64,000 nucleotides of DNA, taken from the NCBI GenBank assembly GCA_015075635.1, contig JABTUA010000003.1, positions 248,001 through 312,000 on the forward strand, read 5' to 3'. This DNA is from Polyangiaceae bacterium. GTDB lineage: Bacteria > Myxococcota_A > Polyangia > Polyangiales > Polyangiaceae. Below are positions 1 to 64,000 of the stretch, piece by piece. Every line of letters starts with the position of its first letter. Positions within the stretch are counted from its first letter, which is position 1. The notes under the pieces were generated by a model. That model searched no databases. It was not told the DNA's origin and worked only from the letters and a program-made list of their open reading frames with translations. The position numbers were made by a program, and so were the translations under genes.

Positions 1-284
1 TGCGCCTGCAGCAGAAGATCATGGACTTCCGCGCCGGCAAGCCCCGGGAGGCCGCGGAGCGCCCGCCGACGCCGGAGCACATGCGCCGCCCCAGCCTGCC
101 GCGCCTGGACGACCCGAGCCGTCCCGAGGAGCTCAGCCGGCTTCAGACCGCGAGCGCCGGCAGCCTGGGCCACGGCACGCAGATGAACCTCGCCGCGCTG
201 CGCCGCTCGAAGGACGGCGAAGCGCTCGCGGCGAAGCTGGCGGAGCTGAAGCAGCCCCCGGTGGTCGAGACGAAGAAGGAGTAG
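1..284 (+). CDS. nuoB: NADH-quinone oxidoreductase subunit B, C-terminal part (cut by window edge)
   Basis: This is the 3' end of the gene for NuoB, the subunit that carries cluster N2 in the peripheral arm of complex I. The reading frame is open at the window edge and ends with TAG at 282-284. The visible part starts Leu-Gln-Gln-Lys-Ile-Met, as at the end of the NuoB core helix, and continues as a Pro/Arg-rich tail of about 85 residues. The four cluster-binding cysteines would lie upstream, outside the window. The call therefore rests mostly on position: nuoC begins three bases downstream and nuoD follows, the usual nuoB-C-D order. The tail is longer than in enterobacterial NuoB. Confidence 0.75.
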   Translation, partial: RLQQKIMDFRAGKPREAAERPPTPEHMRRPSLPRLDDPSRPEELSRLQTASAGSLGHGTQMNLAALRRSKDGEALAAKLAELKQPPVVETKKE

Positions 285-287
285 CGC

Positions 288-782
288 GTGACCGCGAAGG
301 GCGTCGCCAAGAACGAAGAATTCGACAAGCTCCTCGCCGACTCGTTCGGCGTCACGGACTTCCCCGCCGACGCGCCGCCCGTCGTGGATCGCGCGCGCCA
401 CTTCGAGCTGGCCAAGCAGCTGAAAGAGCTCGGCTACCGCATCTACGTGACCGTGGTCGCCACGCACTACCTGCCCCAGGCCGCCAGCAAGACCGGCCCG
501 GAGCAGCCGGAGCACTTCGAGGTGGCCACCGTGCTGCGCAAGCCGGTGAAGGGCGCGCCCGTGGCGACGTGGCGCTGCAAGCTCGCCGTGGGTGAGGGCA
601 TCGAGTCGCTGGTGCCGCTCTTCGCCGGCGCCGACTGGCAGGAGCGGGAGCAGTACGATCTGGTCGGCGTACGGTTCGAGAACCACCCGGATCTACGCCG
701 CCTGATGATGCCCGACGACTGGGAGGGGCACCCGCTGCGCAAGGACTACGCCATCGACACGGCGTGCTCTCCCTGGAGGTGA
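288..782 (+). CDS. nuoC: NADH-quinone oxidoreductase subunit C
   Basis: This encodes the 30-kDa-type subunit of respiratory complex I (164 residues), part of the cytoplasmic arm that carries electrons to quinone. The family signature is clear near the C-terminus: Glu-Arg-Glu-Gln-Tyr-Asp-Leu, then HPDLRRLMMPDDWEGHPLRKDY. The GTG start at 288 follows the nuoB stop by three bases, and nuoD begins four bases after the stop, so translation is probably coupled. It is a separate NuoC, not the NuoCD fusion of enterobacteria. No haem or iron-sulphur ligands are expected or seen. Confidence 0.95.
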   Translation: MTAKGVAKNEEFDKLLADSFGVTDFPADAPPVVDRARHFELAKQLKELGYRIYVTVVATHYLPQAASKTGPEQPEHFEVATVLRKPVKGAPVATWRCKLAVGEGIESLVPLFAGADWQEREQYDLVGVRFENHPDLRRLMMPDDWEGHPLRKDYAIDTACSPWR

Positions 783-786
783 CGCG

Positions 787-2049
787 ATGGAGCTGAGCGT
801 CGATCCCACCCCCGACAAGCCGGTCAAGAAGGCGAAGCCCGGCCCCGCCTGGCTCCTGCCCGATGCCGCCGCGCCGATCCAGCGCGGCGACCCGTACCTG
901 AACATCGAGGACTACGACCCCGAGGCGGATCTGATGATCCTGAACCTGGGGCCGCAGCACCCGAGCACGCACGGCGTGTTCCGCGTCAAGCTGTACCTCG
1001 ACGGTGAGCTGATCGTGAAGGCGGTGCCCTACGCCGGCTACCTGCACCGCGGCGTCGAGAAGCTGTGTGAGAAGCTCGCGTTCACGCAGATCACCCCCAT
1101 CGTGGACAAGAACGACTACGTGTCGCCGATGATGAACGAGCAGGCCATCAACATGGCCTTCGAGGCGCTGCTGGGCGCGGAGGTCCCGCGGCGGGCGCGC
1201 TACATCCGCACCCTGGTCGCCGAGCTCCAGCGCATCGCCAGCCACCTGCTCTGGCTCGGGACCTTCGCCCTCGACCTGGGTGGCGCGCTGGGCGGCGGCT
1301 CCACGGTGTTCCTGCACTGCTTCCGCGAGCGCGAGCTGATCCTCGACCTGTTCGAGATGCTGACGGGCTGCCGCTTCCACTACAACACGCACACCGTGGG
1401 CGGGAACCGCCATGACATCCCCGAGGGTTGGGCCGCGCAGGTGAAGCAGGCGCTCGCGGTCATCGAGTCGCGCGTCGGCGAATACGAAGAGCTGATGACC
1501 CACAACGCGATCTTCGTGAAGCGCTCGCGTGGCGTGGGTGTGCTCGACGGCGAGCTGTGCATGGAGCTCGGCATCACGGGCCCGCTGATGCGCGCCGCCG
1601 GCGTGGACTACGACATGCGCCGCGACGCGCCCTACCACGCCTACGACGAGATCGAGGTGCGCGTGCAGACCGAGAAGGCCGGCGACTGCCAGGCCCGGAC
1701 GCTGGTGCGCATCCGCGAGATCGCCGAGAGCATCCGCATCGTGCGCGAGCTGATCGATGGTGTTCCAGAGGGTCCCATCTGCGGCCACAAGCCCATCAAG
1801 ATCGTGCTGCAAGAGCGCAGCGCCGGCGGACAAGCCTACGCGGCGCTCGAGAGCCCGCGGGGCGAGCTCGGCACCTGGGTGATCGGCGGCGGCGCCAACA
1901 AGGGCACGAGCCCGTATCGCCTGAAGATCCGGCCGCCTAGCCTGCACGCTTCGTCCTGCTTGCCCTACGTGTTGCCGGGACACAGCGTGAGCGACGCCAT
2001 CGCGATTCTCGGCAGTCTCGATCCGATCATGGGTGAAGTGGACCGCTAA
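787..2049 (+). CDS. nuoD: NADH-quinone oxidoreductase subunit D (49-kDa subunit)
   Basis: NuoD (420 residues) forms part of the quinone-binding cavity of complex I, next to cluster N2. Visible signatures are NLGPQHPSTHGVFR near residue 50, Gly-Tyr-Leu-His-Arg-Gly near 80, a Glu-Ser-Pro-Arg-Gly-Glu motif near 355 and the conserved end LPGHSVSDAIAILGSLDP. The Tyr and His residues of the quinone pocket are retained in these motifs. The first 40 residues are a lineage-specific charged and Pro-rich extension. It is the last nuo gene of this cluster: the next gene is an unrelated lipoprotein, and nuoH appears only 22 kb further on. Confidence 0.97.
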   Translation: MELSVDPTPDKPVKKAKPGPAWLLPDAAAPIQRGDPYLNIEDYDPEADLMILNLGPQHPSTHGVFRVKLYLDGELIVKAVPYAGYLHRGVEKLCEKLAFTQITPIVDKNDYVSPMMNEQAINMAFEALLGAEVPRRARYIRTLVAELQRIASHLLWLGTFALDLGGALGGGSTVFLHCFRERELILDLFEMLTGCRFHYNTHTVGGNRHDIPEGWAAQVKQALAVIESRVGEYEELMTHNAIFVKRSRGVGVLDGELCMELGITGPLMRAAGVDYDMRRDAPYHAYDEIEVRVQTEKAGDCQARTLVRIREIAESIRIVRELIDGVPEGPICGHKPIKIVLQERSAGGQAYAALESPRGELGTWVIGGGANKGTSPYRLKIRPPSLHASSCLPYVLPGHSVSDAIAILGSLDPIMGEVDR

Positions 2050-2089
2050 CGCTTGACCCCGCCCGCGCGTGTCCGCGAAAGTACGGGGC

Positions 2090-3450
2090 ATGCGCAGCAT
2101 CAAGTCGAAGGGTCTCGCTTCCATCGCTCTGATCGTGGGGGTCGCCGCCGCACAGGCGTGCTCGGGGGAGGGGGCGACGGAGCAGCAGGAGCCGGTGCAA
2201 CCAGCTGCGGGCGCGATCCAGGTTGCCAGCGCAGGCGGCTGCACGGTGGAGTGGGTGCGCTTCAATTACGACACACCCGGCACCGACACCGGGGAGTTCA
2301 TCGAGCTTCGCGTGACGAACGCGGGTTCGAGCGCGACAACGCTGGGCGCTTGCGGGCTGTCCAGCATCCGCCTGGTCAGCGACAGCGATTGCGGCACCTA
2401 CAACACCATCAACCTCGCGAGCGTCGCGATCCCGAACGACGGCATCATCGTGATCTGCGACTCGACGCAGATCACCGGTGGCGTCTGCGACGTGAACGTC
2501 AGTGCGGGCGCCGCGGGGTGGCTCCAGAACGGGGCGCCAGACCACCTCAGCTTCGTGGCCGGCAACGGCAGCGTGTCGCTACACGCCACGTACGAAGGTG
2601 CCTCGGATTGTCTGCCGGACGGCGGGGCAGCGGCGACGGTGAGCCTGCTGACCGAGGACAACGCCTCGCCCGACATGGTCAATACCTGGTGCAACGGGGC
2701 ATGGGTGCTCCAGGACGTCGCCATCTCCGGCGCAGGGACCGCGCTCAACTGCGCAACCGACGCCGGAGCGGACGCGGAAGCGGGCACGGATGCGGGCAAC
2801 GAGGCTGCCGCGGACGCCACCAGCGACGTCAATCCTGACGCGCCCGGCGACGCGGCGAGCGAAGCCGCCCAGGACGCGACCAGCGACGTGAACACGGACG
2901 CGGCCAGCGACGCCGGGAGCGACGCGACGACCGACGCCGCGACGGACGCTGCCGGCGACGCGACGACCGACGCCGCGACGGACGCTGCCGGCGACGCGAC
3001 GACCGACGCCGCGACGGACGCTGCCGGCGACGCGACGACGGATGCGGCTGGCGATGCAGCCACCGGAGGCACCGGCGGCACGGGCGGCGCGACGGGCGGC
3101 ACGGGCGGTGCAGCCGGCAGCGGTGGCGCGACAGGCGGCACTGGCGGCGCAGCCAGCAGCGGTGGCGCGGCCGGCAGTGGCGGCGCGGCGGGCAGCGCGG
3201 GCGCAGCAGGCACGGGCGGCGCGAGCGGCGCAGCAGCGGCGCGGGTACCGGCGGGGCGGCCACCGGTGGCGCGTCGTTCGGCGGCTTCGGCGGCACGAAG
3301 GCCGACGCGGGCGTCGGCGGCAGCAAGGGCTCGGGCTCGGGCGACGACGGTGGTTGCGGCTGCGCGGTGCCGGGCACGACGCCGACCTCGCCCGGCGCGT
3401 TCGCGCTGGTCGCGCTCGCGTTGGCGGGTCTCTTCCGCCGGCGGCGCTGA
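2090..3450 (+). CDS. Frameshifted lamin-tail-like lipoprotein with MYXO-CTERM tail
   Basis: The protein starts at ATG 2090 with a lipoprotein signal peptide (Ala-Gln-Ala-Cys lipobox near residue 23). A beta-rich domain of about 150 residues follows, resembling lamin-tail domains (Gly-Glu-Phe-Ile-Glu-Leu-Arg-Val motif). Next come a long Asp-Ala-Thr linker and a Gly/Ala linker. The frame then has to change once between about 3222 and 3243, after which the new frame gives a Gly-Cys-Gly-Cys box, a hydrophobic stretch and a final Arg cluster, a MYXO-CTERM surface-sorting tail, with TGA at 3448-3450. Without the shift the original frame runs on into non-coding sequence. A sequencing slip in repetitive GC-rich DNA or a real mutation are both possible. 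The function is unknown; cell-surface location is inferred. Confidence 0.7.
2921..3052 (+). repeat. 36-bp tandem repeat inside the lipoprotein linker
   Basis: Three identical 36-base units occupy 2921-2956, 2957-2992 and 2993-3028, followed by a partial, diverged fourth unit. Each unit encodes twelve residues rich in Asp, Ala and Thr. The length is a multiple of three, so changes in copy number alter linker length without breaking the frame. Identity between the units at the DNA level indicates recent duplication or ongoing homogenisation. Confidence 0.9.
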
Positions 3451-3451
3451 G

Positions 3452-5092
3452 CTACTTTACGCGGAAGATCGCCGCGCTCTTCGCGGGCAGCGAGAGCTTG
3501 CCGCCGCCCGCGCCGAGCGCGAGCTTGCCCTGACCGGCGACGCGCTCGGCGCGCTGGCCCAGGCCGGGGCGCGCGAGCTCGGCGACTTGATCCTCCTCGC
3601 TCATGTTCACGCCGGCGACGTAGGCCATGAAGTCGTCGTGGCGATAGAGCGCGAACACCGAGTTGGTCCCGGTGTCCAGGACCTCCATCTCGCCGGTGCC
3701 CCAGACGGCGCGGCCGCGCCGGAGCTCGAGCAGCGAGCGGTAGAACGCGTACATCGAGTCCGGAGCGTCCTTCTCGACCTCCAGGTTGAAGCTGTCCGCC
3801 TCCGCACCGAAGGCGATCCAGGGCTTGCCGGTAGTGAAGCCGTGCCCGGGGCTGCCGTCCCACAGCATCGGCGTGCGCGCGGCGTCCCGCAGATCGACGA
3901 CCTGCTGGCTGCCCGGGCGCAGCGCCAGCTCCTCGCCATAGTAGATGAAGGGTGTGCCCTTCGCGGTGAGCTGAATCAGCGCCGCGCGCTGGTGTCGCGT
4001 GTCGTCGCCCTGGGCGGCGCTGAAGGCCCGGGGTACGTCGTGAGAGCCGATGACCAGGCCGTCCTGCGCGCCGGGCGGGAAGCCGTTGAGCGACTTCTGG
4101 AACGTGTCCACGATGGCGGTGGCGTTCTGGCTGCCGAACGGGAAGGTCCAGAAGTAGCCGAAGCCGAAATGGAAGGCCATGTGGAACATGTCGCTGCCGT
4201 TGCCGAGGTAACCGGTGGCGTCCGTGAGGTTCGACGGCTCCGCCACGATCACTCGACCTGGATACTCGTCCACGACCTTGCGGAGCTTCTTCACGTAGTC
4301 CCGCGTCTCGGGGATGAGATCGCACTCCTTCGCCGACTCGTAGAGCAGGCCGATGACGTCGCAGCGGAAGCCGTCCACGCCCTTGGCGAGCCAGAAGCGC
4401 GCCACGTCGAGGGTGGCGTCCACCACCTCCGGGTTCCGGTAGTTCAGATCCGGCTGCTCGGGATAGAAGCGGTGGTAGTAGTACTGGCCTCGGGTCGAGT
4501 CGAGCTGCCAGGCGGAGCTGCCGAACACCGCGGACGCCGTGCCGCAGCCGATGTTCGGATCGCTCGGCGTGTCCGACCAGACGTACCAGTCCGCCTTGGG
4601 GTTCGTCTTGCTGCTGCGCGACTCGGTGAACCAGGCGTGTTGGTCGCTGGTGTGGTTCAAGACCAGGTCCATGATCACGCGCATCTTTCGCTCGTGCGCG
4701 GCGGCGAGCAGCGCCTCGAAGTCCGCGAGGGTGCCGTACTCGGGGTTCACGTCCTGGTAGTTCGAGACGTCGTAGCCGGAGTCCTTGAACGCCGTGGGCA
4801 TGATCGGCATGAGCCAGATCGCGTCCACACCGAGCTCCTTCAGGTAGTCCAGGCGCGAGGTGAGGCCTTTGATGTCGCCGATGCCGTCACCGTCCGAGTC
4901 CTGGAACGAGCGCACGTAGATCTCGTAGAAGACGGCGTGCCGGTACCAGTCGTCGCCGTCGAGCAAGCTGGCCGCCTCGGCGGGCCAGTCCTTCTCGGGG
5001 AAAGCAGCGGGCTCCGGCTCGGAGTCGTCGCCGCAGCCGAACAGGGACAGGCACAAACCCAGGGTCGCGTGGAGCTTCTTCACCATCGACAT
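3452..5092 (-). CDS. GH13 alpha-amylase-family lipoprotein
   Basis: A 546-residue glycoside hydrolase family 13 enzyme acting on alpha-glucans, exported as a lipoprotein (Leu-Phe-Gly-Cys lipobox). It shows the usual (beta/alpha)8-barrel landmarks: an Asp-Gly-Asp-Gly-Ile-Gly-Asp loop, DLVLNHTSDQH (region I), GFRCDVIG with the nucleophile Asp (region II), VIVAEPSN with the acid/base Glu (region III) and Ser-His-Asp (region IV). The overall pattern is like secreted oligosaccharide-cleaving amylases or alpha-glucosidases; the exact substrate cannot be told. The ATG at 5092 was chosen because a GAGGAG ribosome-binding site precedes it. The stop lies two bases from the convergent upstream gene, so a shared termination region is likely. 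Confidence 0.93.
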   Translation of the reverse strand: MSMVKKLHATLGLCLSLFGCGDDSEPEPAAFPEKDWPAEAASLLDGDDWYRHAVFYEIYVRSFQDSDGDGIGDIKGLTSRLDYLKELGVDAIWLMPIMPTAFKDSGYDVSNYQDVNPEYGTLADFEALLAAAHERKMRVIMDLVLNHTSDQHAWFTESRSSKTNPKADWYVWSDTPSDPNIGCGTASAVFGSSAWQLDSTRGQYYYHRFYPEQPDLNYRNPEVVDATLDVARFWLAKGVDGFRCDVIGLLYESAKECDLIPETRDYVKKLRKVVDEYPGRVIVAEPSNLTDATGYLGNGSDMFHMAFHFGFGYFWTFPFGSQNATAIVDTFQKSLNGFPPGAQDGLVIGSHDVPRAFSAAQGDDTRHQRAALIQLTAKGTPFIYYGEELALRPGSQQVVDLRDAARTPMLWDGSPGHGFTTGKPWIAFGAEADSFNLEVEKDAPDSMYAFYRSLLELRRGRAVWGTGEMEVLDTGTNSVFALYRHDDFMAYVAGVNMSEEDQVAELARPGLGQRAERVAGQGKLALGAGGGKLSLPAKSAAIFRVK

Positions 5093-5180
5093 CGTACCTC
5101 TCCTCGACACTGGGCGGGGATGGCTCGTGCCGGCGCGACGCACCTGCTCGGAAATTGTCGGTCAGCTCAGATCCCGAGAA

Positions 5181-5202
5181 CCTCCCGTCCGTATACGGGA
5201 GG
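5181..5202. promoter_or_regulatory. Inverted repeat between divergent genes
   Basis: CCTCCCGT and ACGGGAGG form perfect 8-base arms around a 6-base centre. The site lies in the 166-base divergent region between the GH13 lipoprotein (start 5092, minus) and the MuiA-type protein (start 5259, plus). It could be an operator or a leader hairpin; no promoter boxes were identified with confidence. Confidence 0.45.
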
Positions 5203-5258
5203 CGTGCGCGAGCTTGGCGCTCGTGCCGCGGACCTCCATGCGCGGCCCAGGAGTGACG

Positions 5259-7217
5259 ATGTCGACGCGAAGCATTCGGCAATTGGCTTGGCTCTGCCTC
5301 GGGACATGGCTGTGGGTCGCGACCGGGTGCGCTCAGCAGGCTCCATCCGCGAAGCCCCCCGCTACGCCGAGCGGCCCAGGCAGCGTCGACCCATCCGTCC
5401 CCCAGGCGAGCCTGGTGTTTCCGGACGACGACCCCAACGCCGTGCCCGTCTCGTCCACGATCCGGAAGGTGACGGTCTACTCGGATCGAGCGCTCGTGTC
5501 CCGGGAGGCGGCGGTCAAGGTCACGGCGGCACCGACCGTGTACGCCTTCAAGCACCTCCCCGGTTGGGTGGACGACGGCTCCGTGCGCGCCGCGATCTCC
5601 GCCGGACGCATCGTGGACGTGCGCGTCGGCAGGAGCTACCTGGCCAAGGCCACCGAGCGAAGCTATCGCAAGGCCGAGTCCGATGCCCGGGCCTTGGCCG
5701 ACCGGCTGCTCGCGCTCGACGACGAGCTCGCGGTGCTCGAGGCCCAGTCCAAGCAGGTCGAGGACATCAAGGCGTTCTCGCTCGCCAAGCTGAGCAAGGA
5801 CGTGACCGGCGGCGATGCCAGGCCTGCAGCTCAGGTCGAGCCGACCGGCAGCGTCGGAGTCGGGACCTACGCGGCCGTGGTGGAGTACATCGGCAAGAAG
5901 CTGCGCGAGATCGCCAAGGGGCGACGCGCGGTCCAAGCCGAACGAGCCAAGCTCGCTCCCGCCGTCGAGGCCAGCAAGCGTCGCCTGGAAGAGCTCCGCG
6001 GCCTGACCCAGCTCGAGGAGACGAACGTCTTCGTCACCGTGCAGGGCACGGCCTCGAGCGCTGGCCAGCTCCAGCTCAGCTACATGCTCCCCGGGGCGAC
6101 CTGGGAGGCCTCCCACGAGCTTCGCACCGGCGGCGCTGAGCCGACGTCGGTCGAGCTCACCTCGTTCGCCGTCGTCACCCAGGCCAGCGGCGAGGACTGG
6201 GACGACGCGGAGCTCACCTTCTCCACGCAGTCGTCCAGCGCCGCGGTCCGCATCCCCGAGCTCGAGGCGCTGACCCTGGGTGAGAGCCACGCGAGGACCC
6301 AGAGCATCGAGCGCCACTCGGCGTCCTTCAGGCGCGCCGAGGCCGCGTTCAAGGGCCAGAATCGTCTTTGGAACAAGCGAGTCCAGAGCGCCGAACGGAG
6401 CAGCACGTTCGAGGAGAGCTATCAGACGAACTTCGAGTACCTCCAGGTGGTGCAGGCCAAGACGGTGCAGATCTTCCAGAGCTTGCAGCAGCGCGGGACG
6501 ACGACGCAGTTCAAGGCGATGAGCGCGACCAAGGTGCGCGCGGACGGCCGCTCGGTGCGGGTCCCGCTCGGTCGCGCGAGCCTGAAGGCCCAGAAGTCCT
6601 TGGTGGCCGCGCCGGAGCAGTCCCTGAACGCGGCTCAGACCCTCGAGCTCCTCAACGACAGCGGCCAGTCGCTCCTGCCGGGAAACGTGGCCCTCTACCA
6701 GGGAGGCGCGTTTCTGGGCATGACCAACCTCGACTTCGTCGCGGACGGCGAGCAGTTCGCCGTGTTCCTGAGCGTGGCGGACCAGCTCAAGCTCTCCCGG
6801 GTCCTGGACAAGCGGCGCAGCGCGCTGGTCCGCAAGCAGCGCACTCAGATGCAGCTGGCCTTCGTCGTCACGGTCGAGAACCTGTCCTCCAAGGTCATGT
6901 CGCTGAAGCTCGCCGATCGCATCCCGGTGTCCGAGGACCGGGACGTCGTGGTCAGCGGAGTCAAGATCGCGCCCGAGGTGAAGCCCGACTCCAAGGGCAT
7001 CCTGCGCTGGCCGCTGACCTTGCAGCCGAAGGAGAAGCGCAAGTTCGAGATCCAGTACCAGATCGAGTACCCGCCGACGCTGGTGCTGGAGGCGAAGCGC
7101 AGGGAAGCCGCCGAAGCGAGCCCCGCTGCGGCGCGTCCCGGCAGTCCGGCGCTCCCATCTCCGCGCAAGGCCTACGACATCAGGCAGGACATCGAGCAGC
7201 TCGAGAAGGCGTTCTAG
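5259..7217 (+). CDS. MuiA-family (DUF4140/DUF4139) lipoprotein
   Basis: A 652-residue exported lipoprotein (Ala-Thr-Gly-Cys lipobox near residue 23) of the mucoidy inhibitor A-like family. The N-terminal DUF4140-type start is seen in IRKVTVYSDRALVSREA near residue 70. A charged coiled-coil segment follows at about 140-250, then the long beta-rich DUF4139 domain, including SYMLPGATWEASHELR and LTLQPKEKRKFEIQYQIEYP near the C-terminus. The family is widespread but its biochemistry is not established. ATG 5259 has a CAGGAG ribosome-binding site and gives a proper signal peptide. It is transcribed away from the amylase gene. Confidence 0.88.
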   Translation: MSTRSIRQLAWLCLGTWLWVATGCAQQAPSAKPPATPSGPGSVDPSVPQASLVFPDDDPNAVPVSSTIRKVTVYSDRALVSREAAVKVTAAPTVYAFKHLPGWVDDGSVRAAISAGRIVDVRVGRSYLAKATERSYRKAESDARALADRLLALDDELAVLEAQSKQVEDIKAFSLAKLSKDVTGGDARPAAQVEPTGSVGVGTYAAVVEYIGKKLREIAKGRRAVQAERAKLAPAVEASKRRLEELRGLTQLEETNVFVTVQGTASSAGQLQLSYMLPGATWEASHELRTGGAEPTSVELTSFAVVTQASGEDWDDAELTFSTQSSSAAVRIPELEALTLGESHARTQSIERHSASFRRAEAAFKGQNRLWNKRVQSAERSSTFEESYQTNFEYLQVVQAKTVQIFQSLQQRGTTTQFKAMSATKVRADGRSVRVPLGRASLKAQKSLVAAPEQSLNAAQTLELLNDSGQSLLPGNVALYQGGAFLGMTNLDFVADGEQFAVFLSVADQLKLSRVLDKRRSALVRKQRTQMQLAFVVTVENLSSKVMSLKLADRIPVSEDRDVVVSGVKIAPEVKPDSKGILRWPLTLQPKEKRKFEIQYQIEYPPTLVLEAKRREAAEASPAAARPGSPALPSPRKAYDIRQDIEQLEKAF

Positions 7218-7271
7218 CGTCGCTTGGCTTCCACCGACGCCTCTGGTCTGATCCGACCAACGGAGGCCATC

Positions 7272-10109
7272 GTGGAGACTCGACTTCGGCACTGGCTCGT
7301 CTCGCTCACCGCGCTGGCCGCGGTCTTCCTGGCGGTAGGGCCCGCGCGCGCCCAGGTGTCGATCAGCGCCGTCGGCACCGCGGTCACCCAGAGCTTCGAC
7401 ACGCTCGCCAGCACGGGGACGTCGTCGGCGGTTCCGGCGGGCTGGGCCTTCTCCGAGGCCGGCTCGAACGCGAACACCACCTACACGGCGGGCACGGGCT
7501 CGAGCGCCACCGGAGACACCTACAGCTTCGGCAGCGCCAGCTCGAGCGAGCGCGCTTTCGGTGCGCTCTCGAGCGGGTCCGTTCAGTCGACGCTCGGCGC
7601 CTCCTTCGTCAACGACACCACCTCCACGCTCGGGATCGTCGAAATCCAGTTCAACGGCGAGCAGTGGCGGGCCGGCGGAACGGCGGCAGCGGACAAGCTG
7701 AGCTTCGAGTACAGCCTCGACGCGACCAGCCTCACCACGGGCACCTGGACCGCCGTCACCGCGCTGGACTTCGTCGGGCCGATCAACGCCACCACCGGGG
7801 CGCTCGATGGCAACGCCGCGGCGAACCGGGTCGCGGTCTCCGGGTCGATCTCCGGTCTGAGCCTGGCGCCGGCAGCCAAGCTCTGGATCCGCTGGCGCGA
7901 CGCGGACGTGACCGGCAGCGACAACGGTCTCGCCATCGACGACTTCTCGCTCACCGCCCTCTCGTGCTCGTGCGTCGATCAGGGTGCGGCGAGCTGCGGC
8001 ACCACCGGCCTCTGCGACGGCATGGGCGCGTGCCTGACCTACGCCGCCGGCACGGTGTGTCGCGCCAAGTCCGCCGCCGAGTGCGACGTCGCCGAGACCT
8101 GCGCGGGCAGCGGCGCGGCGTGCCCCACCGACGGCGGCGAGCCGAACGGAACGCCGTGCTCCGACGACGGCAACGCCTGCACGCTGGATCTGTGCGACGG
8201 GGTCAACCTCACTTGCCAGCACCCCGCCGGCAACGCCGGGGCGGCCTGCAGCGACGGCTCGGATCCCGGGACTTGTTGCGGCTCGTCGGCGAGCTGCTGC
8301 ACGGGAGCCAACTGCTGCAACGGCGCGGGTGTCTGCACCTCCGGGAACAGCGCCAGCGCCTGCGGCAGCGGCGGCGGTGCTTGCGCGAGCTGTAGCGACG
8401 GCAGCGCCTGCACGAGCGACGTGTGCAGCGGCGGGACTTGCAGCAACCCGGCCATCACCTGCAACGACGGCAACCCCTGCACCACGGACGCGTGCAATCC
8501 GAGCACGGGCTGCACGACGACGAACGTCTCCGACGGGACCTCGTGCGCGGACGGCACCGTCTGCAACGGAGCGGAGACCTGCCAGGCCGGCACGTGCAGC
8601 GCCGGGACGCCGCTCAATTGCAGCGACGGCAACCCCTGCACCACCGACTCCTGCGACCCGACCTCGGGTTGCCAGACGGCGACAGCGCCCGACGGCACCT
8701 CCTGCGCGGACACCGATCTGTGCGATGGCGCGGAGACCTGCACAGGCGGCGTGTGCGGGGGCGGGACCCCGGTCGCCTGCAACGACGGCAACCCTTGCAC
8801 CGTGGACGCATGCGATTCGACGACGGGCAACTGTACGACGACGAACGTCGTGAACGGGACGCCCTGCTCCGACGGCAACGCCTGCAATGGTGCGGAGACG
8901 TGCCAGTCTGGAGCCTGCACCTCCGGCACCGCTCTCGACTGCGACGACGGCAACGCCTGCACGACCGACTCGTGCGCCGCCGCCACGGGCTGCGCGTCCG
9001 TCCCGGTCGCCAACGGTACGGCGTGCTCCGACGGCAACGCCTGTACGCAGGGCGACTCGTGCAGCGCGGGAGCGTGCACGGCCGGCGCTGCGCTGAGCTG
9101 CGACGACAACAATCCGTGCACGACCGACTCGTGCGCGGCGGCCACGGGTTGCTCGAACGTCGCGGTTGCCAACGGGACGATTTGCGACGACGGCAACGAC
9201 TGCTCCACGGCCAGCGCGTGCCAGTCGGGCACGTGCACCGCCACCGCCGGCAAGGACTGCAACGACAACAACCCGTGCACAGCGGACTCCTGCGACACGA
9301 CGACGCAGGCCTGCACGCACACGCCGGTCGCGAACGGGACGGCGTGCAGCGACGGCGACGTGTGTACGGTGAGCGACACCTGCTCCAACGGCGCCTGCCA
9401 GGCGGGCGCGGGCCTCGACTGTCAGGACTCCAACGCCTGCACCAACGACGGCTGCAACCCGACCACGGGGTGCACGCACACCGCTACCAACGGCGCATCG
9501 TGCAACGACGGCAACCCCTGCACCCCCACCGACACCTGCGTGGGGAGCGTCTGCACCGGCGGCGGCGTTGCATGCCCGGCGGCGAACGAGTGTCACGACG
9601 TCGGCACGTGCAATACCGCCAACGGGCAGTGCACCGCGCAGCCGAAGGCGGATGGCACGGCGTGCTCCCTGGGCGTGTGCACCGCGGGGGCCTGCACGGC
9701 GGTGGGCGACGCTGGGATCGACGGCGCCGCGGGCGCCGCGGGCGCCGCGGGCGCTGCCGGTGCTGCGGGTGCCGCCGGTGCCGCGGGCAGCGGCGGAAGC
9801 GCGGGCGCCGCCGGTTCGGGAGGCGCGGGCGGGACCGGGGGCGGCGCGCCGGACGCGGCGGTGGGTGGCGGCGGCACCGGAGGCAAGGACGCCGGCGTGG
9901 ACGGCGGCGCGGGCAAGCAGGCGTCGAGCGGCGACGACGGCGGATGCGGATGCCGGACCGAGCGCTCGGGCAGCTCGGCTCCGAGCGCGCTCGCCGGCAT
10001 CGCGCTCGCGTTGCTGGCGCTCTCGCGGAGGCGGAGACCGAGCCGGCGTGACTGCGAGCTCAGCGAGTCGGGGCGCCGCGCCACCGGCGACGGGCCGGCG
10101 CTCCGTTGA
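7272..10109 (+). CDS. Large Cys-rich repeat protein with MYXO-CTERM tail
   Basis: A secreted 945-residue protein. GTG 7272 is preceded by GGAGG and gives a cleavable signal peptide ending Ala-Arg-Ala. Residues about 25-235 form a beta-rich domain ending in an Ala-Ile-Asp-Asp-Phe-Ser-Leu motif, as in surface exported modules. Residues about 240-810 hold many Cys-rich repeats built on Asp-Gly-Asn-Pro-Cys-Thr, spaced about 35-45 residues and presumably stabilised by disulphides. A collagen-like Gly-Ala-Ala stretch follows, then Asp-Asp-Gly-Gly-Cys-Gly-Cys, a hydrophobic helix and Arg-Arg-Arg-Arg, a MYXO-CTERM surface-sorting tail. The role is unknown; a cell-surface structural or adhesive function is an inference. 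It is complete, unlike the upstream MYXO-CTERM gene. Confidence 0.87.
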   Translation: METRLRHWLVSLTALAAVFLAVGPARAQVSISAVGTAVTQSFDTLASTGTSSAVPAGWAFSEAGSNANTTYTAGTGSSATGDTYSFGSASSSERAFGALSSGSVQSTLGASFVNDTTSTLGIVEIQFNGEQWRAGGTAAADKLSFEYSLDATSLTTGTWTAVTALDFVGPINATTGALDGNAAANRVAVSGSISGLSLAPAAKLWIRWRDADVTGSDNGLAIDDFSLTALSCSCVDQGAASCGTTGLCDGMGACLTYAAGTVCRAKSAAECDVAETCAGSGAACPTDGGEPNGTPCSDDGNACTLDLCDGVNLTCQHPAGNAGAACSDGSDPGTCCGSSASCCTGANCCNGAGVCTSGNSASACGSGGGACASCSDGSACTSDVCSGGTCSNPAITCNDGNPCTTDACNPSTGCTTTNVSDGTSCADGTVCNGAETCQAGTCSAGTPLNCSDGNPCTTDSCDPTSGCQTATAPDGTSCADTDLCDGAETCTGGVCGGGTPVACNDGNPCTVDACDSTTGNCTTTNVVNGTPCSDGNACNGAETCQSGACTSGTALDCDDGNACTTDSCAAATGCASVPVANGTACSDGNACTQGDSCSAGACTAGAALSCDDNNPCTTDSCAAATGCSNVAVANGTICDDGNDCSTASACQSGTCTATAGKDCNDNNPCTADSCDTTTQACTHTPVANGTACSDGDVCTVSDTCSNGACQAGAGLDCQDSNACTNDGCNPTTGCTHTATNGASCNDGNPCTPTDTCVGSVCTGGGVACPAANECHDVGTCNTANGQCTAQPKADGTACSLGVCTAGACTAVGDAGIDGAAGAAGAAGAAGAAGAAGAAGSGGSAGAAGSGGAGGTGGGAPDAAVGGGGTGGKDAGVDGGAGKQASSGDDGGCGCRTERSGSSAPSALAGIALALLALSRRRRPSRRDCELSESGRRATGDGPALR

Positions 10110-10214
10110 CGGTCGAGTACGCGCGAGCGGTGGCGCGGGTCGTTCCGCCGCGAGGGAACGAAACAATTGACCATGGCGAGAGCTCGGAGATCCCGCATAG
10201 CCTGAAGGTGTCCG

Positions 10215-11048
10215 ATGCCAACCCCGCGTGCACCGAGAGCGGTCCTCGTCGTCACTCTCGGTTGTCTGGCGCTCGGCCCGTCCAGCTGTGGCGGAGAGGT
10301 GGACGCCTCGTCGATCCAGGGCGCGCCGGACGCCGGCTCGGACGTCGGTGCCGGCACGGGAGGCAGCCTCGCCGACGCCGGCTCCGGAGGCTCGACGGGA
10401 AGCTGCTGTTCCGCGCACCCTGGTGCGGGCTGCAAGGATCCGCTGATCGCCCAATGCGTCTGCGCGAACGACCCCTTCTGCTGCCAGGCGCAGTGGGACG
10501 AGGTGTGCGCGACCCAGGTCGTGAAGCTCGGTTGCGGTAGCTGCATCCCGAGCGGCGGAGGAGGGGCCGGCGGCAGCGGAGCGGCGGGAGGCTCCGGCGG
10601 TACGACGACCAGCGGCGGCGGTACGTCGGGGGTCGGCGGCGCGGCGAGCGGGGGCGCTGCGGCAACGGGAGGCTCCGGCGGTGGCGCGGCGTGCGATCCG
10701 ACCAAGTGCCCCCCGCTGAACGCGCCGTCGTGCTGCGTGACGCCCTCGGGACCGTGCGGGCTCCAGCAGAACGACCAAGTCTGCGTCGAGAACCAGTGCG
10801 CGAAGCCTGTGGACGCATGCCGGACCTGCCTCTGCAGCACCTGCGGAACCGAGTTCCAGAAGTGCCTCTACTACGCGGGCTGCGAGAAGATCGCGGACTG
10901 CATGTTGAAGACGAAGTGCACGGACTGCTACACGGACTCGACCTGCAAGAGCGTGATCGACCTGCACGGCGGGTGGGGTGGCCCACAGCAGCAGGTGGCC
11001 GAATCGGTGCGACAGTGTGCGTCACTCAAGGGGTGCGCTTGCCCATGA
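10215..11048 (+). CDS. Cys-rich lipoprotein, Gly-rich linker
   Basis: A 277-residue predicted lipoprotein (Pro-Ser-Ser-Cys-Gly lipobox near residue 25). A conserved Cys module follows at about 62-112: Cys-Cys, then CVCANDPFCCQAQWDEVC, ending Gly-Cys-Gly-Ser-Cys. This module recurs in myxobacterial exported proteins. After a Gly/Ser-rich linker a second Cys-rich domain contains pairs such as Cys-Arg-Thr-Cys-Leu-Cys. Many disulphides are likely, and the function is unknown. The stop overlaps the start of the VWA lipoprotein gene by four bases, so the two products are probably made together. Confidence 0.82.
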   Translation: MPTPRAPRAVLVVTLGCLALGPSSCGGEVDASSIQGAPDAGSDVGAGTGGSLADAGSGGSTGSCCSAHPGAGCKDPLIAQCVCANDPFCCQAQWDEVCATQVVKLGCGSCIPSGGGGAGGSGAAGGSGGTTTSGGGTSGVGGAASGGAAATGGSGGGAACDPTKCPPLNAPSCCVTPSGPCGLQQNDQVCVENQCAKPVDACRTCLCSTCGTEFQKCLYYAGCEKIADCMLKTKCTDCYTDSTCKSVIDLHGGWGGPQQQVAESVRQCASLKGCACP

Positions 11049-12866
11049 CGCCCACGACCCGGCGCGGGGTGCGATGGCTCGGCGTGGCCTTCCTCTCGGC
11101 GCTGGCGCTGATCGGATGTGGGGAGAGCGCCGACGGGCCGGCGGGAGGGACCGGCGGCGTTGCCGGCGCCGACGCTGGACCCGGCGCGGCCGTCGTCACC
11201 GACAGATCTGCTCTTGATGATCGACAATTCGCTGTCCATGGCCGACAAGCAGGCCTTGCTCCGGAGCTCCGTGCCCAGGCTCGTGCACCGACTGGTGAAC
11301 CCTCCGGCTGGAGCGACGCCCGTTCGCGATCTGCACATCGGTGTCATCACGTCGAGCCTCGGCGGTCACGGCGCGGACACCTGCAGTCCGACGGCGACCG
11401 ATCTCGAGCACACCAATCCGACCCAATTCGACGGCGCACACCTCTTGCCGAGCGTTCGCGAGGGCATCGCCAGCCATCAGTCCTTGGGGTTTCTCTGGTG
11501 GGACCCGGCCCAGAAGGGGGGAGGCGAGACCAACCTCGGAGCGCTGATCGCCGACCTCACCGATCACATTCAAGCCGCGGGTGAAGAGGGCTGCGGCTTC
11601 GAGGCCTCTCTCGAAGCCTGGTACCGCTTTCTGATCGATCCATCGCCCCCGGCGTCCGTCGTGCGCGTCTCCAGCGTCGCCGTGCCCAAGGGCGTCGACA
11701 ACATCCTGCTCCAGCAACGCAAGGACTTCCTCCGGCCGGACTCGGCAGTCGCCATCGTGATGCTGAGCGACGAGAACGACTGCTCCATCGTAGACGGCGG
11801 CACGAACTGGATCGCCGCGCAAGTGACCACCGAGAGCGGCGCACTCTTCCATTTGCCCCGCTCGACGAGCGACTGCGCGACGGCTCCCGACGGACCCTGC
11901 TGTCGTTCGTGCGCCAACGCCGAGTCCGCGCCGCCGCCCGGCTGCGGCAGCCTCGCGGCGGATCCGGAGTGTCAGAAGGGGATGTGGGACGACCTCGGCG
12001 ACCACGCGAACGTGCGCTGCTGGCAGCAGAAACGGCGCTTCGGCATGGACTTTCTGTATCCGACCAGGAGGTACGCGGAGGCGCTGACGCAGCCGACCCT
12101 GTGTCCGACGTGGACGAACGAAGCCGAGTGCGCGAGCGAGCGCGTCCCCAACCCACTCTTCAGCGAAGGGCGGGACCCAAGACTGGTGTTCTTGACCGGC
12201 ATCGTGGGCGTTCCGTGGCAGAACCTGGCAACGGCGGAGTCGCTGAACGACCCGAACGCTCTCACCCTGCTCACCGCATCGGAGCTCGGAGCGCTCGGGC
12301 GCTGGGCGTGGCTCGTGCCGTCCTGCCTCGAGCAGGTGGACCCGGCGGAGCTGCCCAAGCCGCGGCCGATCTGCAAGACCTGGAACCTCACGGACCAGCC
12401 CGACGACCCGCTCATGATCGAATCGACCGCGCCTCGCTCGGGGGTCAACCCGGCGACGCAGCTCGCCGTGGCGGGCCCGGGCGCTGGCCCGATGGCGAAC
12501 GCCATCAACGGACACGAGTGGAACACGGATCAGGCCGAGCTCCAGTACGCGTGCATCTTCCCGCTTAGCCAGCCGCGCGACTGCAAGTCGGGCGACCCGA
12601 GCTGCGACTGCTCGGACACTACGGGGGTGGACAGCGCGAAGAAGCCGCTGTGCCAGACCGCGAACGGCACGTACTCCTCGCAGCAGCGCTACGCCAAGGC
12701 CTACCCCGGGACGCGACACATCCAGGTGCTCCGCGACATCGGTGACCAGGCGGTCGTCGCGTCGATCTGTCCGAAGTCGGCCGACGCCTCCGCGAGCAGC
12801 TCCTACGGGTACAACGCGGCGATGGATGCGCTGGCGAGCCGCCTCGGACCCGTTCTTCGGAAGTGA
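11045..12866 (+). CDS. VWA-domain lipoprotein with apparent frameshift
   Basis: The N-terminus (ATG 11045) is a lipoprotein signal with an Ala-Leu-Ile-Gly-Cys lipobox and a Gly/Ala linker. After Val-Val-Thr-Asp near 11203 the sequence must move to another frame, where DLLLMIDNSLSM begins a von Willebrand A-type domain with its Asp-x-Ser-x-Ser metal site. The rest, to TGA 12864, is continuous and matches the large Cys-containing VWA lipoproteins common in myxobacteria, with a second conserved aspartate region near IVMLSDENDC. Neither piece makes sense alone: one lacks a domain, the other lacks export. Either one base is extra in the assembly or the gene is broken. Role: surface adhesion or protein binding, inferred. 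Confidence 0.75.
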
Positions 12867-12904
12867 CGCAGCCTCGATACTGCGGGCGACATCGTCGCTC
12901 GCCG

Positions 12905-13852
12905 TCAGGGCACCAAGAGGAACTCGTACTCGAAGTCGCGCGCCACGCCGTCCACGCTGACGCCGCCGACGCGCACGGTGTAAAGCTCGCCGTGGGCGAC
13001 GCCGTCGGCGCGCCAGGTCAGCACGTTCGGCAGCCCGATCAGATCGTACGCGCCGGACACGCCGCTCACTGCGAGCGCGGCACCGGACTCGTCCTTCACC
13101 TCCACCGTGGCGCTTGCGAAGGAGACCTTGTTGGCGCTCCCGAGGCGCTGGCTCTTGTCCGCGACCACGGAGAACGAGAACAGCCAGTCTCGATCGACGA
13201 AGCCGGCCGGGTAGAGCCCGAACGGGTAGGCGACGAAGTCGTTCGGCCACCAAGACAGGTCGGTGTCCTGGTCGTCCACGACGTGGAGCGCCGCGCCCAC
13301 CACCGGCGAGTAGGGGAAGTCCACCTTCGGCTCGCCCTGCACGAAGCCGAACGCGACCTCGGCCACGAACGGATCGAGTAGCCAGCGGCGGTGGCCCAGG
13401 CTCGCGACGTTTGCGTCGCGCAGCCAGTCGCCCAGGAAGCGGTCCGGGTCCCGGACGTTGCCCACCTGGTTGCCGGCGGACAGGAACAGGAGGCTCTCGC
13501 TGCTCGCCTCGGCGGCCTCCGCGCTGTAGCAGAACGCGCCGGGCGAGGGGCTGTGCGACAGCTTGGCGTTGGCCACCGCGACGAGCGCTGCCGCCTGAGC
13601 CGCGGGAGCTCGGCCCTGGGAGATGGCGACGGGAGGCAGCTCGTGGTGGAGCCGGATTTGGTTCACGCGCTGTACGATGCGCGCTTGGTACTCCGGCGTG
13701 AGCGCGCCCGCGGCGCAGGCGCCGACGTCGGGCGCGACGCTGAACAGAGCGAGCTCGTCCTCGCCGCCGCTTGCGCCTTCGTCCGCGGGGTTCAGCTCGT
13801 CGCAGCCGAAGAGCGCGAGCGAGGCGAAGAGGGCGGCGGCCGGGCGGTTCAT
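12905..13852 (-). CDS. CAP-domain (SCP/PR1-like) lipoprotein
   Basis: A 315-residue lipoprotein (Leu-Phe-Gly-Cys lipobox near residue 17). The CAP fold is shown by RIVQRVNQIRLHHELPPV near residue 60, a downstream Ala-Lys-Leu-Ser-His-Ser and a later Ser-Leu-Gly-His-Arg-Arg-Trp-Leu-Leu-Asp-Pro near 150. The C-terminal half is beta-rich. CAP proteins are extracellular, but bacterial ones have few defined activities. It begins seven bases after the stop of the 992-residue protein gene and is the last gene of a three-gene minus-strand operon of exported proteins. Confidence 0.85.
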   Translation of the reverse strand: MNRPAAALFASLALFGCDELNPADEGASGGEDELALFSVAPDVGACAAGALTPEYQARIVQRVNQIRLHHELPPVAISQGRAPAAQAAALVAVANAKLSHSPSPGAFCYSAEAAEASSESLLFLSAGNQVGNVRDPDRFLGDWLRDANVASLGHRRWLLDPFVAEVAFGFVQGEPKVDFPYSPVVGAALHVVDDQDTDLSWWPNDFVAYPFGLYPAGFVDRDWLFSFSVVADKSQRLGSANKVSFASATVEVKDESGAALAVSGVSGAYDLIGLPNVLTWRADGVAHGELYTVRVGGVSVDGVARDFEYEFLLVP

Positions 13853-13859
13853 GCTGGCC

Positions 13860-16838
13860 TCAATGGTAAGCGAAGACGAACACGGCAGTCCCGTCGAAGA
13901 CCGTGGGATCAGGGTTGGCGATGGACACCCCCGCGCGCTCGTTCGTCGGATCGCACGAAACGCTGGGCGTGGGCTGCCACGGGATGTCGTCGTACCAGGT
14001 GAACGGTACGCTGAGCTTGGTGAAGACCTCGTTCTTCAGCTGGTACACGTCCTTGGCCAGGAGCGCGATGTGCGGACGCAGCCAGACGGGGTGGCAGAGC
14101 TCGCCGCGGATCTCCTGCGTGCCCGCCGCGACCGGTGCCCACTGCACCTGCAGGACCTGCGGGCGCACGTCGACGCTGTAGGTGCCGACGGTCTCGGCGC
14201 CGTCCGAGAGGAATTCGGCGAGCTTGGCCGTGGGATCGTTGGCGCGGACGACCCGCACCGCGTAGGGCGTGGGCGGGAGCTTCAGGAGCTCGTGAGGCGC
14301 CATCGCCGGCGTGGCCGGCGTAGGGAACCCCTGCTTGGAGGGCGGCAAGCGCGCGTAGAGGATCTTGCCGTCGTCGGACCAGCCGCCCTTCTCGCTCTGG
14401 GTCGCCTCGTCCCACACGTCCAGCGCTTGCCACGCGGAGCTGGCGTTCTGCGCCAGGACCTGCCCCGTCTTTCCGCTCGGCGGTTTCGTGCCCAGGTTCC
14501 GGCCCTGCAACACGACCCAGCGCGTGGAGGTCTCGTTGACGGTGAAGACGATGTCGCGGTCCTTCGACGGAGTGGCCACGTCGAGCACCGGCACGCGTTT
14601 GCACCAGTTCTCGAGGGACTCGGCGGCGTGTCCTCGCTCGCCCTTCTGGCCCGGTTTTTCCACGTAGCCGTAGTGGAGCAGGTAGGGGCGCGCGTCGTCG
14701 GAGCTGTCGCTCGTCGCCACGAACCCGGTCTGATCCACGAGCTTGCAGATGGGCTCGTAGCTCGTTCCGTGCTTGGTCGTCTGGTCGAAGGGCAGGTGCT
14801 CGCCCATCAGCTCCGTGCGGGGCCCGTCGTAGCTCTGATCCGTGCGCTTGTGCATCCGCTCGGCCAGGTACGAGCAGGCCGCCGTCAGCACGTTCCGCGT
14901 CTCGTCGTCGCCGACGGTGGAGACGATCTGGTCTCGCAGCTCGGCCAGACGCCCGGTCACCGCCCCAGCCTGGTCCTTCGACAGGCTCTCGGTGCACCAG
15001 TGCTCCACCGCGCCTTTGTTGAAGAAGCCGTAGATGGCCGCCTTGTCCCGCCCGTGGACCTGGTCGAGGTCCGGCAGCGTGTCCAGATCCGCCGGCTCGT
15101 AGTACTCCGGCAGGCCGTAGTTCTGGTTGCCCTTCCACCAGAAATCGTTGGCGTGGAAGCTGGGGCTCTGGCGCGCGAGCTCGGTGCCGTAGTCCACGCT
15201 TCCGTCCGGGCGCTTGCGGTGCGCCTGGTCGGAGAGCACCTGCTCCAGCCCGTGCATCCGCGCCATGGTGTAGGCGAGGCCCGCGCGGATCGCGGGGGGC
15301 GTGTACTTCTGGTCTTCGCCGAACAGCGCCTCGCCCACCACGAACACCGAGTCCGCCAGCACCGAGTTCTGCCCCGCGATGGTGCGAAGGCCCATGTACC
15401 AGGACTCGTTCGTCACCCATTGGCTGTTGCAGAGCGGATCCTCGGCGGGGTTCTTCCCAAGGCGCTGGGCGCCCGGCACCCACTCGTACTCGTGCTCGGC
15501 CTCGTCCGGCGGCGGCAGCGGCAGCTCCAGCATGCCGTAGCTCGCGGCGCTCGGGTCGTCGTCGCCGAGCGCGGCGATCACCTGCCGGAAGCCCTGGGCG
15601 ACGCAGTAGACCAGACCCTTCCTCTGGTTCACCGCCGGCGCGAGGGAGATCGCGGGCTTCACCTCGGCGCCCGGCACGCCGGAGTACGAGTTGGTCATCA
15701 GCGGTTTGAACAGGTAGTCGCCCACCGCGCCCTGGGTCTGCTTCGGCGGCGAGAACGCGTTGTCCGCGACGTAGCGCCAGCGCGCCAGCGTGCCCTGATC
15801 CTCCGGCGCGCTGCCCGTGAGCAGGAGCTTCGCCAGCCCGATCGGCCAGTCGGTCTTCAAGAGCGGAGCGCCCAGCGGATCCGGGCGGTGGAACACTGCT
15901 TGGCTGCCGTGCAGCATGCCGGTGAGCACGCCCGTCAGCACCGCGTCGTCCAGACGCGGCTTCTGCCCACCCACCCGCGGCAGCTCGTGGTACGAGCCCG
16001 GCCCCCAGCGCGCGATCATGTGACCCGAGGCCCAGCGGTCCTGCACGAAGTGCTGCCCGGTAGCCTCGTAGGTGAGCGCCAAGCGCTCGAGCTCCAGCAC
16101 GTACTCCCGGTGCCAGACCTCCGCGCCGCCGCTCGTCAATTTCTTCCTGAGCGCGCTGGCTCGCTTGGCCAGCGCGAGGGCGATCTCGTGATAGCGCGCG
16201 TACACGCGGAGCGGCAGGTGCCCGAAGTGGGTGCTGTTCAGCCCCGCGCCCAGCCAGGCGGTGTAGACGTGGCAGAGCTCGCGGCGGTCCGCGTCCTGGG
16301 GCAGCGACGGGCAGAGCCGGCGCGCGTTGATCCAGTCGTAGACCGTGTAGGAGAAGTCCGGCAGCGACGACCACATCGCGAGGGGAGGGAAGCGCCGCTC
16401 TCGGAGCGTCGTCTCCTTCAGGTCGCCGGCCAGGTTCGGGTCGGGCTCGCCCTGCTTCGGCGCCGGGTGCACCACGCCCCGCCGGAGCCAGCTCGCGTTC
16501 AGATCCACCATGCGCGGGCAATTGGCGTCGGCGCTAGTCGTGTCCTTGCAGGCAGCGGCGCCGAACATCTGATGGAGCTTCGGCGAGATGAGCCAGAGCA
16601 CGTGGTCCGAGATCTCCGCGTGCTCGTTGCCGTGGAGCTGCTTGTCTCCCGAGTGTAGGCCGCCGGTGTTCGGCTTGCCTTGCTCGTCCTTGCACACCTC
16701 GCTCACGTCGGCGACCCCGGAGCAGTAGATGCTCTTCCAGCCCTTGGTCTCGTCGAGCCCGACGTCCCAGCCCGCCGCCGGCCGCGTCGCCAGGCACGCC
16801 GCGCCGAGCGCCGCGAGACCCGCGATGCGCCGGATCAC
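13860..16838 (-). CDS. Large secreted protein with zinc-phospholipase C/nuclease-like motif
   Basis: A 992-residue protein with a cleavable signal peptide (basic start, hydrophobic core, ending near Ala-Ala-Gly-Trp). The N-terminal 270 residues contain several His/Asp positions and ATGQHFVQDRWASGHM, close to the His-x-x-Gln-Asp...Gly-His pattern of zinc-dependent phospholipase C and S1/P1 nucleases. The rest has no recognised domain; its last 300 residues look beta-rich. A metal-dependent phosphodiesterase role is inferred from one motif and is not certain. The GTG start at 16838 overlaps the stop of the upstream lipoprotein gene (GTGA), and the CAP gene follows closely. Confidence 0.7.
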   Translation of the reverse strand: MIRRIAGLAALGAACLATRPAAGWDVGLDETKGWKSIYCSGVADVSEVCKDEQGKPNTGGLHSGDKQLHGNEHAEISDHVLWLISPKLHQMFGAAACKDTTSADANCPRMVDLNASWLRRGVVHPAPKQGEPDPNLAGDLKETTLRERRFPPLAMWSSLPDFSYTVYDWINARRLCPSLPQDADRRELCHVYTAWLGAGLNSTHFGHLPLRVYARYHEIALALAKRASALRKKLTSGGAEVWHREYVLELERLALTYEATGQHFVQDRWASGHMIARWGPGSYHELPRVGGQKPRLDDAVLTGVLTGMLHGSQAVFHRPDPLGAPLLKTDWPIGLAKLLLTGSAPEDQGTLARWRYVADNAFSPPKQTQGAVGDYLFKPLMTNSYSGVPGAEVKPAISLAPAVNQRKGLVYCVAQGFRQVIAALGDDDPSAASYGMLELPLPPPDEAEHEYEWVPGAQRLGKNPAEDPLCNSQWVTNESWYMGLRTIAGQNSVLADSVFVVGEALFGEDQKYTPPAIRAGLAYTMARMHGLEQVLSDQAHRKRPDGSVDYGTELARQSPSFHANDFWWKGNQNYGLPEYYEPADLDTLPDLDQVHGRDKAAIYGFFNKGAVEHWCTESLSKDQAGAVTGRLAELRDQIVSTVGDDETRNVLTAACSYLAERMHKRTDQSYDGPRTELMGEHLPFDQTTKHGTSYEPICKLVDQTGFVATSDSSDDARPYLLHYGYVEKPGQKGERGHAAESLENWCKRVPVLDVATPSKDRDIVFTVNETSTRWVVLQGRNLGTKPPSGKTGQVLAQNASSAWQALDVWDEATQSEKGGWSDDGKILYARLPPSKQGFPTPATPAMAPHELLKLPPTPYAVRVVRANDPTAKLAEFLSDGAETVGTYSVDVRPQVLQVQWAPVAAGTQEIRGELCHPVWLRPHIALLAKDVYQLKNEVFTKLSVPFTWYDDIPWQPTPSVSCDPTNERAGVSIANPDPTVFDGTAVFVFAYH

Positions 16839-17314
16839 GGCACCACCTCCGGGCCCTTGCCGGCCGGCGCGCAGCGCGAGGTCGGTGAGACGAAAACAGC
16901 GCGGAGCGCGCTCCAGCGGGCCGAGAGGTCACTCTGTCCGAGGGCGCTCAGGCGAGCCTCGTAGTCGGCCTTGCACGCCTTGGGGCAGCCGGACTTCGCG
17001 ACGCACGCGCTCTCGTCCTTCGTCTCCTCGACGCAGTCCAGGATGTCGTTCACGCAGCGCGTCCACTGCGCTTCGGGGTCGTCCACGTTCCGATCCACCA
17101 TCAGCTTCGCTTCGCCCAGGTGCGAGAGCGTCACCGTGCCGAGCTCTTCGCAGCCCTTGCAGGTCGGGTCGAACGGGACCGTGGTCGGTGCCCACACGCT
17201 TCCGGAACCGCCTGCGTCGTCCCCGTCGCTGCTGCCGCAGGCCGCCGCGCACCCGAGCGCGATGAAGAAAAGGCCAGCGGCGCGCGTCGCCGTGAGCCGT
17301 GCGCTCTTGCCCAT
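16835..17314 (-). CDS. Small Cys-containing lipoprotein
   Basis: A 159-residue lipoprotein (Ala-Ala-Ala-Cys-Gly lipobox near residue 20) with six to eight cysteines in the mature part, including Cys-Lys-Gly-Cys. No known domain is recognised. ATG 17314 was preferred because it gives a clean signal peptide; longer frames upstream are Arg-rich and unlikely. It is the first gene of the minus-strand trio 17314-12905 and is translationally coupled to the 992-residue protein by a four-base overlap, which suggests they act together. Confidence 0.72.
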   Translation of the reverse strand: MGKSARLTATRAAGLFFIALGCAAACGSSDGDDAGGSGSVWAPTTVPFDPTCKGCEELGTVTLSHLGEAKLMVDRNVDDPEAQWTRCVNDILDCVEETKDESACVAKSGCPKACKADYEARLSALGQSDLSARWSALRAVFVSPTSRCAPAGKGPEVVP

Positions 17315-17382
17315 CCGAGCGAGTCTACACCGAGTCGTGGCTCGCGCGCGACGGCGGAGCCTGCCTCGACTCGAGACACCAA

Positions 17383-17402
17383 GCTGGTACACTCGTACCA
17401 GC
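17383..17402. promoter_or_regulatory. Perfect palindrome at a divergent promoter region
   Basis: GCTGGTAC and GTACCAGC are perfect 8-base arms separated by ACTC. The site ends four bases before the GTG start at 17407 and lies 68 bases upstream of the minus-strand start at 17314. The position suits an operator or a hairpin that covers the initiation region of the plus-strand gene. Confidence 0.5.
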
Positions 17403-17406
17403 AGCC

Positions 17407-18039
17407 GTGCGAATCGCTCGCTCCATCGCGGCGCTTGGTTTGGCCGCGGGGGTGTGGCTCGGGTCAAGCCCCGCGTGGTGTCAGAGCGCCGCGGACGACG
17501 AGCCGGCCGCGTGGCACCCCGGTTTCGCCCCACTCCCGAGTCTGCCGGACGACTCCACGTGGTACCCGGTGCTGGGCGCGGCGGTTTTGGGCGCCAGCTT
17601 CGGCTCGGGCACCTGGCTCGCGTTCGGGGCGCTCGGCAGCGAAGGTCTGCGAGACTCGATGCTGAAGCCTCTGCCCATCGGCGTCGCCCTCGGCGCGACC
17701 GCGGCTGGGGCGACGGCCGGCGCGCTGGCGATCACCGATCGGCGACGCTTCGCGAAGCTCGATACGCCCATGGCGGCGGGCGTGATCCTCGGTTCCACGG
17801 TCGCAGTGTTCGGCGGCGGCGCGTGGTTCCTCGCGTGCGAGGATCCGCGTGGTCCCGAGCGCGACGCCTGCGAGAGGCGAGCGGGACGGTTCTTCGCCGG
17901 CAGTCTCGCCGTCGGCACGTTCGCGGGCGGCGCCACGGGCCTGGCGCTCGCCCTCACGGACACGTCCGAGCCGGCTCGGCCCTCGAGCCTCACGCTCGTG
18001 CCGCACTTGGGCGGCGGCGCGCTCCGCGGCTCCTTCTAA
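17407..18039 (+). CDS. Putative membrane protein with signal peptide
   Basis: A 210-residue protein. The GTG start gives a signal peptide ending near Ala-Trp-Cys-Gln. Four hydrophobic Gly/Ala-rich segments follow (about residues 60-80, 95-115, 130-150 and 170-190), probably transmembrane or outer-membrane-associated, and one loop has two cysteines (Ala-Cys-Glu and Asp-Ala-Cys-Glu). No family is recognised. A palindrome lies immediately before the start and no good ribosome-binding site is seen. It converges with the alpha-2-macroglobulin gene, 19 bases away. Confidence 0.65.
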   Translation: MRIARSIAALGLAAGVWLGSSPAWCQSAADDEPAAWHPGFAPLPSLPDDSTWYPVLGAAVLGASFGSGTWLAFGALGSEGLRDSMLKPLPIGVALGATAAGATAGALAITDRRRFAKLDTPMAAGVILGSTVAVFGGGAWFLACEDPRGPERDACERRAGRFFAGSLAVGTFAGGATGLALALTDTSEPARPSSLTLVPHLGGGALRGSF

Positions 18040-18058
18040 ACTGTGCGGCCGCGCACCT

Positions 18059-21000
18059 TCACTCCACGATCAGCCGATCCCCCGCGCCGCGGGCGAAGGT
18101 CTCCGGATCGTACATCTCCTCGACCTTGGGCGGAGGCACCACGAACTCGCCGGGTGTCGTGGCGCGCGCGACGTAGGTGTAGTCGTACACGCCGGCCCAG
18201 ACCAGCGACGCGAAGGCCTCCACGCGCTCGTCCCGCATGTTCTGGTGCTCGTACCAGGCGCGCGACCACCACCACGGCGTCTTCGACTTCTTCTCCTCGG
18301 CCTGCGGGTCCACCGGAATCGAGCCGGTGGTGGCCAGGGCGGGGTTCAGCGGCTCGAGGCCCGCCGGGAGCGGATCGACCAACGCGACGTGGTAGCGCCG
18401 CGCCGGCGCCACCATCGCCAGGCGCACGCGCACCAGTGAGCCCGCCTTCACGCGCCAGGTGCCGTCCTTGTCGCGGCGCACGTCGCCGGGCTTCTCGGCG
18501 CCCTCGTACAGCCGGCTCACCGAGAAGCCGTGCTCCGCCGGCGGCGGCCGCAGATCCTCCGGCGCGTATTGCATGCCGATGCGGTAGTAGAGGCGGCCGT
18601 CACCCTCCTTGCCCAGCGTGAGCGTCGAGGGCTGCGGCAGCTCCGCGAGCATCGCCAACGGGATGTCCACGTGCTGCCGATCGTTGCTGCGGCCCTGGAA
18701 GCGGTGCTCGCTGGCTAGGCGCGTCCCAAGCCACGAGCGGGCGGTGAAGTTGGGCGTGACCTTCTCGTAGGTGGTGAAGTAGCGGTGCAGCGCCAGGAGC
18801 ACGAACACGTTCTCCTGGGTCGAGAGCCAGCGACCGCGCTTCTTGTGCGCGAGCAGCCCAGCCACGACCTTCGGGATCAGATCGCTGTCGGGGCGGTCCT
18901 CGATGAAGGCGTCGAGCAGGATGGCGTCGCTCTTGCGGCTCGAGGCCAGGAGCACGTGCTCCGCGCTCTCGTCGAAGCTGGTGACGAAGTGCGCCTTGCC
19001 CGCGGTCTCGGTGGTGCGGTTGTCCAGGTGGCGGCGGATCGCCTCGACCTCCTTGGCGCTGGCGGTGTCCTTGCTCAAGGTCGGCAAGAGCCAGCCCAGC
19101 GCGTCGAGCGGGAGCTTCTCCACGCCGCCGGCCTCGGCGATCAGCGCGCGGGCCCGCGCCGGATCCCCCTGCTTGGCCAGGAAGCGCACGGCGAGCGCGT
19201 AGGCCTCGAGCACGCGGCGCGCCTCCGGCGGGTACCAGTGCGGGAAGCGGCTCCTGATGCTGGCGAGGAAGCGCAGCGCCGAGTCCCGGAGCTCCCGCGG
19301 CACCGGATACCCGGCCTTCTCCGCGCGGATCAGCGCGTGGGTCACGTGCACGCTCACGTAAGGGACCGGCTCGCGATCGCGCCGCCACCAGTCCCAGCCA
19401 CCGCTCCAGTTCTGGCGGCTCTTGAGCTTCTCGATGTCGGCGCCGACGGTCGCGTTCAGAACCTTCGGTGGCGGCAGCCCCTTGGCGTCGAAGGCCGTGA
19501 GTACGTCGCGCAGCGCCGCGATGGTCATGATGCGCGTCGAGATCTGCTCGTTGCACTCGAACGGGTAGCGCACGATGTAGAGCAGGGCGTCGGTCAGGCC
19601 CTGGAGCGCCGTGGACGAGGTCGTGATCTCCAGGTTGCCGAACTCCTTGAAGACCTTGGAGGGCATCTTCACGGGCTGCGCGACGGCGCCTTGGTCGAGC
19701 TGCCCGTAGGTCGCGAAGGCCTCGGTGGTCGCCGGCGTCCAGACCGGGAGCTCCAGCTCGCTGGCGTCGTTGCCGGCGGGGGAGACCGCGCCCACCTGCA
19801 AGCGCGCCGTGCCGGCCGACATCGCCGCCGCCGGGAAGCGCACCTCCACGCGGTCGTTGGCGGGGACGCTGACCCGGAGCGCGCGAGGCTCCGCGAGCTT
19901 CAGGTTGTCCGCGCGAGCGACGACGTCCACGCTGAGCGGGCTCGCGGTCTGGTTTTGCAGCACCACCGGCAGCGAGAAGCGGTCGCCGAAGTTCAGGAAG
20001 CGCGGCGCCGAAGGCCGCACCATCAGCGGCAAGCGCGCGGTGACGGCGCCTTCGGCCGAGCCGAAGCGGTTCTCGCCGGAGGCGACCACAGCCATGATGC
20101 GGTAGCGCGTCAGGTTGTCCGGGAGCTTGATGCTGGCCTCGGTGCGACCGCGGGCGTCGGTGACGAGCTTCGGCAGGAAAGCGGCGAGCGCGCTGAAGTC
20201 GCTGCGCATCGCGATGGGCTGGTCCGGCGCTTCCTTGCCCTTCGCATCCTTGCTGTCCGCCTTCTTCTCGGCCTTCGCGGGCGGCGCCGGCGGCGGGGCG
20301 GGCGCCGACGTCGAGTACGGGTTCATCGCCATCGGTTTCGCGGCCACCCGGTGCGAGCCGCCCAGGCGTCCGCCGCCGGACCCGTAGCCCATGCCGGAGC
20401 CCATCACCTCGCCCGCGCGCAGCTTCCCGCCGCCGTTCTTGGCCTTCGGCCTCGCCTGCAAGCTGAAGCGGGCAGTGTCCGGCTTCATCAGCGCGACCTT
20501 CAGTCGCGTCTCGTAGTCGCTGACGCCCGCGTGCCGCGTCGGGTAGAACACCTCCATCGGATCGGGCAGGTCGTAGCCGGCCAGCGCCAGGACGCTCTCG
20601 TCCACCGCGACCATGGCCAAGGACGCGCCGCCCACGGGTTGCCCGCTCGAGTCGCTCACCTGGAACGCGACCCGCGTCTTGCCGCCGGGTGCGAGCTCCT
20701 TCCTCTCCGGCGTGATTCGGATGGACAGCGAGCGGTCCTTGGGCGGGATCTTCAGGGACGCGGCGCCCGAGGCGAAGGCCGGGCGCTTGGGCAAGCTCTC
20801 GTCGAGCTCGCCGCGCTCGTTCTCGCGCAGCGTGGCGCCTACCAGATCCAGCTCCACCGTCACGTTGGGCAGCCAGCGATCGGAGAGCGGGATCTTCAGC
20901 GTGCTCGAGCGCTTGTCCAAGCGCACGCGCTCGATCTTCACCACGCCCTCGCGGCGCACCGTGAGCACGCCCTCGGCCGGCGCGAACGGCGCGACCACCA

Positions 21001-24000
21001 GCAGCTCCGCGGTGTCCGACGGCGAGTACTCGCGCTTGCCGGGCACGAGCTGCACCTTCGCCTGGCGCAGCATCGGGTTCTCCGGCGGATCTTCGCCGAG
21101 CACCCAGAGCTCGAGCTGGGTGTGGCTGGGGCGGCCGTGCACGTCCGTCACGCTCGCCGTCACCCGGTGCAGCCCCCCGGCCCGCGTCGCCAGGCTGCAG
21201 CGCGCCGACTCCGCCGTGCTGGTCACGCTGCAGGTCTCCGCCGGACCGACCTCTTCCTCGGAGGTGGAGCCGCGCCAGCGGGTGACCACGCGCTCGAGCT
21301 TCACGCTGACGGGGCGGCCCGCCACCGCGTTGCCGTCGAGGTCCGTCACGACCACGTCCAGGTTCATGCTCTTGCCGGCGGCGAGCACGGTGCTCTCTTC
21401 CCGCAGGCCGACGGTGACGCTGGCGGGATGGACCAGCATCTTGGCGCGCGCAGTCCAGGCCTGCCGGTTCACGTCGGTGACCGTGGCTTGAAGGTCGAGC
21501 TGGCGCGGATACGCAGGATCGAGGCCGTCGAAGTCCACGCGCATGCGGTGCTGGCCGCTGGCGTCGGTCTTGCCCTTCCACTCCTCGCGCGCGCTTCGGT
21601 CCTTGTCGTCGCGGCTCCACCAGGACCAGCGGTTCGGCTTGCCGAAGTGGTAGCCCGAGCGGTTCGGCGGCACGAAGCTCGCGTCCGCCGCGCTCACGGC
21701 CCACTCGACCTCCGCGTCCGGCAGCCCACCGCCGGCGAAATACGTCGCCGCGACCGTGGCGACGGCGTGCTTGCCGACGAAGTGCGGCCCCTCCGTCGTC
21801 TGCGCGGTGACCTCGAACTCGGGCTTCCGGAACTCCTGGACGTCGAAGTAGTGCGAATGGCGATCGCCGTCGAAGGAGCGGCCGCCCTCCAGCTCGAGCG
21901 CGACCCGCGCGCTGCCCAGGTTCGCGGCTTTGGGGATGTCGAACGCGAAGTGGAAGCCGCCGTCGGAGTCCACCGGCACGGTGCTGCGGGCGATCTCGTT
22001 GCCGCGCGGCTCGTAGGCGATGAAGCTGACGCGTTCGGCGGCGCCGCGAGGCAACCGCGTCAAGTCACCGCTCTTGCCCGCGCCGGACAGCCGCACGAAG
22101 CCCTTGGCGTTGACCCGCTCCCCGGGCTTGTAGAGCTTGCGGTCGTCGAACACGAACCAACGGATGCGGTCGTCCAGCGGGTGCGCGACGAAGTTGCCGC
22201 TGCCGAGCCAGACCAGATCCTTGTCGCGCCGGGCGACCAGACGCTCGCCGGAGCTCGCGAGCGCGAGCTTGACCAGACCGTCGCTGCCGGTCTTCTGCCG
22301 GTCGCCGCGGGGCTCCACCGCGACGTCGATGCCGGCGAGTGGCGCGCCGTCGGCGAGGCTCGTGGCGAAGACGTGCCCCTCGGTGGAGTCGGTGAACGCG
22401 GTGAGGCCGATCTTGGTGACCTGAAGCCAGACCCGCACCCACTGCCGGGAGCGATAGCCCCAGCGGTCCGGCGGCGGGTGCGTCGGCGGCTCGACGATCG
22501 CCAGCACTTGGCCCACGCCGCCGCTCAGCGCGGGACCCAGGTCGATGCTGGTCTCGGTGAGCTCGTCCGCGGCTCCCTTCACGTCCACGGCGCGGTTCGA
22601 GATCAGCCGTCCCGGCGGCTCGCCCAGCTTGCCCTCCCAGTCCCAGTCCCGCCGCCACTTCTGGTAGCGCGCGAAGTCGGCGGGCTCGACCGCGTACAGG
22701 CGCACCTTCAGGCGCGGGCGGTTGATGCTGAAGACGCCGATCTTGGGACCGAACGCCGGATCGAGCACCAGCATCTCTTCCTGCTCCGGGAACAGGAACG
22801 GCTCCGCCGAGTCCACCTGGATCTCGAGCGTCGCGGGTTTGTCCAGCTTTTGCCCGAAGGTGTCGCCGAGCTCCGGCCCGACCGTGACCTTGTACTTGGT
22901 GCGACCCTTGCTGCGCCCGCGGATGACCAGGCTCGAGCCCGAGAGCTCGACGCGTTTCTCCGGCAGCGGCGGGGTCACGCTGATCAGGTTCTTGTCGAAG
23001 GTCTTCTCGTCCAGCGGGTTCGAGAATCGCAGGTACCAAGGGGTGAGCGGCGGACAGTGATCGTCCCAGCCGCAGGTCAGGCTCTCGGCCACGAGCGGTC
23101 CGTAGGTGCGGAAGGAGAAGCTCTGGTCCGAAGTGGTGAGCCGCTTGCCTTCCGCGCTGGGCGTCCCGGCCTTGAACGCCGCCTCGAACGAGGTGTTCTT
23201 GGGCAGCGGGCTCACCGGCTTGATGGCGATGAAGCGGTCCTTCTTCGCTCGTTCCCGGGCTGCGCGTGCCGGCCGCGACTTCTCGATCTCTTCTTCACCC
23301 GCGAGCCGCACCGGGAAGGTGCGCTGGCCCGCGCGCAGCACGAAGGCGCCGAGCACTGCGTTCGTGTCGATACGCTGGTCGAAGGTCGCGTAGAGCAGCG
23401 GCTCGAGATCCGTCGGCCCGTCCCATTGCCTGGGCATGAAGCTCTCCACGCGCAGTGGCGGCGTCGCGAAGCGCCAGCTCTTGCCCTGGGCGAAGCTCTG
23501 CCCGTTCGCCGAGCGCGTGCCCGCCGGGATCTCCACCTGGTACTCGGTGGCCATCGGCAGGCGCTCCTCCTTGGGCTCGAAGATCAGGGTCTGGGTGCCG
23601 ACCCAGCGCCAGCTCCCGGGCGGCTCCGGCGTGAGGCGCACCGGAACGCCCTTCTGGGCGAGGTCGGCGTGCGAGGTGAGCTCGACCATCGGCTCCGAGA
23701 AGGTGACGCTCAGGCTCGGCGCCATGCTCACCTCCCCCTCGGGCTGGAAGCGGGTGACACCGACCGGTCCCTTCGGCGTCGGCGTGGCGGGCGGCGGCCC
23801 CGCCGCTGGTGGGAACGCGGTTTTGATGGTCTCGCCGGGGCGCGGCGCCGGCATCGACTTCTCGCGCAGCGCGAAGCTCTTGGCCTGGGCGGCGGCCTTG
23901 AACGGCGGCAGCTTCGACAGCACGCGCTGGGCGTCCGCCGCGGTGAGCGGCGTGGCGGGTGCGCTCTTAGCGCGGGCAGGGCGCTCCGGATCGGCGTCGG

Positions 24001-24169
24001 TCAGGCGGAAGCCCAAACCCGACTTGGAGATGCTCCACACCACCTTCTCTTCGACCGCGGCGGGCGGGGGATCCGCCTTCTTGACTGGCGCGACGGGCGG
24101 GGTGGTGCTGGGGCAGGCGGCGGCGGCGAGCGCCAGGAGCATGACCAGCGGCGCGGGTGATCGTTTCAT
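18059..24169 (-). CDS. Alpha-2-macroglobulin family lipoprotein
   Basis: A very large (2036-residue) exported lipoprotein (Ala-Ala-Ala-Cys lipobox near residue 17). The bacterial alpha-2-macroglobulin pattern is seen: repeated beta-sandwich (MG) domains over most of the length, a flexible Pro/Gly-rich bait-like segment around residue 1290, then the thioester motif Cys-Asn-Glu-Gln near residue 1539 in Tyr-Pro-Phe-Glu-Cys-Asn-Glu-Gln, and an alpha/alpha-toroid thioester domain after it. Family members trap proteases in the periplasm. No penicillin-binding-protein-1C gene, its frequent partner, is adjacent. ATG 24169 is preferred over 24175 because the GAGGGAG site is then properly spaced. Confidence 0.92.
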   Translation of the reverse strand: MKRSPAPLVMLLALAAAACPSTTPPVAPVKKADPPPAAVEEKVVWSISKSGLGFRLTDADPERPARAKSAPATPLTAADAQRVLSKLPPFKAAAQAKSFALREKSMPAPRPGETIKTAFPPAAGPPPATPTPKGPVGVTRFQPEGEVSMAPSLSVTFSEPMVELTSHADLAQKGVPVRLTPEPPGSWRWVGTQTLIFEPKEERLPMATEYQVEIPAGTRSANGQSFAQGKSWRFATPPLRVESFMPRQWDGPTDLEPLLYATFDQRIDTNAVLGAFVLRAGQRTFPVRLAGEEEIEKSRPARAARERAKKDRFIAIKPVSPLPKNTSFEAAFKAGTPSAEGKRLTTSDQSFSFRTYGPLVAESLTCGWDDHCPPLTPWYLRFSNPLDEKTFDKNLISVTPPLPEKRVELSGSSLVIRGRSKGRTKYKVTVGPELGDTFGQKLDKPATLEIQVDSAEPFLFPEQEEMLVLDPAFGPKIGVFSINRPRLKVRLYAVEPADFARYQKWRRDWDWEGKLGEPPGRLISNRAVDVKGAADELTETSIDLGPALSGGVGQVLAIVEPPTHPPPDRWGYRSRQWVRVWLQVTKIGLTAFTDSTEGHVFATSLADGAPLAGIDVAVEPRGDRQKTGSDGLVKLALASSGERLVARRDKDLVWLGSGNFVAHPLDDRIRWFVFDDRKLYKPGERVNAKGFVRLSGAGKSGDLTRLPRGAAERVSFIAYEPRGNEIARSTVPVDSDGGFHFAFDIPKAANLGSARVALELEGGRSFDGDRHSHYFDVQEFRKPEFEVTAQTTEGPHFVGKHAVATVAATYFAGGGLPDAEVEWAVSAADASFVPPNRSGYHFGKPNRWSWWSRDDKDRSAREEWKGKTDASGQHRMRVDFDGLDPAYPRQLDLQATVTDVNRQAWTARAKMLVHPASVTVGLREESTVLAAGKSMNLDVVVTDLDGNAVAGRPVSVKLERVVTRWRGSTSEEEVGPAETCSVTSTAESARCSLATRAGGLHRVTASVTDVHGRPSHTQLELWVLGEDPPENPMLRQAKVQLVPGKREYSPSDTAELLVVAPFAPAEGVLTVRREGVVKIERVRLDKRSSTLKIPLSDRWLPNVTVELDLVGATLRENERGELDESLPKRPAFASGAASLKIPPKDRSLSIRITPERKELAPGGKTRVAFQVSDSSGQPVGGASLAMVAVDESVLALAGYDLPDPMEVFYPTRHAGVSDYETRLKVALMKPDTARFSLQARPKAKNGGGKLRAGEVMGSGMGYGSGGGRLGGSHRVAAKPMAMNPYSTSAPAPPPAPPAKAEKKADSKDAKGKEAPDQPIAMRSDFSALAAFLPKLVTDARGRTEASIKLPDNLTRYRIMAVVASGENRFGSAEGAVTARLPLMVRPSAPRFLNFGDRFSLPVVLQNQTASPLSVDVVARADNLKLAEPRALRVSVPANDRVEVRFPAAAMSAGTARLQVGAVSPAGNDASELELPVWTPATTEAFATYGQLDQGAVAQPVKMPSKVFKEFGNLEITTSSTALQGLTDALLYIVRYPFECNEQISTRIMTIAALRDVLTAFDAKGLPPPKVLNATVGADIEKLKSRQNWSGGWDWWRRDREPVPYVSVHVTHALIRAEKAGYPVPRELRDSALRFLASIRSRFPHWYPPEARRVLEAYALAVRFLAKQGDPARARALIAEAGGVEKLPLDALGWLLPTLSKDTASAKEVEAIRRHLDNRTTETAGKAHFVTSFDESAEHVLLASSRKSDAILLDAFIEDRPDSDLIPKVVAGLLAHKKRGRWLSTQENVFVLLALHRYFTTYEKVTPNFTARSWLGTRLASEHRFQGRSNDRQHVDIPLAMLAELPQPSTLTLGKEGDGRLYYRIGMQYAPEDLRPPPAEHGFSVSRLYEGAEKPGDVRRDKDGTWRVKAGSLVRVRLAMVAPARRYHVALVDPLPAGLEPLNPALATTGSIPVDPQAEEKKSKTPWWWSRAWYEHQNMRDERVEAFASLVWAGVYDYTYVARATTPGEFVVPPPKVEEMYDPETFARGAGDRLIVE

Positions 24170-24202
24170 CGGCATCTCCCTCGGACCAAGCGGACCGGGG
24201 CA

Positions 24203-24234
24203 TCGTATACGAGCGGCGGGAATTGAGCCCGCTC
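24203..24234. other. Palindrome and hairpin upstream of nuoH
   Basis: TCGTATACGA (24203-24212) is a perfect 10-base palindrome. It runs into a hairpin whose minus-strand reading, GCGGG-CTCAATT-CCCGC, resembles the T-arm of a tRNA. No D-arm, anticodon arm or acceptor partner was found in either direction, so this is not called a tRNA. The 152-base gap between the macroglobulin and nuoH holds no other recognised feature; it must contain promoters for both directions. Confidence 0.35.
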
Positions 24235-24321
24235 CCGATGGTCGGCCCATACGCCACAAAAACCGCGTGTCCTTGAAGGCTTCCGGGCCTTGCTGCTAAA
24301 TGGCCAGCGCCGCGTCCAAAA

Positions 24322-25344
24322 GTGACGCTACGTGACGCTTTGCCCACCGAGCTCCTGAAGAACCCGTACGTCCACGGCGCCGTCTACGGCGTCGTGATCG
24401 TGACCGTGCTCATGACCATCACGGCCTGGAGCATCTGGTTCGAGCGCAAGTTCGCGGGCCGCATGCAGAGCCGCGTGGGACCGACCATCGTGGGGCCCTT
24501 CGGCCTGCTCCAGCCGCTGGCCGACGCGGTGAAGCTCCTGCAAAAGGAGGACATCGTCCCGGCCTCGGCGGACCGGCCGCTGTTCAATCTGGCGCCGCCC
24601 TTGACCGTGCTGTTCGCGCTCGCCACCGCGGCGGTCATCCCCTTCGGGCCCGAGGTCATCGCCGCCGATCTCGACATCGGCGTGCTCTGGGTGCTGGCGA
24701 TGGGCGGGCTCACGGTCTTCCCGGTCTGGATCGCCGGCTGGGCCAGCAACAACAAGTATGCGCTGCTCGGCGGCATGCGCGCGGTCGCGCAGGGAGTCTC
24801 CTACGAGATCCCGCTGGTGCTCGCCGCGCTCGTGCCGGTGACGCTGGCCGGCTCGATGAGCATCTCGGACATCGTGCGCTACCAGGAGCAGCACGGCTGG
24901 ATCATCGGCTGGCCGCCGGGGCCCGGGCTCTTGGCCTTCGGGATCTTCTTCCTGGCGTCCCTGGCGGAGGCCAACCGCATCCCGTTCGACATCCCGGAGG
25001 CAGAGAGCGAGCTCATCGCCGGCGTCACCACCGAGTACACGGGAATGAAGTTCGGCCTGTTCTACCTGGCCGAGTACCTGCACACCTTGATCGTGAGCGC
25101 GGTGGCGGCGGCGCTGTTCTTCGGCGGCTGGGCCGGGCCGTTCGGGATCGCGCCGGGCCTGCACTGGATGGTGGTCAAGACGCTGCTGCTGTTCTTCGTG
25201 GTGTTCTGGGTGCGCTGGACGTTCCTGCGCTTCCGCGCCGATCAGCTGATGACCCTGTGCTGGAAGTACCTGGTCCCCGCCGGTCTCGTCCTGGTCATGT
25301 TCGCGGCGGTCTGGGTCCACTACAAAGCCGGAGCCGTGCGCTGA
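24322..25344 (+). CDS. nuoH: NADH-quinone oxidoreductase subunit H
   Basis: NuoH (340 residues) is the membrane subunit that joins the peripheral and membrane arms of complex I and contributes to the quinone chamber. About eight hydrophobic helices are seen. Family motifs are ERKFAGRMQSRVGP near residue 40, the Pro-Leu-Ala-Asp-Ala-Val-Lys-Leu segment, and EANRIPFDIPEAESELIAG near residue 215, which carries conserved acidic residues facing the quinone channel. A GTG at 24322 is the only sensible start. The stop overlaps the nuoI start by one base. Confidence 0.95.
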   Translation: MTLRDALPTELLKNPYVHGAVYGVVIVTVLMTITAWSIWFERKFAGRMQSRVGPTIVGPFGLLQPLADAVKLLQKEDIVPASADRPLFNLAPPLTVLFALATAAVIPFGPEVIAADLDIGVLWVLAMGGLTVFPVWIAGWASNNKYALLGGMRAVAQGVSYEIPLVLAALVPVTLAGSMSISDIVRYQEQHGWIIGWPPGPGLLAFGIFFLASLAEANRIPFDIPEAESELIAGVTTEYTGMKFGLFYLAEYLHTLIVSAVAAALFFGGWAGPFGIAPGLHWMVVKTLLLFFVVFWVRWTFLRFRADQLMTLCWKYLVPAGLVLVMFAAVWVHYKAGAVR

Positions 25345-25988
25345 TGGGCTACTTGAGCGATGGCCTCCGAGCGCTGGCGTTCACGCTGAAGAGCTCGTTC
25401 CGGCGGCCGGTGACGGTGCACTACCCGGTGCAGAAGCGCGAGCGCGCCGAGCGCTACCGCACGAGCTTCGCGCTCCTCCACGACGCAGAAGGGGACGAGG
25501 CCTGCGTCGGGTGCTTGCAGTGCGAGAAGGTCTGTCCCTCGCAGATCATCACCATCGTCGCCGAGAAGAAGGAGTCGCCGGTCACGGGCAAGCGCCGCGG
25601 CTACGCCAAGGACTTCACCCTCGACCTGAATGCCTGCATCTACTGCGAGCTCTGCGTGCAGGTCTGCCCGACCGACGCCATCGTGATGTGCCGGCAGCCG
25701 GAGACGCCCGCGTACCGTCGTGAGGACCTGGTGCTCACGATGGACAGGCTCTACGCGAACGAGAAGGAGAAGCCGCTGACCTGGGGCAAGGCCTCCAATC
25801 TGATGGAGATGCAGGACCCCAAGCGCGGCCAGCCTCCGCCGGAGAAGAAGCCCGCAGCGGAGGCGAAGCCCGCGGCGGAGGCGAAGCCCGCGGCGGAGGC
25901 GAAGCCCGCGGCGGAGGCGAAGCCCGCAGCGGAGGCGAAGCCCGCAGCGGAGGCGAAGCCCGAAGAGCCGCCGCCCCAGGACGAGTGA
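25344..25988 (+). CDS. nuoI: NADH-quinone oxidoreductase subunit I with repetitive C-terminal tail
   Basis: NuoI (214 residues) carries two [4Fe-4S] clusters (N6a and N6b) in complex I. Both ligand sets are present: CVGCLQCEKVCP near residue 54 and CIYCELCVQVCP near 98. The N-terminal amphipathic start fits the family. Unusually, the last 50 residues are a tail made of six Ala-Ala-Glu-Ala-Lys-Pro repeats followed by an acidic end; typical NuoI ends soon after the second ferredoxin motif. The ATG at 25344 overlaps the nuoH stop, so the two are coupled. The next gene is an unrelated peroxidase. Confidence 0.95.
   Translation: MGYLSDGLRALAFTLKSSFRRPVTVHYPVQKRERAERYRTSFALLHDAEGDEACVGCLQCEKVCPSQIITIVAEKKESPVTGKRRGYAKDFTLDLNACIYCELCVQVCPTDAIVMCRQPETPAYRREDLVLTMDRLYANEKEKPLTWGKASNLMEMQDPKRGQPPPEKKPAAEAKPAAEAKPAAEAKPAAEAKPAAEAKPAAEAKPEEPPPQDE
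25854..25961 (+). repeat. 18-bp tandem repeat, six copies, in nuoI
   Basis: Six consecutive 18-base units, differing only at one third codon position, encode Ala-Ala-Glu-Ala-Lys-Pro each. The array is in frame, so unit gain or loss would only change tail length. Confidence 0.95.
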
Positions 25989-26043
25989 CTCCCCTCTTGC
26001 CGATCCGGGCGCGGGTACAACACATGGGATCCCGGAGGACACG

Positions 26044-26523
26044 GTGAGCAGCGTCTACGACTTTTCCGCCAAGACCATCGACGGTGTGGAGCAGAAGCTC
26101 GAAGCCTATCGGGGCAAGACGCTCCTGATCGTCAACGTCGCCTCGAAGTGCGGCTTCACCTCGCAGTACGAGGGGCTCGAGGCCATGTACCGCCGCCTGA
26201 AGGACCAGGGCCTCGAGGTGCTGGGCTTCCCCTGCGACCAGTTTGGGCATCAGGAGCCGGGCGACGAGGCGAGCATCAAGAGCTTCTGCTCGACGACCTA
26301 CGGAGTGACCTTCCCGATGTTCGCCAAAGTGGAGGTCAACGGCAAGGGCGCCCACCCGCTCTACGAGCACCTGAAGCACGAAGCGGCGGGGGTGCTCGGC
26401 ACCGAGGCCATCAAGTGGAACTTCACCAAGTTCCTGGTGGACAAGCAGGGCCGCGTCCTCGAGCGCTTCGCACCCAACGACACGCCGGAAGCCATCGAGG
26501 CCAAGCTGCGCGCGGTGCTCTGA
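26044..26523 (+). CDS. Glutathione peroxidase family (probably thioredoxin-dependent) protein
   Basis: A 159-residue cytosolic peroxidase that reduces hydroperoxides. The peroxidatic residue is Cys36 (Ser-Lys-Cys-Gly-Phe-Thr), not selenocysteine. Gln70 lies in GHQEPG and the Trp-Asn pair is in Lys-Trp-Asn-Phe-Thr-Lys-Phe-Leu. Further cysteines are Cys64 (Phe-Pro-Cys-Asp-Gln-Phe) and Cys82 before Tyr-Gly-Val-Thr-Phe-Pro; Cys82 sits where the resolving cysteine lies in thioredoxin-using members. GTG 26044 has a GGAGGA site. It stands alone between nuoI and a transporter gene. Confidence 0.93.
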   Translation: MSSVYDFSAKTIDGVEQKLEAYRGKTLLIVNVASKCGFTSQYEGLEAMYRRLKDQGLEVLGFPCDQFGHQEPGDEASIKSFCSTTYGVTFPMFAKVEVNGKGAHPLYEHLKHEAAGVLGTEAIKWNFTKFLVDKQGRVLERFAPNDTPEAIEAKLRAVL

Positions 26524-26577
26524 GCCCCGCGGGCAGCCGGGCCCGGAACGTGGGCGGGTCGTGATAGCGTCGCGCCC

Positions 26578-28251
26578 GTGAGCCCCGAAGCCTCGCCAAA
26601 GCGTCCATCCGCGCGCGCAGTCATCGCCGGGTTCTTCCTGGCCGTCCTCCTGTGCGCCATCAACTCCTATCTCACGCTCTCGTTCGGCGTGATCGAGGAG
26701 GGCCCGACCATCGCGGCGCTGTTCTTCTTCGCGATGTTCTTCCTCTCGAAGACGCGCATCACGTCCACGGAGATGGTGATCGTCGCGACCATGGGCAGCG
26801 CCGGCGGCAGCCTCGGCTTCATCAGCAATTTCTATGCAGCCAAGGCCATGACCGGCGATCCCTACTCGCTCTGGCAGATGGCGGGCTTTGCCGTGGTCAC
26901 GAGCCTGATCGGTCTCGTGTTCGTCATCCCGCTGCGCGACCTGCTCATCTTGCGCGCGCAGTTGCCCTGGCCCGGCTCCAAGGCCACCGCCTCCGTGATC
27001 GAGGCGTTGGTCGAGAAGGGTGATCCGAAGCAGCCGTATTACTTGCTCGCCAGCGTGCTGGTCTGCATCGCCTACGTCGTCGCCAACAACGACGGCGGCT
27101 TCGGCATCGTGCCGGAAGGGACGGAGCTCCACGTCTTCGGCCTCGCCGCCTTCGGCGCCGCCATCGCCTGGTCACCGTTCGCCATCGGTGGGGCGTACCT
27201 GATGGGTATGCGCACCTGCGTCGGCTTCTTGGTGGGCGGGTGCATCCTGCTGATCATGGCGCCGCACGTGCCCACGCCGTCCGCGCCGCACAAGTACGTC
27301 TGGCCGGGCATCGGCTTCCTCGTCTCGACGGGGCTCACGCTGATGGCGGTCAACTGGAAGGTCGTGAGCACGAGCATGAAGTCGCTGCTGTCGATCCGCG
27401 GCTCCAACCCCGACGACGACGATCCGGTGCTGAAACCCAGGACCTACGTCGTCTTCGTCGTGGTGGCGCTGGTCGTCACGTCGCTGTTCTCGTCGCTGGC
27501 GCTGGGGCTGAACCTGGCCCTGGTGCTGATCCTGGTCGTCGTCGGCGGGTTCTTGCAGAACGTGATCGCCACCCGCGCGGCCGCCCAGACCGCGTTCAAC
27601 CCGGCGCGGGTCATGGGCGTGCTGCTCCAGGGGGTGACGGCCTTGGCCGGCGGGAGCAGCGCGGCCACCAACCTGGCCGGCGCGGGCTTCGTGGCTGGCA
27701 GCGGGGCGCAGGCCGGAAACCTGACCGGGGACATGGTGTACGGCCGCTGGCTCAAGGTGCCGAGCCGCTGGCAGTTCTGGACTCAGACCCTGACCATCGT
27801 GCCCTGCGCGCTGGTCAGCGCCTACGTGTTCGAGTGGATCCGCAAGACGAAGACCGTGGCGCTCGACGGCGGCGACCTGCCCGCGCCCGTCGCCAAGATG
27901 TGGGCGGCGACGGCGCTCGTCTTCGACGGCCGTTCGCCCATGCCGCCCGGCGCCGTGAAGGCCATGGCCATCGCGGCGGTGCTGGGCGTGGTCTACGTGA
28001 TCCTGGAAGAGAACCAGAAGCTCCACCGCTTCTTGCCGTCCTCCGTCGGCATCGGCATCGCGCTGGTGCTGCCAGTCGCCTACGACTTCGCGTTCTTCTT
28101 CGGCGGCCTGGTCTTCTGGGGGCTGCTTGGCCGAGCGCTCAAGGTGAAGAACATCACTCTGACGACCCTCGCCGTCGGCGCCATCGTGGGAGAAGGCCTC
28201 GGCGGCGTGATGAAGCCCGTCTTGCAGATGCTGCACGTGATCAAGGGCTGA
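26578..28251 (+). CDS. OPT-family oligopeptide/metal-complex transporter
   Basis: A 557-residue polytopic membrane protein with about 13-16 hydrophobic helices, matching the oligopeptide transporter (OPT) superfamily. Recognisable parts are the start AINSYLTLSFGVIEEGPTIA, the Asn-Val-Ile-Ala-Thr-Arg region near 330 and AGAGFVAGSGAQAGNLTGDM near residue 370. OPT members move short peptides or metal chelates coupled to protons; the substrate is not predictable here. The GTG at 26578 gives a short basic N-terminus before the first helix. A small lipoprotein gene begins nine bases after the stop. Confidence 0.9.
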   Translation: MSPEASPKRPSARAVIAGFFLAVLLCAINSYLTLSFGVIEEGPTIAALFFFAMFFLSKTRITSTEMVIVATMGSAGGSLGFISNFYAAKAMTGDPYSLWQMAGFAVVTSLIGLVFVIPLRDLLILRAQLPWPGSKATASVIEALVEKGDPKQPYYLLASVLVCIAYVVANNDGGFGIVPEGTELHVFGLAAFGAAIAWSPFAIGGAYLMGMRTCVGFLVGGCILLIMAPHVPTPSAPHKYVWPGIGFLVSTGLTLMAVNWKVVSTSMKSLLSIRGSNPDDDDPVLKPRTYVVFVVVALVVTSLFSSLALGLNLALVLILVVVGGFLQNVIATRAAAQTAFNPARVMGVLLQGVTALAGGSSAATNLAGAGFVAGSGAQAGNLTGDMVYGRWLKVPSRWQFWTQTLTIVPCALVSAYVFEWIRKTKTVALDGGDLPAPVAKMWAATALVFDGRSPMPPGAVKAMAIAAVLGVVYVILEENQKLHRFLPSSVGIGIALVLPVAYDFAFFFGGLVFWGLLGRALKVKNITLTTLAVGAIVGEGLGGVMKPVLQMLHVIKG

Positions 28252-28260
28252 GCGAGAACG

Positions 28261-28674
28261 ATGAGCTTCCGCGAGCTCTGGCTGGGTACGGCTGCCTGCC
28301 TGCTGGCCATCGGTTGTCGCCAAGAGCCAGCCGCTCCCCAGGCCGACGCGGCGACCATCGAGGCTCCAGCCCCAGCCCCCGAAGCCGCAGCTTCCAGCGC
28401 CGGGAGCGCACAGCCAGCCGGATGTGCGCCTTTGCGGGAGCGCTACACCAAGGCGCGAGAAGCGGGTGGCGCGTGCGCCGCCGACTCCGACTGCGTCTGC
28501 TTTCGCTACGGGCTCGACGTGTACGCCGGCGTGACGGACTCCGCCACCAAGGCCGAGCTCGAGCGCATTCACTCCGCGTTCTCCGACGCCGGCTGCGCGG
28601 CGCCCGTCTGGGAAGGGCCGCCCATTCAGTGCGCGCCAAAGTGCCGAGCCAAGCGCTGTACGGCGCGGCGCTGA
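28261..28674 (+). CDS. Small Cys-containing lipoprotein
   Basis: A 137-residue predicted lipoprotein (Ala-Ile-Gly-Cys lipobox near residue 19), followed by an Ala/Pro-rich linker and a C-terminal domain of about 85 residues with seven cysteines, including Ala-Cys-Ala-Ala-Asp-Ser-Asp-Cys-Val-Cys. Function unknown. It lies nine bases after the OPT transporter gene and may be co-transcribed with it. Confidence 0.75.
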   Translation: MSFRELWLGTAACLLAIGCRQEPAAPQADAATIEAPAPAPEAAASSAGSAQPAGCAPLRERYTKAREAGGACAADSDCVCFRYGLDVYAGVTDSATKAELERIHSAFSDAGCAAPVWEGPPIQCAPKCRAKRCTARR

Positions 28675-28733
28675 GGGGCGTCCTGCACGGGCGAACCGTG
28701 CGCCCACGCACGCCGTCGTGTTACGTTCGAGCA

Positions 28734-28955
28734 ATGGCCGACGCCCCAGCGCTGACCCCGAGGATGCGGTGGGAGATGGTCGCCTCGCGCCTTGCAGAGG
28801 AGTCGCGGCAGGCGACCTACGAGGACAAGCTCGCGCAGCTCGAGTCCCTGATGGGCTCGGTCGACGACTTTGGTTGGCGTGACAGTCTCGGGCTGGACGA
28901 CGACCGAGTGCGCGCGCTCTGGATGAAGTTGCGTCTGGCGTGCTCGCATGGCTAA
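28734..28955 (+). CDS. Small helical protein paired with a nucleotidyltransferase
   Basis: A 73-residue, charged, probably all-helical protein starting at ATG 28734 and ending TAA 28953-28955. No signal peptide or known domain is seen. Third positions are strongly G/C and the frame overlaps the next gene's ATG by eight bases. A small protein coupled to a nucleotidyltransferase-like protein is the usual layout of toxin-antitoxin or regulatory two-gene modules. Which partner would be toxic cannot be said from sequence. Confidence 0.68.
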   Translation: MADAPALTPRMRWEMVASRLAEESRQATYEDKLAQLESLMGSVDDFGWRDSLGLDDDRVRALWMKLRLACSHG

Positions 28956-29571
28956 CCAGCGAAAGCGTCCGCGGAAGGCGCCGAGTCCGAGCTCACCCGC
29001 CTCGCTCGGCGGCCTCACCGCGGTGCTGCGGGCGGTCTCCGCCTGGCTCGTGGCCGCGAAGGTCGATTTTGCCGTCGTGGGTGGCGTGGCTGCATCGCTG
29101 CACGGGAAGCCACGGGTGACCAAGGATGTGGACGTCGTGGCGCTCGCGGACGAATCAACCTGGGAAGCGTTGGTGGAGAAGGCCGCCGGGCACGGGCTCT
29201 TCCCACGCATCGACGATCCGCTGGGGTTCGCCAGGAACACGCGGGTGCTGCTCTTGGTTCACCGCCCCTCGAAGATCGAGGTCGATCTGAGCTTCGGGAT
29301 GCTGCCCTTCGAGTCAGAGCTGGTGCACCGCGCTCGGGCGACCGAGGTGGGCGAGCTCCGCTTTCCCCTCGCGACGCCCGAGGACGTCATCGTGATGAAG
29401 GCGCTCGCGCTCCGACCCCGGGACGTGGGTGACATCGAGGGCATCGTCGAATCGAAGGTGGATCTCGACTTCGGCCGAATCCGCGCGACGCTCGCGCAGC
29501 TCAGCGCGGCCCTGGAATCGGACGACCACGTCTCTCGTCTCGACGAGATCCTCCGCGCCGTGCGCCGCTGA
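28948..29571 (+). CDS. Nucleotidyltransferase-fold protein (DUF6036/AbiEii-like)
   Basis: A 207-residue soluble protein. The minimal nucleotidyltransferase signature is visible near residue 45: FAVVGGVAASLHGKPRVTKD, then Val-Asp-Val, giving the Gly-Gly and Asp-x-Asp catalytic pattern; a third acidic residue probably lies in Ile-Glu-Val-Asp-Leu-Ser. The later TPEDVIVMKALALRPRDVGD segment is typical of the AbiEii/DUF6036 group. Such proteins act as toxins or antitoxins that nucleotidylate RNA or protein. It overlaps the 73-residue gene by eight bases. Another family member, without such a partner, lies at 43427. Confidence 0.82.
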   Translation: MANQRKRPRKAPSPSSPASLGGLTAVLRAVSAWLVAAKVDFAVVGGVAASLHGKPRVTKDVDVVALADESTWEALVEKAAGHGLFPRIDDPLGFARNTRVLLLVHRPSKIEVDLSFGMLPFESELVHRARATEVGELRFPLATPEDVIVMKALALRPRDVGDIEGIVESKVDLDFGRIRATLAQLSAALESDDHVSRLDEILRAVRR

Positions 29572-29648
29572 GGCCGTCGGCGCATGCGCGGCGGTCGAGG
29601 AGCGCTCCGCCGAGTTCCGCCTGGCACGCGCCGGTGTATCCTTCACCC

Positions 29649-31304
29649 GTGGCCTTCGTCTGTCCCGAGTGCGGTCGCTCGTACCCAGCGGGGGGGTTCT
29701 GCACCGAGGACGGCGGCGCGCTCAACGACGACTCGTTCTCTCCGTTGCTCGGCTCGATGGTCGGCGCCTACCGCGTGGCGACGCTGATCGGACAGGGTGG
29801 CATGGGCGAGGTCTACCGGGGCGTGCACCCCGAGATCGGCAGCCGCGTCGCCATCAAGGTGCTCTCCTCCGATGCAGCGCGCGCGCCGAGCTTGGCCGAG
29901 CGCTTCTTCGCCGAGGCCCGCGCCGTGAACGTGGTGCGTCACGAGGGCATCGTCAGCGTGCTCGACCTGAACCGACTCCCCGATGGTCGGCCCTACATCG
30001 TGATGGAGTACCTGGACGGCGCGCCGCTCACGCGGGTCATCGAGATGTACCGGCCGGCGCCCCTCGGGGCCATGCTCCAGATCCTGCTGAACGTGCTCGA
30101 CGCGCTCGGAGCCGCGCACGCGCAGGGCATCACGCACCGCGATCTCAAGCCCGACAACATCTTCGTGACCAGCACGGGTCGCACCAAAGTGCTCGACTTC
30201 GGCATCGCCAAGCTGCGCCCGGACATCGCCGGCGTCAGCGGCGCCACCAAGACCGGCGCCCTGCTCGGCACGCCCCACTACATGTCACCCGAGCAGGCGC
30301 GCGGGCAAGCCGTTGACCATCGCAGCGACATCTATTCGCTCGGCATGATCGCGTTCGAGCTCTTCACGGGGCAGCGCCCGTTCCACGCGGAGAACCTCTA
30401 CGATCTCTTGCGCCAGCACATCGAGGTGCGGCCCCCGAGCTTGTGCGAGCTCCGCCCGGAGATCCCCCGAGCGCTGGAGAGCGTGGTCCTCCGCGCGCTG
30501 GAGAAGGACCCGGCCCGCCGCCAGCAGACGACGGAGGAGCTCGCGGCGGAGCTGCGCCAGACCGCACCTTTCCTCCCCGCGGAGAGCTTCGTCACGCTGA
30601 CCGGCGTGCCGACCAGCGTGCCGCGCCCGGTCCTGACTCCCGGCGCTCAGGCCGGCAGAACCGCGCCCACCGCGCCCGGCTACGCTGCCACGCTGCCGGA
30701 GCAGCGCGTGCCGGTGAAGCGCGGCCCGAGCCCGCTCCTGTGGGGCGGCGTCGGCGTGCTGGTGCTGGGCGGCGGCATGGCGCTCTCGGCGGTGGTGGCG
30801 CTCGTGGTGTTCGGCGATCGCGACACCATCACCATCGTCGAGACGAAGCCACCCGCCGAGCCCAAGTCCGGTGCGGCGCCTCCGAAGGCGCCGGCGGCGG
30901 GAGTGACCAACCTGAAGCGGGTCGAGGCAGTGCAGTTCTACCCGAAGGCTCTGGAGCTGGCGCGCCAGCAGCTGCCCGGAGCGGAGCTCTCCACGCTGTC
31001 CGTGGACGAGCCGGAGTCGGATGGGAGCGTCGACTTCGCCAAGAGCGATGGGACCATCACCTACACCTTCACCGCGAAGGGCGAGGTCGCGTCGGTCACG
31101 CTGGACGGTGAGGCGCCGGTCGTCGCGAAGCTGCCAGTAGTGACGTTCATGACCGGCACGGTGCGCGCCCCCCGCTGCACCGTCGGCAAGGTGCTCGAGA
31201 GATCGGCGGTGAGTGGCGAAGACATCGTGGTGAGCTACGGCCCCGCGGCGTCGTGGACGGTGATCGGCGCCGACGACGTGAAGATGGTCCCCGATGACTG
31301 CTGA
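29649..31304 (+). CDS. Serine/threonine protein kinase with N-terminal zinc ribbon
   Basis: A 551-residue Hanks-type kinase. A Cys-Pro-Glu-Cys-Gly zinc-ribbon-like start is followed by a complete kinase domain (about residues 35-300): Gly-rich loop Gly-Gln-Gly-Gly-Met-Gly, Val-Ala-Ile-Lys near 67, HRDLKPDN near 163, Asp-Phe-Gly near 182 and GTPHYMSPEQA. A Pro-rich linker, one membrane helix (about 365-387) and a 150-residue C-terminal domain outside the membrane follow. The kinase is probably active, since all catalytic residues are present. GTG 29649 places the zinc ribbon at the start; GTG 29634 is an alternative. A pseudogene fragment follows ten bases after the stop. Confidence 0.92.
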   Translation: MAFVCPECGRSYPAGGFCTEDGGALNDDSFSPLLGSMVGAYRVATLIGQGGMGEVYRGVHPEIGSRVAIKVLSSDAARAPSLAERFFAEARAVNVVRHEGIVSVLDLNRLPDGRPYIVMEYLDGAPLTRVIEMYRPAPLGAMLQILLNVLDALGAAHAQGITHRDLKPDNIFVTSTGRTKVLDFGIAKLRPDIAGVSGATKTGALLGTPHYMSPEQARGQAVDHRSDIYSLGMIAFELFTGQRPFHAENLYDLLRQHIEVRPPSLCELRPEIPRALESVVLRALEKDPARRQQTTEELAAELRQTAPFLPAESFVTLTGVPTSVPRPVLTPGAQAGRTAPTAPGYAATLPEQRVPVKRGPSPLLWGGVGVLVLGGGMALSAVVALVVFGDRDTITIVETKPPAEPKSGAAPPKAPAAGVTNLKRVEAVQFYPKALELARQQLPGAELSTLSVDEPESDGSVDFAKSDGTITYTFTAKGEVASVTLDGEAPVVAKLPVVTFMTGTVRAPRCTVGKVLERSAVSGEDIVVSYGPAASWTVIGADDVKMVPDDC

Positions 31305-31314
31305 AAGGAAATGA

Positions 31315-31458
31315 ACGGGTCAGAACGGCGCGTGCTCCTTCGGCACCCAGGAGTGCAAGAACGGGGTCTCGAACTGCGCGCAGCTCGTCCAGCCGGGGAC
31401 GGAGGTCTGCAACGGCCTCGACGACGACTGCGACGGGCAGGTCGACGAGGGCTGCTGA
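31315..31458 (+). pseudogene. Remnant of a MopE-like Cys-rich protein C-terminus
   Basis: After a TGA at 31312 the frame is open to TGA 31456-31458 and has no start codon. It encodes about 47 residues ending Val-Cys-Asn-Gly-Leu-Asp-Asp-Asp-Cys-Asp-Gly-Gln-Val-Asp-Glu-Gly-Cys, the Cys/Asp-rich motif of MopE-like putative metal-binding proteins, preceded by Gly-Ala-Cys-Ser and Gln-Glu-Cys. G/C-rich third positions support former coding. It appears to be the 3' end of a gene whose body was lost. It sits between a kinase and a convergent lipoprotein gene. Confidence 0.7.
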
Positions 31459-31465
31459 AGCGCCA

Positions 31466-32047
31466 TCACGACCCACAGTTGTAGTAGCAGGTGTTGAACT
31501 CGAGGCAGGCGGCCGTGCAGTACAGGTCCGTGCACTCGACCGCGGCCGGGGTCTCGAGGCAGGCGTAGCAGTTGCCGAGCTGGGCGCCGTTGCAGTAATC
31601 GACGCACTCGCTCTTGCACGGCGCGGTCGCCCCGCAGATGCACTTGTCGATGGTCTCCGCGTACGCCTGGTAGCCGCCGGGCACGAGCGCGTTGCAGCAG
31701 TCGGCGCAGTACTGGCGGTCGGTGCTGTTGCAGCCGCCGCCGCCCACGCCGCTGCCCGCCCAGCCGGCGCTGCCGCCCATCGCGCCGCCCGTGCCGGCGC
31801 CCCCGCTGGTGCCTCCTGCTCCGCCTCCCTGGCAGCCCAGGATGCACTGCACCACGTCCTGGGCCGCGACGCAGTCGCAGAACAGCGCGCAGCTCGAGCA
31901 GCCGCTGCACTGCACCCCTCGCTCGCAGCTCGACGGGCTCCCGCCCGCCGCTGCGTCGGTGTTTTCCTTGAGCGAGTCCAGTGGGGTCAGCGAGCACGCG
32001 CAGACGAGCAGCGCGACTGCGGTCAGGCGCTCTGGACCCCGGGCCAT
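31466..32047 (-). CDS. Cys-rich lipoprotein
   Basis: A 193-residue lipoprotein (signal ends Val-Cys-Ala-Cys) with about 24 cysteines, two Cys-rich modules and a Gly/Ala-rich linker (about residues 70-100). Motifs such as Cys-Ser-Gly-Cys-Ser-Ser-Cys, Cys-Ala-Asp-Cys-Cys and Cys-Tyr-Ala-Cys recur in myxobacterial exported proteins. Function unknown; many disulphides are likely. It is divergent from the membrane protein gene at 32091, sharing a 43-base gap. Confidence 0.78.
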   Translation of the reverse strand: MARGPERLTAVALLVCACSLTPLDSLKENTDAAAGGSPSSCERGVQCSGCSSCALFCDCVAAQDVVQCILGCQGGGAGGTSGGAGTGGAMGGSAGWAGSGVGGGGCNSTDRQYCADCCNALVPGGYQAYAETIDKCICGATAPCKSECVDYCNGAQLGNCYACLETPAAVECTDLYCTAACLEFNTCYYNCGS

Positions 32048-32090
32048 CGCGGCGATGGTATCACCTGCCAGTTTCCCTTAGATCTCGGCG

Positions 32091-32813
32091 ATGCGCCCCC
32101 GCGAGCTCCTCCGCCAGCCCTTCGCGGTGCTGTTCGCCGCGATGGTGCTCGCGTACCTCGGCGTGGCGCTCGCGCTGCCGGAGCTCTGGCTCCGGCTGGC
32201 CGCCAAGGAGGGACCCATCGAGCACGCCGGGCACCTGGCGCTCGGTGGCGCGGCGCTGCTCTGGCTCTGGCTCGGCACCCGCGCTGCGGGCCGCGCGCGT
32301 GCGCTCGCCCTCGGTGTGGTCGCCTACCTTCTTCTGGCAGGCCTCGAGGAGATCGACTGGGGGCAGGTGTACGGCGTCGATCTGGGACACGGCCTCGTCG
32401 CCCGCTGGACCGGAGGCTCGCCGAACTTCCACAACGCGCAGCACAGCCACTCGTCGCTCGCCACCTGGTCGGTGCTCTGGATGAGCGCGCCGATGGCGCT
32501 CTTCTTCGGCTTGCCGCTGGCCCCGCTCGGCAGAGTGCGGGCGTTCTGGGCGGGTTTTTCGCCGGTGAGCTCGCGGCTCGCGGAGGGTGTCTCGTTCTTC
32601 GGCGCCGCGTGCCTGACCGCGGTGATCGACGGACTGCCGCTGCTCGAGCGCCGCCTGGGCTACGTCCCGCGCGCGGGCTCGGGCGATCCCGTCGGCGGTC
32701 CCCTCGGCTTCTTCCAGATCGCCTTCTACCTGGCCTGGGTCCTGGTCGCGTTGCGCGCGCTCGGCGAGCTCCGACGGGGACCGAGCGCCAAGGCGCCGCC
32801 CGGTGTACCCTGA
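32091..32813 (+). CDS. Polytopic membrane protein, unknown function
   Basis: A 240-residue protein with about six hydrophobic helices. A conserved-looking, charged segment between helices contains Glu-Glu-Ile-Asp-Trp-Gly-Gln and HNAQHSHSS, so a membrane enzyme with a His/Asp site is possible, but no family is recognised. The radical SAM operon begins 18 bases after the stop in the same direction, so it may be its first gene. Confidence 0.7.
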   Translation: MRPRELLRQPFAVLFAAMVLAYLGVALALPELWLRLAAKEGPIEHAGHLALGGAALLWLWLGTRAAGRARALALGVVAYLLLAGLEEIDWGQVYGVDLGHGLVARWTGGSPNFHNAQHSHSSLATWSVLWMSAPMALFFGLPLAPLGRVRAFWAGFSPVSSRLAEGVSFFGAACLTAVIDGLPLLERRLGYVPRAGSGDPVGGPLGFFQIAFYLAWVLVALRALGELRRGPSAKAPPGVP

Positions 32814-32830
32814 GCGGACAGCGCACGTCC

Positions 32831-34591
32831 GTGAAACTCGCCTTCGTCTACCCGCCGTTCTACGCCAAGCCGTTCAACGAGAACCTGCCGACCGTCGACG
32901 ACGAGTTCGGGCTGTTCCCGCACATCGGCTTCGGCTGGGCTGCGCGCGGCGCGAAGGCGGCGGGATGGCAGGTCCGGCTCTGGGACGCTCCCGCCGAGAA
33001 GAAGTCCTTGGACCGGGTGATCCGCGAGGTCGAGGACTGGGGGCCCGATCTGGTGGCCTTCTCCGCCCACGCCGCCCAGACCATCCGTGACCTCTACGCC
33101 TGGTCCAGGCCCTTCAAGCAGCGCACGCGCCTGCCGCTGCTGGTGGGCGGCTACGAGGCCAAGGTCTACCCGCACGAGATCATGGATCAGGGGGCGTTCG
33201 ACTTCTTGTGCGGGGGCGAAGGCCACGAGCTCTTGCCCCAGCTCCTTCAGGCCTTCGAGCGCGGTCGCGGCTACGAACGTGTGCCGGAGCTGTTCTTCAA
33301 GAGCGGCGGCGAGCTCCGCCACACCTTCCCGGGCGCGCGTCCGTCGTTTCGGAGCTACCCCACACCGGATCGCAGCATCTTCGACAACTCGCTCTACTAC
33401 TCGCACATCTCGCAGCGAAAGAGCTTCACCATCGGGATGAGTGAGCTCGGCTGCCCCTATCCCTGCACCTTCTGCTGCATGCGTCAGAGCGGCTGGGACG
33501 CCCGCAGCGCAGAGCAGATCGTGGACGAGATGGCCGAGTGCGTCGCGCTCGGCATCCACGAGATCGACTGGTTCGATCCGCTGATGCTCCACGATCGGCA
33601 GCGCGCGCTGGACATCGCCCGGGAGGTCGCGCGGCGAAAGCTCGACGTGATCTGGTCGTGTCGCTCCCGGGTGGACTCGCTGAGCTTCCACGGCTCGAAG
33701 AAGCAGCCGGACCACGAGCTGATCGGCGCGCTGGCCGAGGGCGGCTGCCGCCGCATCTACTTCGGCGTCGAGAGCGGTGACGACGACGTGCTCAAGCAGA
33801 TGATGAAGGGGCAGGCGGCCTCCACCGACTTGGGCAAGACGCTCGCCGCGGTGCGGGAGGCCGGCATCATGGCCCTGGGCTTCTTCATCCTGGGCGCGCC
33901 CGGCGACACCTTGGCCAGCGTGCGACGAACCGTGGACCTGTCGCTCTCGCTGCCGCTCGCCTACGCGCAGTACCAGATCGCCGTGATCAAGCCCCACACG
34001 GAGCTCGAGCGCCGTCACGTCGTGGAGGAGCTGGGCATCGACTACTGGCGCGAGTACGTGGCCGGCAGGATCGGCGAGCACCTCTTGCCCACACCCTGGA
34101 CGGAGCTCGACCGCGCGGAGCTCGAGCGGCTGGCGCGGCGGGCCTACCTCCGCTTCTACTCCCGTCCGGGCTACGCGCTCTCCATGCTGCGGCGCGTGCA
34201 GAGCTGGGAGGAGCTCGGGCGCTACGCGCGCGTGGGCGTGCAGCTCGCGCTCCGGCCGCTCCGGCCGACCGCGGCGGCGTCCCTCGGGCGGCGCGTGGGA
34301 CGCGCGACCCTGGCCTTCGCCGAGGCGCTCTTCACAGTGGCGAGCCCCGGCGCCCGCCACGGCGTGTTCGCGAAGGGCGGCGGCGTGCGCGGCGCGCTCG
34401 AGCTCGCCCGCGACGAGGCCGCCCGGCGCCGGAGCGACAGCATGCTGACGCGCGGGCGCGTCGCCGAGCTCGGCCTGGCGAGGCCCGCCCCGGACAGCAT
34501 CCCCAACCGCTACCGCACCTTCTTCGAGACGCTGCGCGAGCGCGTGGCGCCGCTCCGGGTGAGCGGCCCGCGGGAGGTAGAGGGCAAGTGA
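32831..34591 (+). CDS. B12-binding-domain radical SAM protein
   Basis: A 586-residue protein of the BchE/P-methyltransferase-like class. The N-terminal 180 residues form a cobalamin-binding Rossmann-type domain (Val-Tyr-Pro-Pro-Phe start, Leu-Leu-Val-Gly-Gly, then Leu-Cys-Gly-Gly-Glu-Gly). The radical SAM core follows with the cluster motif GCPYPCTFCCMRQ near residue 215 and a glycine-rich strand FGVESGDDDVLKQM near 315. Such enzymes methylate or rearrange unactivated carbon. The C-terminal 150 residues are Arg-rich with no recognised fold. GTG 32831 gives the typical start. The stop overlaps the next radical SAM gene (GTGA). Confidence 0.92.
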   Translation: MKLAFVYPPFYAKPFNENLPTVDDEFGLFPHIGFGWAARGAKAAGWQVRLWDAPAEKKSLDRVIREVEDWGPDLVAFSAHAAQTIRDLYAWSRPFKQRTRLPLLVGGYEAKVYPHEIMDQGAFDFLCGGEGHELLPQLLQAFERGRGYERVPELFFKSGGELRHTFPGARPSFRSYPTPDRSIFDNSLYYSHISQRKSFTIGMSELGCPYPCTFCCMRQSGWDARSAEQIVDEMAECVALGIHEIDWFDPLMLHDRQRALDIAREVARRKLDVIWSCRSRVDSLSFHGSKKQPDHELIGALAEGGCRRIYFGVESGDDDVLKQMMKGQAASTDLGKTLAAVREAGIMALGFFILGAPGDTLASVRRTVDLSLSLPLAYAQYQIAVIKPHTELERRHVVEELGIDYWREYVAGRIGEHLLPTPWTELDRAELERLARRAYLRFYSRPGYALSMLRRVQSWEELGRYARVGVQLALRPLRPTAAASLGRRVGRATLAFAEALFTVASPGARHGVFAKGGGVRGALELARDEAARRRSDSMLTRGRVAELGLARPAPDSIPNRYRTFFETLRERVAPLRVSGPREVEGK

Positions 34592-35583
34592 AGGCCGCCG
34601 ACAAGGCCGCCGCGCTGCTGGACATGGCCAAGGTGCGCGCGCTCGGGCGCCGCATCCCGGTCGCGGTGCGCATCAACCTGAACAACCGCTGCCACTCGCG
34701 CTGCCGCTACTGCTCGTTCTGGTCCACGCCCAGCGAGGAGCTCGCGACCGGGGAGTGGCGCGCGGTCATCGCGGATCTGGGGCGGCTCGGCACGCGCCGG
34801 CTCTCCCTCTCCGGTGGCGAGCCCACGCTGCGCAAGGACCTCGCGGAGATCGTCCAGGCGGCGGTCGGCCAGGGCATCGCTACCGAGCTGAACTCCAGCG
34901 GATTCCTCTTCGCCGAGCGCAAGGACGCCCTGCGCCCCCTCGAGCTGGTGAAGCTCTCTCTCGACGGCAGCGAGCCGGTGCACGACCGCATCCGCGGCCG
35001 GGCAGGAGCCTTCCGCGAGCTCACCAGCGGGATCCGCGTGCTCGAGGAGCTCGGCGTGAAGTTCTCGTTCGCCTTCACCATGACCCGCGAGAACCTCGAC
35101 GACATCCCCTTCGCCCTGGACTTCGCCCGCCGGCACGACACCTTCGTGGCGTTCCAGCCGGTCATGGCCACGGAGCACTCGGCGGAGCAGGTGAGGCAGG
35201 AGCTGTTCCCCGACCCGGCCGACTACCGCCGCGCCATCCAGGTCCTGGTCAAGGCGAAGGTCCGGGATCCTGCTCGGCTCCGCAACAGCCTGGGCGGCCT
35301 CCGCCACATCGCGGCCTGGCCCAACATCAGCGGCCTCGCCTGCTGGGCCGGGGAGGCCTTCGCGATGATCGAGGCCAACGGCGACGTGGTGCCTTGCGAT
35401 CGCATCCGCTACGACGCGCCGATCCCGAACGTACGCACGCACGGCGTCGCCCGCGCCCTGGCCGAGCTGCCCGGCTACGAATGCGCCGGCTGTGGCTTCT
35501 GCGGCTCCGTCGAGCTGAACATGCTGATGGCTGGTCGAGTGGACATCGTGCCGAGCATCGCGCGGGTGATCCGAGCTCGCTGA
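34588..35583 (+). CDS. Radical SAM protein
   Basis: A 331-residue radical SAM enzyme with the cluster motif Cys-His-Ser-Arg-Cys-Arg-Tyr-Cys near residue 35 and the Gly-Gly-Glu-Pro-Thr motif near 82. The C-terminal part has Val-Val-Pro-Cys-Asp and then CAGCGFCGSVELN, a short SPASM-like set of cysteines that could bind an extra iron-sulphur cluster. This pattern is found in peptide- or small-molecule-modifying members such as the MoaA/SPASM group. GTG 34588 overlaps the upstream stop by four bases. A 220-base spacer with hairpins separates it from the next radical SAM gene. Confidence 0.9.
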   Translation: MKAADKAAALLDMAKVRALGRRIPVAVRINLNNRCHSRCRYCSFWSTPSEELATGEWRAVIADLGRLGTRRLSLSGGEPTLRKDLAEIVQAAVGQGIATELNSSGFLFAERKDALRPLELVKLSLDGSEPVHDRIRGRAGAFRELTSGIRVLEELGVKFSFAFTMTRENLDDIPFALDFARRHDTFVAFQPVMATEHSAEQVRQELFPDPADYRRAIQVLVKAKVRDPARLRNSLGGLRHIAAWPNISGLACWAGEAFAMIEANGDVVPCDRIRYDAPIPNVRTHGVARALAELPGYECAGCGFCGSVELNMLMAGRVDIVPSIARVIRAR

Positions 35584-35615
35584 AGCGTCGAGCGAGCTGG
35601 TGTAGGCTGGGGAGC

Positions 35616-35803
35616 ATGGTGCGTCGTGAAGGAATCGGCTCCGCGCCCGCTCACGCGGTCGCTGCGCCGATTCCACGCTGCACTTTTCCTACGGGTGCAA
35701 GTCCCGTCCCGGTAAGCGTCGGTGCGCCGGGTAGCAGGCCCCAGGTATCGGAGGGAGACCTCCATGCCCGAGCGGCCGACTGCACGAAGGCGGGCTTCAC
35801 CAA
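35616..35803 (+). ncRNA. Candidate structured RNA in the spacer between two radical SAM genes
   Basis: The spacer contains at least five helices in a row: GGAATCGG/CCGATTCC (35631-35638 with 35667-35674), CCGCG/CGCGG inside it (35641-35645 with 35654-35658), ACGGG/CCCGT closing a TGCAAGT loop (35691-35707), CCCGG/CCGGG (35708-35731) and GGAGG/CCTCC capped by a GAGA tetraloop (35750-35763). Third-position GC in the overlapping small frame is far lower than in the neighbours, which favours RNA over protein. GTGCG at 35619 and the GGGTGCAAGTCCC hairpin recall group II intron 5' parts, but no intron body follows. A cis-regulatory element for the downstream radical SAM gene is the other option. 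Confidence 0.5.
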
Positions 35804-35816
35804 GTGCGCGCTCTGA
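35616..35816 (+). CDS. Possible small Cys-containing peptide overlapping the structured spacer
   Basis: A 66-residue frame from ATG 35616 to TGA 35814-35816, preceded by GGGGAG and overlapping the start of the next radical SAM gene by 13 bases. It contains three cysteines (Arg-Cys-Thr, Asp-Cys-Thr, Lys-Cys-Ala), the last two close to the C-terminus. A precursor peptide for the flanking radical SAM enzymes would be expected in exactly this place. Against this, about a third of its codons end in A or T, unlike real genes here, and only the last 15 codons look coding. Confidence 0.25.
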   Translation: MVRREGIGSAPAHAVAAPIPRCTFPTGASPVPVSVGAPGSRPQVSEGDLHARAADCTKAGFTKCAL

Positions 35817-36814
35817 TCGGCAGCGCCGGGCGCTTCGTCGCCGCGTCCGTCCTCGGCCGCCCCCAGCTCCTGGGCGTCGGCTGGGCCATCACTCACCGCT
35901 GCAACTCGCGCTGCGCGTTCTGCAGCCGGCACAGCGGGCCCGACGGGCTGCCGACGGAGGCGGCGCTAGACGTGATCGACCAGCTCGCCGAGCTCGGCTG
36001 CCGACGCGTCCACTTCACCGGCGGCGAGCCGCTGGTCCGCAAAGATCTGCCGGCGCTGCTCCGGCAGGTGCGCCGAGACGGCATGACCAGCAGCGTGAAC
36101 ACCAACGGTGCGCTGCTCCCCGAGCGCCCGGAGGTCGTCGCGACCGCGGATTCATTCCTGGTCAGCGTGGACGGCCCGGAGGCCATCCACGATCGCTATC
36201 GAGGTGAAGGCTCGTTCGCCAAGCTGAGCGCCGGGCTCGGGCTGCTGGCGCGCGCGGAGAAACCCTTCGTGCTCTCGGTCACTTTGTTCCGCGAGAACCT
36301 GGAGCAGCTGCCCTACCTGATCGGGCTGGCTCGACGCTACGGCACGCGCATCGTGGTCCAGCCCGGAGCGACCCATGTGCTGGGCTCGGGAGAGCCGAAC
36401 CCCGAGATGCCGGAGGTCCGGCGTTACCGCCAGGTGCTCCGCGAGCTGCTCGACGATCCCCGGGCCATGCGCCAGATCTGGAACTCGCCTCGTGGTCTGC
36501 GCGAGCTCATGCGCTACCCCGACCAACACCGACTGCGCACACACGCCGGGAGAATCACGGCGCGCCTGGAGGTGGACGGCCGGATGTTCCCCTGCTCCCG
36601 CAGCGTGAACGACCCGAGCGCGCTCCCGGCGCCCAACGTGCTGGAGCTCGGCGTGCGCGAGGCGTTCCGGCGCCTGCCGCGCATCGATTGCTCGGGGCAC
36701 GTCTGTCAGTGCGCGCACAACGTCGAGAAGAACCTGCTCTTCGGCCTCTGGCCGAGCTCCTGGTGGAACCTCGCCACGCGTCGCTTCGGCGAGCTCCGCA
36801 GGATGGCAGGGTGA
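35804..36814 (+). CDS. Radical SAM protein
   Basis: A 336-residue radical SAM enzyme related to the one at 34588 (same size and layout). Cluster motif Cys-Asn-Ser-Arg-Cys-Ala-Phe-Cys near residue 33; HFTGGEPLVRKDL near 72; SVDGPEAIHDRYRG near 125. Near the C-terminus, Met-Phe-Pro-Cys-Ser and CSGHVCQCAHN could supply ligands for a second cluster. The GTG start at 35804 lacks a strong ribosome-binding site. The stop overlaps the flippase-like gene (GTGA). Two paralogous enzymes plus a B12-type one suggest successive steps of one pathway. Confidence 0.9.
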   Translation: MRALIGSAGRFVAASVLGRPQLLGVGWAITHRCNSRCAFCSRHSGPDGLPTEAALDVIDQLAELGCRRVHFTGGEPLVRKDLPALLRQVRRDGMTSSVNTNGALLPERPEVVATADSFLVSVDGPEAIHDRYRGEGSFAKLSAGLGLLARAEKPFVLSVTLFRENLEQLPYLIGLARRYGTRIVVQPGATHVLGSGEPNPEMPEVRRYRQVLRELLDDPRAMRQIWNSPRGLRELMRYPDQHRLRTHAGRITARLEVDGRMFPCSRSVNDPSALPAPNVLELGVREAFRRLPRIDCSGHVCQCAHNVEKNLLFGLWPSSWWNLATRRFGELRRMAG

Positions 36815-37656
36815 GCGCACCCGCCCGGCGCGTCTGGCTCTTCGCGCTGAGCGTCGTCGTCTCGCTCGGCCTCTGCGCGCTCTTGTTTCGGCAGATCGCC
36901 GCCGCGGAAGTCGGCGCCGTGCTGGCTCGGGCCGAGCCCACCGCACTTGCGCTGGCGCTGGGGACGGCGCTCACCGTCAATCTCCCGCTCTCGGCGCTGG
37001 CGCTCGGGAGCGCGCTCGCGGCACACGGCGTGAAGGTCCCTCGGCTCCTGGCGATGAAGGCCACGCTGGGGCACCTGGCCCTGCACGCCGGCGCGAGCTT
37101 CGTGGTCGGCAAGGGCGCGCGCGCGCTGTACCTGGCTCGCGTCCACGGCGTGGACGCCAAGAGCGCGCTCGGGGCCGAGCTCACGCTGCTCGGGCTGAAG
37201 GTGCTGGCGCTGCTGACCGTGGCGGCGAGCGGCGCCCTGCTCGGCGGCGCGCTGTGGGTCCTGCCTTGCGCGACGCTGGCGCTGCTCGCGGCCTGGGTGT
37301 GGATGCGCCGTCGCGGCGCCACGGTCGCTGCGCTCGCAGCTTCGTTCGGGTGGGCGCTCGGAATGGGCGTGGGGCAGCTCGCGGTGTTCGCGCTGGCGCT
37401 CCGGGCGCTCGGGCTGGCGATCCCCGCCGCCGCGCTGCTCGCCTGGTTCCCGCTCTGCCTGCTCGGGGCGAAGCTGCCTCTCGCCTGGCTCGGGCTCGGC
37501 CTGCGCGAAGCGCTGGTGGTCGTGCTGTTTCGCGGGAGCGCGCCGGCCGAGGCGCTGCTCGCCGCCTCGCTGGTCTTCAGTCTGCTCGAGCAGGTGCTGC
37601 CCGGTCTCCTGGGGCTGGTCTTCGCGCCGCGTTTCCTGGCGCGCACGCTGGGATGA
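36811..37656 (+). CDS. Flippase-like membrane protein (LPG synthase TM-domain family)
   Basis: A 281-residue membrane protein with about seven helices and small polar loops, of the type called lysylphosphatidylglycerol synthase transmembrane region or UPF0104. The family often sits with lipid or glycan biosynthesis genes and is thought to flip lipid-linked products; the MprF synthase domain is absent. The GTG start overlaps the upstream radical SAM stop by four bases, so it belongs to the same operon and probably exports or flips the product. It is the last gene: the next gene converges four bases away. Confidence 0.78.
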   Translation: MSAPARRVWLFALSVVVSLGLCALLFRQIAAAEVGAVLARAEPTALALALGTALTVNLPLSALALGSALAAHGVKVPRLLAMKATLGHLALHAGASFVVGKGARALYLARVHGVDAKSALGAELTLLGLKVLALLTVAASGALLGGALWVLPCATLALLAAWVWMRRRGATVAALAASFGWALGMGVGQLAVFALALRALGLAIPAAALLAWFPLCLLGAKLPLAWLGLGLREALVVVLFRGSAPAEALLAASLVFSLLEQVLPGLLGLVFAPRFLARTLG

Positions 37657-37659
37657 ACG

Positions 37660-38880
37660 TCACTTGTAGTACATGCGGCGCACGACGTCGGCCTCGGTGA
37701 TGAAGAGATCACCGGTGCCGGGATCGAAGTGCACGTCCGTCGGCTTGTTGAACGCCGCCGCCGCGCCCACGCCTTCGGCGTGGTTCTGGTTGCCGGCCGT
37801 GCCGGCGATGGTGGACACGTTGAGCGACTTGGGGTTGACCTTCCGGATCACGAAGTTGTCGCTGTCCGCCACCAGCAGCTCGGCGCCGTCGCTGGTCACG
37901 CCGCGCAGCCGGTTGAGCTGCGCGACGGTCCCCACGCCGTCCGCCCAGCCCTGAGTCGAGCCAACGGGAGAGCTGACCGTGGAAGCGGCGGCGCTGTTGC
38001 CCGCGATGACCTTTCGCAACCGGTGGTTCTCGGTGTCACCCACCCAGATCTCGTTGTTGAAGGCTCCGAGCGCCCGCGGCGAGCTGAACTGGGCGAGGTT
38101 GCCCGGTCCGTCCGCGGAGCCGGCGCCGTTTTTTCCCGCCAGCGTCACGACCGCGCCGGTCTTCGGATCGATCTCGCGGACGGCGTGGTTGCCGGCTTCC
38201 ACCAACACGAGCCGCCCGCCGACCAGCTCGAGCCCGCGCGGCGCGTTGAACTGAGCCGCCGCGCCGACGCCGTCCGCCACACCCGCGACTCCCTGCGTCC
38301 CGGCCAGCGTCTTCACCGTGCCGCTGGCGAGATCGACGGCGCGCAGGGTCTGGTTCATCGACTCGGCGACCCAGAGCGTCTTGCCGTCGGTAGCCAGGCC
38401 GCCGATGCCGCTGAAGCGAGCTGCCGTGCCGACGGCGTTCACGTACCCCGGCTGTCCCGGTTGACCGGCGAGCGTGCTCACGGTCGCGCTGCTGATCTCG
38501 ATGCGCTGGATGGCGTCGCTCGAGCCGACGTAGACGTAGTTGCCGTCGCCGGTGATGGCGCCCAGGCTGGTGAAGCGCGCCTGCTTGCCGACGCCGTTGG
38601 CGTTGCCCGGTTGCCCGAACTGACCCGCCCAGTCGATCACGCAGCCGGTGGCGGTGCCCGGACAGGTCGCCGCGCCGCCGCTGCCCCCACCGGACGTTCC
38701 GCCTCCTGCCGTGGAGCCGCCGCTGCCGCCAGCTCCGCCGCCGGCGCCTGCCGCTCCTCCCCCGCCGGCGGAGCCTCCGCTGGCCGTGGAGCCGCCGCTG
38801 CCCTGGGCCGAGAACTCCTCGCCGCCGCAGCTCGTGGTGCCGAGACAGAGCAAGAAGAGCGCAGCGACCGACGGCTTCAT
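37660..38880 (-). CDS. NHL-repeat beta-propeller lipoprotein
   Basis: A 406-residue lipoprotein (Thr-Ser-Cys-Gly lipobox near residue 19), with a Gly/Ser-rich linker to about residue 75 and then a beta-propeller of about six NHL-like blades. Each blade carries an Ala-Asp-Gly-Val-Gly...Ala-Gln-Phe-Asn-x-Pro pattern and a Leu-Trp-Val-Ala-Glu or Ile-Trp-Val-Gly-Asp strand. NHL propellers are binding scaffolds; no ligand is known. It diverges from the lipoprotein gene at 38987 across a 106-base gap. Confidence 0.88.
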   Translation of the reverse strand: MKPSVAALFLLCLGTTSCGGEEFSAQGSGGSTASGGSAGGGGAAGAGGGAGGSGGSTAGGGTSGGGSGGAATCPGTATGCVIDWAGQFGQPGNANGVGKQARFTSLGAITGDGNYVYVGSSDAIQRIEISSATVSTLAGQPGQPGYVNAVGTAARFSGIGGLATDGKTLWVAESMNQTLRAVDLASGTVKTLAGTQGVAGVADGVGAAAQFNAPRGLELVGGRLVLVEAGNHAVREIDPKTGAVVTLAGKNGAGSADGPGNLAQFSSPRALGAFNNEIWVGDTENHRLRKVIAGNSAAASTVSSPVGSTQGWADGVGTVAQLNRLRGVTSDGAELLVADSDNFVIRKVNPKSLNVSTIAGTAGNQNHAEGVGAAAAFNKPTDVHFDPGTGDLFITEADVVRRMYYK

Positions 38881-38986
38881 TCCCGACACGCTACCCCCGA
38901 CTATCGCATCTTCCACGCGCCCAGTCAGTCCGTAGAGTCCGTCAATGACATTGGTCAAGAGCGCGATCGCCGCTAACCTTCCGGGA

Positions 38987-39658
38987 ATGAAGTCCGCCAT
39001 CCGCAAGCTCCGCGCGCCGTTCGTCGTCACCGCGACCCTCGCGGGCGCGGCCACACTCGCCTGCGGCGGGGAGACCGACTCGTCCGCCGGGGGCACCGGC
39101 GGGAGCGGGGGCTCGGGCGCCACCGGCGGCAACGGCGCGACGGGCGGCAGCGGCGCGACCGGCGGATCCGGCGCCGTGGGCGGAAGCGGCGCGACGGGCG
39201 GCAGCGGCGGAGCACCTGGCTGCCCGGCGGCCCCACCGAGCTCGTTCGGCCCGTGCACGATCGCCGCGGGTGAGAAGTGCACCTACGAGATCCCCTGCCA
39301 GAGCGGCAAGCAGACCTTCATCTACACCTGCGCGCCCGAGCCGAGCTTCGCGCCCTGGCAGATCGAGCCGAAGGCCTGCGACCCAGCCAAGCCCTACGAC
39401 TCGTGCCCCAACACCGACCTCTACTGCGGCAGCGGAGGCTGGTCGATCCCGCAGGGCACGAATCCGCCGTCACCCTGTCCCAGCGTGCCGCCCAAGCTCG
39501 GCGAGCAGTGCTACGCCGGCGGCTTCGGCGGAGTCTGGGAGAGCTGCGGCTACCCGTGCAGCACCGCCAGCGGCACCAGCGGCTGGACGGTGATGAAGTG
39601 CCTCTACAACCCCGATGGCGGTCCGAGCGCCTGGGAAGTCGGCACCGACTGCAAGTGA
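38987..39658 (+). CDS. Gly-rich linker lipoprotein with Cys-containing domain
   Basis: A 223-residue lipoprotein (Leu-Ala-Cys-Gly lipobox near residue 25). A repeated Gly-Ala-Thr-Gly-Gly-Ser linker (about 30-75) leads to a domain of about 145 residues with twelve cysteines and several aromatic residues, with no recognised family. ATG 38987 was chosen because it gives a good signal peptide. It ends six bases before the convergent HAD hydrolase gene. Confidence 0.75.
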   Translation: MKSAIRKLRAPFVVTATLAGAATLACGGETDSSAGGTGGSGGSGATGGNGATGGSGATGGSGAVGGSGATGGSGGAPGCPAAPPSSFGPCTIAAGEKCTYEIPCQSGKQTFIYTCAPEPSFAPWQIEPKACDPAKPYDSCPNTDLYCGSGGWSIPQGTNPPSPCPSVPPKLGEQCYAGGFGGVWESCGYPCSTASGTSGWTVMKCLYNPDGGPSAWEVGTDCK

Positions 39659-39664
39659 CTCGCT

Positions 39665-40357
39665 TCAGCCGAGCAGCGCGTCGAGCGCGCCTGGCTCGTC
39701 CAGATCGCGGACCGCCAGCGAGGCACCGCGCGCTCTGAGCACTTCGAGCTCCTCGCCGCCGGTCCCCACCGCCAAGACCTCGGCGCCGATCGCCAGGCCC
39801 GCGTCCACGTCGCGAACCGTGTCGCCGATCACGACCACGCGGCACTCGCTCCGCGGACGACGGAGCCACGCCGCCCCCCGCTCGGCGCCAGCGCGGAGCA
39901 GCTCCGCGCGCTCCTCGTGGTCGCAGCCGAAGCCCCCGAAGGCGAAGCGTTGGTGGAGCTTGCCCCGGGAGAGCTTGATGCGCGCGCCCTCCCGCACGTT
40001 GCCCGTGCCGAGACCGACGGCGGTGTCGGCGGTGCGCTCCGCGGCGTCGAGCGCCCGTACGATCCCGGGGTACACGTCGTAGTCGCTCGCGGCGTCCACC
40101 TCGGCGCCGAGCAATGAGATGTAGATCGCCAGCAGGCGATCGACGGCCTGGTCGTCGTCTTCGTGTCCGACCATCCGCAGCCCCATCCGCACGATGGCCC
40201 GATCGGTCATGCCCGCGAAGGGGAAGCGCGTCGCGTCGCGCCGGCCGGTGGTCTGCTCGAACGCGCGCTCCATGGCGCGACGACCGGCCCCGCCGGTGGT
40301 GACCAGCGTGCCGTCGATGTCGAAGAGCAAGACCGTGGGTGCGCGCACGCGCTCCAT
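39665..40357 (-). CDS. HAD-family hydrolase (phosphoglycolate phosphatase-like)
   Basis: A 230-residue HAD phosphatase. Motif I is Phe-Asp-Ile-Asp-Gly-Thr-Leu near residue 12 (nucleophile and acid/base Asp), motif II Leu-Gly-Thr-Gly-Asn near 115, a Lys lies in between, and motif IV is VIGDTVRDVDAG near 175. A helical cap sits between motifs I and II (about 20-90). The group includes phosphoglycolate phosphatase and pyrophosphatase PpaX; substrate not assigned. ATG 40357 places motif I at the usual distance. The 20 bases to the divergent small membrane protein gene leave little room for separate promoters. Confidence 0.88.
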   Translation of the reverse strand: MERVRAPTVLLFDIDGTLVTTGGAGRRAMERAFEQTTGRRDATRFPFAGMTDRAIVRMGLRMVGHEDDDQAVDRLLAIYISLLGAEVDAASDYDVYPGIVRALDAAERTADTAVGLGTGNVREGARIKLSRGKLHQRFAFGGFGCDHEERAELLRAGAERGAAWLRRPRSECRVVVIGDTVRDVDAGLAIGAEVLAVGTGGEELEVLRARGASLAVRDLDEPGALDALLG

Positions 40358-40376
40358 GATAGCGTCGCCTGGCGCG

Positions 40377-40760
40377 ATGGAGATGTTCCGAGAGTGCGGT
40401 TGGCCGGCCTTCGCCGTCTTGGGATTGGGGGTCGTGGCGGTGCTGGCGGGCTTGATCGCGCTCGCGGTGGCGATCTTCCGCCCTAAAGTCGGCCTGGTGC
40501 TCGGCGTGATGGCGCTGGCGGTCTCCTGCTCGGTGCCAGCGATGGGCGCCGGCGGCACGGTCATCGGGCGGGGTGCGGTCGATTCGGCCGTCTCCGGCGG
40601 CGGCGTCGATCCCGCGCAGGCGGAGCGGATCCGCCAGCTCGGCTACCAGGAAGCGGCGCAGTGCACCACGCTCGGCGCGAGCTTCGGTGCGCTGCCGCTG
40701 CTGCTGGCGCTCGTCGCGATCGCGGTGGGTGCGCTGCGCAAGAAGTCGGCGCCTCAGTAG
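40377..40760 (+). CDS. Small membrane protein
   Basis: A 127-residue protein with three hydrophobic segments (about 12-35, 40-62 and 100-120) and a short polar stretch with Asp-Pro-Ala-Gln-Ala-Glu between the second and third. Size and topology recall MotA/TolQ-like small proteins of myxobacteria, but no motif is decisive. The last seven bases overlap the convergent lipoprotein gene. Confidence 0.65.
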   Translation: MEMFRECGWPAFAVLGLGVVAVLAGLIALAVAIFRPKVGLVLGVMALAVSCSVPAMGAGGTVIGRGAVDSAVSGGGVDPAQAERIRQLGYQEAAQCTTLGASFGALPLLLALVAIAVGALRKKSAPQ

Positions 40761-41149
40761 CCTATGTCGTTCTTCGCTGGGCCGAGCGGCGGGTAGCCCG
40801 GTGGCGCCGTCGTGACCGGCACGGGGGTCGCGTAGGGCCTGCCGCCCGGCGTCGGCGGGCCGTAGGGCGTGGGCGCCAGGTCCACCATCGGTGCCCAGCC
40901 GGACGCTGCCGCGGTCTGGCCCGGCCCGCGACAGCGCACGAGCAGGCTGCCCCGCTCGCCGATGGTGCGCCCCAGATCGTAGCCCATCGGGCAACGCTCG
41001 CCGGCGAGCTCGTAGCAGCGCGCCTCGTTTCCGGCGCAGCTCACGTGGAACATGCGCGAGCCGTCGGGCCCGACGATGGGCGTGACCTTGGGCTCCGCGG
41101 CACAGGCCAGGGCAGAGAGCAGTGGCAGGCAGAGCATGAATCGACGCAC
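40754..41149 (-). CDS. Small lipoprotein with Cys pair and Pro-rich tail
   Basis: A 131-residue lipoprotein with Leu-Ala-Cys-Ala lipobox. A short domain reads FHVSCAGNEARCYELAGERC followed by Pro-Met-Gly-Tyr-Asp, a pattern often seen in myxobacterial lipoproteins, and the C-terminal 45 residues are Pro/Gly-rich. The GTG at 41149 supplies two Arg residues before the hydrophobic core; ATG 41137 is an alternative. Function unknown. It is divergent from the DUF4442 gene. Confidence 0.7.
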   Translation of the reverse strand: MRRFMLCLPLLSALACAAEPKVTPIVGPDGSRMFHVSCAGNEARCYELAGERCPMGYDLGRTIGERGSLLVRCRGPGQTAAASGWAPMVDLAPTPYGPPTPGGRPYATPVPVTTAPPGYPPLGPAKNDIGY

Positions 41150-41213
41150 GGCCGGAGCGTACCACGGCTCGTTCCTCTTGCAGCTCGTTCGCCCCCGGCG
41201 CACGAACTGCCAG

Positions 41214-41735
41214 ATGAGCCTCGCTTCAGCGCTCCCACTTCCCTCGCGCTTGTCGGAAGCGCACGGCAACCCCATCCGTGAGCTGTGGGACCGGCTGAGC
41301 CGCGTACCAGGCGGCGATCGCTTGTTCACGCGCGCCGTCGGGCTGGCCGCGCCCTACACCGCTAGCATCGGCGCGCGCGTCGAGGTGCTCCGGCGCGGTC
41401 ACGCCGAGGTCACGCTGCGGGACCGCCGCGCCGTGAGGAACCACCTGCGCTGCGTTCACGCCGTCGCGCTCGTCAACCTGGCGGAGCTGGCCGGCAACAT
41501 CGCCCTGGCCTACTCGCTGCCGGACGACGCGCGCTTCATCGTGGCGGGGCTGGACATCGAGTATCTGGAAAAAGCCCGCGGGAAGCTGCGCGCGGTGGTG
41601 GACTGCCCCGTCCCGCCGAGCAGCGAGCGCTGCGAGTACCGGGTGCCGGTGGACATCCAGAACGCCGCAGGCCGCGTGGTCGCCCGCGCCACCTTGCGCA
41701 CGCTCGTCGGACCCAAGCCTGCAAGCCGGCGCTAG
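41214..41735 (+). CDS. DUF4442 hotdog-fold thioesterase-like protein
   Basis: A 173-residue cytosolic protein matching the DUF4442 group of hotdog-fold proteins related to acyl-CoA thioesterases. Typical features are an Asn-Pro-Ile-Arg-Glu-Leu-Trp start region, a central HLRCVHAVALVNLAELAGN segment where the catalytic helix lies, and a final strand with Leu-Arg-Thr-Leu-Val-Gly. The acyl substrate is not known. It is followed within ten bases by a lipoprotein gene and then the queuosine-precursor transporter gene in the same direction. Confidence 0.83.
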   Translation: MSLASALPLPSRLSEAHGNPIRELWDRLSRVPGGDRLFTRAVGLAAPYTASIGARVEVLRRGHAEVTLRDRRAVRNHLRCVHAVALVNLAELAGNIALAYSLPDDARFIVAGLDIEYLEKARGKLRAVVDCPVPPSSERCEYRVPVDIQNAAGRVVARATLRTLVGPKPASRR

Positions 41736-41745
41736 TTCGTCTAGA

Positions 41746-42441
41746 ATGTCCCCGATGCGCGCGCTCTCGGGCCTGCTGATCGTGCTGGCCGCAGCGTGCA
41801 GCGTGATCGACTCCGTCGACGGCTACGAGGGCCCGCCCCTCGGGTCCGCTGGCAGTGGCGGCAGTCCGCCCGACGCGGCCAGCGGGGGAACGGTCGGGGA
41901 CGCCACCACGACCGACGCGAAGTGCAGCACGCCCGACGAGTGCGACGATGGGAACCCCTGCACCCTCGACGGCTGCTGGGGCAATCTGTGCACGCACGCG
42001 CCATCCCCTGGGGCGCCGTGCGCGGACGGGAACGTGTGCAACGGCGAGGAGACCTGCAACGCGCAGGGCAAGTGCGCGGCCGGCAAGCCGCTCACGGTGA
42101 GCGACGACGACCCCTGCACCGACGACGTCTGCGATCCGGTCAAGGGGGTCAGCCACACGCCACAGGCGAGCCCGCCCATGCAGATCCTCCAGTGCGGCAG
42201 CGTGGTCTGCCCCGCCGGGTATTACGTCAAGAAGCTCACCTGCCTGACGGAGTGTGGCCCCTGCAACCCGACCTTCTGCGTGAACGGCGTGCTCTGCGAG
42301 CGCGCCTGCGGCCCGAAGCTCTTCGCGTGCTGCAACAACGACTGCGGCGACGACTGCCCCCCCGGGTACACCGAAGCGGCGATCACCATGACGGGTGACT
42401 GCGGCTGCGGTCCGGGCAAGACGGCCACCTGCCAGCGCTGA
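41746..42441 (+). CDS. Cys-rich repeat lipoprotein
   Basis: A 231-residue lipoprotein (Ala-Ala-Ala-Cys-Ser lipobox near residue 18; a second possible ATG at 41755 gives a better n-region). The mature part carries the same Cys repeat type as the large protein at 7272, for example Cys-Asp-Asp-Gly-Asn-Pro-Cys-Thr-Leu-Asp-Gly-Cys and Cys-Thr-Asp-Asp-Val-Cys-Asp, followed by a second Cys-rich domain with Cys-Cys-Asn-Asn-Asp-Cys-Gly-Asp-Asp-Cys. Role unknown. Confidence 0.78.
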   Translation: MSPMRALSGLLIVLAAACSVIDSVDGYEGPPLGSAGSGGSPPDAASGGTVGDATTTDAKCSTPDECDDGNPCTLDGCWGNLCTHAPSPGAPCADGNVCNGEETCNAQGKCAAGKPLTVSDDDPCTDDVCDPVKGVSHTPQASPPMQILQCGSVVCPAGYYVKKLTCLTECGPCNPTFCVNGVLCERACGPKLFACCNNDCGDDCPPGYTEAAITMTGDCGCGPGKTATCQR

Positions 42442-42448
42442 GACGAAC

Positions 42449-43147
42449 GTGAGCACCGGCCCTCGCAGCTACCGCTACTACGAGCTGATCATGGCGGCGT
42501 TCGTCTGCGTGCTCTTGTGCGCGAACCTGATCGGCGTGAGCAAGGTCACCGAGGTGACGCTGTTCGGTGAGACCTTCGCTTTCGGCGCGGGGAACCTGTT
42601 CTTCCCGCTGTCCTACCTATTCGGGGACATCCTGACCGAGGTGTACGGCTACGCGCGCTCGCGCCGAGTGGTGTGGGCGGGCTTCGGCGCGCTCGCCTTC
42701 GCGTCGCTCATGAGCTGGGTGGTGGTCCACCTGCCGCCGGCCGCCGGTTGGACCGGACAGCCGGTGATCGAGGCGGCGTTCGGCTCCACCTGGCGCATCG
42801 CGCTGGCCTCCCTGATCGGCTACTTCTGCGGCGAGTTCACCAACTCGTTCACGCTGGCGAAGCTGAAGATCGCCACCCGCGGCCGCTTCCTGTGGACGCG
42901 GACCATCGGCTCCACGATCGCCGGCGAGGCCTGCGACACGCTGGTGTTCTACCCGCTGGCGTTCTACGGCACTTGGTCGAACGACCTGCTCCTGAAGGTG
43001 ATGATCGCGAACTACTGCATCAAGGTCGGCTGGGAGGTCCTGGCCACTCCGCTCACCTACCGCATCGTGCGCGCGCTGAAGGTCGCCGAGCGCGAGGACT
43101 ACTTCGACACGCACACGCGCTTCACGCCGTTTTCGCTTCAGACCTGA
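42449..43147 (+). CDS. Queuosine precursor transporter (YhhQ/VUT family)
   Basis: A 232-residue membrane protein with about six helices of the DUF165/YhhQ family, which imports queuosine precursors such as preQ0 or preQ1 for tRNA modification. Family landmarks are GNLFFPLSYLFGDILTEVYG near residue 45, a conserved Arg-Arg-Val-Val-Trp, and RTIGSTIAGEACDTLVFYP near residue 150. GTG 42449 starts just before Tyr-Tyr-Glu-Leu. It lies seven bases after the Cys-rich lipoprotein gene. Confidence 0.9.
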   Translation: MSTGPRSYRYYELIMAAFVCVLLCANLIGVSKVTEVTLFGETFAFGAGNLFFPLSYLFGDILTEVYGYARSRRVVWAGFGALAFASLMSWVVVHLPPAAGWTGQPVIEAAFGSTWRIALASLIGYFCGEFTNSFTLAKLKIATRGRFLWTRTIGSTIAGEACDTLVFYPLAFYGTWSNDLLLKVMIANYCIKVGWEVLATPLTYRIVRALKVAEREDYFDTHTRFTPFSLQT

Positions 43148-43273
43148 GCGCCGTGTGCGGCTCGACCACCAAGAACGCTCGCGACCCAAGCTCGCAATTC
43201 GACCCGTGGATGGGCGGAAGCTCGGCGCTGGCTCGCGTCCACGGAGACAACGCACGCGATCTGCGGCACATGA

Positions 43274-43384
43274 GATGTCGGGACCTCGCGCGCGACGTGC
43301 GCTACCGGCATCATGCACGGCGCGAAGGCCAACCCGTGCTCGGGCATGTTGACCCATCAAGGCCCGTTCAGCGTCACGTTCTGA
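43274..43384 (+). pseudogene. Possible 3' coding remnant
   Basis: Between the transporter gene and the orphan nucleotidyltransferase (279 bases) one short plus-strand frame, open from 43274 after a stop to TGA 43382, has strongly G/C third positions. It would encode 36 residues ending Gly-Pro-Phe-Ser-Val-Thr-Phe, with Cys at three places. No start codon or homology is recognised, so this may be the worn-down end of an older gene. Nothing else is seen in this gap. Confidence 0.3.
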
Positions 43385-43426
43385 GCTCGCGCGTGACCGC
43401 CAGCGGCGCGTCGGAACCCACGTGGG

Positions 43427-44077
43427 TCAGAACGGATCTTCGACCTGCGCGAGGTCCCACAGCTCGAGGAACTTCTCCCGCACCCACGGGTCGAGGGACG
43501 AAGCCAGCTCGCGCGGGAGTTTCGCGCTGCGAATCAACTCCTGCACGTCGACCAGGTCCTTCGCGCGATGGGGCGCGACCAGCCCCGAGGCGAGCTTGAG
43601 CTCGATGTAGAGCGACATGGGAAGCAGCGCGAAGCGGGCACCGCGCACCGCAACGGCGGCCGGATCCGGGAACGCGATGGGTTTCGGCTTGTCGTCACCT
43701 GGAAAGCGGCCCGTGCTGAGCACGTCCACGTTCACCCCGAACTCGGTGTCAAACAGCTTGCCTGTGCCGGGCACGCGCTCCGCATAGCCCTTTCCGAGGT
43801 GCAGCCGCTTGAACTCTTGGAGGTCCTCGTCGCGCATCACCAGGTCGACATCGACCGTGACGCGCCGGTGGCCGTATTCGAGCAACGCGAACGCGCCGAT
43901 GATTGCGTACGGCAATCCGTCTGCTTCCAACAGCGCGGTCAACTTGTAGAGGGCCTTGTGTGCTTCGGACTCTCCCACGAAGAACCTCCCGCAGTACTCG
44001 ACGCCGGCTACGAAGCGTGCCTCTGCTTCCGCCGGCAGCGAGCCCTCACCCCATGATCGCGCCGACTGCGAACCCAT
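43427..44077 (-). CDS. Nucleotidyltransferase-fold protein (AbiEii-like), orphan
   Basis: A 216-residue soluble protein. The nucleotidyltransferase core is seen near residue 55: LPYAIIGAFALLEYGHRRVT followed by Val-Asp-Val-Asp-Leu, giving the Gly...Asp-x-Asp pattern; a later Asn-Val-Asp-Val-Leu may supply the third acid, and an LKLASGLVAPHRAKDLVDV stretch matches the family's C-terminal half. It is related in type to the protein at 28948 but has no small partner gene nearby. It opens a degraded accessory zone. Confidence 0.78.
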   Translation of the reverse strand: MGSQSARSWGEGSLPAEAEARFVAGVEYCGRFFVGESEAHKALYKLTALLEADGLPYAIIGAFALLEYGHRRVTVDVDLVMRDEDLQEFKRLHLGKGYAERVPGTGKLFDTEFGVNVDVLSTGRFPGDDKPKPIAFPDPAAVAVRGARFALLPMSLYIELKLASGLVAPHRAKDLVDVQELIRSAKLPRELASSLDPWVREKFLELWDLAQVEDPF

Positions 44078-44187
44078 GCACGCAGCCTAGCATGGAGAGA
44101 GCTGCGGCTTTCGCGGGCTCGGCCGCTGAACGAGCACCCTCGCGACGTGCTGCTGCGGCATGCGTTGCAGGAGGTCCACTGGGGCGA

Positions 44188-44412
44188 GTGCCGAAGGCCA
44201 CGCAAAGCGCGACGCCCGAGTGCGTCAAAGCCGGCGGCGTGCACTCCTTCACCGGCGACGCGACCCACCTGTTCTTGACCGACAGCGCCGGTCACGTGGT
44301 CCGGCTTCCGAAGCAGGGGGGAGCCGAGGTCGAGATCTGGAGCCAACCCCAAGCCGACGCCGTGGCCTTGAACGATGGCGCCGTGGTCGTCGGCCAACGG
44401 CAGCGGGAGTGA
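44188..44412 (+). pseudogene. Fragment of a beta-propeller protein
   Basis: The plus strand from about 44188 to 44395 encodes about 70 residues, including FTGDATHLFLTDSAGHVVRL and then Pro-Lys-Gln-Gly-Gly-Ala, the pattern of a single blade from the propeller lipoproteins common in myxobacteria. It has no signal peptide or other blades and runs out near 44395, where the coding direction switches. It is read as a piece of a destroyed gene. Confidence 0.5.
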
Positions 44413-44515
44413 GCGCGAAGCGGCTCGCACAGTACGGGCAGGCCATCTCCGAGGCCACGCCCGCGACCGGGAAGATGCCCCCGCAGTGCGGGCAAGGAAT
44501 GCTGCGCGCCTGCAT
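44393..44515 (-). pseudogene. Fragment of a zinc-ribbon protein
   Basis: From ATG 44515 on the minus strand about 40 residues read Ile-Pro-Cys-Pro-His-Cys-Gly-Gly, then Met-Ala-Cys-Pro-Tyr-Cys-Ala, two Cys-x-x-Cys pairs spaced as in an N-terminal zinc ribbon. After about 44395 the frame continues only as Arg-rich, non-coding-looking sequence. It is probably the 5' end of a gene joined to the propeller fragment by a rearrangement. Confidence 0.5.
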
Positions 44516-44604
44516 CCGGCCGCCAAGCCATCACGGGAGCCCTCACCGTACCTGCGAGCTCGCGCCCCCTCCGAAGCCCACCGGACCCGACAGCGAGCCC
44601 GACG

Positions 44605-44664
44605 TCGGGTGTCATGCGATTTTCGCGTTCCGCGCAGCCCGAAATTAGGGAGTCTGTGGGGCTC
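44605..44664 (+). repeat. 60-base dispersed repeat, left copy
   Basis: This stretch aligns without gaps to 48141-48200 in the same orientation with 47 of 60 identical positions (13 mismatches counted by eye). It begins TCGGGTGT and ends near CTGTGG. No gene explains it. The two copies frame a 3.5-kb segment. Confidence 0.75.
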
Positions 44665-44763
44665 CTTGAGAACAGGATCGAGCAAGCTGAGCGGATGCGC
44701 CCTCACCTAGCTTGGCCGCGTTGCTGCCACAGCACGACCCTCGGCCGAAGCGTGCTGGCCCGT

Positions 44764-45477
44764 TCAGGCCAAAGCGCCCGATCCAAGTACGTCGCGGATC
44801 CGCTCCAGCAGCGTCGAGGCGGCGTATCGATCCAGGAGCTCCGCGAGCTTGGGCCTCGCGTTACGCGCGGCGCGCTCGAGATCCGAGGCGGCGAACACGA
44901 GCTCGCTCTTGGCGCAGCCGAAGTGGACCGGACTCCGGAAGAACCCCTCGAGCTCTTGCACGGCGTGAGGCGGGTGTTCGAAGCGCACCTTGCTCGGTGC
45001 GAGAGGACCTCCGGTGAGGACGCGCATGCGTGCGCAGACAGTCGCGAAGAACGCATCCTGCTCGTGGGGATCCGTGCCCGCGACCAGCCGCACGATCCTG
45101 ACCTCGCGACCGTCGCGGACGATGCGGATCGCTAGGGAATCCGAGAGCAGGCGATAGAAACGAGCGATGCGCTCGATCGCGTCGCCCAACGTGCTGCTGA
45201 AGTACACTGCGTAGTCGAGCACCTCGAACTCGCCTTCCGCGGCGCGCTCTGCGAAACGGACGCCGAGCGCCTGATCGTCCGTTGCGCGCGCGAGCTCGGT
45301 CCAGGCGCGCTGGACTTTCTCGTCGGGGACGCGGGCGTCCAGCTCCTCGAGGAGCGCGCTCGAAAGCCCAATCGCGCGCAGCAGTTCCCCCGCGCCCAGA
45401 CCGACCTTCTCCGCATGGGCACCGAGGCTTCTCAGGAGCACGACGGAGCTCGTGCGATGAAGGTCGGACGTGGACAC
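44764..45477 (-). CDS. AraC-type regulator ligand-binding domain without DNA-binding domain
   Basis: A protein of about 237 residues matching the N-terminal arabinose-binding-like domain of AraC/OruR-type regulators: a helical start (LRSLGAHAEKVGLGAGELL), then Gly-Val-Arg-Phe-Ala-Glu-Arg and LDYAVYFSSTLGDAIERIARFYRLLSD cut into the usual helices, and a FRSPVHFGCAKSELVFAA segment. A normal member continues into a double helix-turn-helix of about 100 residues; here the frame stops at 44764 after Ile-Arg-Asp-Val-Leu. It is probably a truncated, non-functional or solely ligand-binding remnant. GTG 45477 is favoured; a longer start at 45513 is possible. Confidence 0.7.
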   Translation of the reverse strand: MSTSDLHRTSSVVLLRSLGAHAEKVGLGAGELLRAIGLSSALLEELDARVPDEKVQRAWTELARATDDQALGVRFAERAAEGEFEVLDYAVYFSSTLGDAIERIARFYRLLSDSLAIRIVRDGREVRIVRLVAGTDPHEQDAFFATVCARMRVLTGGPLAPSKVRFEHPPHAVQELEGFFRSPVHFGCAKSELVFAASDLERAARNARPKLAELLDRYAASTLLERIRDVLGSGALA

Positions 45478-45509
45478 GCGAGCAGCTCGACCGTAAGCCG
45501 GTCGCCTCC

Positions 45510-46340
45510 TCAAGTGAAGAGGTCGTGGAGCGCCCTCTTCTGCGTCGCCACGAAGCGGGAGAGCTTCCTGGCATGCTCGGCGTGGCGCGCGGCAGCGCGC
45601 GCTTCCGCCGCGTCAGCTTTGGCCTTGACGTTCGCGATCTCGTGGTCCCAGCTCTCCTGGAGCAGGCGCACGCGGGCCTCCAGCGCCGCGCGTCCGGCGT
45701 TCTGCTCCATGAGGAGCTCGTCCCGCTTTGCCAAGAGCTTGGCCTTCTCCTCGCCCACACTGCGGTCGATCTCGGCTTCGATTCGGTCCAGCGCATCGTT
45801 CATCGCCTGCCAGTCCGCCTTGATCCCGGCCACCACCACGTCGTCCGTCGCCTGGCGGAAGACGACGGTCCCGTGAGGCGCGACCGCTGCATCGACTGGA
45901 CCCGTCGAATCCTCGTAGATGCTGGCGGCGACGACGTAGCTCCCGGGCTTCAGACTCGCGACGACAGGTCGCAGGAGCTCGCTGGCGAACTCCGAGTAGG
46001 TCAAGTCTCCGCCGACCGCCGCGGTCCCGCCCATCGTCCCCCCGACTGCCACGCCCGCCGCAGCGGCGGCAGCGGCGGCTCCCGCCGTGGCACCGGCCGC
46101 GAGCGCGATCGGTCCGCCGAGCAGGCCCAGAAGCGCGCCCGTGGACGTCGCCAGGGCTACAGTGCCCGGCGAACGGAGCCGGCGCTCTTCCTTGGCCGTG
46201 AACGTACCGCTGTCCGCCTTGAAGGTGACCGTGAACGAGTGGAGCTCGATCGTGCCCTCTCGGTCGAGCGCTTCGAGGGCCCTCACCACCTCGTACGCGG
46301 CGGCTTCACTGCTGACCACAACCAGGATTTCCTTGTCCAT
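45510..46340 (-). CDS. DUF1269 family protein with Gly/Ala membrane segment and coiled coil
   Basis: A 276-residue protein of the DUF1269 type. The N-terminus (MDKEILVVVSSEAAAYEVV) is the family's alpha/beta start; a Gly/Ala-rich hydrophobic stretch lies at about 60-115; the region after it resembles the family's second half (Ala-Pro-His-Gly-Thr-Val). The last 90 residues form a long charged coiled coil that is not usual for the family. ATG 46340 has an AAGGAG site at good spacing. It is divergent from a TetR gene with a palindrome between them, so it is the probable target. Confidence 0.78.
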   Translation of the reverse strand: MDKEILVVVSSEAAAYEVVRALEALDREGTIELHSFTVTFKADSGTFTAKEERRLRSPGTVALATSTGALLGLLGGPIALAAGATAGAAAAAAAAGVAVGGTMGGTAAVGGDLTYSEFASELLRPVVASLKPGSYVVAASIYEDSTGPVDAAVAPHGTVVFRQATDDVVVAGIKADWQAMNDALDRIEAEIDRSVGEEKAKLLAKRDELLMEQNAGRAALEARVRLLQESWDHEIANVKAKADAAEARAAARHAEHARKLSRFVATQKRALHDLFT

Positions 46341-46441
46341 TTTCTCTCTCCTTGCGACGAGCGCGAGAGCAACATGGTCATGTTGTACCAGGTCGTCAAG
46401 TTGACAGAAGTGAGCACTATGAGCACACTGGGAGCTAGACG
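46341..46441. promoter_or_regulatory. Divergent promoter region with palindromic operator candidates
   Basis: The 101-base gap between the DUF1269 gene and the TetR gene holds CAACATG-GT-CATGTTG (46370-46385, perfect 7-base arms), GTCAAGTTGAC (46395-46405, perfect) and two direct TGAGCAC copies nine bases apart further on. On the minus strand, TTGACG followed 17 bases later by CATGTT overlaps the first palindrome and could be the DUF1269 promoter. The layout is typical for a TetR regulator controlling itself and its divergent neighbour. Confidence 0.6.
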
Positions 46442-47092
46442 ATGTCCACACGCCCTACCCCCCGCAAAAGCCGAAAGCAGGATCACCGGACGCGCGTCGG
46501 CCGGGAACGCAGCGCTCGCACCGAGACGCGAATCCTGCGGGCCGCGCTCGGGGTCTTCGGAGAGATGGGCCCGACCGCCCCCAAGATCGACGACTTCCTC
46601 GGCGCTGCCGGAATCTCCAGAGGAACCTTCTACAACCACTACGCGAGCGTGGAAGAGCTGCTCGCGGCCGCATCGGAGTGGGCGACCCGCCAGCTCATCG
46701 CGGCGATCGAAGGCAGTCTCGAGGGGATCGACGATCCTGTCCTCCGCTTTGGGGTCGGCCTGCGGAGTTTCCTGGCGAGGGCGAGGTCGGACTCGGGTTT
46801 CTGCAAATTCGTCGCGCAGGTGTGGACCCTTGGAGGACTCGATCTGCCGGAGCGCGACCTCAGGGCAGGCCTCCGTCAGGGCACCTTCCGTGCGTCCAGC
46901 CTCGAGTCGGCCACCGACCTACTCTACGGAGGGCTGCGGCAGGCGCTCATGCGTATGGCCAGCGGAGCCACGCCGCCCGACTACGGTGAGCAGGTGACCG
47001 AGCTCTACCTGCGGGCGCTCGGCACGCCCGCCCGCTACCTGACGGCGGTGTCGAAGTACCCGCTCCCCTCGTTCGAAGGTGCGTCTGGCTGA
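46442..47092 (+). CDS. TetR/AcrR family transcriptional regulator
   Basis: A 216-residue regulator. After a basic 28-residue lead, the TetR helix-turn-helix is clear: TRILRAALGVFGEMGPTAPK and ISRGTFYNHYASVEELL at about residues 30-75. The helical C-terminal domain would bind an unknown ligand. It is divergent from the DUF1269 gene, 101 bases away, with palindromes between, so local repression is likely. Confidence 0.9.
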   Translation: MSTRPTPRKSRKQDHRTRVGRERSARTETRILRAALGVFGEMGPTAPKIDDFLGAAGISRGTFYNHYASVEELLAAASEWATRQLIAAIEGSLEGIDDPVLRFGVGLRSFLARARSDSGFCKFVAQVWTLGGLDLPERDLRAGLRQGTFRASSLESATDLLYGGLRQALMRMASGATPPDYGEQVTELYLRALGTPARYLTAVSKYPLPSFEGASG

Positions 47093-47335
47093 GAAGAAGG
47101 AGCTCGCACCATATTGATGAGATCCGTGTCGTGCGGTGGCTCAGCTCCGACGGCGTGAGCGGATCACCGCATCGACACCCGTGCCGGCGACGGCACGCGG
47201 GCGCTCCTCTGCGACGACCAACTCCCACGGCCGAGCGCCGGCAAGATCGAGCTCGGCGCGGACGCGCTACAGCGGCAGCGCGGCACGCGCCTTGGTCGCG
47301 CGCCTGTGCATGAACTCGGGTAGATTGTCGTGCGG

Positions 47336-48049
47336 ATGCGACAACCACTCCTCTCCTGCGCGACCGTGGGCTTGCTCGTCGCACACGCCTGCGCGGGAGC
47401 GCGGGAGACGGGATCCCATGCCAGCCCAACGCTCACGCCGCGAACCGAGGGCAGCGTCGATGCGTCCCCCGGCGAGGCGCCGGCGGTGGTCGACGCTTCC
47501 GCGGGCGTGGGAGGCGACTCAGCGCGCGACGACGGTGCTGCCGCGCCTTCGCGCGATCAGGGCCCCGGTGCGGAGGCCGACGCACCTCCCGTCGAGCTCG
47601 AGCCAGAGAGGCCACCCGAGAAGCTCCGCTACCGCCCTGTCGGCGCGTGTGTTGACCCGGTGGCTGATGTCGAGCGCCGCGTGCGACCCGGCGGTACGCA
47701 CCGCAAGCAGACGGACGATCACGACGGGCCGCGGGTCGTCATTCGGCGCGACCTGGACGGCGACGAGCAGGACGACCAGGTGTTGCTGGGGCAACCGACA
47801 CTCGGCGGGGCGCACTTCGTCTACGTGATGCGCGGGCCGTGCGGTCACTATGCGGGACGCATCGACACCAGAGTACGGCTCGAAGTCGTCGGGGGATACT
47901 CCAAGGGGCTGCGCGCTCTCGGGGGGTTCTTCCCCTGCCTGCCGCACTGCTGTGAGCACTTGATGTACAACGAGTATCGCTACGATGGCGTGCGCTACCG
48001 CCGCGCGGTCGCGGAATCGCGCAAGTACCGCGATTGCCACCGGCCGTGA
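47336..48049 (+). CDS. Exported lipoprotein with FG-GAP-like segment
   Basis: A 237-residue lipoprotein (Ala-His-Ala-Cys lipobox near residue 17; a GTG six bases upstream is an alternative start). An Ala/Asp-rich linker (about 25-90) leads to a domain containing IRRDLDGDEQDDQVLLGQP, a calcium-type Asp loop as in FG-GAP repeats, and several cysteines near the end (Phe-Pro-Cys-Leu-Pro-His-Cys-Cys-Glu-His). Function unknown. The 243 bases upstream hold an open, G/C-third-position stretch (about 47158-47325) without recognisable homology, perhaps another remnant. Confidence 0.68.
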   Translation: MRQPLLSCATVGLLVAHACAGARETGSHASPTLTPRTEGSVDASPGEAPAVVDASAGVGGDSARDDGAAAPSRDQGPGAEADAPPVELEPERPPEKLRYRPVGACVDPVADVERRVRPGGTHRKQTDDHDGPRVVIRRDLDGDEQDDQVLLGQPTLGGAHFVYVMRGPCGHYAGRIDTRVRLEVVGGYSKGLRALGGFFPCLPHCCEHLMYNEYRYDGVRYRRAVAESRKYRDCHRP

Positions 48050-48140
48050 GGCGCGTGCAGCGATCTGGCAGGTCAGACGCTAGCCCGAGCGAAGCTACCG
48101 TGCGAAGCTCGACGAGCTGATGGGGCCGAGAAGTCACAGA

Positions 48141-48200
48141 TCGGGTGTGATGCGATCTTCGTGCCACGCGCAGGCTGAAATCCGGGACTCTGTGGAGCCC
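48141..48200 (+). repeat. 60-base dispersed repeat, right copy
   Basis: Direct-orientation partner of 44605-44664 (47 of 60 positions identical, no gaps). Read on the minus strand, both copies encode similar peptides: Ile-Ser-Gly-Cys-Ala...Arg-Met-Thr-Pro-Asp in the left and Ile-Ser-Ala-Cys-Ala...Arg-Ile-Thr-Pro-Asp in the right, so shared ancestry as coding sequence is possible. Confidence 0.75.
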
Positions 48201-48520
48201 AGGTAGGGGCCCTGGAAGAGCAGCCACCAGACCAGCGGCTTGACGCTCTTGAACCCCAAGCCTGTGCCCCCAATCGCGAACAGGTCGCCGTGTTCTCGTG
48301 CGCGGCCGGCCCCGGCGAGCACGTCCAGCCCTGGGAGATCTGGAAGCTGGGCAAGGCGTTGCGCGACGGCGAGCTGCCGGGCGGTGAGGTGGTGCGCGAG
48401 ATCCGCGTCGGCTTCCCGGATCGCGAGTCGGCGATGCGTGAGCGGAGGCCGCTGCTCGACATCGGCGTGGTCGTGCAATGTTACGATGAAGGTGGCGAGC
48501 TGATCACTCGGAGCGCGAGA
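48179..48520 (+). pseudogene. Truncated plus-strand gene fragment
   Basis: From 48179, after a stop, a plus-strand frame with strongly G/C third positions encodes about 110 residues including Ala-Cys-Ala-Pro-Asn-Arg-Glu-Gln-Val-Ala-Val-Phe-Ser-Cys and PWEIWKLGKALRDGELPGG. It has no convincing start, and it loses coding character at about 48515, where it meets the end of the convergent hydrolase gene. It looks like the middle of a lipoprotein gene cut at both ends. Confidence 0.45.
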
Positions 48521-49456
48521 CTACTCCGACGCGCCCGCGGGCTTCACGGCGTCTTCGCTCGAGGCCCCCGCCGGCGGCCAGCGCTCGGCGAAGACGCGGG
48601 AGAAGAAGCGCTCCAGCGCGCGGTTCAGCGCTTCCGGGTACTCGAGCGGGGTGTAGTGGGTGCCGCGCTCGATCTCGACGTAGTCCGCGTGGGGGATGTG
48701 GCGGGACAGCTCGCGCATGACGCTGGGCGGGGTGGCCACGTCCTTGGAGCCGGAGGTGACCAGCGTGGGCACCTTCACCTTGTCGAGCACCGGTCGCGCC
48801 GAGTGTCTGTCGAGCTCGAGCAGGATGCTGAAGTAGGTGCCGAGCTCCACCCGCGCGAGCTCCTGGGTGACCGCCGTCACGAACGGCGCGTTGGCGGTGG
48901 AGACGGCCAGCTTGTCCATCAAGAGGCCGGCGGTACCGCTGGCCAGCAGGCGGCGGGCGGCGGGGTTCAGCACGCGCGCGCCACGCACCAGCCCCGCGAG
49001 CGTGGCCCGGAGCAACGGCGCGGTGAGCGCGGGGCCGTAGGCCGTGCTGAGAACGTGCTCGAACGCCCCGTTGATCAGCGCCAACGCCTGGATGCGCTCC
49101 GGCATGCGTTCGTACAGGCCGAGGCCGAGCTGCACGCCCATGCTCCAGCTGCCCGTCACGAAGCTGTTCCAGCCCAGGCGCTCGACGATGGCCTCGGCGT
49201 CGTCCACGTGACGCTCGAAGCGGAGCGCGCTCCGGTCGCGCAGCCGCTCGGAGTCGAACAACCCGCGCTGGTCCCAGGTGACGATGGTCATGCGCTGGTG
49301 GAAGGCCTCGAAGATGTGCTTCCAGCACAAGAGCGGCGTGCCCAGGCCCGGGGTCAGGAGCCAGCGGTGCGGGCCGGTCCCGGTCTTGTGGACGCGCACG
49401 CCGGCGCCGTCCTTGGAGCGGATGGTGAACGACTCGACGGGCACCTCGATGCGCAT
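48521..49456 (-). CDS. Alpha/beta hydrolase
   Basis: A 311-residue alpha/beta-hydrolase-fold enzyme without signal peptide. The nucleophile elbow is Gly-Ser-Trp-Ser-Met-Gly near residue 107; the oxyanion region is LTPGLGTPLLCW near 35; the acid is probably Asp in SGSKDVATPP near 243; the catalytic His is in GTHYTPLEYP near 275. The substrate is unknown. It begins six bases after the kinase gene stop on the same strand, making it the last gene of the 53356-48521 operon. Confidence 0.9.
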   Translation of the reverse strand: MRIEVPVESFTIRSKDGAGVRVHKTGTGPHRWLLTPGLGTPLLCWKHIFEAFHQRMTIVTWDQRGLFDSERLRDRSALRFERHVDDAEAIVERLGWNSFVTGSWSMGVQLGLGLYERMPERIQALALINGAFEHVLSTAYGPALTAPLLRATLAGLVRGARVLNPAARRLLASGTAGLLMDKLAVSTANAPFVTAVTQELARVELGTYFSILLELDRHSARPVLDKVKVPTLVTSGSKDVATPPSVMRELSRHIPHADYVEIERGTHYTPLEYPEALNRALERFFSRVFAERWPPAGASSEDAVKPAGASE

Positions 49457-49462
49457 GGGGCG

Positions 49463-51094
49463 TCACTCCGCAGGCGCGCGGTGTGCGAGATCGACGCTGA
49501 CCACGCTGGGCGAGTCTGCCGCCTGGCGCACCGTCGGCGCCGTCGGGGCGCGCAGCCTCTCCAGCGGGTGCTCGGCGTAGAAGGCCGCGGCGTCCGCCTC
49601 GGTCCAGGGCTCGAGCCCCGCCCGAGCGAGCGCATCCCGCAGCGCCCGCGCGGACTCCGGCCGATCCTCGGGCTTCTTCGCCAGGCATGCCAGGATCACC
49701 TGCTCCAGCTTCTCCGGCAGCGCCTGCCCGAGCTTGACCGATGGCGGCACCGGTGTCTGGTGCAGGTGCTGGCTGCACACCTCCACCACGCTCTGCCCTT
49801 CGAACGGCGGCACCCCCGTGAGCAGGAAGTAGCCCACCGCGCCGAGCGCGTAGATGTCGGCGCTGCCGCTGACGGTGTCCGGCGACACGATGGCTTCCGG
49901 CGCCATGTAGAGCGGAGTGCCGACGATGGTGTTCACGGTGCTCAGCGTGGAGTCGGTGTTCGTCACGTCCTTGACCAGGCCGAAGTCCACGACCTTGACC
50001 GTGTCCGGCGCGCCGCCGCGTTCGCACAGCACGATGTTGGCGGGCTTCACGTCCCGGTGGACCAGGCCCTCTGCGTGGGCCTCGGCCAAGGCGCCGGCTG
50101 CCTGCGCAAGGACGTGGACGACCCGGCGCGGGTCCTGCGGCCCGGTCTGGTCCACCAGGTCTTGTAGGTCCACGCCGTCGAGGTACTCCATGGCGTAGTA
50201 GAAGACGCCGTCGGGAGTGCGCCCGTAGTCGTAGATGGACACGGTGTTCGGGTGCGTCAGGCTGCTGGTGTGCTGCACCTCGCGCTCGAAGCGCGCGATG
50301 GTCTGCGCACCCACCTTCTCCAGGGGCAGGAGCTTGATGGCGGTCGGCCGGCGGAGCAGCGCGTGGCGAGCGCGGTACACGGTGCCCATGCCGCCCTCGC
50401 CGACCTTCTCGTCGAGCAGGTACTGCCCGAGGCGGCGCGCCTCGGCGGCCTTGCTGCGCAGGCCGTAGATGACCCGGGAGGTGAACGTCGCGACGACGAC
50501 GATCACCAGCGACCAGATGGCCGCGTAGACCGGCGCGGCGAAGTGAGCGACGGTGGACGGCGCGTGCCGGCCCACCACCGTGCCCACCGTCACGGCCGGA
50601 ACGCAGGCGAGGCTCGTCACCGCCAGCGTCTGGAGGGGGCTCGACGGCACCAACACCGCGCGCAGGGTCAGCACGATCATCGTGATCAGCAGCATGACCA
50701 GGTCCACCCGCTCCGGGCGCGCGGTAAACTCGACCAGCGTCATCCCAGCGTAGGCGCTGAGCACCGAGACGGTGAGCGCCACGTCGGCGAACAGCAATCC
50801 TCTGCGACTGGGCCTGCCGAACCGGAGCGCCGCCCAGAACAGGAAGCCCAGGCCGATCGCGCCCAGGTGGATGCGATTGCCCGCGTTCTGGAGCACGCCG
50901 GCCACCGTGTATTCGTCGGCCAGCGCCAGCATCACGGAGTTCGCGAGCAGGAAGAACCCCAGCGCGACCAGCGCACCCACCAGCGCGAACAGCGCCACGC
51001 GCCCTTGCAGGAACGCCTGCTCGTCGGCGTGTGCGTCGGAGTCGGTGCCGAAGCGCAGCGCGCCGAGGAAGGATGGGCGAGGAGTCCTGGTCAC
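49463..51094 (-). CDS. Serine/threonine protein kinase with N-terminal membrane domain
   Basis: A 543-residue kinase whose first 205 residues contain about six membrane helices, followed by a Hanks-type kinase domain (about 220-490): Gly-Glu-Gly-Gly-Met-Gly, Thr-Ala-Ile-Lys near 249, HRDVKPAN near 344, Val-Asp-Phe-Gly near 368 and GTPLYMAPEA. All catalytic residues are present. Membrane-domain-first kinases are unlike the usual C-terminal-anchor type and suggest that the membrane part senses a signal. The operon also contains an Npt-like transporter upstream and a hydrolase downstream, so these may be linked. GTG 51094 is the start used. Confidence 0.9.
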   Translation of the reverse strand: MTRTPRPSFLGALRFGTDSDAHADEQAFLQGRVALFALVGALVALGFFLLANSVMLALADEYTVAGVLQNAGNRIHLGAIGLGFLFWAALRFGRPSRRGLLFADVALTVSVLSAYAGMTLVEFTARPERVDLVMLLITMIVLTLRAVLVPSSPLQTLAVTSLACVPAVTVGTVVGRHAPSTVAHFAAPVYAAIWSLVIVVVATFTSRVIYGLRSKAAEARRLGQYLLDEKVGEGGMGTVYRARHALLRRPTAIKLLPLEKVGAQTIARFEREVQHTSSLTHPNTVSIYDYGRTPDGVFYYAMEYLDGVDLQDLVDQTGPQDPRRVVHVLAQAAGALAEAHAEGLVHRDVKPANIVLCERGGAPDTVKVVDFGLVKDVTNTDSTLSTVNTIVGTPLYMAPEAIVSPDTVSGSADIYALGAVGYFLLTGVPPFEGQSVVEVCSQHLHQTPVPPSVKLGQALPEKLEQVILACLAKKPEDRPESARALRDALARAGLEPWTEADAAAFYAEHPLERLRAPTAPTVRQAADSPSVVSVDLAHRAPAE

Positions 51095-51127
51095 GGCCCT
51101 GCGCAGTATATCGAAGCGTCAGCTCAT

Positions 51128-53356
51128 TCACCCGCCTCGCGTCCGGAGCAGCTCCTCCCTCAGGGTCGAGGCGTCCCGTTTCGGCCGGTCTGCCGGGACC
51201 AGCCTGCCGAGCAGCGGCAGCGCGGTGGCGCGAAGCGCCTCGGGGAGCACGTTCTCGAAGTACTCCAGCGCCGTACCTCGCAGCGCCTCGTCACCGCTGC
51301 CCAAGGCCCGGTAGGCCAGGCCCAAGGGCTCGCGCTCCAGGACCAGCGAGAGCACCACCACCGCGTGCTCGATCGAAGCGAGCGCTGCCTGCCGGGCGGC
51401 TTCGTCGGAGGCCTCGGCTTCCTGGTGGCCCGCGCCGGTCCTGAGCTCGTTCTCCACCGCGGCGAACACGCGCTCGACCGGCGGCGTCAGCCCCAGCGAG
51501 GTCGCCTGGCGTTGGAGCGCGAAGGCCGCCTGCCGGCGCACCTCGAGCTCGGCGGCGAAGAGCGCGCTCGTCAACCCCTCGACGGCCCGCGGATCGGAGA
51601 GCGACTCGAGCACGCGTGGAATGCGCCTCCGCACCACCACGTCCAGCCGCTCGTCGAGGAGCGCGTCCACCAGTTGCCCGGCGATCTGCGCGCCCTGGCG
51701 CCGCAGCGCGCGCAGGGCGTCGCGCGAGAGGTCGTCGCTGCCCAAGAGCGCGATCACCGCCGGCACCAGCTCGGGCTCGAGCTGGTCCGTTCGCTCCAGT
51801 CGGGCGCGCGCGCGGGCGACGGAGCCCGACTCGAGGTCGTCGAGGGCGTCGTCCCGCTCGCTCGGCGCCTCGCTGTCCCGCGAGAGCGCGAAGCGCATCG
51901 AGAGCGGTGCCGAGCCGAAGCCTTCGTCGCGGACGTCCGGGGGAAGGCTCACGAGCGGGTCCTCCGAGAGCCGCTCCGGCGGCGGCTGGTCGGAGTCGCG
52001 GCTCTCGCTCGGCCGCAGGCGCTCGATGCTGGCGAGGAGCTTCTTGCGATCCAGCGCCGCCGTCTCGGCCAGCGTGCGTCGCGTCGTCGCGTCCAGCACG
52101 TCGCGCTCGCTGAGCCGCACGGCCCCGCGCTTGAGGCTCTGGGCGAGGGCCGTCACGTAGCCGCGGCTGAGCCGCATGGCGGTGATCAGGGACAGCACCG
52201 AGAACCCCAGCGCCAAGAGGAGCAGCACCCCTTCGACGTGGGCGACTCGCGGCAGGATCTGGAGCACGAGCCCGCTGCCGAGCGCCGTGCCGATGCGGTC
52301 GAAGCCCACGTCGATCAGCATCTTGGCCGGCCGCTTCTGCGTGCGGGGCACGGGCGTGTAGGCCACCTCGTAGGCGGCGCGGTAAAGCGAGCTCTGCACC
52401 AGCGCGTCGGCCCCGCGGGCGGCCACGGCGCTCCAGGACGCAGGAGACAGGAGCGCCAGGCCCGTGACCCCCAGCACCGTCGCCGGCAAGAGCGACATGG
52501 TGCCGCCCAGGCCCAGGCGTCCGAGCGCGGCTCGCGTCACGAAGGCCTGGATGGCGAACGAGGCCAGTCCGACTCCCATGTGGAAGAGCGCGAAGAACGC
52601 CAGGAGCTCGGGTCCCTTTGGGACGCGCGCGACCACTCTCGCGCTCATCACGTAGTCGAGCAACGCGCTCGTCACCGCCACCAGCACCACCAGGAGCGCG
52701 AGCTGCCTCAGGTATGCGTGCTCCGAGAGCACGTCGAAGCCCGAGCGCTTGGCGGCGCTTCGGTCCGGCGCCGGCTGGCTCTTCGCGCGCCGCGCCAGCA
52801 TCGTCACCGGGATCACCGCGAGTAGGTTCAGCGCGCCGAGCACGATCAGCATCACGGGGACTCCGCTCACGCGGCCGAGCGAGAAGCCCAGGAGCCCGCC
52901 CAGCGCGCCCCCTGCGGTGCCGCCCATCGCCACCCGGCCCACGACGCGCTTGGCGGTGTGCGGGTCGAAGCACTCGTTGACCAGCGCCCAGGTGCCGGCG
53001 GAGAGCGTCGCACCCAGGAAGGCGACCTGAAGGTACAAGGCGATCGCTGCGATGGCCGGCGAGCGTGCGACGAGCAGCCACTCGACGCCACACGCTGCTG
53101 CGTTCACCACCAGCGCCACGGGGAGCACTCGCGCAGGGGCCCAGCGCGCCATGGCGCGCGCGGCCGCTACCGCGGCGATGAGCGACACGATCGCCGCCGC
53201 CGCCATCATCTCCGGGAGTCGCCGGACCTCGTGGTGCGAGAGAAACAGAGCGTCGCGGGCGGCCTTGGACCCGACCAGCTGGGCGACGGTTGCACCCGAC
53301 GCGACGGCGGCCGCGAGGACGGCTCGGCCGACTTCCGCGCGACGGCCCTGGCCCAT
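51128..53356 (-). CDS. Npt1/MFS-type transporter with C-terminal HEAT-like repeats
   Basis: A 742-residue protein. Residues 1-410 form about twelve membrane helices with the pattern of ATP/ADP-translocase-like (Npt1/Npt2) and MFS carriers (for example FLGATLSAGTWALVNECFDP near residue 115 and KMLIDVGFDRIGTALGSGLV near 345). Residues 430-740 are soluble and composed of HEAT-like helical repeats with Arg-Arg-Gln-Ala-Ala-Phe-Ala-Leu type motifs. Whether it carries nucleotides or another solute is not known. ATG 53356 is the start. It is the first gene of the operon with the kinase and hydrolase genes. Confidence 0.8.
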   Translation of the reverse strand: MGQGRRAEVGRAVLAAAVASGATVAQLVGSKAARDALFLSHHEVRRLPEMMAAAAIVSLIAAVAAARAMARWAPARVLPVALVVNAAACGVEWLLVARSPAIAAIALYLQVAFLGATLSAGTWALVNECFDPHTAKRVVGRVAMGGTAGGALGGLLGFSLGRVSGVPVMLIVLGALNLLAVIPVTMLARRAKSQPAPDRSAAKRSGFDVLSEHAYLRQLALLVVLVAVTSALLDYVMSARVVARVPKGPELLAFFALFHMGVGLASFAIQAFVTRAALGRLGLGGTMSLLPATVLGVTGLALLSPASWSAVAARGADALVQSSLYRAAYEVAYTPVPRTQKRPAKMLIDVGFDRIGTALGSGLVLQILPRVAHVEGVLLLLALGFSVLSLITAMRLSRGYVTALAQSLKRGAVRLSERDVLDATTRRTLAETAALDRKKLLASIERLRPSESRDSDQPPPERLSEDPLVSLPPDVRDEGFGSAPLSMRFALSRDSEAPSERDDALDDLESGSVARARARLERTDQLEPELVPAVIALLGSDDLSRDALRALRRQGAQIAGQLVDALLDERLDVVVRRRIPRVLESLSDPRAVEGLTSALFAAELEVRRQAAFALQRQATSLGLTPPVERVFAAVENELRTGAGHQEAEASDEAARQAALASIEHAVVVLSLVLEREPLGLAYRALGSGDEALRGTALEYFENVLPEALRATALPLLGRLVPADRPKRDASTLREELLRTRGG

Positions 53357-53457
53357 GGTTCGCGCCGAGGATACACGCCGGGTCGTCCCTGTCCCAACCG
53401 CGCCGTCTGCGCTGTCCCTGGGGCGGGCGCCGGGCCGGCGCTAGGCTCTCGTCCGAG

Positions 53458-54903
53458 ATGGCGAGAGCCCCGTTCGTTCGAGTCAATTTTCAGCCGTCCG
53501 GTCCGCGCCGCCGGGTCAACGCCGAGGACATCGTGCGCACCCTCGCCGAGGAGGTCGGCGCCGGCCGGCTGCCGCGAGGCTCGCGCCTTCCGCCGGTGCG
53601 CGCGCTCGAGCACGAGCTCGGGATCTCCAAGAACACGGTTCAGGCGGCCTACGACGAGCTGTGCTCTCGCGGGCTGCTCCTGACCAAGGAGCGCGATGGC
53701 GTGTTCGTCGCCGAAGCGCCGAGCGCTGCCTGGGCTGCCACGCCGCTCGGCGCGCCCGCGCCGCGCTTCGGCGAGCCGGCCCTGGACCGCCAGCGTCTGC
53801 CGGAGCCCGACGTGCTGCCGCTCAGCATGGTGTTCATCGACCCGGAGCTCCTGCCGCGCGAGCGCCTGGCGGAGTGTTTCAAGAGCGTCTTGCACATCCC
53901 CGGGCTGCACGCCCTGTACGACGCGCAGGGATACGCGCCCCTGCGCGAGGTCATCGCCAAGCGGCTCCGCGGCCGCGGCATGGAGGTGAGCGCCGGCGAC
54001 ATCGTGATCACGACGGGCTCCCAGCAAGCCTTGGACGCCGTGTGCCGCGCGCTCACGCGCCGCAAGATCGCCACCGAGAACCCGGTTTACCAGCAGGCCA
54101 AAGCGCTGTTCGAGACTCTGGGCGCCGAGCTGGTGGGGCTCCGGCTCGATCCCTTCGGCGCGGTCCCGTTCGACGAGTGGCGAGCGGTCCTCGAAGCAAC
54201 TCGTCCCGAGCTGTTCTACACCGTTACCAGCTTCCACAACCCCACCGGCCGCTCGTACTCGACCCACGAGCTCGTGCGTTTGCTCGAGCTCGCGAACGAG
54301 CTGGGCTTCGCGTTGGTCGAAGACGACTGGGGCTCTGACATGCTGTCGCACGAGGAGTACCGGCCGACGCTGCGCGCCTTGGGGGGCGAAAACGTCACCT
54401 ACGTCAACTCGTTCACGAAGAAGCTCCTGCCGTCGCTGCGGCTGGGCTTCGTCGCAGGCAACGCGGAGACGGTTCCGGCCCTGGTGGCGGCCAAACGCGT
54501 CGCGACGCTGGGAAACCCCACGCTGATCGAGGCGGCGCTGTGCGAGCTGCTCGAGCGCGGCTACTACGACACGCACCTCGCCGGCATGCAGGTCGAGCTC
54601 GACCGGCGCTACGCCAGCTGCCTCGAGGCGCTCGACGCGCTGATGCCCCCGGGGGTGCGCTGGACCTCGCCCGGCGGAGGGCCGACGCTCTGGCTCGAGG
54701 TGCCGCGAAGGGTCGATCTCGATCGCTTGTCGGAGCGAATGCTCGAACGCAAGGTGCGCATCACGCTCTTGCCTCGGGCCTTCCACGGCGCGCCTCACTT
54801 GCACGGTTTCCCGATCGGCTTCGCGTTCCTGCCCACGCCCAAGTTGACCCGTGGCCTCGAGATCCTGGGTGAGGAGCTGTCGCGGCTCTTGGAGGCGGCG
54901 TGA
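53458..54903 (+). CDS. MocR-type (GntR/aminotransferase) regulator, probably PdxR-like
   Basis: A 481-residue regulator: a GntR winged helix at residues about 10-80 (GSRLPPVRALEHELGISKNT) fused to a fold-type-I aminotransferase-like domain (about 110-475). The PLP lysine is in Ser-Phe-Thr-Lys-Lys-Leu-Leu near 322, with Asn in SFHNPTGRSY near 258 and Asp in Val-Glu-Asp-Asp-Trp-Gly near 287. MocR proteins sense PLP and control vitamin B6 genes; overlap with pdxH (GTGA) supports this. It is divergent from the Npt-like gene, with 101 bases between the starts. Confidence 0.9.
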   Translation: MARAPFVRVNFQPSGPRRRVNAEDIVRTLAEEVGAGRLPRGSRLPPVRALEHELGISKNTVQAAYDELCSRGLLLTKERDGVFVAEAPSAAWAATPLGAPAPRFGEPALDRQRLPEPDVLPLSMVFIDPELLPRERLAECFKSVLHIPGLHALYDAQGYAPLREVIAKRLRGRGMEVSAGDIVITTGSQQALDAVCRALTRRKIATENPVYQQAKALFETLGAELVGLRLDPFGAVPFDEWRAVLEATRPELFYTVTSFHNPTGRSYSTHELVRLLELANELGFALVEDDWGSDMLSHEEYRPTLRALGGENVTYVNSFTKKLLPSLRLGFVAGNAETVPALVAAKRVATLGNPTLIEAALCELLERGYYDTHLAGMQVELDRRYASCLEALDALMPPGVRWTSPGGGPTLWLEVPRRVDLDRLSERMLERKVRITLLPRAFHGAPHLHGFPIGFAFLPTPKLTRGLEILGEELSRLLEAA

Positions 54904-55487
54904 ACGTCGGAGCGGAGTCGGATCCCCTCGTCGTGTTCGAGGCCTGGTACGCGGAGAACGCCCGCACCGTGCCGAAGCACCCGGACGCGATGACGCTCGC
55001 CAGCGTCGGCCCGCACGGACGGCCGTCGCTGCGCACGGTGCTGCTCAAGGGCGTGGTCGCGGGGCGCTTCCGCTTCTTCACCAACTACGAGAGCCGCAAG
55101 GCGCGCGAGCTCGAGCAGAACCCGCACGCGGCGCTCCTCTTCCACTGGCCGGCGCTCGAGCGCCAGGTGCGGGTCGAGGGCAGGGTGGAGCGGGTGCCCT
55201 CCGCCGACTCCGACGAGTACTTCGCGACGCGCCCTCGCGAGAGCCAGCTCTCGGCGCTGATCTCGCCGCAGAGCCGGCCGATCTCTCGGGACGAGCTCGT
55301 GCGGCTGCGCCAGCGGGCAGAGGCCGACCTCGCCGGGGCGCCCGTGCCTCGCCCTCCGCACTGGGGAGGCTACGCGCTCGATCCCGAGTCGATCGAGCTC
55401 TGGGTGGGGGACCCGACTCGCCTCCACTTCCGCCACCTCTTCGTCCGAGAGGCGACCGGGTGGCGGTACCAAGTGCTCGCGCCGTAG
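54900..55487 (+). CDS. pdxH: Pyridoxamine 5'-phosphate oxidase
   Basis: A 195-residue FMN enzyme that makes pyridoxal 5'-phosphate. Motifs: Gly-Arg-Pro-Ser-Leu-Arg-Thr-Val-Leu-Leu-Lys-Gly near 40 (FMN and PLP contacts), FFTNYESRKARELEQNPHAA near 60, Glu-Arg-Gln-Val-Arg-Val-Glu-Gly near 90 and Pro-Pro-His-Trp-Gly-Gly-Tyr near 155. The C-terminal signature is slightly altered: Ile-Glu-Leu-Trp-Val-Gly-Asp-Pro-Thr-Arg-Leu-His. It is a little shorter than E. coli PdxH because the N-terminus is short. GTG 54900 overlaps the stop of the MocR gene. Confidence 0.94.
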   Translation: MNVGAESDPLVVFEAWYAENARTVPKHPDAMTLASVGPHGRPSLRTVLLKGVVAGRFRFFTNYESRKARELEQNPHAALLFHWPALERQVRVEGRVERVPSADSDEYFATRPRESQLSALISPQSRPISRDELVRLRQRAEADLAGAPVPRPPHWGGYALDPESIELWVGDPTRLHFRHLFVREATGWRYQVLAP

Positions 55488-55539
55488 ACTGAGGGCGCCC
55501 GGGGGAAGGTGTCCCCGGGCATCGCGTAGGAAGCTCGCC

Positions 55540-57447
55540 ATGACGAGATCCGCCTGGCTCGCCGCGTTCATCCTGGCCTCGGGCTGCGCGGGCGCACCCC
55601 CGCCGGCGAGCCAGGGGCCCAAGCTGACCGTGGTCGAGGCTCCGAAGCCCGCGGCCGAGAAGGCGCCGCCGCCGGAGCCCCGGCCGCTGCCGGTGGTGGC
55701 GATGGCGCTCACCATGTACGCCCACTACGCCGATGCTCACGTCGGCAGCGTGCGCGCGCGACCCCTCGACGAAAAATCGATCGCGAACGAGCTCGCCCCG
55801 CCGTGGAAGGGGCGCTTCGAAGCGGCGCTCGCGGCGACCGCGCAGCTCGAGAAGGCGGCTGGTCCGATGCGCGAGGCCCACTACGCGACGCTCGGCTGCA
55901 TGGAACAGTGCGACGCCGCGGCCGCCAAGTACGACAAGCTGCGCGCGGCCTTCGACAAGCGAGCGGACCTCATCCGCCGCGCTCACGAGAAGACCGTGAC
56001 CGCCTTCGAGAAGCAGCTCGAGAAGGCGCCGAGCGTAGCGCTCGCGCTCGCCGTCGCGCGACTGCAGATCGAAGACAGCCGGCAGTCCGACATCGCCAGC
56101 ATGAACCAGCCGGCCGACTACGGCTTCGACTACGGGGAATTCTCCCCGGGCTGGGAAGCGGGCGGCTCGAGCCTCGCCATCCCCGCTCTCGAGCGCGCCA
56201 AGGAGCTGTCCGACGCGAGCACGGAGCTGGGGCGGGTCGCGCGCTACGCGCTCCTGGTGCAGCGCTGGGCGGCCGCCGACGCCGATGGGGCGCTGGGGGA
56301 GCTGACGCCGCTGCTCGCGAGCGCCCCGGCGGACCAACGCTACGAGCTTCACGCCCGGCACGGACTCTTGCTCGGCAAACGCGGTGAGCACCGACAGGCG
56401 GCCGAAGCGTTCGCGCGTGCGCTGGCCGAGCCCGAGCTGAAGGACGAGCCGGTGAAGCGCTCGGACCTCCGGTCGGCTCGGGTCGTGGCCGAGTACCGCG
56501 CGGGCCGCTTCCGCGAGGCGCTCTCGCTGGCGCTGGCGGAGCTGGATCGGACTGCTACGCAGCACCCGGTCTTCACCACGCGGAGGTCGCCGGAGCTCAG
56601 GCTGGCCAGCGACGCCGTCGAGCGACTCGGCGTGGACGTGGAGTCGGTGCAAGCCAAACCCGAGACTCAGGCGCGGGTGCAGAGCGAGCTCGCGCTCCGG
56701 GCGCTGCACCGACACGATCCGAAACGTGCGGCGGAGCTCGCTCTGCGGGCCATCGCGCTCGCGCCGAAGCATGCGAAGGACGGCTACTCGGTGCTGATCG
56801 CGCTGGCAAAGCAGAAGGGAGACACGGAGCGCGTCCGCGAGCTCGAAGAGCAGGAGCGGAGAGCTGCGCCCAGCTCCGGCATGATCGGCCTCCTGTCGGC
56901 CCTCGGCACGCGCGACCTCTCGCCCGAGCACGACGAGCGCAACGCGCTGAAGGACGACGCCAAGGCGGACGGCAAGCGCAACGTAGCGTCCTTGTTCCGG
57001 CTGTGCCTCGAGGCGAGCTTCTGGCGCTTGCCCGAGCGCGGCGGCAAGCAGGCCGTGGAGCTGGAGGCGACGCTCAAGGACGACGGCTCGGTCACTCTGG
57101 AGGTGAGCGGTGACGCCCCCGGCGACGTGGCCGAGTGCCTGCGCAGCATGGGCCCCAAGATCCTCGCGCGCGCTCCTTCGAGCATCAAAGCGCGCGTGGA
57201 GCTCGGCACTGCGCGCCAAACCTGGGGTGGAATGGACGGCGTGCTCGGTGGGCTCGCTGGCAGCAGCATCGGAGAGGCGTTCGGCGCCGGTGGGCTCGGA
57301 CTTCGGGGCACCGGCGGCGGCGGCGGTACCGGCGAGGGCACCATCGGCATCGGGTCCTTCGGCCTCCGCGGGCAAGGCGCGGGCGCTGGCGCTGGCTACG
57401 GCCGGGGGGCGAAGCCGCCCAAGGCCAAGGCTCCGAAGAAAAAGTGA
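55540..57447 (+). CDS. TPR-like lipoprotein with AgmX-type glycine-rich tail
   Basis: A 635-residue lipoprotein (Ala-Ser-Gly-Cys lipobox near residue 16). After a Pro-rich linker, residues about 60-460 are alpha-helical and include repeats resembling TPRs (for example Arg-Gln-Ala-Ala-Glu-Ala-Phe-Ala-Arg-Ala-Leu and KRAAELALRAIALAPKHA). A small beta domain follows (about 500-565, with Asp-Gly-Ser-Val-Thr-Leu-Glu-Val), and a Gly-rich tail reads GLGLRGTGGGGGTGEGTIGI, as in AgmX/PglI gliding proteins and related TonB-like C-termini. Envelope location is likely; the role is unknown. Confidence 0.75.
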   Translation: MTRSAWLAAFILASGCAGAPPPASQGPKLTVVEAPKPAAEKAPPPEPRPLPVVAMALTMYAHYADAHVGSVRARPLDEKSIANELAPPWKGRFEAALAATAQLEKAAGPMREAHYATLGCMEQCDAAAAKYDKLRAAFDKRADLIRRAHEKTVTAFEKQLEKAPSVALALAVARLQIEDSRQSDIASMNQPADYGFDYGEFSPGWEAGGSSLAIPALERAKELSDASTELGRVARYALLVQRWAAADADGALGELTPLLASAPADQRYELHARHGLLLGKRGEHRQAAEAFARALAEPELKDEPVKRSDLRSARVVAEYRAGRFREALSLALAELDRTATQHPVFTTRRSPELRLASDAVERLGVDVESVQAKPETQARVQSELALRALHRHDPKRAAELALRAIALAPKHAKDGYSVLIALAKQKGDTERVRELEEQERRAAPSSGMIGLLSALGTRDLSPEHDERNALKDDAKADGKRNVASLFRLCLEASFWRLPERGGKQAVELEATLKDDGSVTLEVSGDAPGDVAECLRSMGPKILARAPSSIKARVELGTARQTWGGMDGVLGGLAGSSIGEAFGAGGLGLRGTGGGGGTGEGTIGIGSFGLRGQGAGAGAGYGRGAKPPKAKAPKKK

Positions 57448-57561
57448 ATGGTTTCGGAGTATTCACTGGGTCTGGTCCGGCCTCGCGAGCCGATCCACCC
57501 GGGTCGAGCGTCTGGGCTTGTGTGGGCCGGTCTGCGGCTCACCACAGGAGGATCCCTCAAG

Positions 57562-57783
57562 ATGAATCTGCGTACCGCAACCGCTCTCGTTTCGCTCGTT
57601 TGCATCAGCGCCCTCGGCATCGCCTGCGGCGGAAGCCCGGCCCCCGAGGCGAAGGCTCCGGAAGCCCCCGCGACCCCCGAGGCGACGCCCCCGGAGACCC
57701 CCGAGACCCCCGAGGCTCCGGCCGCTGGCGGCGAGGAGAAGAAGGAAGAGGGCGGCGAGAAGAAGGAAGAAGAGAAGAAGTGA
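57562..57783 (+). CDS. Small Glu/Pro-rich lipoprotein
   Basis: A 73-residue lipoprotein with Gly-Ile-Ala-Cys-Gly lipobox near residue 22 and a mature part made only of Pro/Glu/Ala and then Lys/Glu runs. It has a strong AGGAGG site and ends 44 bases before a strong hairpin terminator, so it is probably highly expressed. Such short charged lipoproteins may act as spacers in the envelope. It lies 114 bases after the AgmX-tailed lipoprotein gene. Confidence 0.82.
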   Translation: MNLRTATALVSLVCISALGIACGGSPAPEAKAPEAPATPEATPPETPETPEAPAAGGEEKKEEGGEKKEEEKK

Positions 57784-57826
57784 GCCGCAGATTCGGGCCC
57801 GCCTGCGGAGCTCGAACGCGATTCCC

Positions 57827-57860
57827 GAAGGGCGGCCAATCGGCCGCCCTTCTTCTATTT
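57827..57860 (+). terminator. Rho-independent terminator
   Basis: GAAGGGCGGCC and GGCCGCCCTTC form a perfect 11-base stem with an AATC loop, followed by the T-rich TTCTATTT. It follows the small lipoprotein gene and precedes the TetR gene. Confidence 0.92.
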
Positions 57861-57915
57861 CGAGGGCCGAGTTAGGCTCTGAAGGACCGAGACTTTCGTT
57901 CACGGTTCTTCCCCA

Positions 57916-58533
57916 ATGGCCCGCAAGCCAGCCAAGCCGGCAGAGCGTGGCGGCGACGCCGCGCGCCGCGCCGAGATCCTCGACGCCGCCGAGAAGCTCT
58001 TCCGCCACTACGGCCCGCAGAAGACCACCATCGGTGACATCGCGCGCGAGGCCGGCATCGGCGTCGGCAGCGTGTACCTGGAGTTCTGCTCGAAGGAGGA
58101 CATCGTCGCGGAGCTGTCGGCGCGCCGGCACGATCGGGTGCTCGGCGCGATGCGGGTCGCGGTGGAGGGCAAGCGCGGCGCGCTGCGGCTGAGCGCCGCG
58201 CTCGAAGCGCGCGTCTCCGCGCTGTTCGAGCTGAAGTCCGAGGGCGCTCACTCCTGCGATCTGGTGCTCTGCTCCGTCACGAAGCGCTCTTACGCGCGCT
58301 TCCGCGACGAGGAACGTGCGCTGGTCGCGCGCGAGCTGGCCGAGCTCGGGGCTGCTGATCCGGAGCGGGCCTCGCTCTTGGTGGAGCGAGCCTTCGCGAC
58401 GCTCAGCCCGCCGTGGTTGTTCGAGCTCGAGCGCGGCGAGGCCCTGGGGCTGTGTCGCGATCTCGCCCAGCTCTTGCTGCACGGCCTGCTCGACCGTCCG
58501 GGAGCCAAGCCGATGCGCCGGCGTTCGGGCTGA
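57916..58533 (+). CDS. TetR/AcrR family transcriptional regulator
   Basis: A 205-residue regulator with a TetR helix-turn-helix at residues about 18-65 (AEILDAAEKLFRHYGPQKTT, then Ile-Gly-Val-Gly-Ser-Val-Tyr) and a helical ligand domain containing three cysteines. It is separated by the terminator from the upstream lipoprotein and lies 101 bases upstream of the lon gene. The palindrome at the lon promoter is a natural candidate target. Confidence 0.9.
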   Translation: MARKPAKPAERGGDAARRAEILDAAEKLFRHYGPQKTTIGDIAREAGIGVGSVYLEFCSKEDIVAELSARRHDRVLGAMRVAVEGKRGALRLSAALEARVSALFELKSEGAHSCDLVLCSVTKRSYARFRDEERALVARELAELGAADPERASLLVERAFATLSPPWLFELERGEALGLCRDLAQLLLHGLLDRPGAKPMRRRSG

Positions 58534-58582
58534 GCGCTTGCCCGCCTGGGGCCGCGACCCCAAATGAATCGCGCCGAGCGCC

Positions 58583-58630
58583 TTGACGAATCTGTGAACG
58601 AATTTACTTTCCGTTCATCGTTCACGGAGG
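58583..58630 (+). promoter_or_regulatory. lon promoter region with inverted and direct repeats
   Basis: TTGACG (58583-58588) with a TACTTT-like -10 about 16-17 bases downstream is a plausible promoter. GTGAACGA (58594-58601) and TCGTTCAC (58618-58625) are perfect 8-base arms, with an additional CGTTCA direct copy starting at 58612. These surround the -10 element, as an operator would. GGAGG at 58626-58630 is the ribosome-binding site for the TTG start at 58635. Confidence 0.65.
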
Positions 58631-58634
58631 TCCC

Positions 58635-61022
<2,388 letters not shown>

Positions 61023-61032
61023 GCTTCGGGCC

Positions 61033-61890
61033 TCAGCCGATGCGCAAGATCATCAGCGCCGTGGCCACGTAGGCCATGGCCTCGATGGCGCCCATTCCCA
61101 CGTTCTTGTCGCGGGCGATCTCGGTGTCCAGCGTGCCGCCGCGCAGCGAGAACGAGCCGAGCAAGATGGTCTGCACCACGAGCTGCCGCACGACGTACAG
61201 GCCCGCGCCCCACGACAGCGCCTTGCCGTAGGCCAAGAGCGAGTCGCCCCAGCCCGTGAACGTGCCCTCCACGGCCTGGCCGACGATGATCGCCACGCCG
61301 ACGGTCAGGCCGGCGTAGCTGAGCGCTGCGGCCACGTTCCCGCTCTGGATCTCCGCCGCGTCGTCGTATTTGGTGAGCAGCCGGAACAAGAGCACCAGCA
61401 CGTGCAGCGTGACCTGCGCCAGCGCGAAGAACACCAGCGACAGTCCCAGAGTCTTCAGATCGCTGCCGGCGACGGCGCGCGCCACGATGATGCCGGTGGC
61501 TAGCGAGTGGGCGCCGCCGGCGATGCCCGCCGCGATGTTGCCGGCCTCGATCTCGGCGTTCATCCGAGACTTCAGCAGCGCGCGCACGCCCATGCGCGAG
61601 GTCACGAAGAACAGCAGGAGCGCCGCGACGCCGAACGCGGACACCCAGATGACGTCGGCCTTCCAGCTCTTCTCCTCCATGCTGCCGGTGGCGATGTTCG
61701 CGGCGATCAGGAAGATGCCGAAGACGTCGCCGCCGTGGAGCATCGCGCGGGCAGCGTTGCCCTGCTCCAGGTCCGCTTTCACCGTCTGTTTCGGGGACAG
61801 CAGGCGGAGCCCGAGCTGGAACAACAAGAGCAGCACGAGCGTCGCACCGAGCGCGAAGGCGAGGCGGTACAGAGGACTGTCGGGTTGCAT
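61033..61890 (-). CDS. DUF350 domain membrane protein
   Basis: A 285-residue protein with about eight membrane helices and two DUF350 modules, marked by DLEQGNAARAMLHGGDVFG near residue 45 and EIQSGNVAAALSYAGLTVG near 190, with a third related Glu-Ala-Gly-Asn-Ile-Ala-Ala-Gly segment in between. The family's function is unknown. ATG 61890 gives a proper first helix. It converges with lon, ten bases away. Confidence 0.88.
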   Translation of the reverse strand: MQPDSPLYRLAFALGATLVLLLLFQLGLRLLSPKQTVKADLEQGNAARAMLHGGDVFGIFLIAANIATGSMEEKSWKADVIWVSAFGVAALLLFFVTSRMGVRALLKSRMNAEIEAGNIAAGIAGGAHSLATGIIVARAVAGSDLKTLGLSLVFFALAQVTLHVLVLLFRLLTKYDDAAEIQSGNVAAALSYAGLTVGVAIIVGQAVEGTFTGWGDSLLAYGKALSWGAGLYVVRQLVVQTILLGSFSLRGGTLDTEIARDKNVGMGAIEAMAYVATALMILRIG

Positions 61891-61946
61891 TGCGACGGCG
61901 AGCTTACCATGGGTCCCGTCCTTGACTCCCGTCGGGCCCGCGGTCG

Positions 61947-63107
61947 ATGCTGGCCGGCGTCGTGGACCGCCCGCCGTTTTCGGCCGCCGAGCTCGGCTCG
62001 GTGCTCGCGCCCCTGGCGCAGGCCGAGCCCTTGCCAAAGGCGGCCTACACGGACCCTCGGATCTTCGAGCTGGAGCGAGCTCGACTCTTCGAGCGGACCT
62101 GGCTCGCCGTGGGTCGCAGTGAGGAGGTGGAGGCACCCGGCTCCTTCGTGCTCGCGCCCGTCACGGCCGAGGGCGTGCTCGTCGTGAGAGGCGCCGACCT
62201 CCGCCTCTACGCGCACTTCAACGTGTGTCGCCATCGCGGAGCGCTCCTGTGTCGAGAGCGAGCCGGGCGCGCCGAGGCGTTCGTGTGTCCGTATCACGCC
62301 TGGCGCTACGAGCAGAGCGGGCGCCTGTCCGCCGCGCCGGGCACCGACGGGCTGAGCCACTTTCGGCTGTCGGATCACGGTCTCTCGCCCGTGCGCGTGG
62401 CGGAGTGGAAGGGTTTCGTGTTCGTCAACCTGGACGCCGAGGCGGCTCCGCTCGCCGACGCGCTCGCGCCGGTCCCGGCCCACCTCGAGCGCCTGCACCT
62501 GGGCCAGCTCCGCCTGGGCCGGCGCGTGGAGCACGAGGTCGCCGCGAACTGGAAGCTCTTGATCGAGAACTTCCAGGAGTCGCACCACTTCCGGACCGTG
62601 CACCGCGCGCTCGAGCGCTGGACGCCCTTCGAGCGCTCGTCGAGCTTCATCGCCGACGGCGCCTGGCTCGGCGGCACGATGGAGCTCGTGGACGAGGCCG
62701 AGACCGTGTCGCTGGACGGGCAACGGCACGGCCGCCCGCTGCTCGGCGGTACGAGCGAGCTCGATCGGCGCCGCGTCTACGACTATTTCTGCTGGCCGAA
62801 CCTCTTGTTGAGCGCGCAGCCCGACTACCTCTTGAGCTATCGCGTCTGGCCGCTAGGACCCGCACGGAGCCGCGTGACCGCCGACATCCTGTTTCACCCC
62901 GCCGCGGTCGTCGAAGGCTTCGAGCCCAGCGACGTCTACGAGTTCTGGGACGTCACCAACCGTGAGGACCGAGAGATCTGCGAGAGCCAGCAGATCGGCG
63001 TCGCGTCCCGGGGCTACGGCCGGGGTCGCTACGCGACCAGTGAGGACGGCACCCACGCCTTCGACGGGCGCATCGCCCGCTTCTACTTGGAGCAGATGGA
63101 GAGATGA
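61947..63107 (+). CDS. Rieske non-haem iron oxygenase, alpha-subunit type
   Basis: A 386-residue oxygenase. The Rieske [2Fe-2S] site is Cys-Arg-His-Arg-Gly near 93 and CPYHAW near 113. The catalytic mononuclear iron ligands are in ANWKLLIENFQESHHFRTVH near 208-227, with the bridging Asn/Glu and the two His, and a distal Asp is likely in Asn-Arg-Glu-Asp-Arg near 347. Such enzymes hydroxylate or demethylate aromatic, choline-like or other small substrates, using a separate reductase not found here. It overlaps the next gene by four bases (ATGA). Confidence 0.9.
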   Translation: MLAGVVDRPPFSAAELGSVLAPLAQAEPLPKAAYTDPRIFELERARLFERTWLAVGRSEEVEAPGSFVLAPVTAEGVLVVRGADLRLYAHFNVCRHRGALLCRERAGRAEAFVCPYHAWRYEQSGRLSAAPGTDGLSHFRLSDHGLSPVRVAEWKGFVFVNLDAEAAPLADALAPVPAHLERLHLGQLRLGRRVEHEVAANWKLLIENFQESHHFRTVHRALERWTPFERSSSFIADGAWLGGTMELVDEAETVSLDGQRHGRPLLGGTSELDRRRVYDYFCWPNLLLSAQPDYLLSYRVWPLGPARSRVTADILFHPAAVVEGFEPSDVYEFWDVTNREDREICESQQIGVASRGYGRGRYATSEDGTHAFDGRIARFYLEQMER

Positions 63108-63925
63108 GCCAGCTCTGGGGCATCCTGGGCAAGCCGTACCTCGACCTCGAGCCGCACGTGGATCTCGAGCTGCTCGGCGAGCTCGACGACGAGATCTGCG
63201 CGGGCCTGGCCGAGGTCGAGGTCGGCTACACCGGCGGCAGCCTGAAGTGGATGGGCGTCGCCGCCCCCTGGGTGCTCGACGACCCGTACGAAGATCTGGG
63301 CTGGGTCATCGAGCGCATGACCCGCGAGGAGCGGGAGAAGCTCGTCTCTCTCGCCGACGACCCCGGCGTCTTCGAGCCGGAGCGGCTGATGGAGTATCGC
63401 TTCGGGGACGAGACGGAGCACCCGCTGTCCCAAAAGCAGGTGCGCTGGCTGGAGTACAAGTTTGGCGTCTACTTCCCCTGGAAGGTCGTCTACCACCTGC
63501 TCGAGAACTTCCGCTGGGAAGACAACCAGAGCGGGCGCGGCAAAGAGTGGGATCCACAGGCCCTGCGCTTCTTCCCCAAGACGGTGGCCTTCGTGAAGTC
63601 GCTGCCGTTCACCGAGATCGGGCGCTGCCTGATCTTCGGCCTCTTGCCCAACGACCACGCCACCGTGCACCGCGACAGCGAGCCCGGGCAGAGCGTCGCC
63701 GTCGCGCAGTGCGTGAACATCTGCCCCCGCGGCGACAAGCGCTTCTTCCTGATCGACCCCGAAGGGGAGTCCCAACACTTCGTGGGCTCGCGCGTCTACT
63801 GGTTCAACGACATGGACTACCACGGTGTCGAGGCGGATCCGTGGTTCCGATACTCCATCCGCGTGGACGGCAAGCTCGACCCTGCGTTCGTGAAGCAGGT
63901 GAGCCGCGAGGCGCGGCTCGGGTAG
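63104..63925 (+). CDS. Putative Fe(II)/2-oxoglutarate-type oxygenase
   Basis: A 273-residue protein with no signal peptide. The C-terminal half has a His-Arg-Asp (HxD) pair in Ala-Thr-Val-His-Arg-Asp-Ser near residue 190, a distal His in Asp-Tyr-His-Gly near 242 and an Arg in Ser-Ile-Arg-Val-Asp-Gly near 255, the spacing expected for a cupin-fold Fe(II)/2-oxoglutarate enzyme. The N-terminal half has no recognised domain. The start overlaps the stop of the Rieske gene, so the two are made together and probably act on the same pathway. Confidence 0.6.
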   Translation: MSQLWGILGKPYLDLEPHVDLELLGELDDEICAGLAEVEVGYTGGSLKWMGVAAPWVLDDPYEDLGWVIERMTREEREKLVSLADDPGVFEPERLMEYRFGDETEHPLSQKQVRWLEYKFGVYFPWKVVYHLLENFRWEDNQSGRGKEWDPQALRFFPKTVAFVKSLPFTEIGRCLIFGLLPNDHATVHRDSEPGQSVAVAQCVNICPRGDKRFFLIDPEGESQHFVGSRVYWFNDMDYHGVEADPWFRYSIRVDGKLDPAFVKQVSREARLG

Positions 63926-63964
63926 ACGCCGGCGGCCGGCGTGGCGCTCCAGTCACAGTGTGAC
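63926..63964 (+). terminator. Hairpin after the oxygenase gene and an adjacent palindrome
   Basis: ACGCCGG-CGG-CCGGCGT (63926-63942) is a perfect 7-base stem directly after the stop, without a clear T-run, so it is at best a weak terminator. GTCACA-G-TGTGAC (63952-63964) is a perfect 13-base palindrome that may belong to the next gene's control region. The remaining bases to the window edge show nothing recognisable. Confidence 0.45.
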
Positions 63965-64000
63965 CGGGAGATCAGCGCCATCCACTGCGCCGCGGCACCG

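Follow-up and report, generated by a model that had tools for sequence, protein, structure and literature searches.

What might be made by a compact run of genes that encodes three radical SAM enzymes and a flippase-like membrane protein, and does the run constitute a pathway in its own right? The question is raised by positions 32091 to 37656 of the window, by which we mean the whole 64,000-nucleotide stretch of a Polyangiaceae genome analysed here. The operon amounts to a compact, testable pathway that occurs in few species and has no described product, and the search for an answer also led into the 220 nt that separate two of its genes.

Gene families and junctions

Five genes make up the set, all on the same strand.

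P1, 32091–32813, plus strand: polytopic membrane protein of no named family; orthologs lie beside P5 or P2 in loci L024, L025, L026 and L027
P2, 32831–34591, plus strand: B12-binding radical SAM enzyme, CxxxCxxC at C208/C212/C215; nearest solved chain AprD4
P3, 34588–35583, plus strand: SkfB/PqqE-like radical SAM/SPASM enzyme; 4-nt GTGA overlap with P2
P5, 35804–36814, plus strand: BlsE/PqqE/SkfB-like radical SAM enzyme; GTG start matches the N terminus of the L026 ortholog
P6, 36811–37656, plus strand: flippase-like LPG_synthase_TM protein; 4-nt GTGA overlap with P5

An earlier note, made from the DNA alone, had described a B12-binding radical SAM enzyme, two relatives with extra C-terminal cysteines, a flippase-like protein and a preceding membrane protein, and the domain searches bear out each of these. 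P2 carries both expected domains above their gathering scores (B12-binding, 54.7 against 32.1 bits; Radical_SAM, 57.5 against 29.5 bits), as does P3 (Radical_SAM, 75.4 against 29.5 bits; SPASM, 23.3 against 21.5 bits), while in P5 Radical_SAM is the only one of the latter two to pass. The additional cysteines are conserved among orthologs, being C252, C270, C299, C302 and C305 in the alignment of P3, and C264, C296 and C301, all invariant, in P5, where C303 is kept in four of five. P6 passes the LPG_synthase_TM threshold (PF03706, 38.9 against 33.4 bits), and a search against solved sequences returned nothing convincing for it. The protein ahead of the enzymes is P1, whose predicted structure is mostly helical and whose orthologs share the invariant residues E44-H45-A46, E86-E87-x-D89 and N112-x-H114. 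The Pfam-type search that typed the other four proteins found no domain in P1, and no sequence relative was found among solved proteins. Structural identification was rejected, the best Foldseek E value being 0.1 and the VIA Z scores, to rhodopsins and GPCRs, reaching at most 7.9; for helical bundles, such a likeness of a predicted model may be just a common arrangement.

The note had also taken the genes to be joined by GTGA overlaps. This is so for P2/P3 (34588–34591) and P5/P6 (36811–36814), each of 4 nt, but not for P3 and P5, which are spaced by 220 nt (35584–35803). P1 and P2 are 17 nt apart.

Recurrence in other genomes

The note had proposed comparison of gene neighbourhoods as a check, and we searched for P5 orthologs in 97 related genomes, mostly drafts, and matched the best loci with all five proteins. 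Orthologs of all five are found together in five genomes of the order, counting that of the window (G000, G001, G002, G066 and G081), and partial sets occur in three more (G134, G201 and G018), with varying gene orders; the co-occurrence that the note had asked for is thus borne out. The two congeners, G001 and G002, carry P1-P2-P3 and P5-P6 on opposite strands, diverging from a short shared start region, and have the same outer neighbours as the window. G066, from another family, has a P5-P6-P2-P3 operon in which each junction overlaps by 4–10 nt, with P1 divergent, and in G081 the genes are split over two contigs as P1-P5-DegT and P6-P2-P3. Of the partial sets, that of G134 comprises P2, P5, P6 and a weak P1-like protein, and those of G201 and G018 combine P2 with another PqqE-like radical SAM protein and a flippase-like protein. 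Relative both to its congeners and to G066, where P1 diverges from P5, the P1-P2-P3 block of the window is inverted. Ortholog identity is 56–83% within the genus and about 31–68% in other families, and in a phylogeny built from 26 related radical SAM proteins the P3 sequences cluster as one group (support 100/99), as do those of P5 (84/79).

Across the phylum, strong P2 orthologs (>1000 bits) were found in 9 of 379 sampled genomes and more distant relatives (340–404 bits) in 26 further genomes of the same sample. A scan of named genomes for P2 gave much the same set; in addition it returned one genome labelled Gemmatimonadetes and three belonging to the Bdellovibrio side. Because the five orthologs recur together, and in differing orders, the module is, as judged from these comparisons, real, rare, mosaic and old, and P1, P2, P3, P5 and P6 appear as a conserved, dedicated biosynthetic unit.

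Further radical SAM genes were seen in some of these neighbourhoods. In G066 a dense group adjoins the module (L026:9317-16000 and 1-310); one of its genes is fused to a methyltransferase domain, and another, at the contig edge, is possibly a truncated one. Several kilobases from the module, both congeners (L024:1611-3751 and L025:12914-15114) hold another radical SAM gene beside a glycosyltransferase, of group 1 type by Pfam in L024; a search of the window genome at E 1e-30 gave no counterpart.

Possible products of the module

The note recognised no characterised pathway, and neither do we: no specific NCBIfam model reaches its cut-off in any module protein, all falling far below, and no relevant report of the gene set was found in the open-access literature searched. 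Since all subfamily scores lie so far below cut-off, the substrate class has to be read from remote homology.

P2 scores best with HpnJ (TIGR03471; 3.5e-29, 102 bits against a cut-off of 577.6) and the AprD4 diol dehydratase (NF033070; 3.9e-29, 101.8 bits against 500), both ahead of methylases, and among solved chains its profile finds AprD4 first (6fd2, E 3.1e-28) and OxsB next. Its predicted structure (pLDDT 53) was left unused. AprD4 is a radical SAM diol dehydratase that acts on paromamine and dehydrates the sugar ring (PMC5461906); OxsB and HpnJ belong to the small number of B12 radical SAM enzymes that do not methylate, and they form or rearrange rings (PMC13142503). Although P2 shares the B12-type radical SAM architecture of AprD4 and HpnJ, it has a near-invariant NENLPTVDDEFGLFPHIGFGW block of its own and is extended at the C terminus, and no aminoglycoside or hopanoid genes lie near it. 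The P5 profile finds cytosylglucuronate decarboxylase (BlsE; 1.2e-15) ahead of PqqE and SkfB, and the P3 profile is closest to SkfB and PqqE. With these enzymes P3 and P5 share the radical SAM core and C-terminal cysteines fit for an auxiliary cluster; the homology is, however, mostly confined to the core, and no nucleoside, PQQ or sporulation-killing-factor genes were seen with P3 or P5. P6 resembles MprF and the TIGR00374 flippase-like proteins in passing the PF03706 cut-off, yet it has no aminoacyl-transferase domain and fails the TIGR00374 threshold (13.8 against 43.2 bits).

We tentatively propose, at a probability of about 40%, that the enzymes of the module edit a lipid-linked (amino)sugar or polyol by successive radical reactions and that the product is then flipped. 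P2 would perform a non-methylating, B12-type radical reaction on the sugar or polyol head group, such as a dehydration, deoxygenation or ring change of the kind known from AprD4- and HpnJ-like enzymes. P3 and P5 would add further radical steps using auxiliary iron-sulfur clusters, a DegT enzyme could add an amino group in some relatives, and P6 would move the finished lipid-linked product across the inner membrane, with P1 as its membrane partner or as a processing enzyme. We favour the editing of a sugar because the solved chains nearest to P2 and P5 are sugar-modifying and because DegT aminotransferases and glycosyltransferases adjoin relatives of the module. A DegT gene overlaps P5 by 4 nt in G081, another stands with P2 and the flippase-like gene in G201, and others lie beside more distant P2 relatives in L056, L058, L093 and L094; by eye, these proteins have a lysine in the expected place. 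Glycosyltransferases of GT2 and PMT_2 type occur near distant P2 relatives. Against this reading, P3 is closest to peptide-modifying enzymes (SkfB, PqqE), and the window module itself holds no glycosyltransferase, carrier-lipid enzyme or DegT gene; the G081 DegT protein, used as a query, had no match in G000, G001, G002, G066 or G134. That PF03706 proteins act as flippases is itself mostly an inference. The module could yield new chemistry on membrane glycolipids.

It is unlikely, in our estimate, that the lipid part is edited instead of the head group, with ring formation or C–C coupling in acyl or isoprenoid chains, by analogy to ladderane or tetraether synthesis, and P6 flipping the lipid. 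P2 does weakly match a ladderane-type B12 radical SAM model (2.8e-21, below cut-off), and the tetraether synthase chain 7tol is a weak match for both P3 and P5, but these matches are weaker than those to AprD4, HpnJ, BlsE, PqqE and SkfB, and neither fatty-acid nor isoprenoid genes were seen repeatedly beside the module.

The affinity of P3 to SkfB and PqqE, together with several peptide-maturase models that score in P3 and P5, would suit a RiPP whose precursor is modified by P3 and P5, alkylated or cross-linked by P2 and exported by P6. We regard this as quite improbable. In G066 each of the four enzyme genes overlaps the next, in G002 the module ends within about 12 nt of its neighbours, and P6 is not of a peptide-export type. 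No precursor gene was found in the cluster, nor a gap for one in L024 and L026. The only small frame that is open in the P3–P5 gap of the window (35616–35816, tail CTKAGFTKCAL) was considered as a precursor and rejected, being derived from an intron. A locally encoded precursor is unlikely, then, because intact relatives leave no room for it. Of the lipid- or peptide-linked substrate that the earlier note had envisaged ahead of membrane transfer, the lipid-linked form remains the best guess, read from homology, and the peptide-linked form is disfavoured.

Very little credence can be given to a hopanoid side-chain pathway in which P2 stands in for HpnJ. HpnJ is the best NCBIfam match of P2 by a hair, but at less than a fifth of the cut-off in bits, and the squalene-hopene cyclase domain SQHop_cyclase_N (PF13249), present in G081 and G357 only, had no match in G000, G001, G002, G018, G066, G134 or G201, which largely refutes such a pathway.

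Some neighbourhoods of distant P2 relatives are of interest in themselves. L058:1472-21781 (Bdellovibrionales) assembles several B12-type radical SAM genes, DegT and two GT2 glycosyltransferases around one of them. A second P2-like family repeatedly adjoins P2 relatives (L091:5119-6552, L093:4805-6280 and L099:5105-6505), with an HPENVM motif, by eye, in L091 and L099 and a variant in L093. More distant relatives, of the YPPYGAIKNEPG type, lie beside PMT_2-like glycosyltransferases (L095:8070-13085, L100:1468-12988 and L101:8954-13408; scored in L095 only, below cut-off), and two of these three loci also hold a carbamoyltransferase-like protein, named by eye only.

The probable intron remnant ahead of P5 and its lineage

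The gap between P3 and P5 contains the following features.

35603–35608, plus strand: original -10-like box of P5, TAGGCT; congeners have TAAAGT at nearly the same spacing
35616–35618, plus strand: original ATG of P5, now separated from the P5 body by the intron remnant
35619–35782, plus strand: 5' part of a group II intron remnant (GTGCGTCGTGA...); 3' limit approximate
35616–35816, plus strand: open 66-aa frame MVRREGIGS...TKCAL, the remnant of a frame that spans the intron in full-length copies

The gap matches Rfam RF02003 at 35689–35822 with 44 bits, short of the gathering score of 49 (E 1.1e-8, searching 401 nt); close relatives of the element pass, with 62–82 bits. About 164 nt are kept (35619 to about 35782); no domain V/VI match (RF00029) was found in 35500–39500, and no reverse transcriptase frame is left, the frame stopping after 66 aa. 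By these comparisons the gap appears to hold a degenerate group II intron lying directly behind the original ATG of P5. Congeners read TAAAGT-cgcggc-ATG at this point and the window TAGGCT-ggggagc-ATG^intron remnant; from this order of box, ATG and remnant, the intron appears to have struck P5's own start codon. P5 would now be read from the GTG at 35804, out of frame with the old ATG, and the enzyme is probably still made, since this GTG sits at the start of the G066 ortholog. The preceding bases, GAAGGCGGGCTTCACCAA-GTG, are similar to the end that the intron usually has, AAGGATCTACCA-ATG, and could be the intron's last trace. The intron was also considered as the breakpoint of the P1-P2-P3 inversion and rejected, since P5's box and ATG are kept upstream of it; the breakpoint accordingly lies between the P3 stop (35583) and about 35602, with the intron just inside.

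Relatives of the element lie at start codons as well. The 5' end of the intron in this lineage, GTGCGYCGTGA, directly follows a start codon, and among 21 distinct flanks of at least 30 nt (eight from G071, three each from G020 and G043, two from G168 and one each from G003, G031, G042, G067 and the window) this codon is ATG in 20 and GTG in one. The loci of the lineage are window 35603–35782, L120–L129, L131, L133, L134, L136 and L138–L154, with empty sites in L155 and L160. A TAnnnT box starts 14–18 nt before the junction in 21/21 flanks; in comparable DNA such a box precedes 1.1% of all ATGs, and among called gene starts it precedes 22 of 112. The spacing would fit the -10 box of a leaderless or nearly leaderless start. 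At the other end, the eight G071 copies terminate in ...GGTAAGGATCTACCA and are immediately followed by the ATG of a host gene, a different one for each copy; the third-position GC of these eight frames is 0.91–0.96.

Two exact empty sites were found in G086, which is of the same genus as the filled-site genome. In moaC the empty site reads CGCTACGCTCGCGAG-ATG-AGCGACGAGCTC and the filled one CGCTACGCTCGCGAG-ATG^intron^ATG-AGCGACGAGCTC; in a second gene GGTACCGTCGCGCGCG-ATG-AGCGAGGAC corresponds to GGTACCGTCGCGCGCG-ATG^intron^ATG-AGCGACGAC. Insertion therefore happens at the ATG and leaves one ATG on each side. The insertion-site rule and both empty sites are direct observations.

Like mobile bacterial group II introns of the RF02003 type, the lineage has a GTGCG 5' end, a D1–D4 region, a reverse transcriptase with maturase domain and domain V/VI (matched by Rfam in copies of G071, G020 and G043), but it differs from them in sitting at start codons behind a -10-like box, with ATG on both sides. 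No HNH endonuclease was found in the copies, the junctions of the other group II introns examined in G000 and G005 lack an ATG, and no report of start-codon introns was found in the open-access literature searched. We consider it likely that the scar belongs to an undescribed group II intron lineage of Myxococcota that homes to the start codons of leaderless-type genes, entering behind TAnnnT and ATG, borrowing that promoter and ATG, and rebuilding AAGGA...ATG at its own 3' end. Insertion would then be nearly harmless, since the host gene regains an AAGGA...ATG start, and an endonuclease-less intron might enter through the single-stranded transcription bubble of the promoter.

Sharing of the start codon by the intron's own frame is suggested by copies in which no stop interrupts the frame from the host ATG across the intron RNA and into the reverse transcriptase (G071, one G020 copy, G003, G031 and G043). 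It is no more than suggested because the frame is closed in others (172 codons in G067; 389 in two G020 copies) and because codon-position differences in the intron RNA part (969/1064/1111 at positions 1/2/3 over 4359 codon pairs) give little sign of protein-level constraint.

The intron lineage is arguably a more surprising result than the operon. If confirmed, it would show a new way for a selfish element to settle in important genes without destroying them (one copy is at moaC) and would offer a natural means of putting cargo at start codons; the use of promoter-melted DNA as a target by endonuclease-less introns would become directly testable. A different group II intron type is present in G000 in at least three equal-scoring copies (contigs C1, C2 and C3; L044 and L041–L043), and the 5' junctions read there show no ATG. 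In G020 (L121:162-6790), one copy of the start-codon lineage is inserted at the ATG that ends another copy, forming a tandem array.
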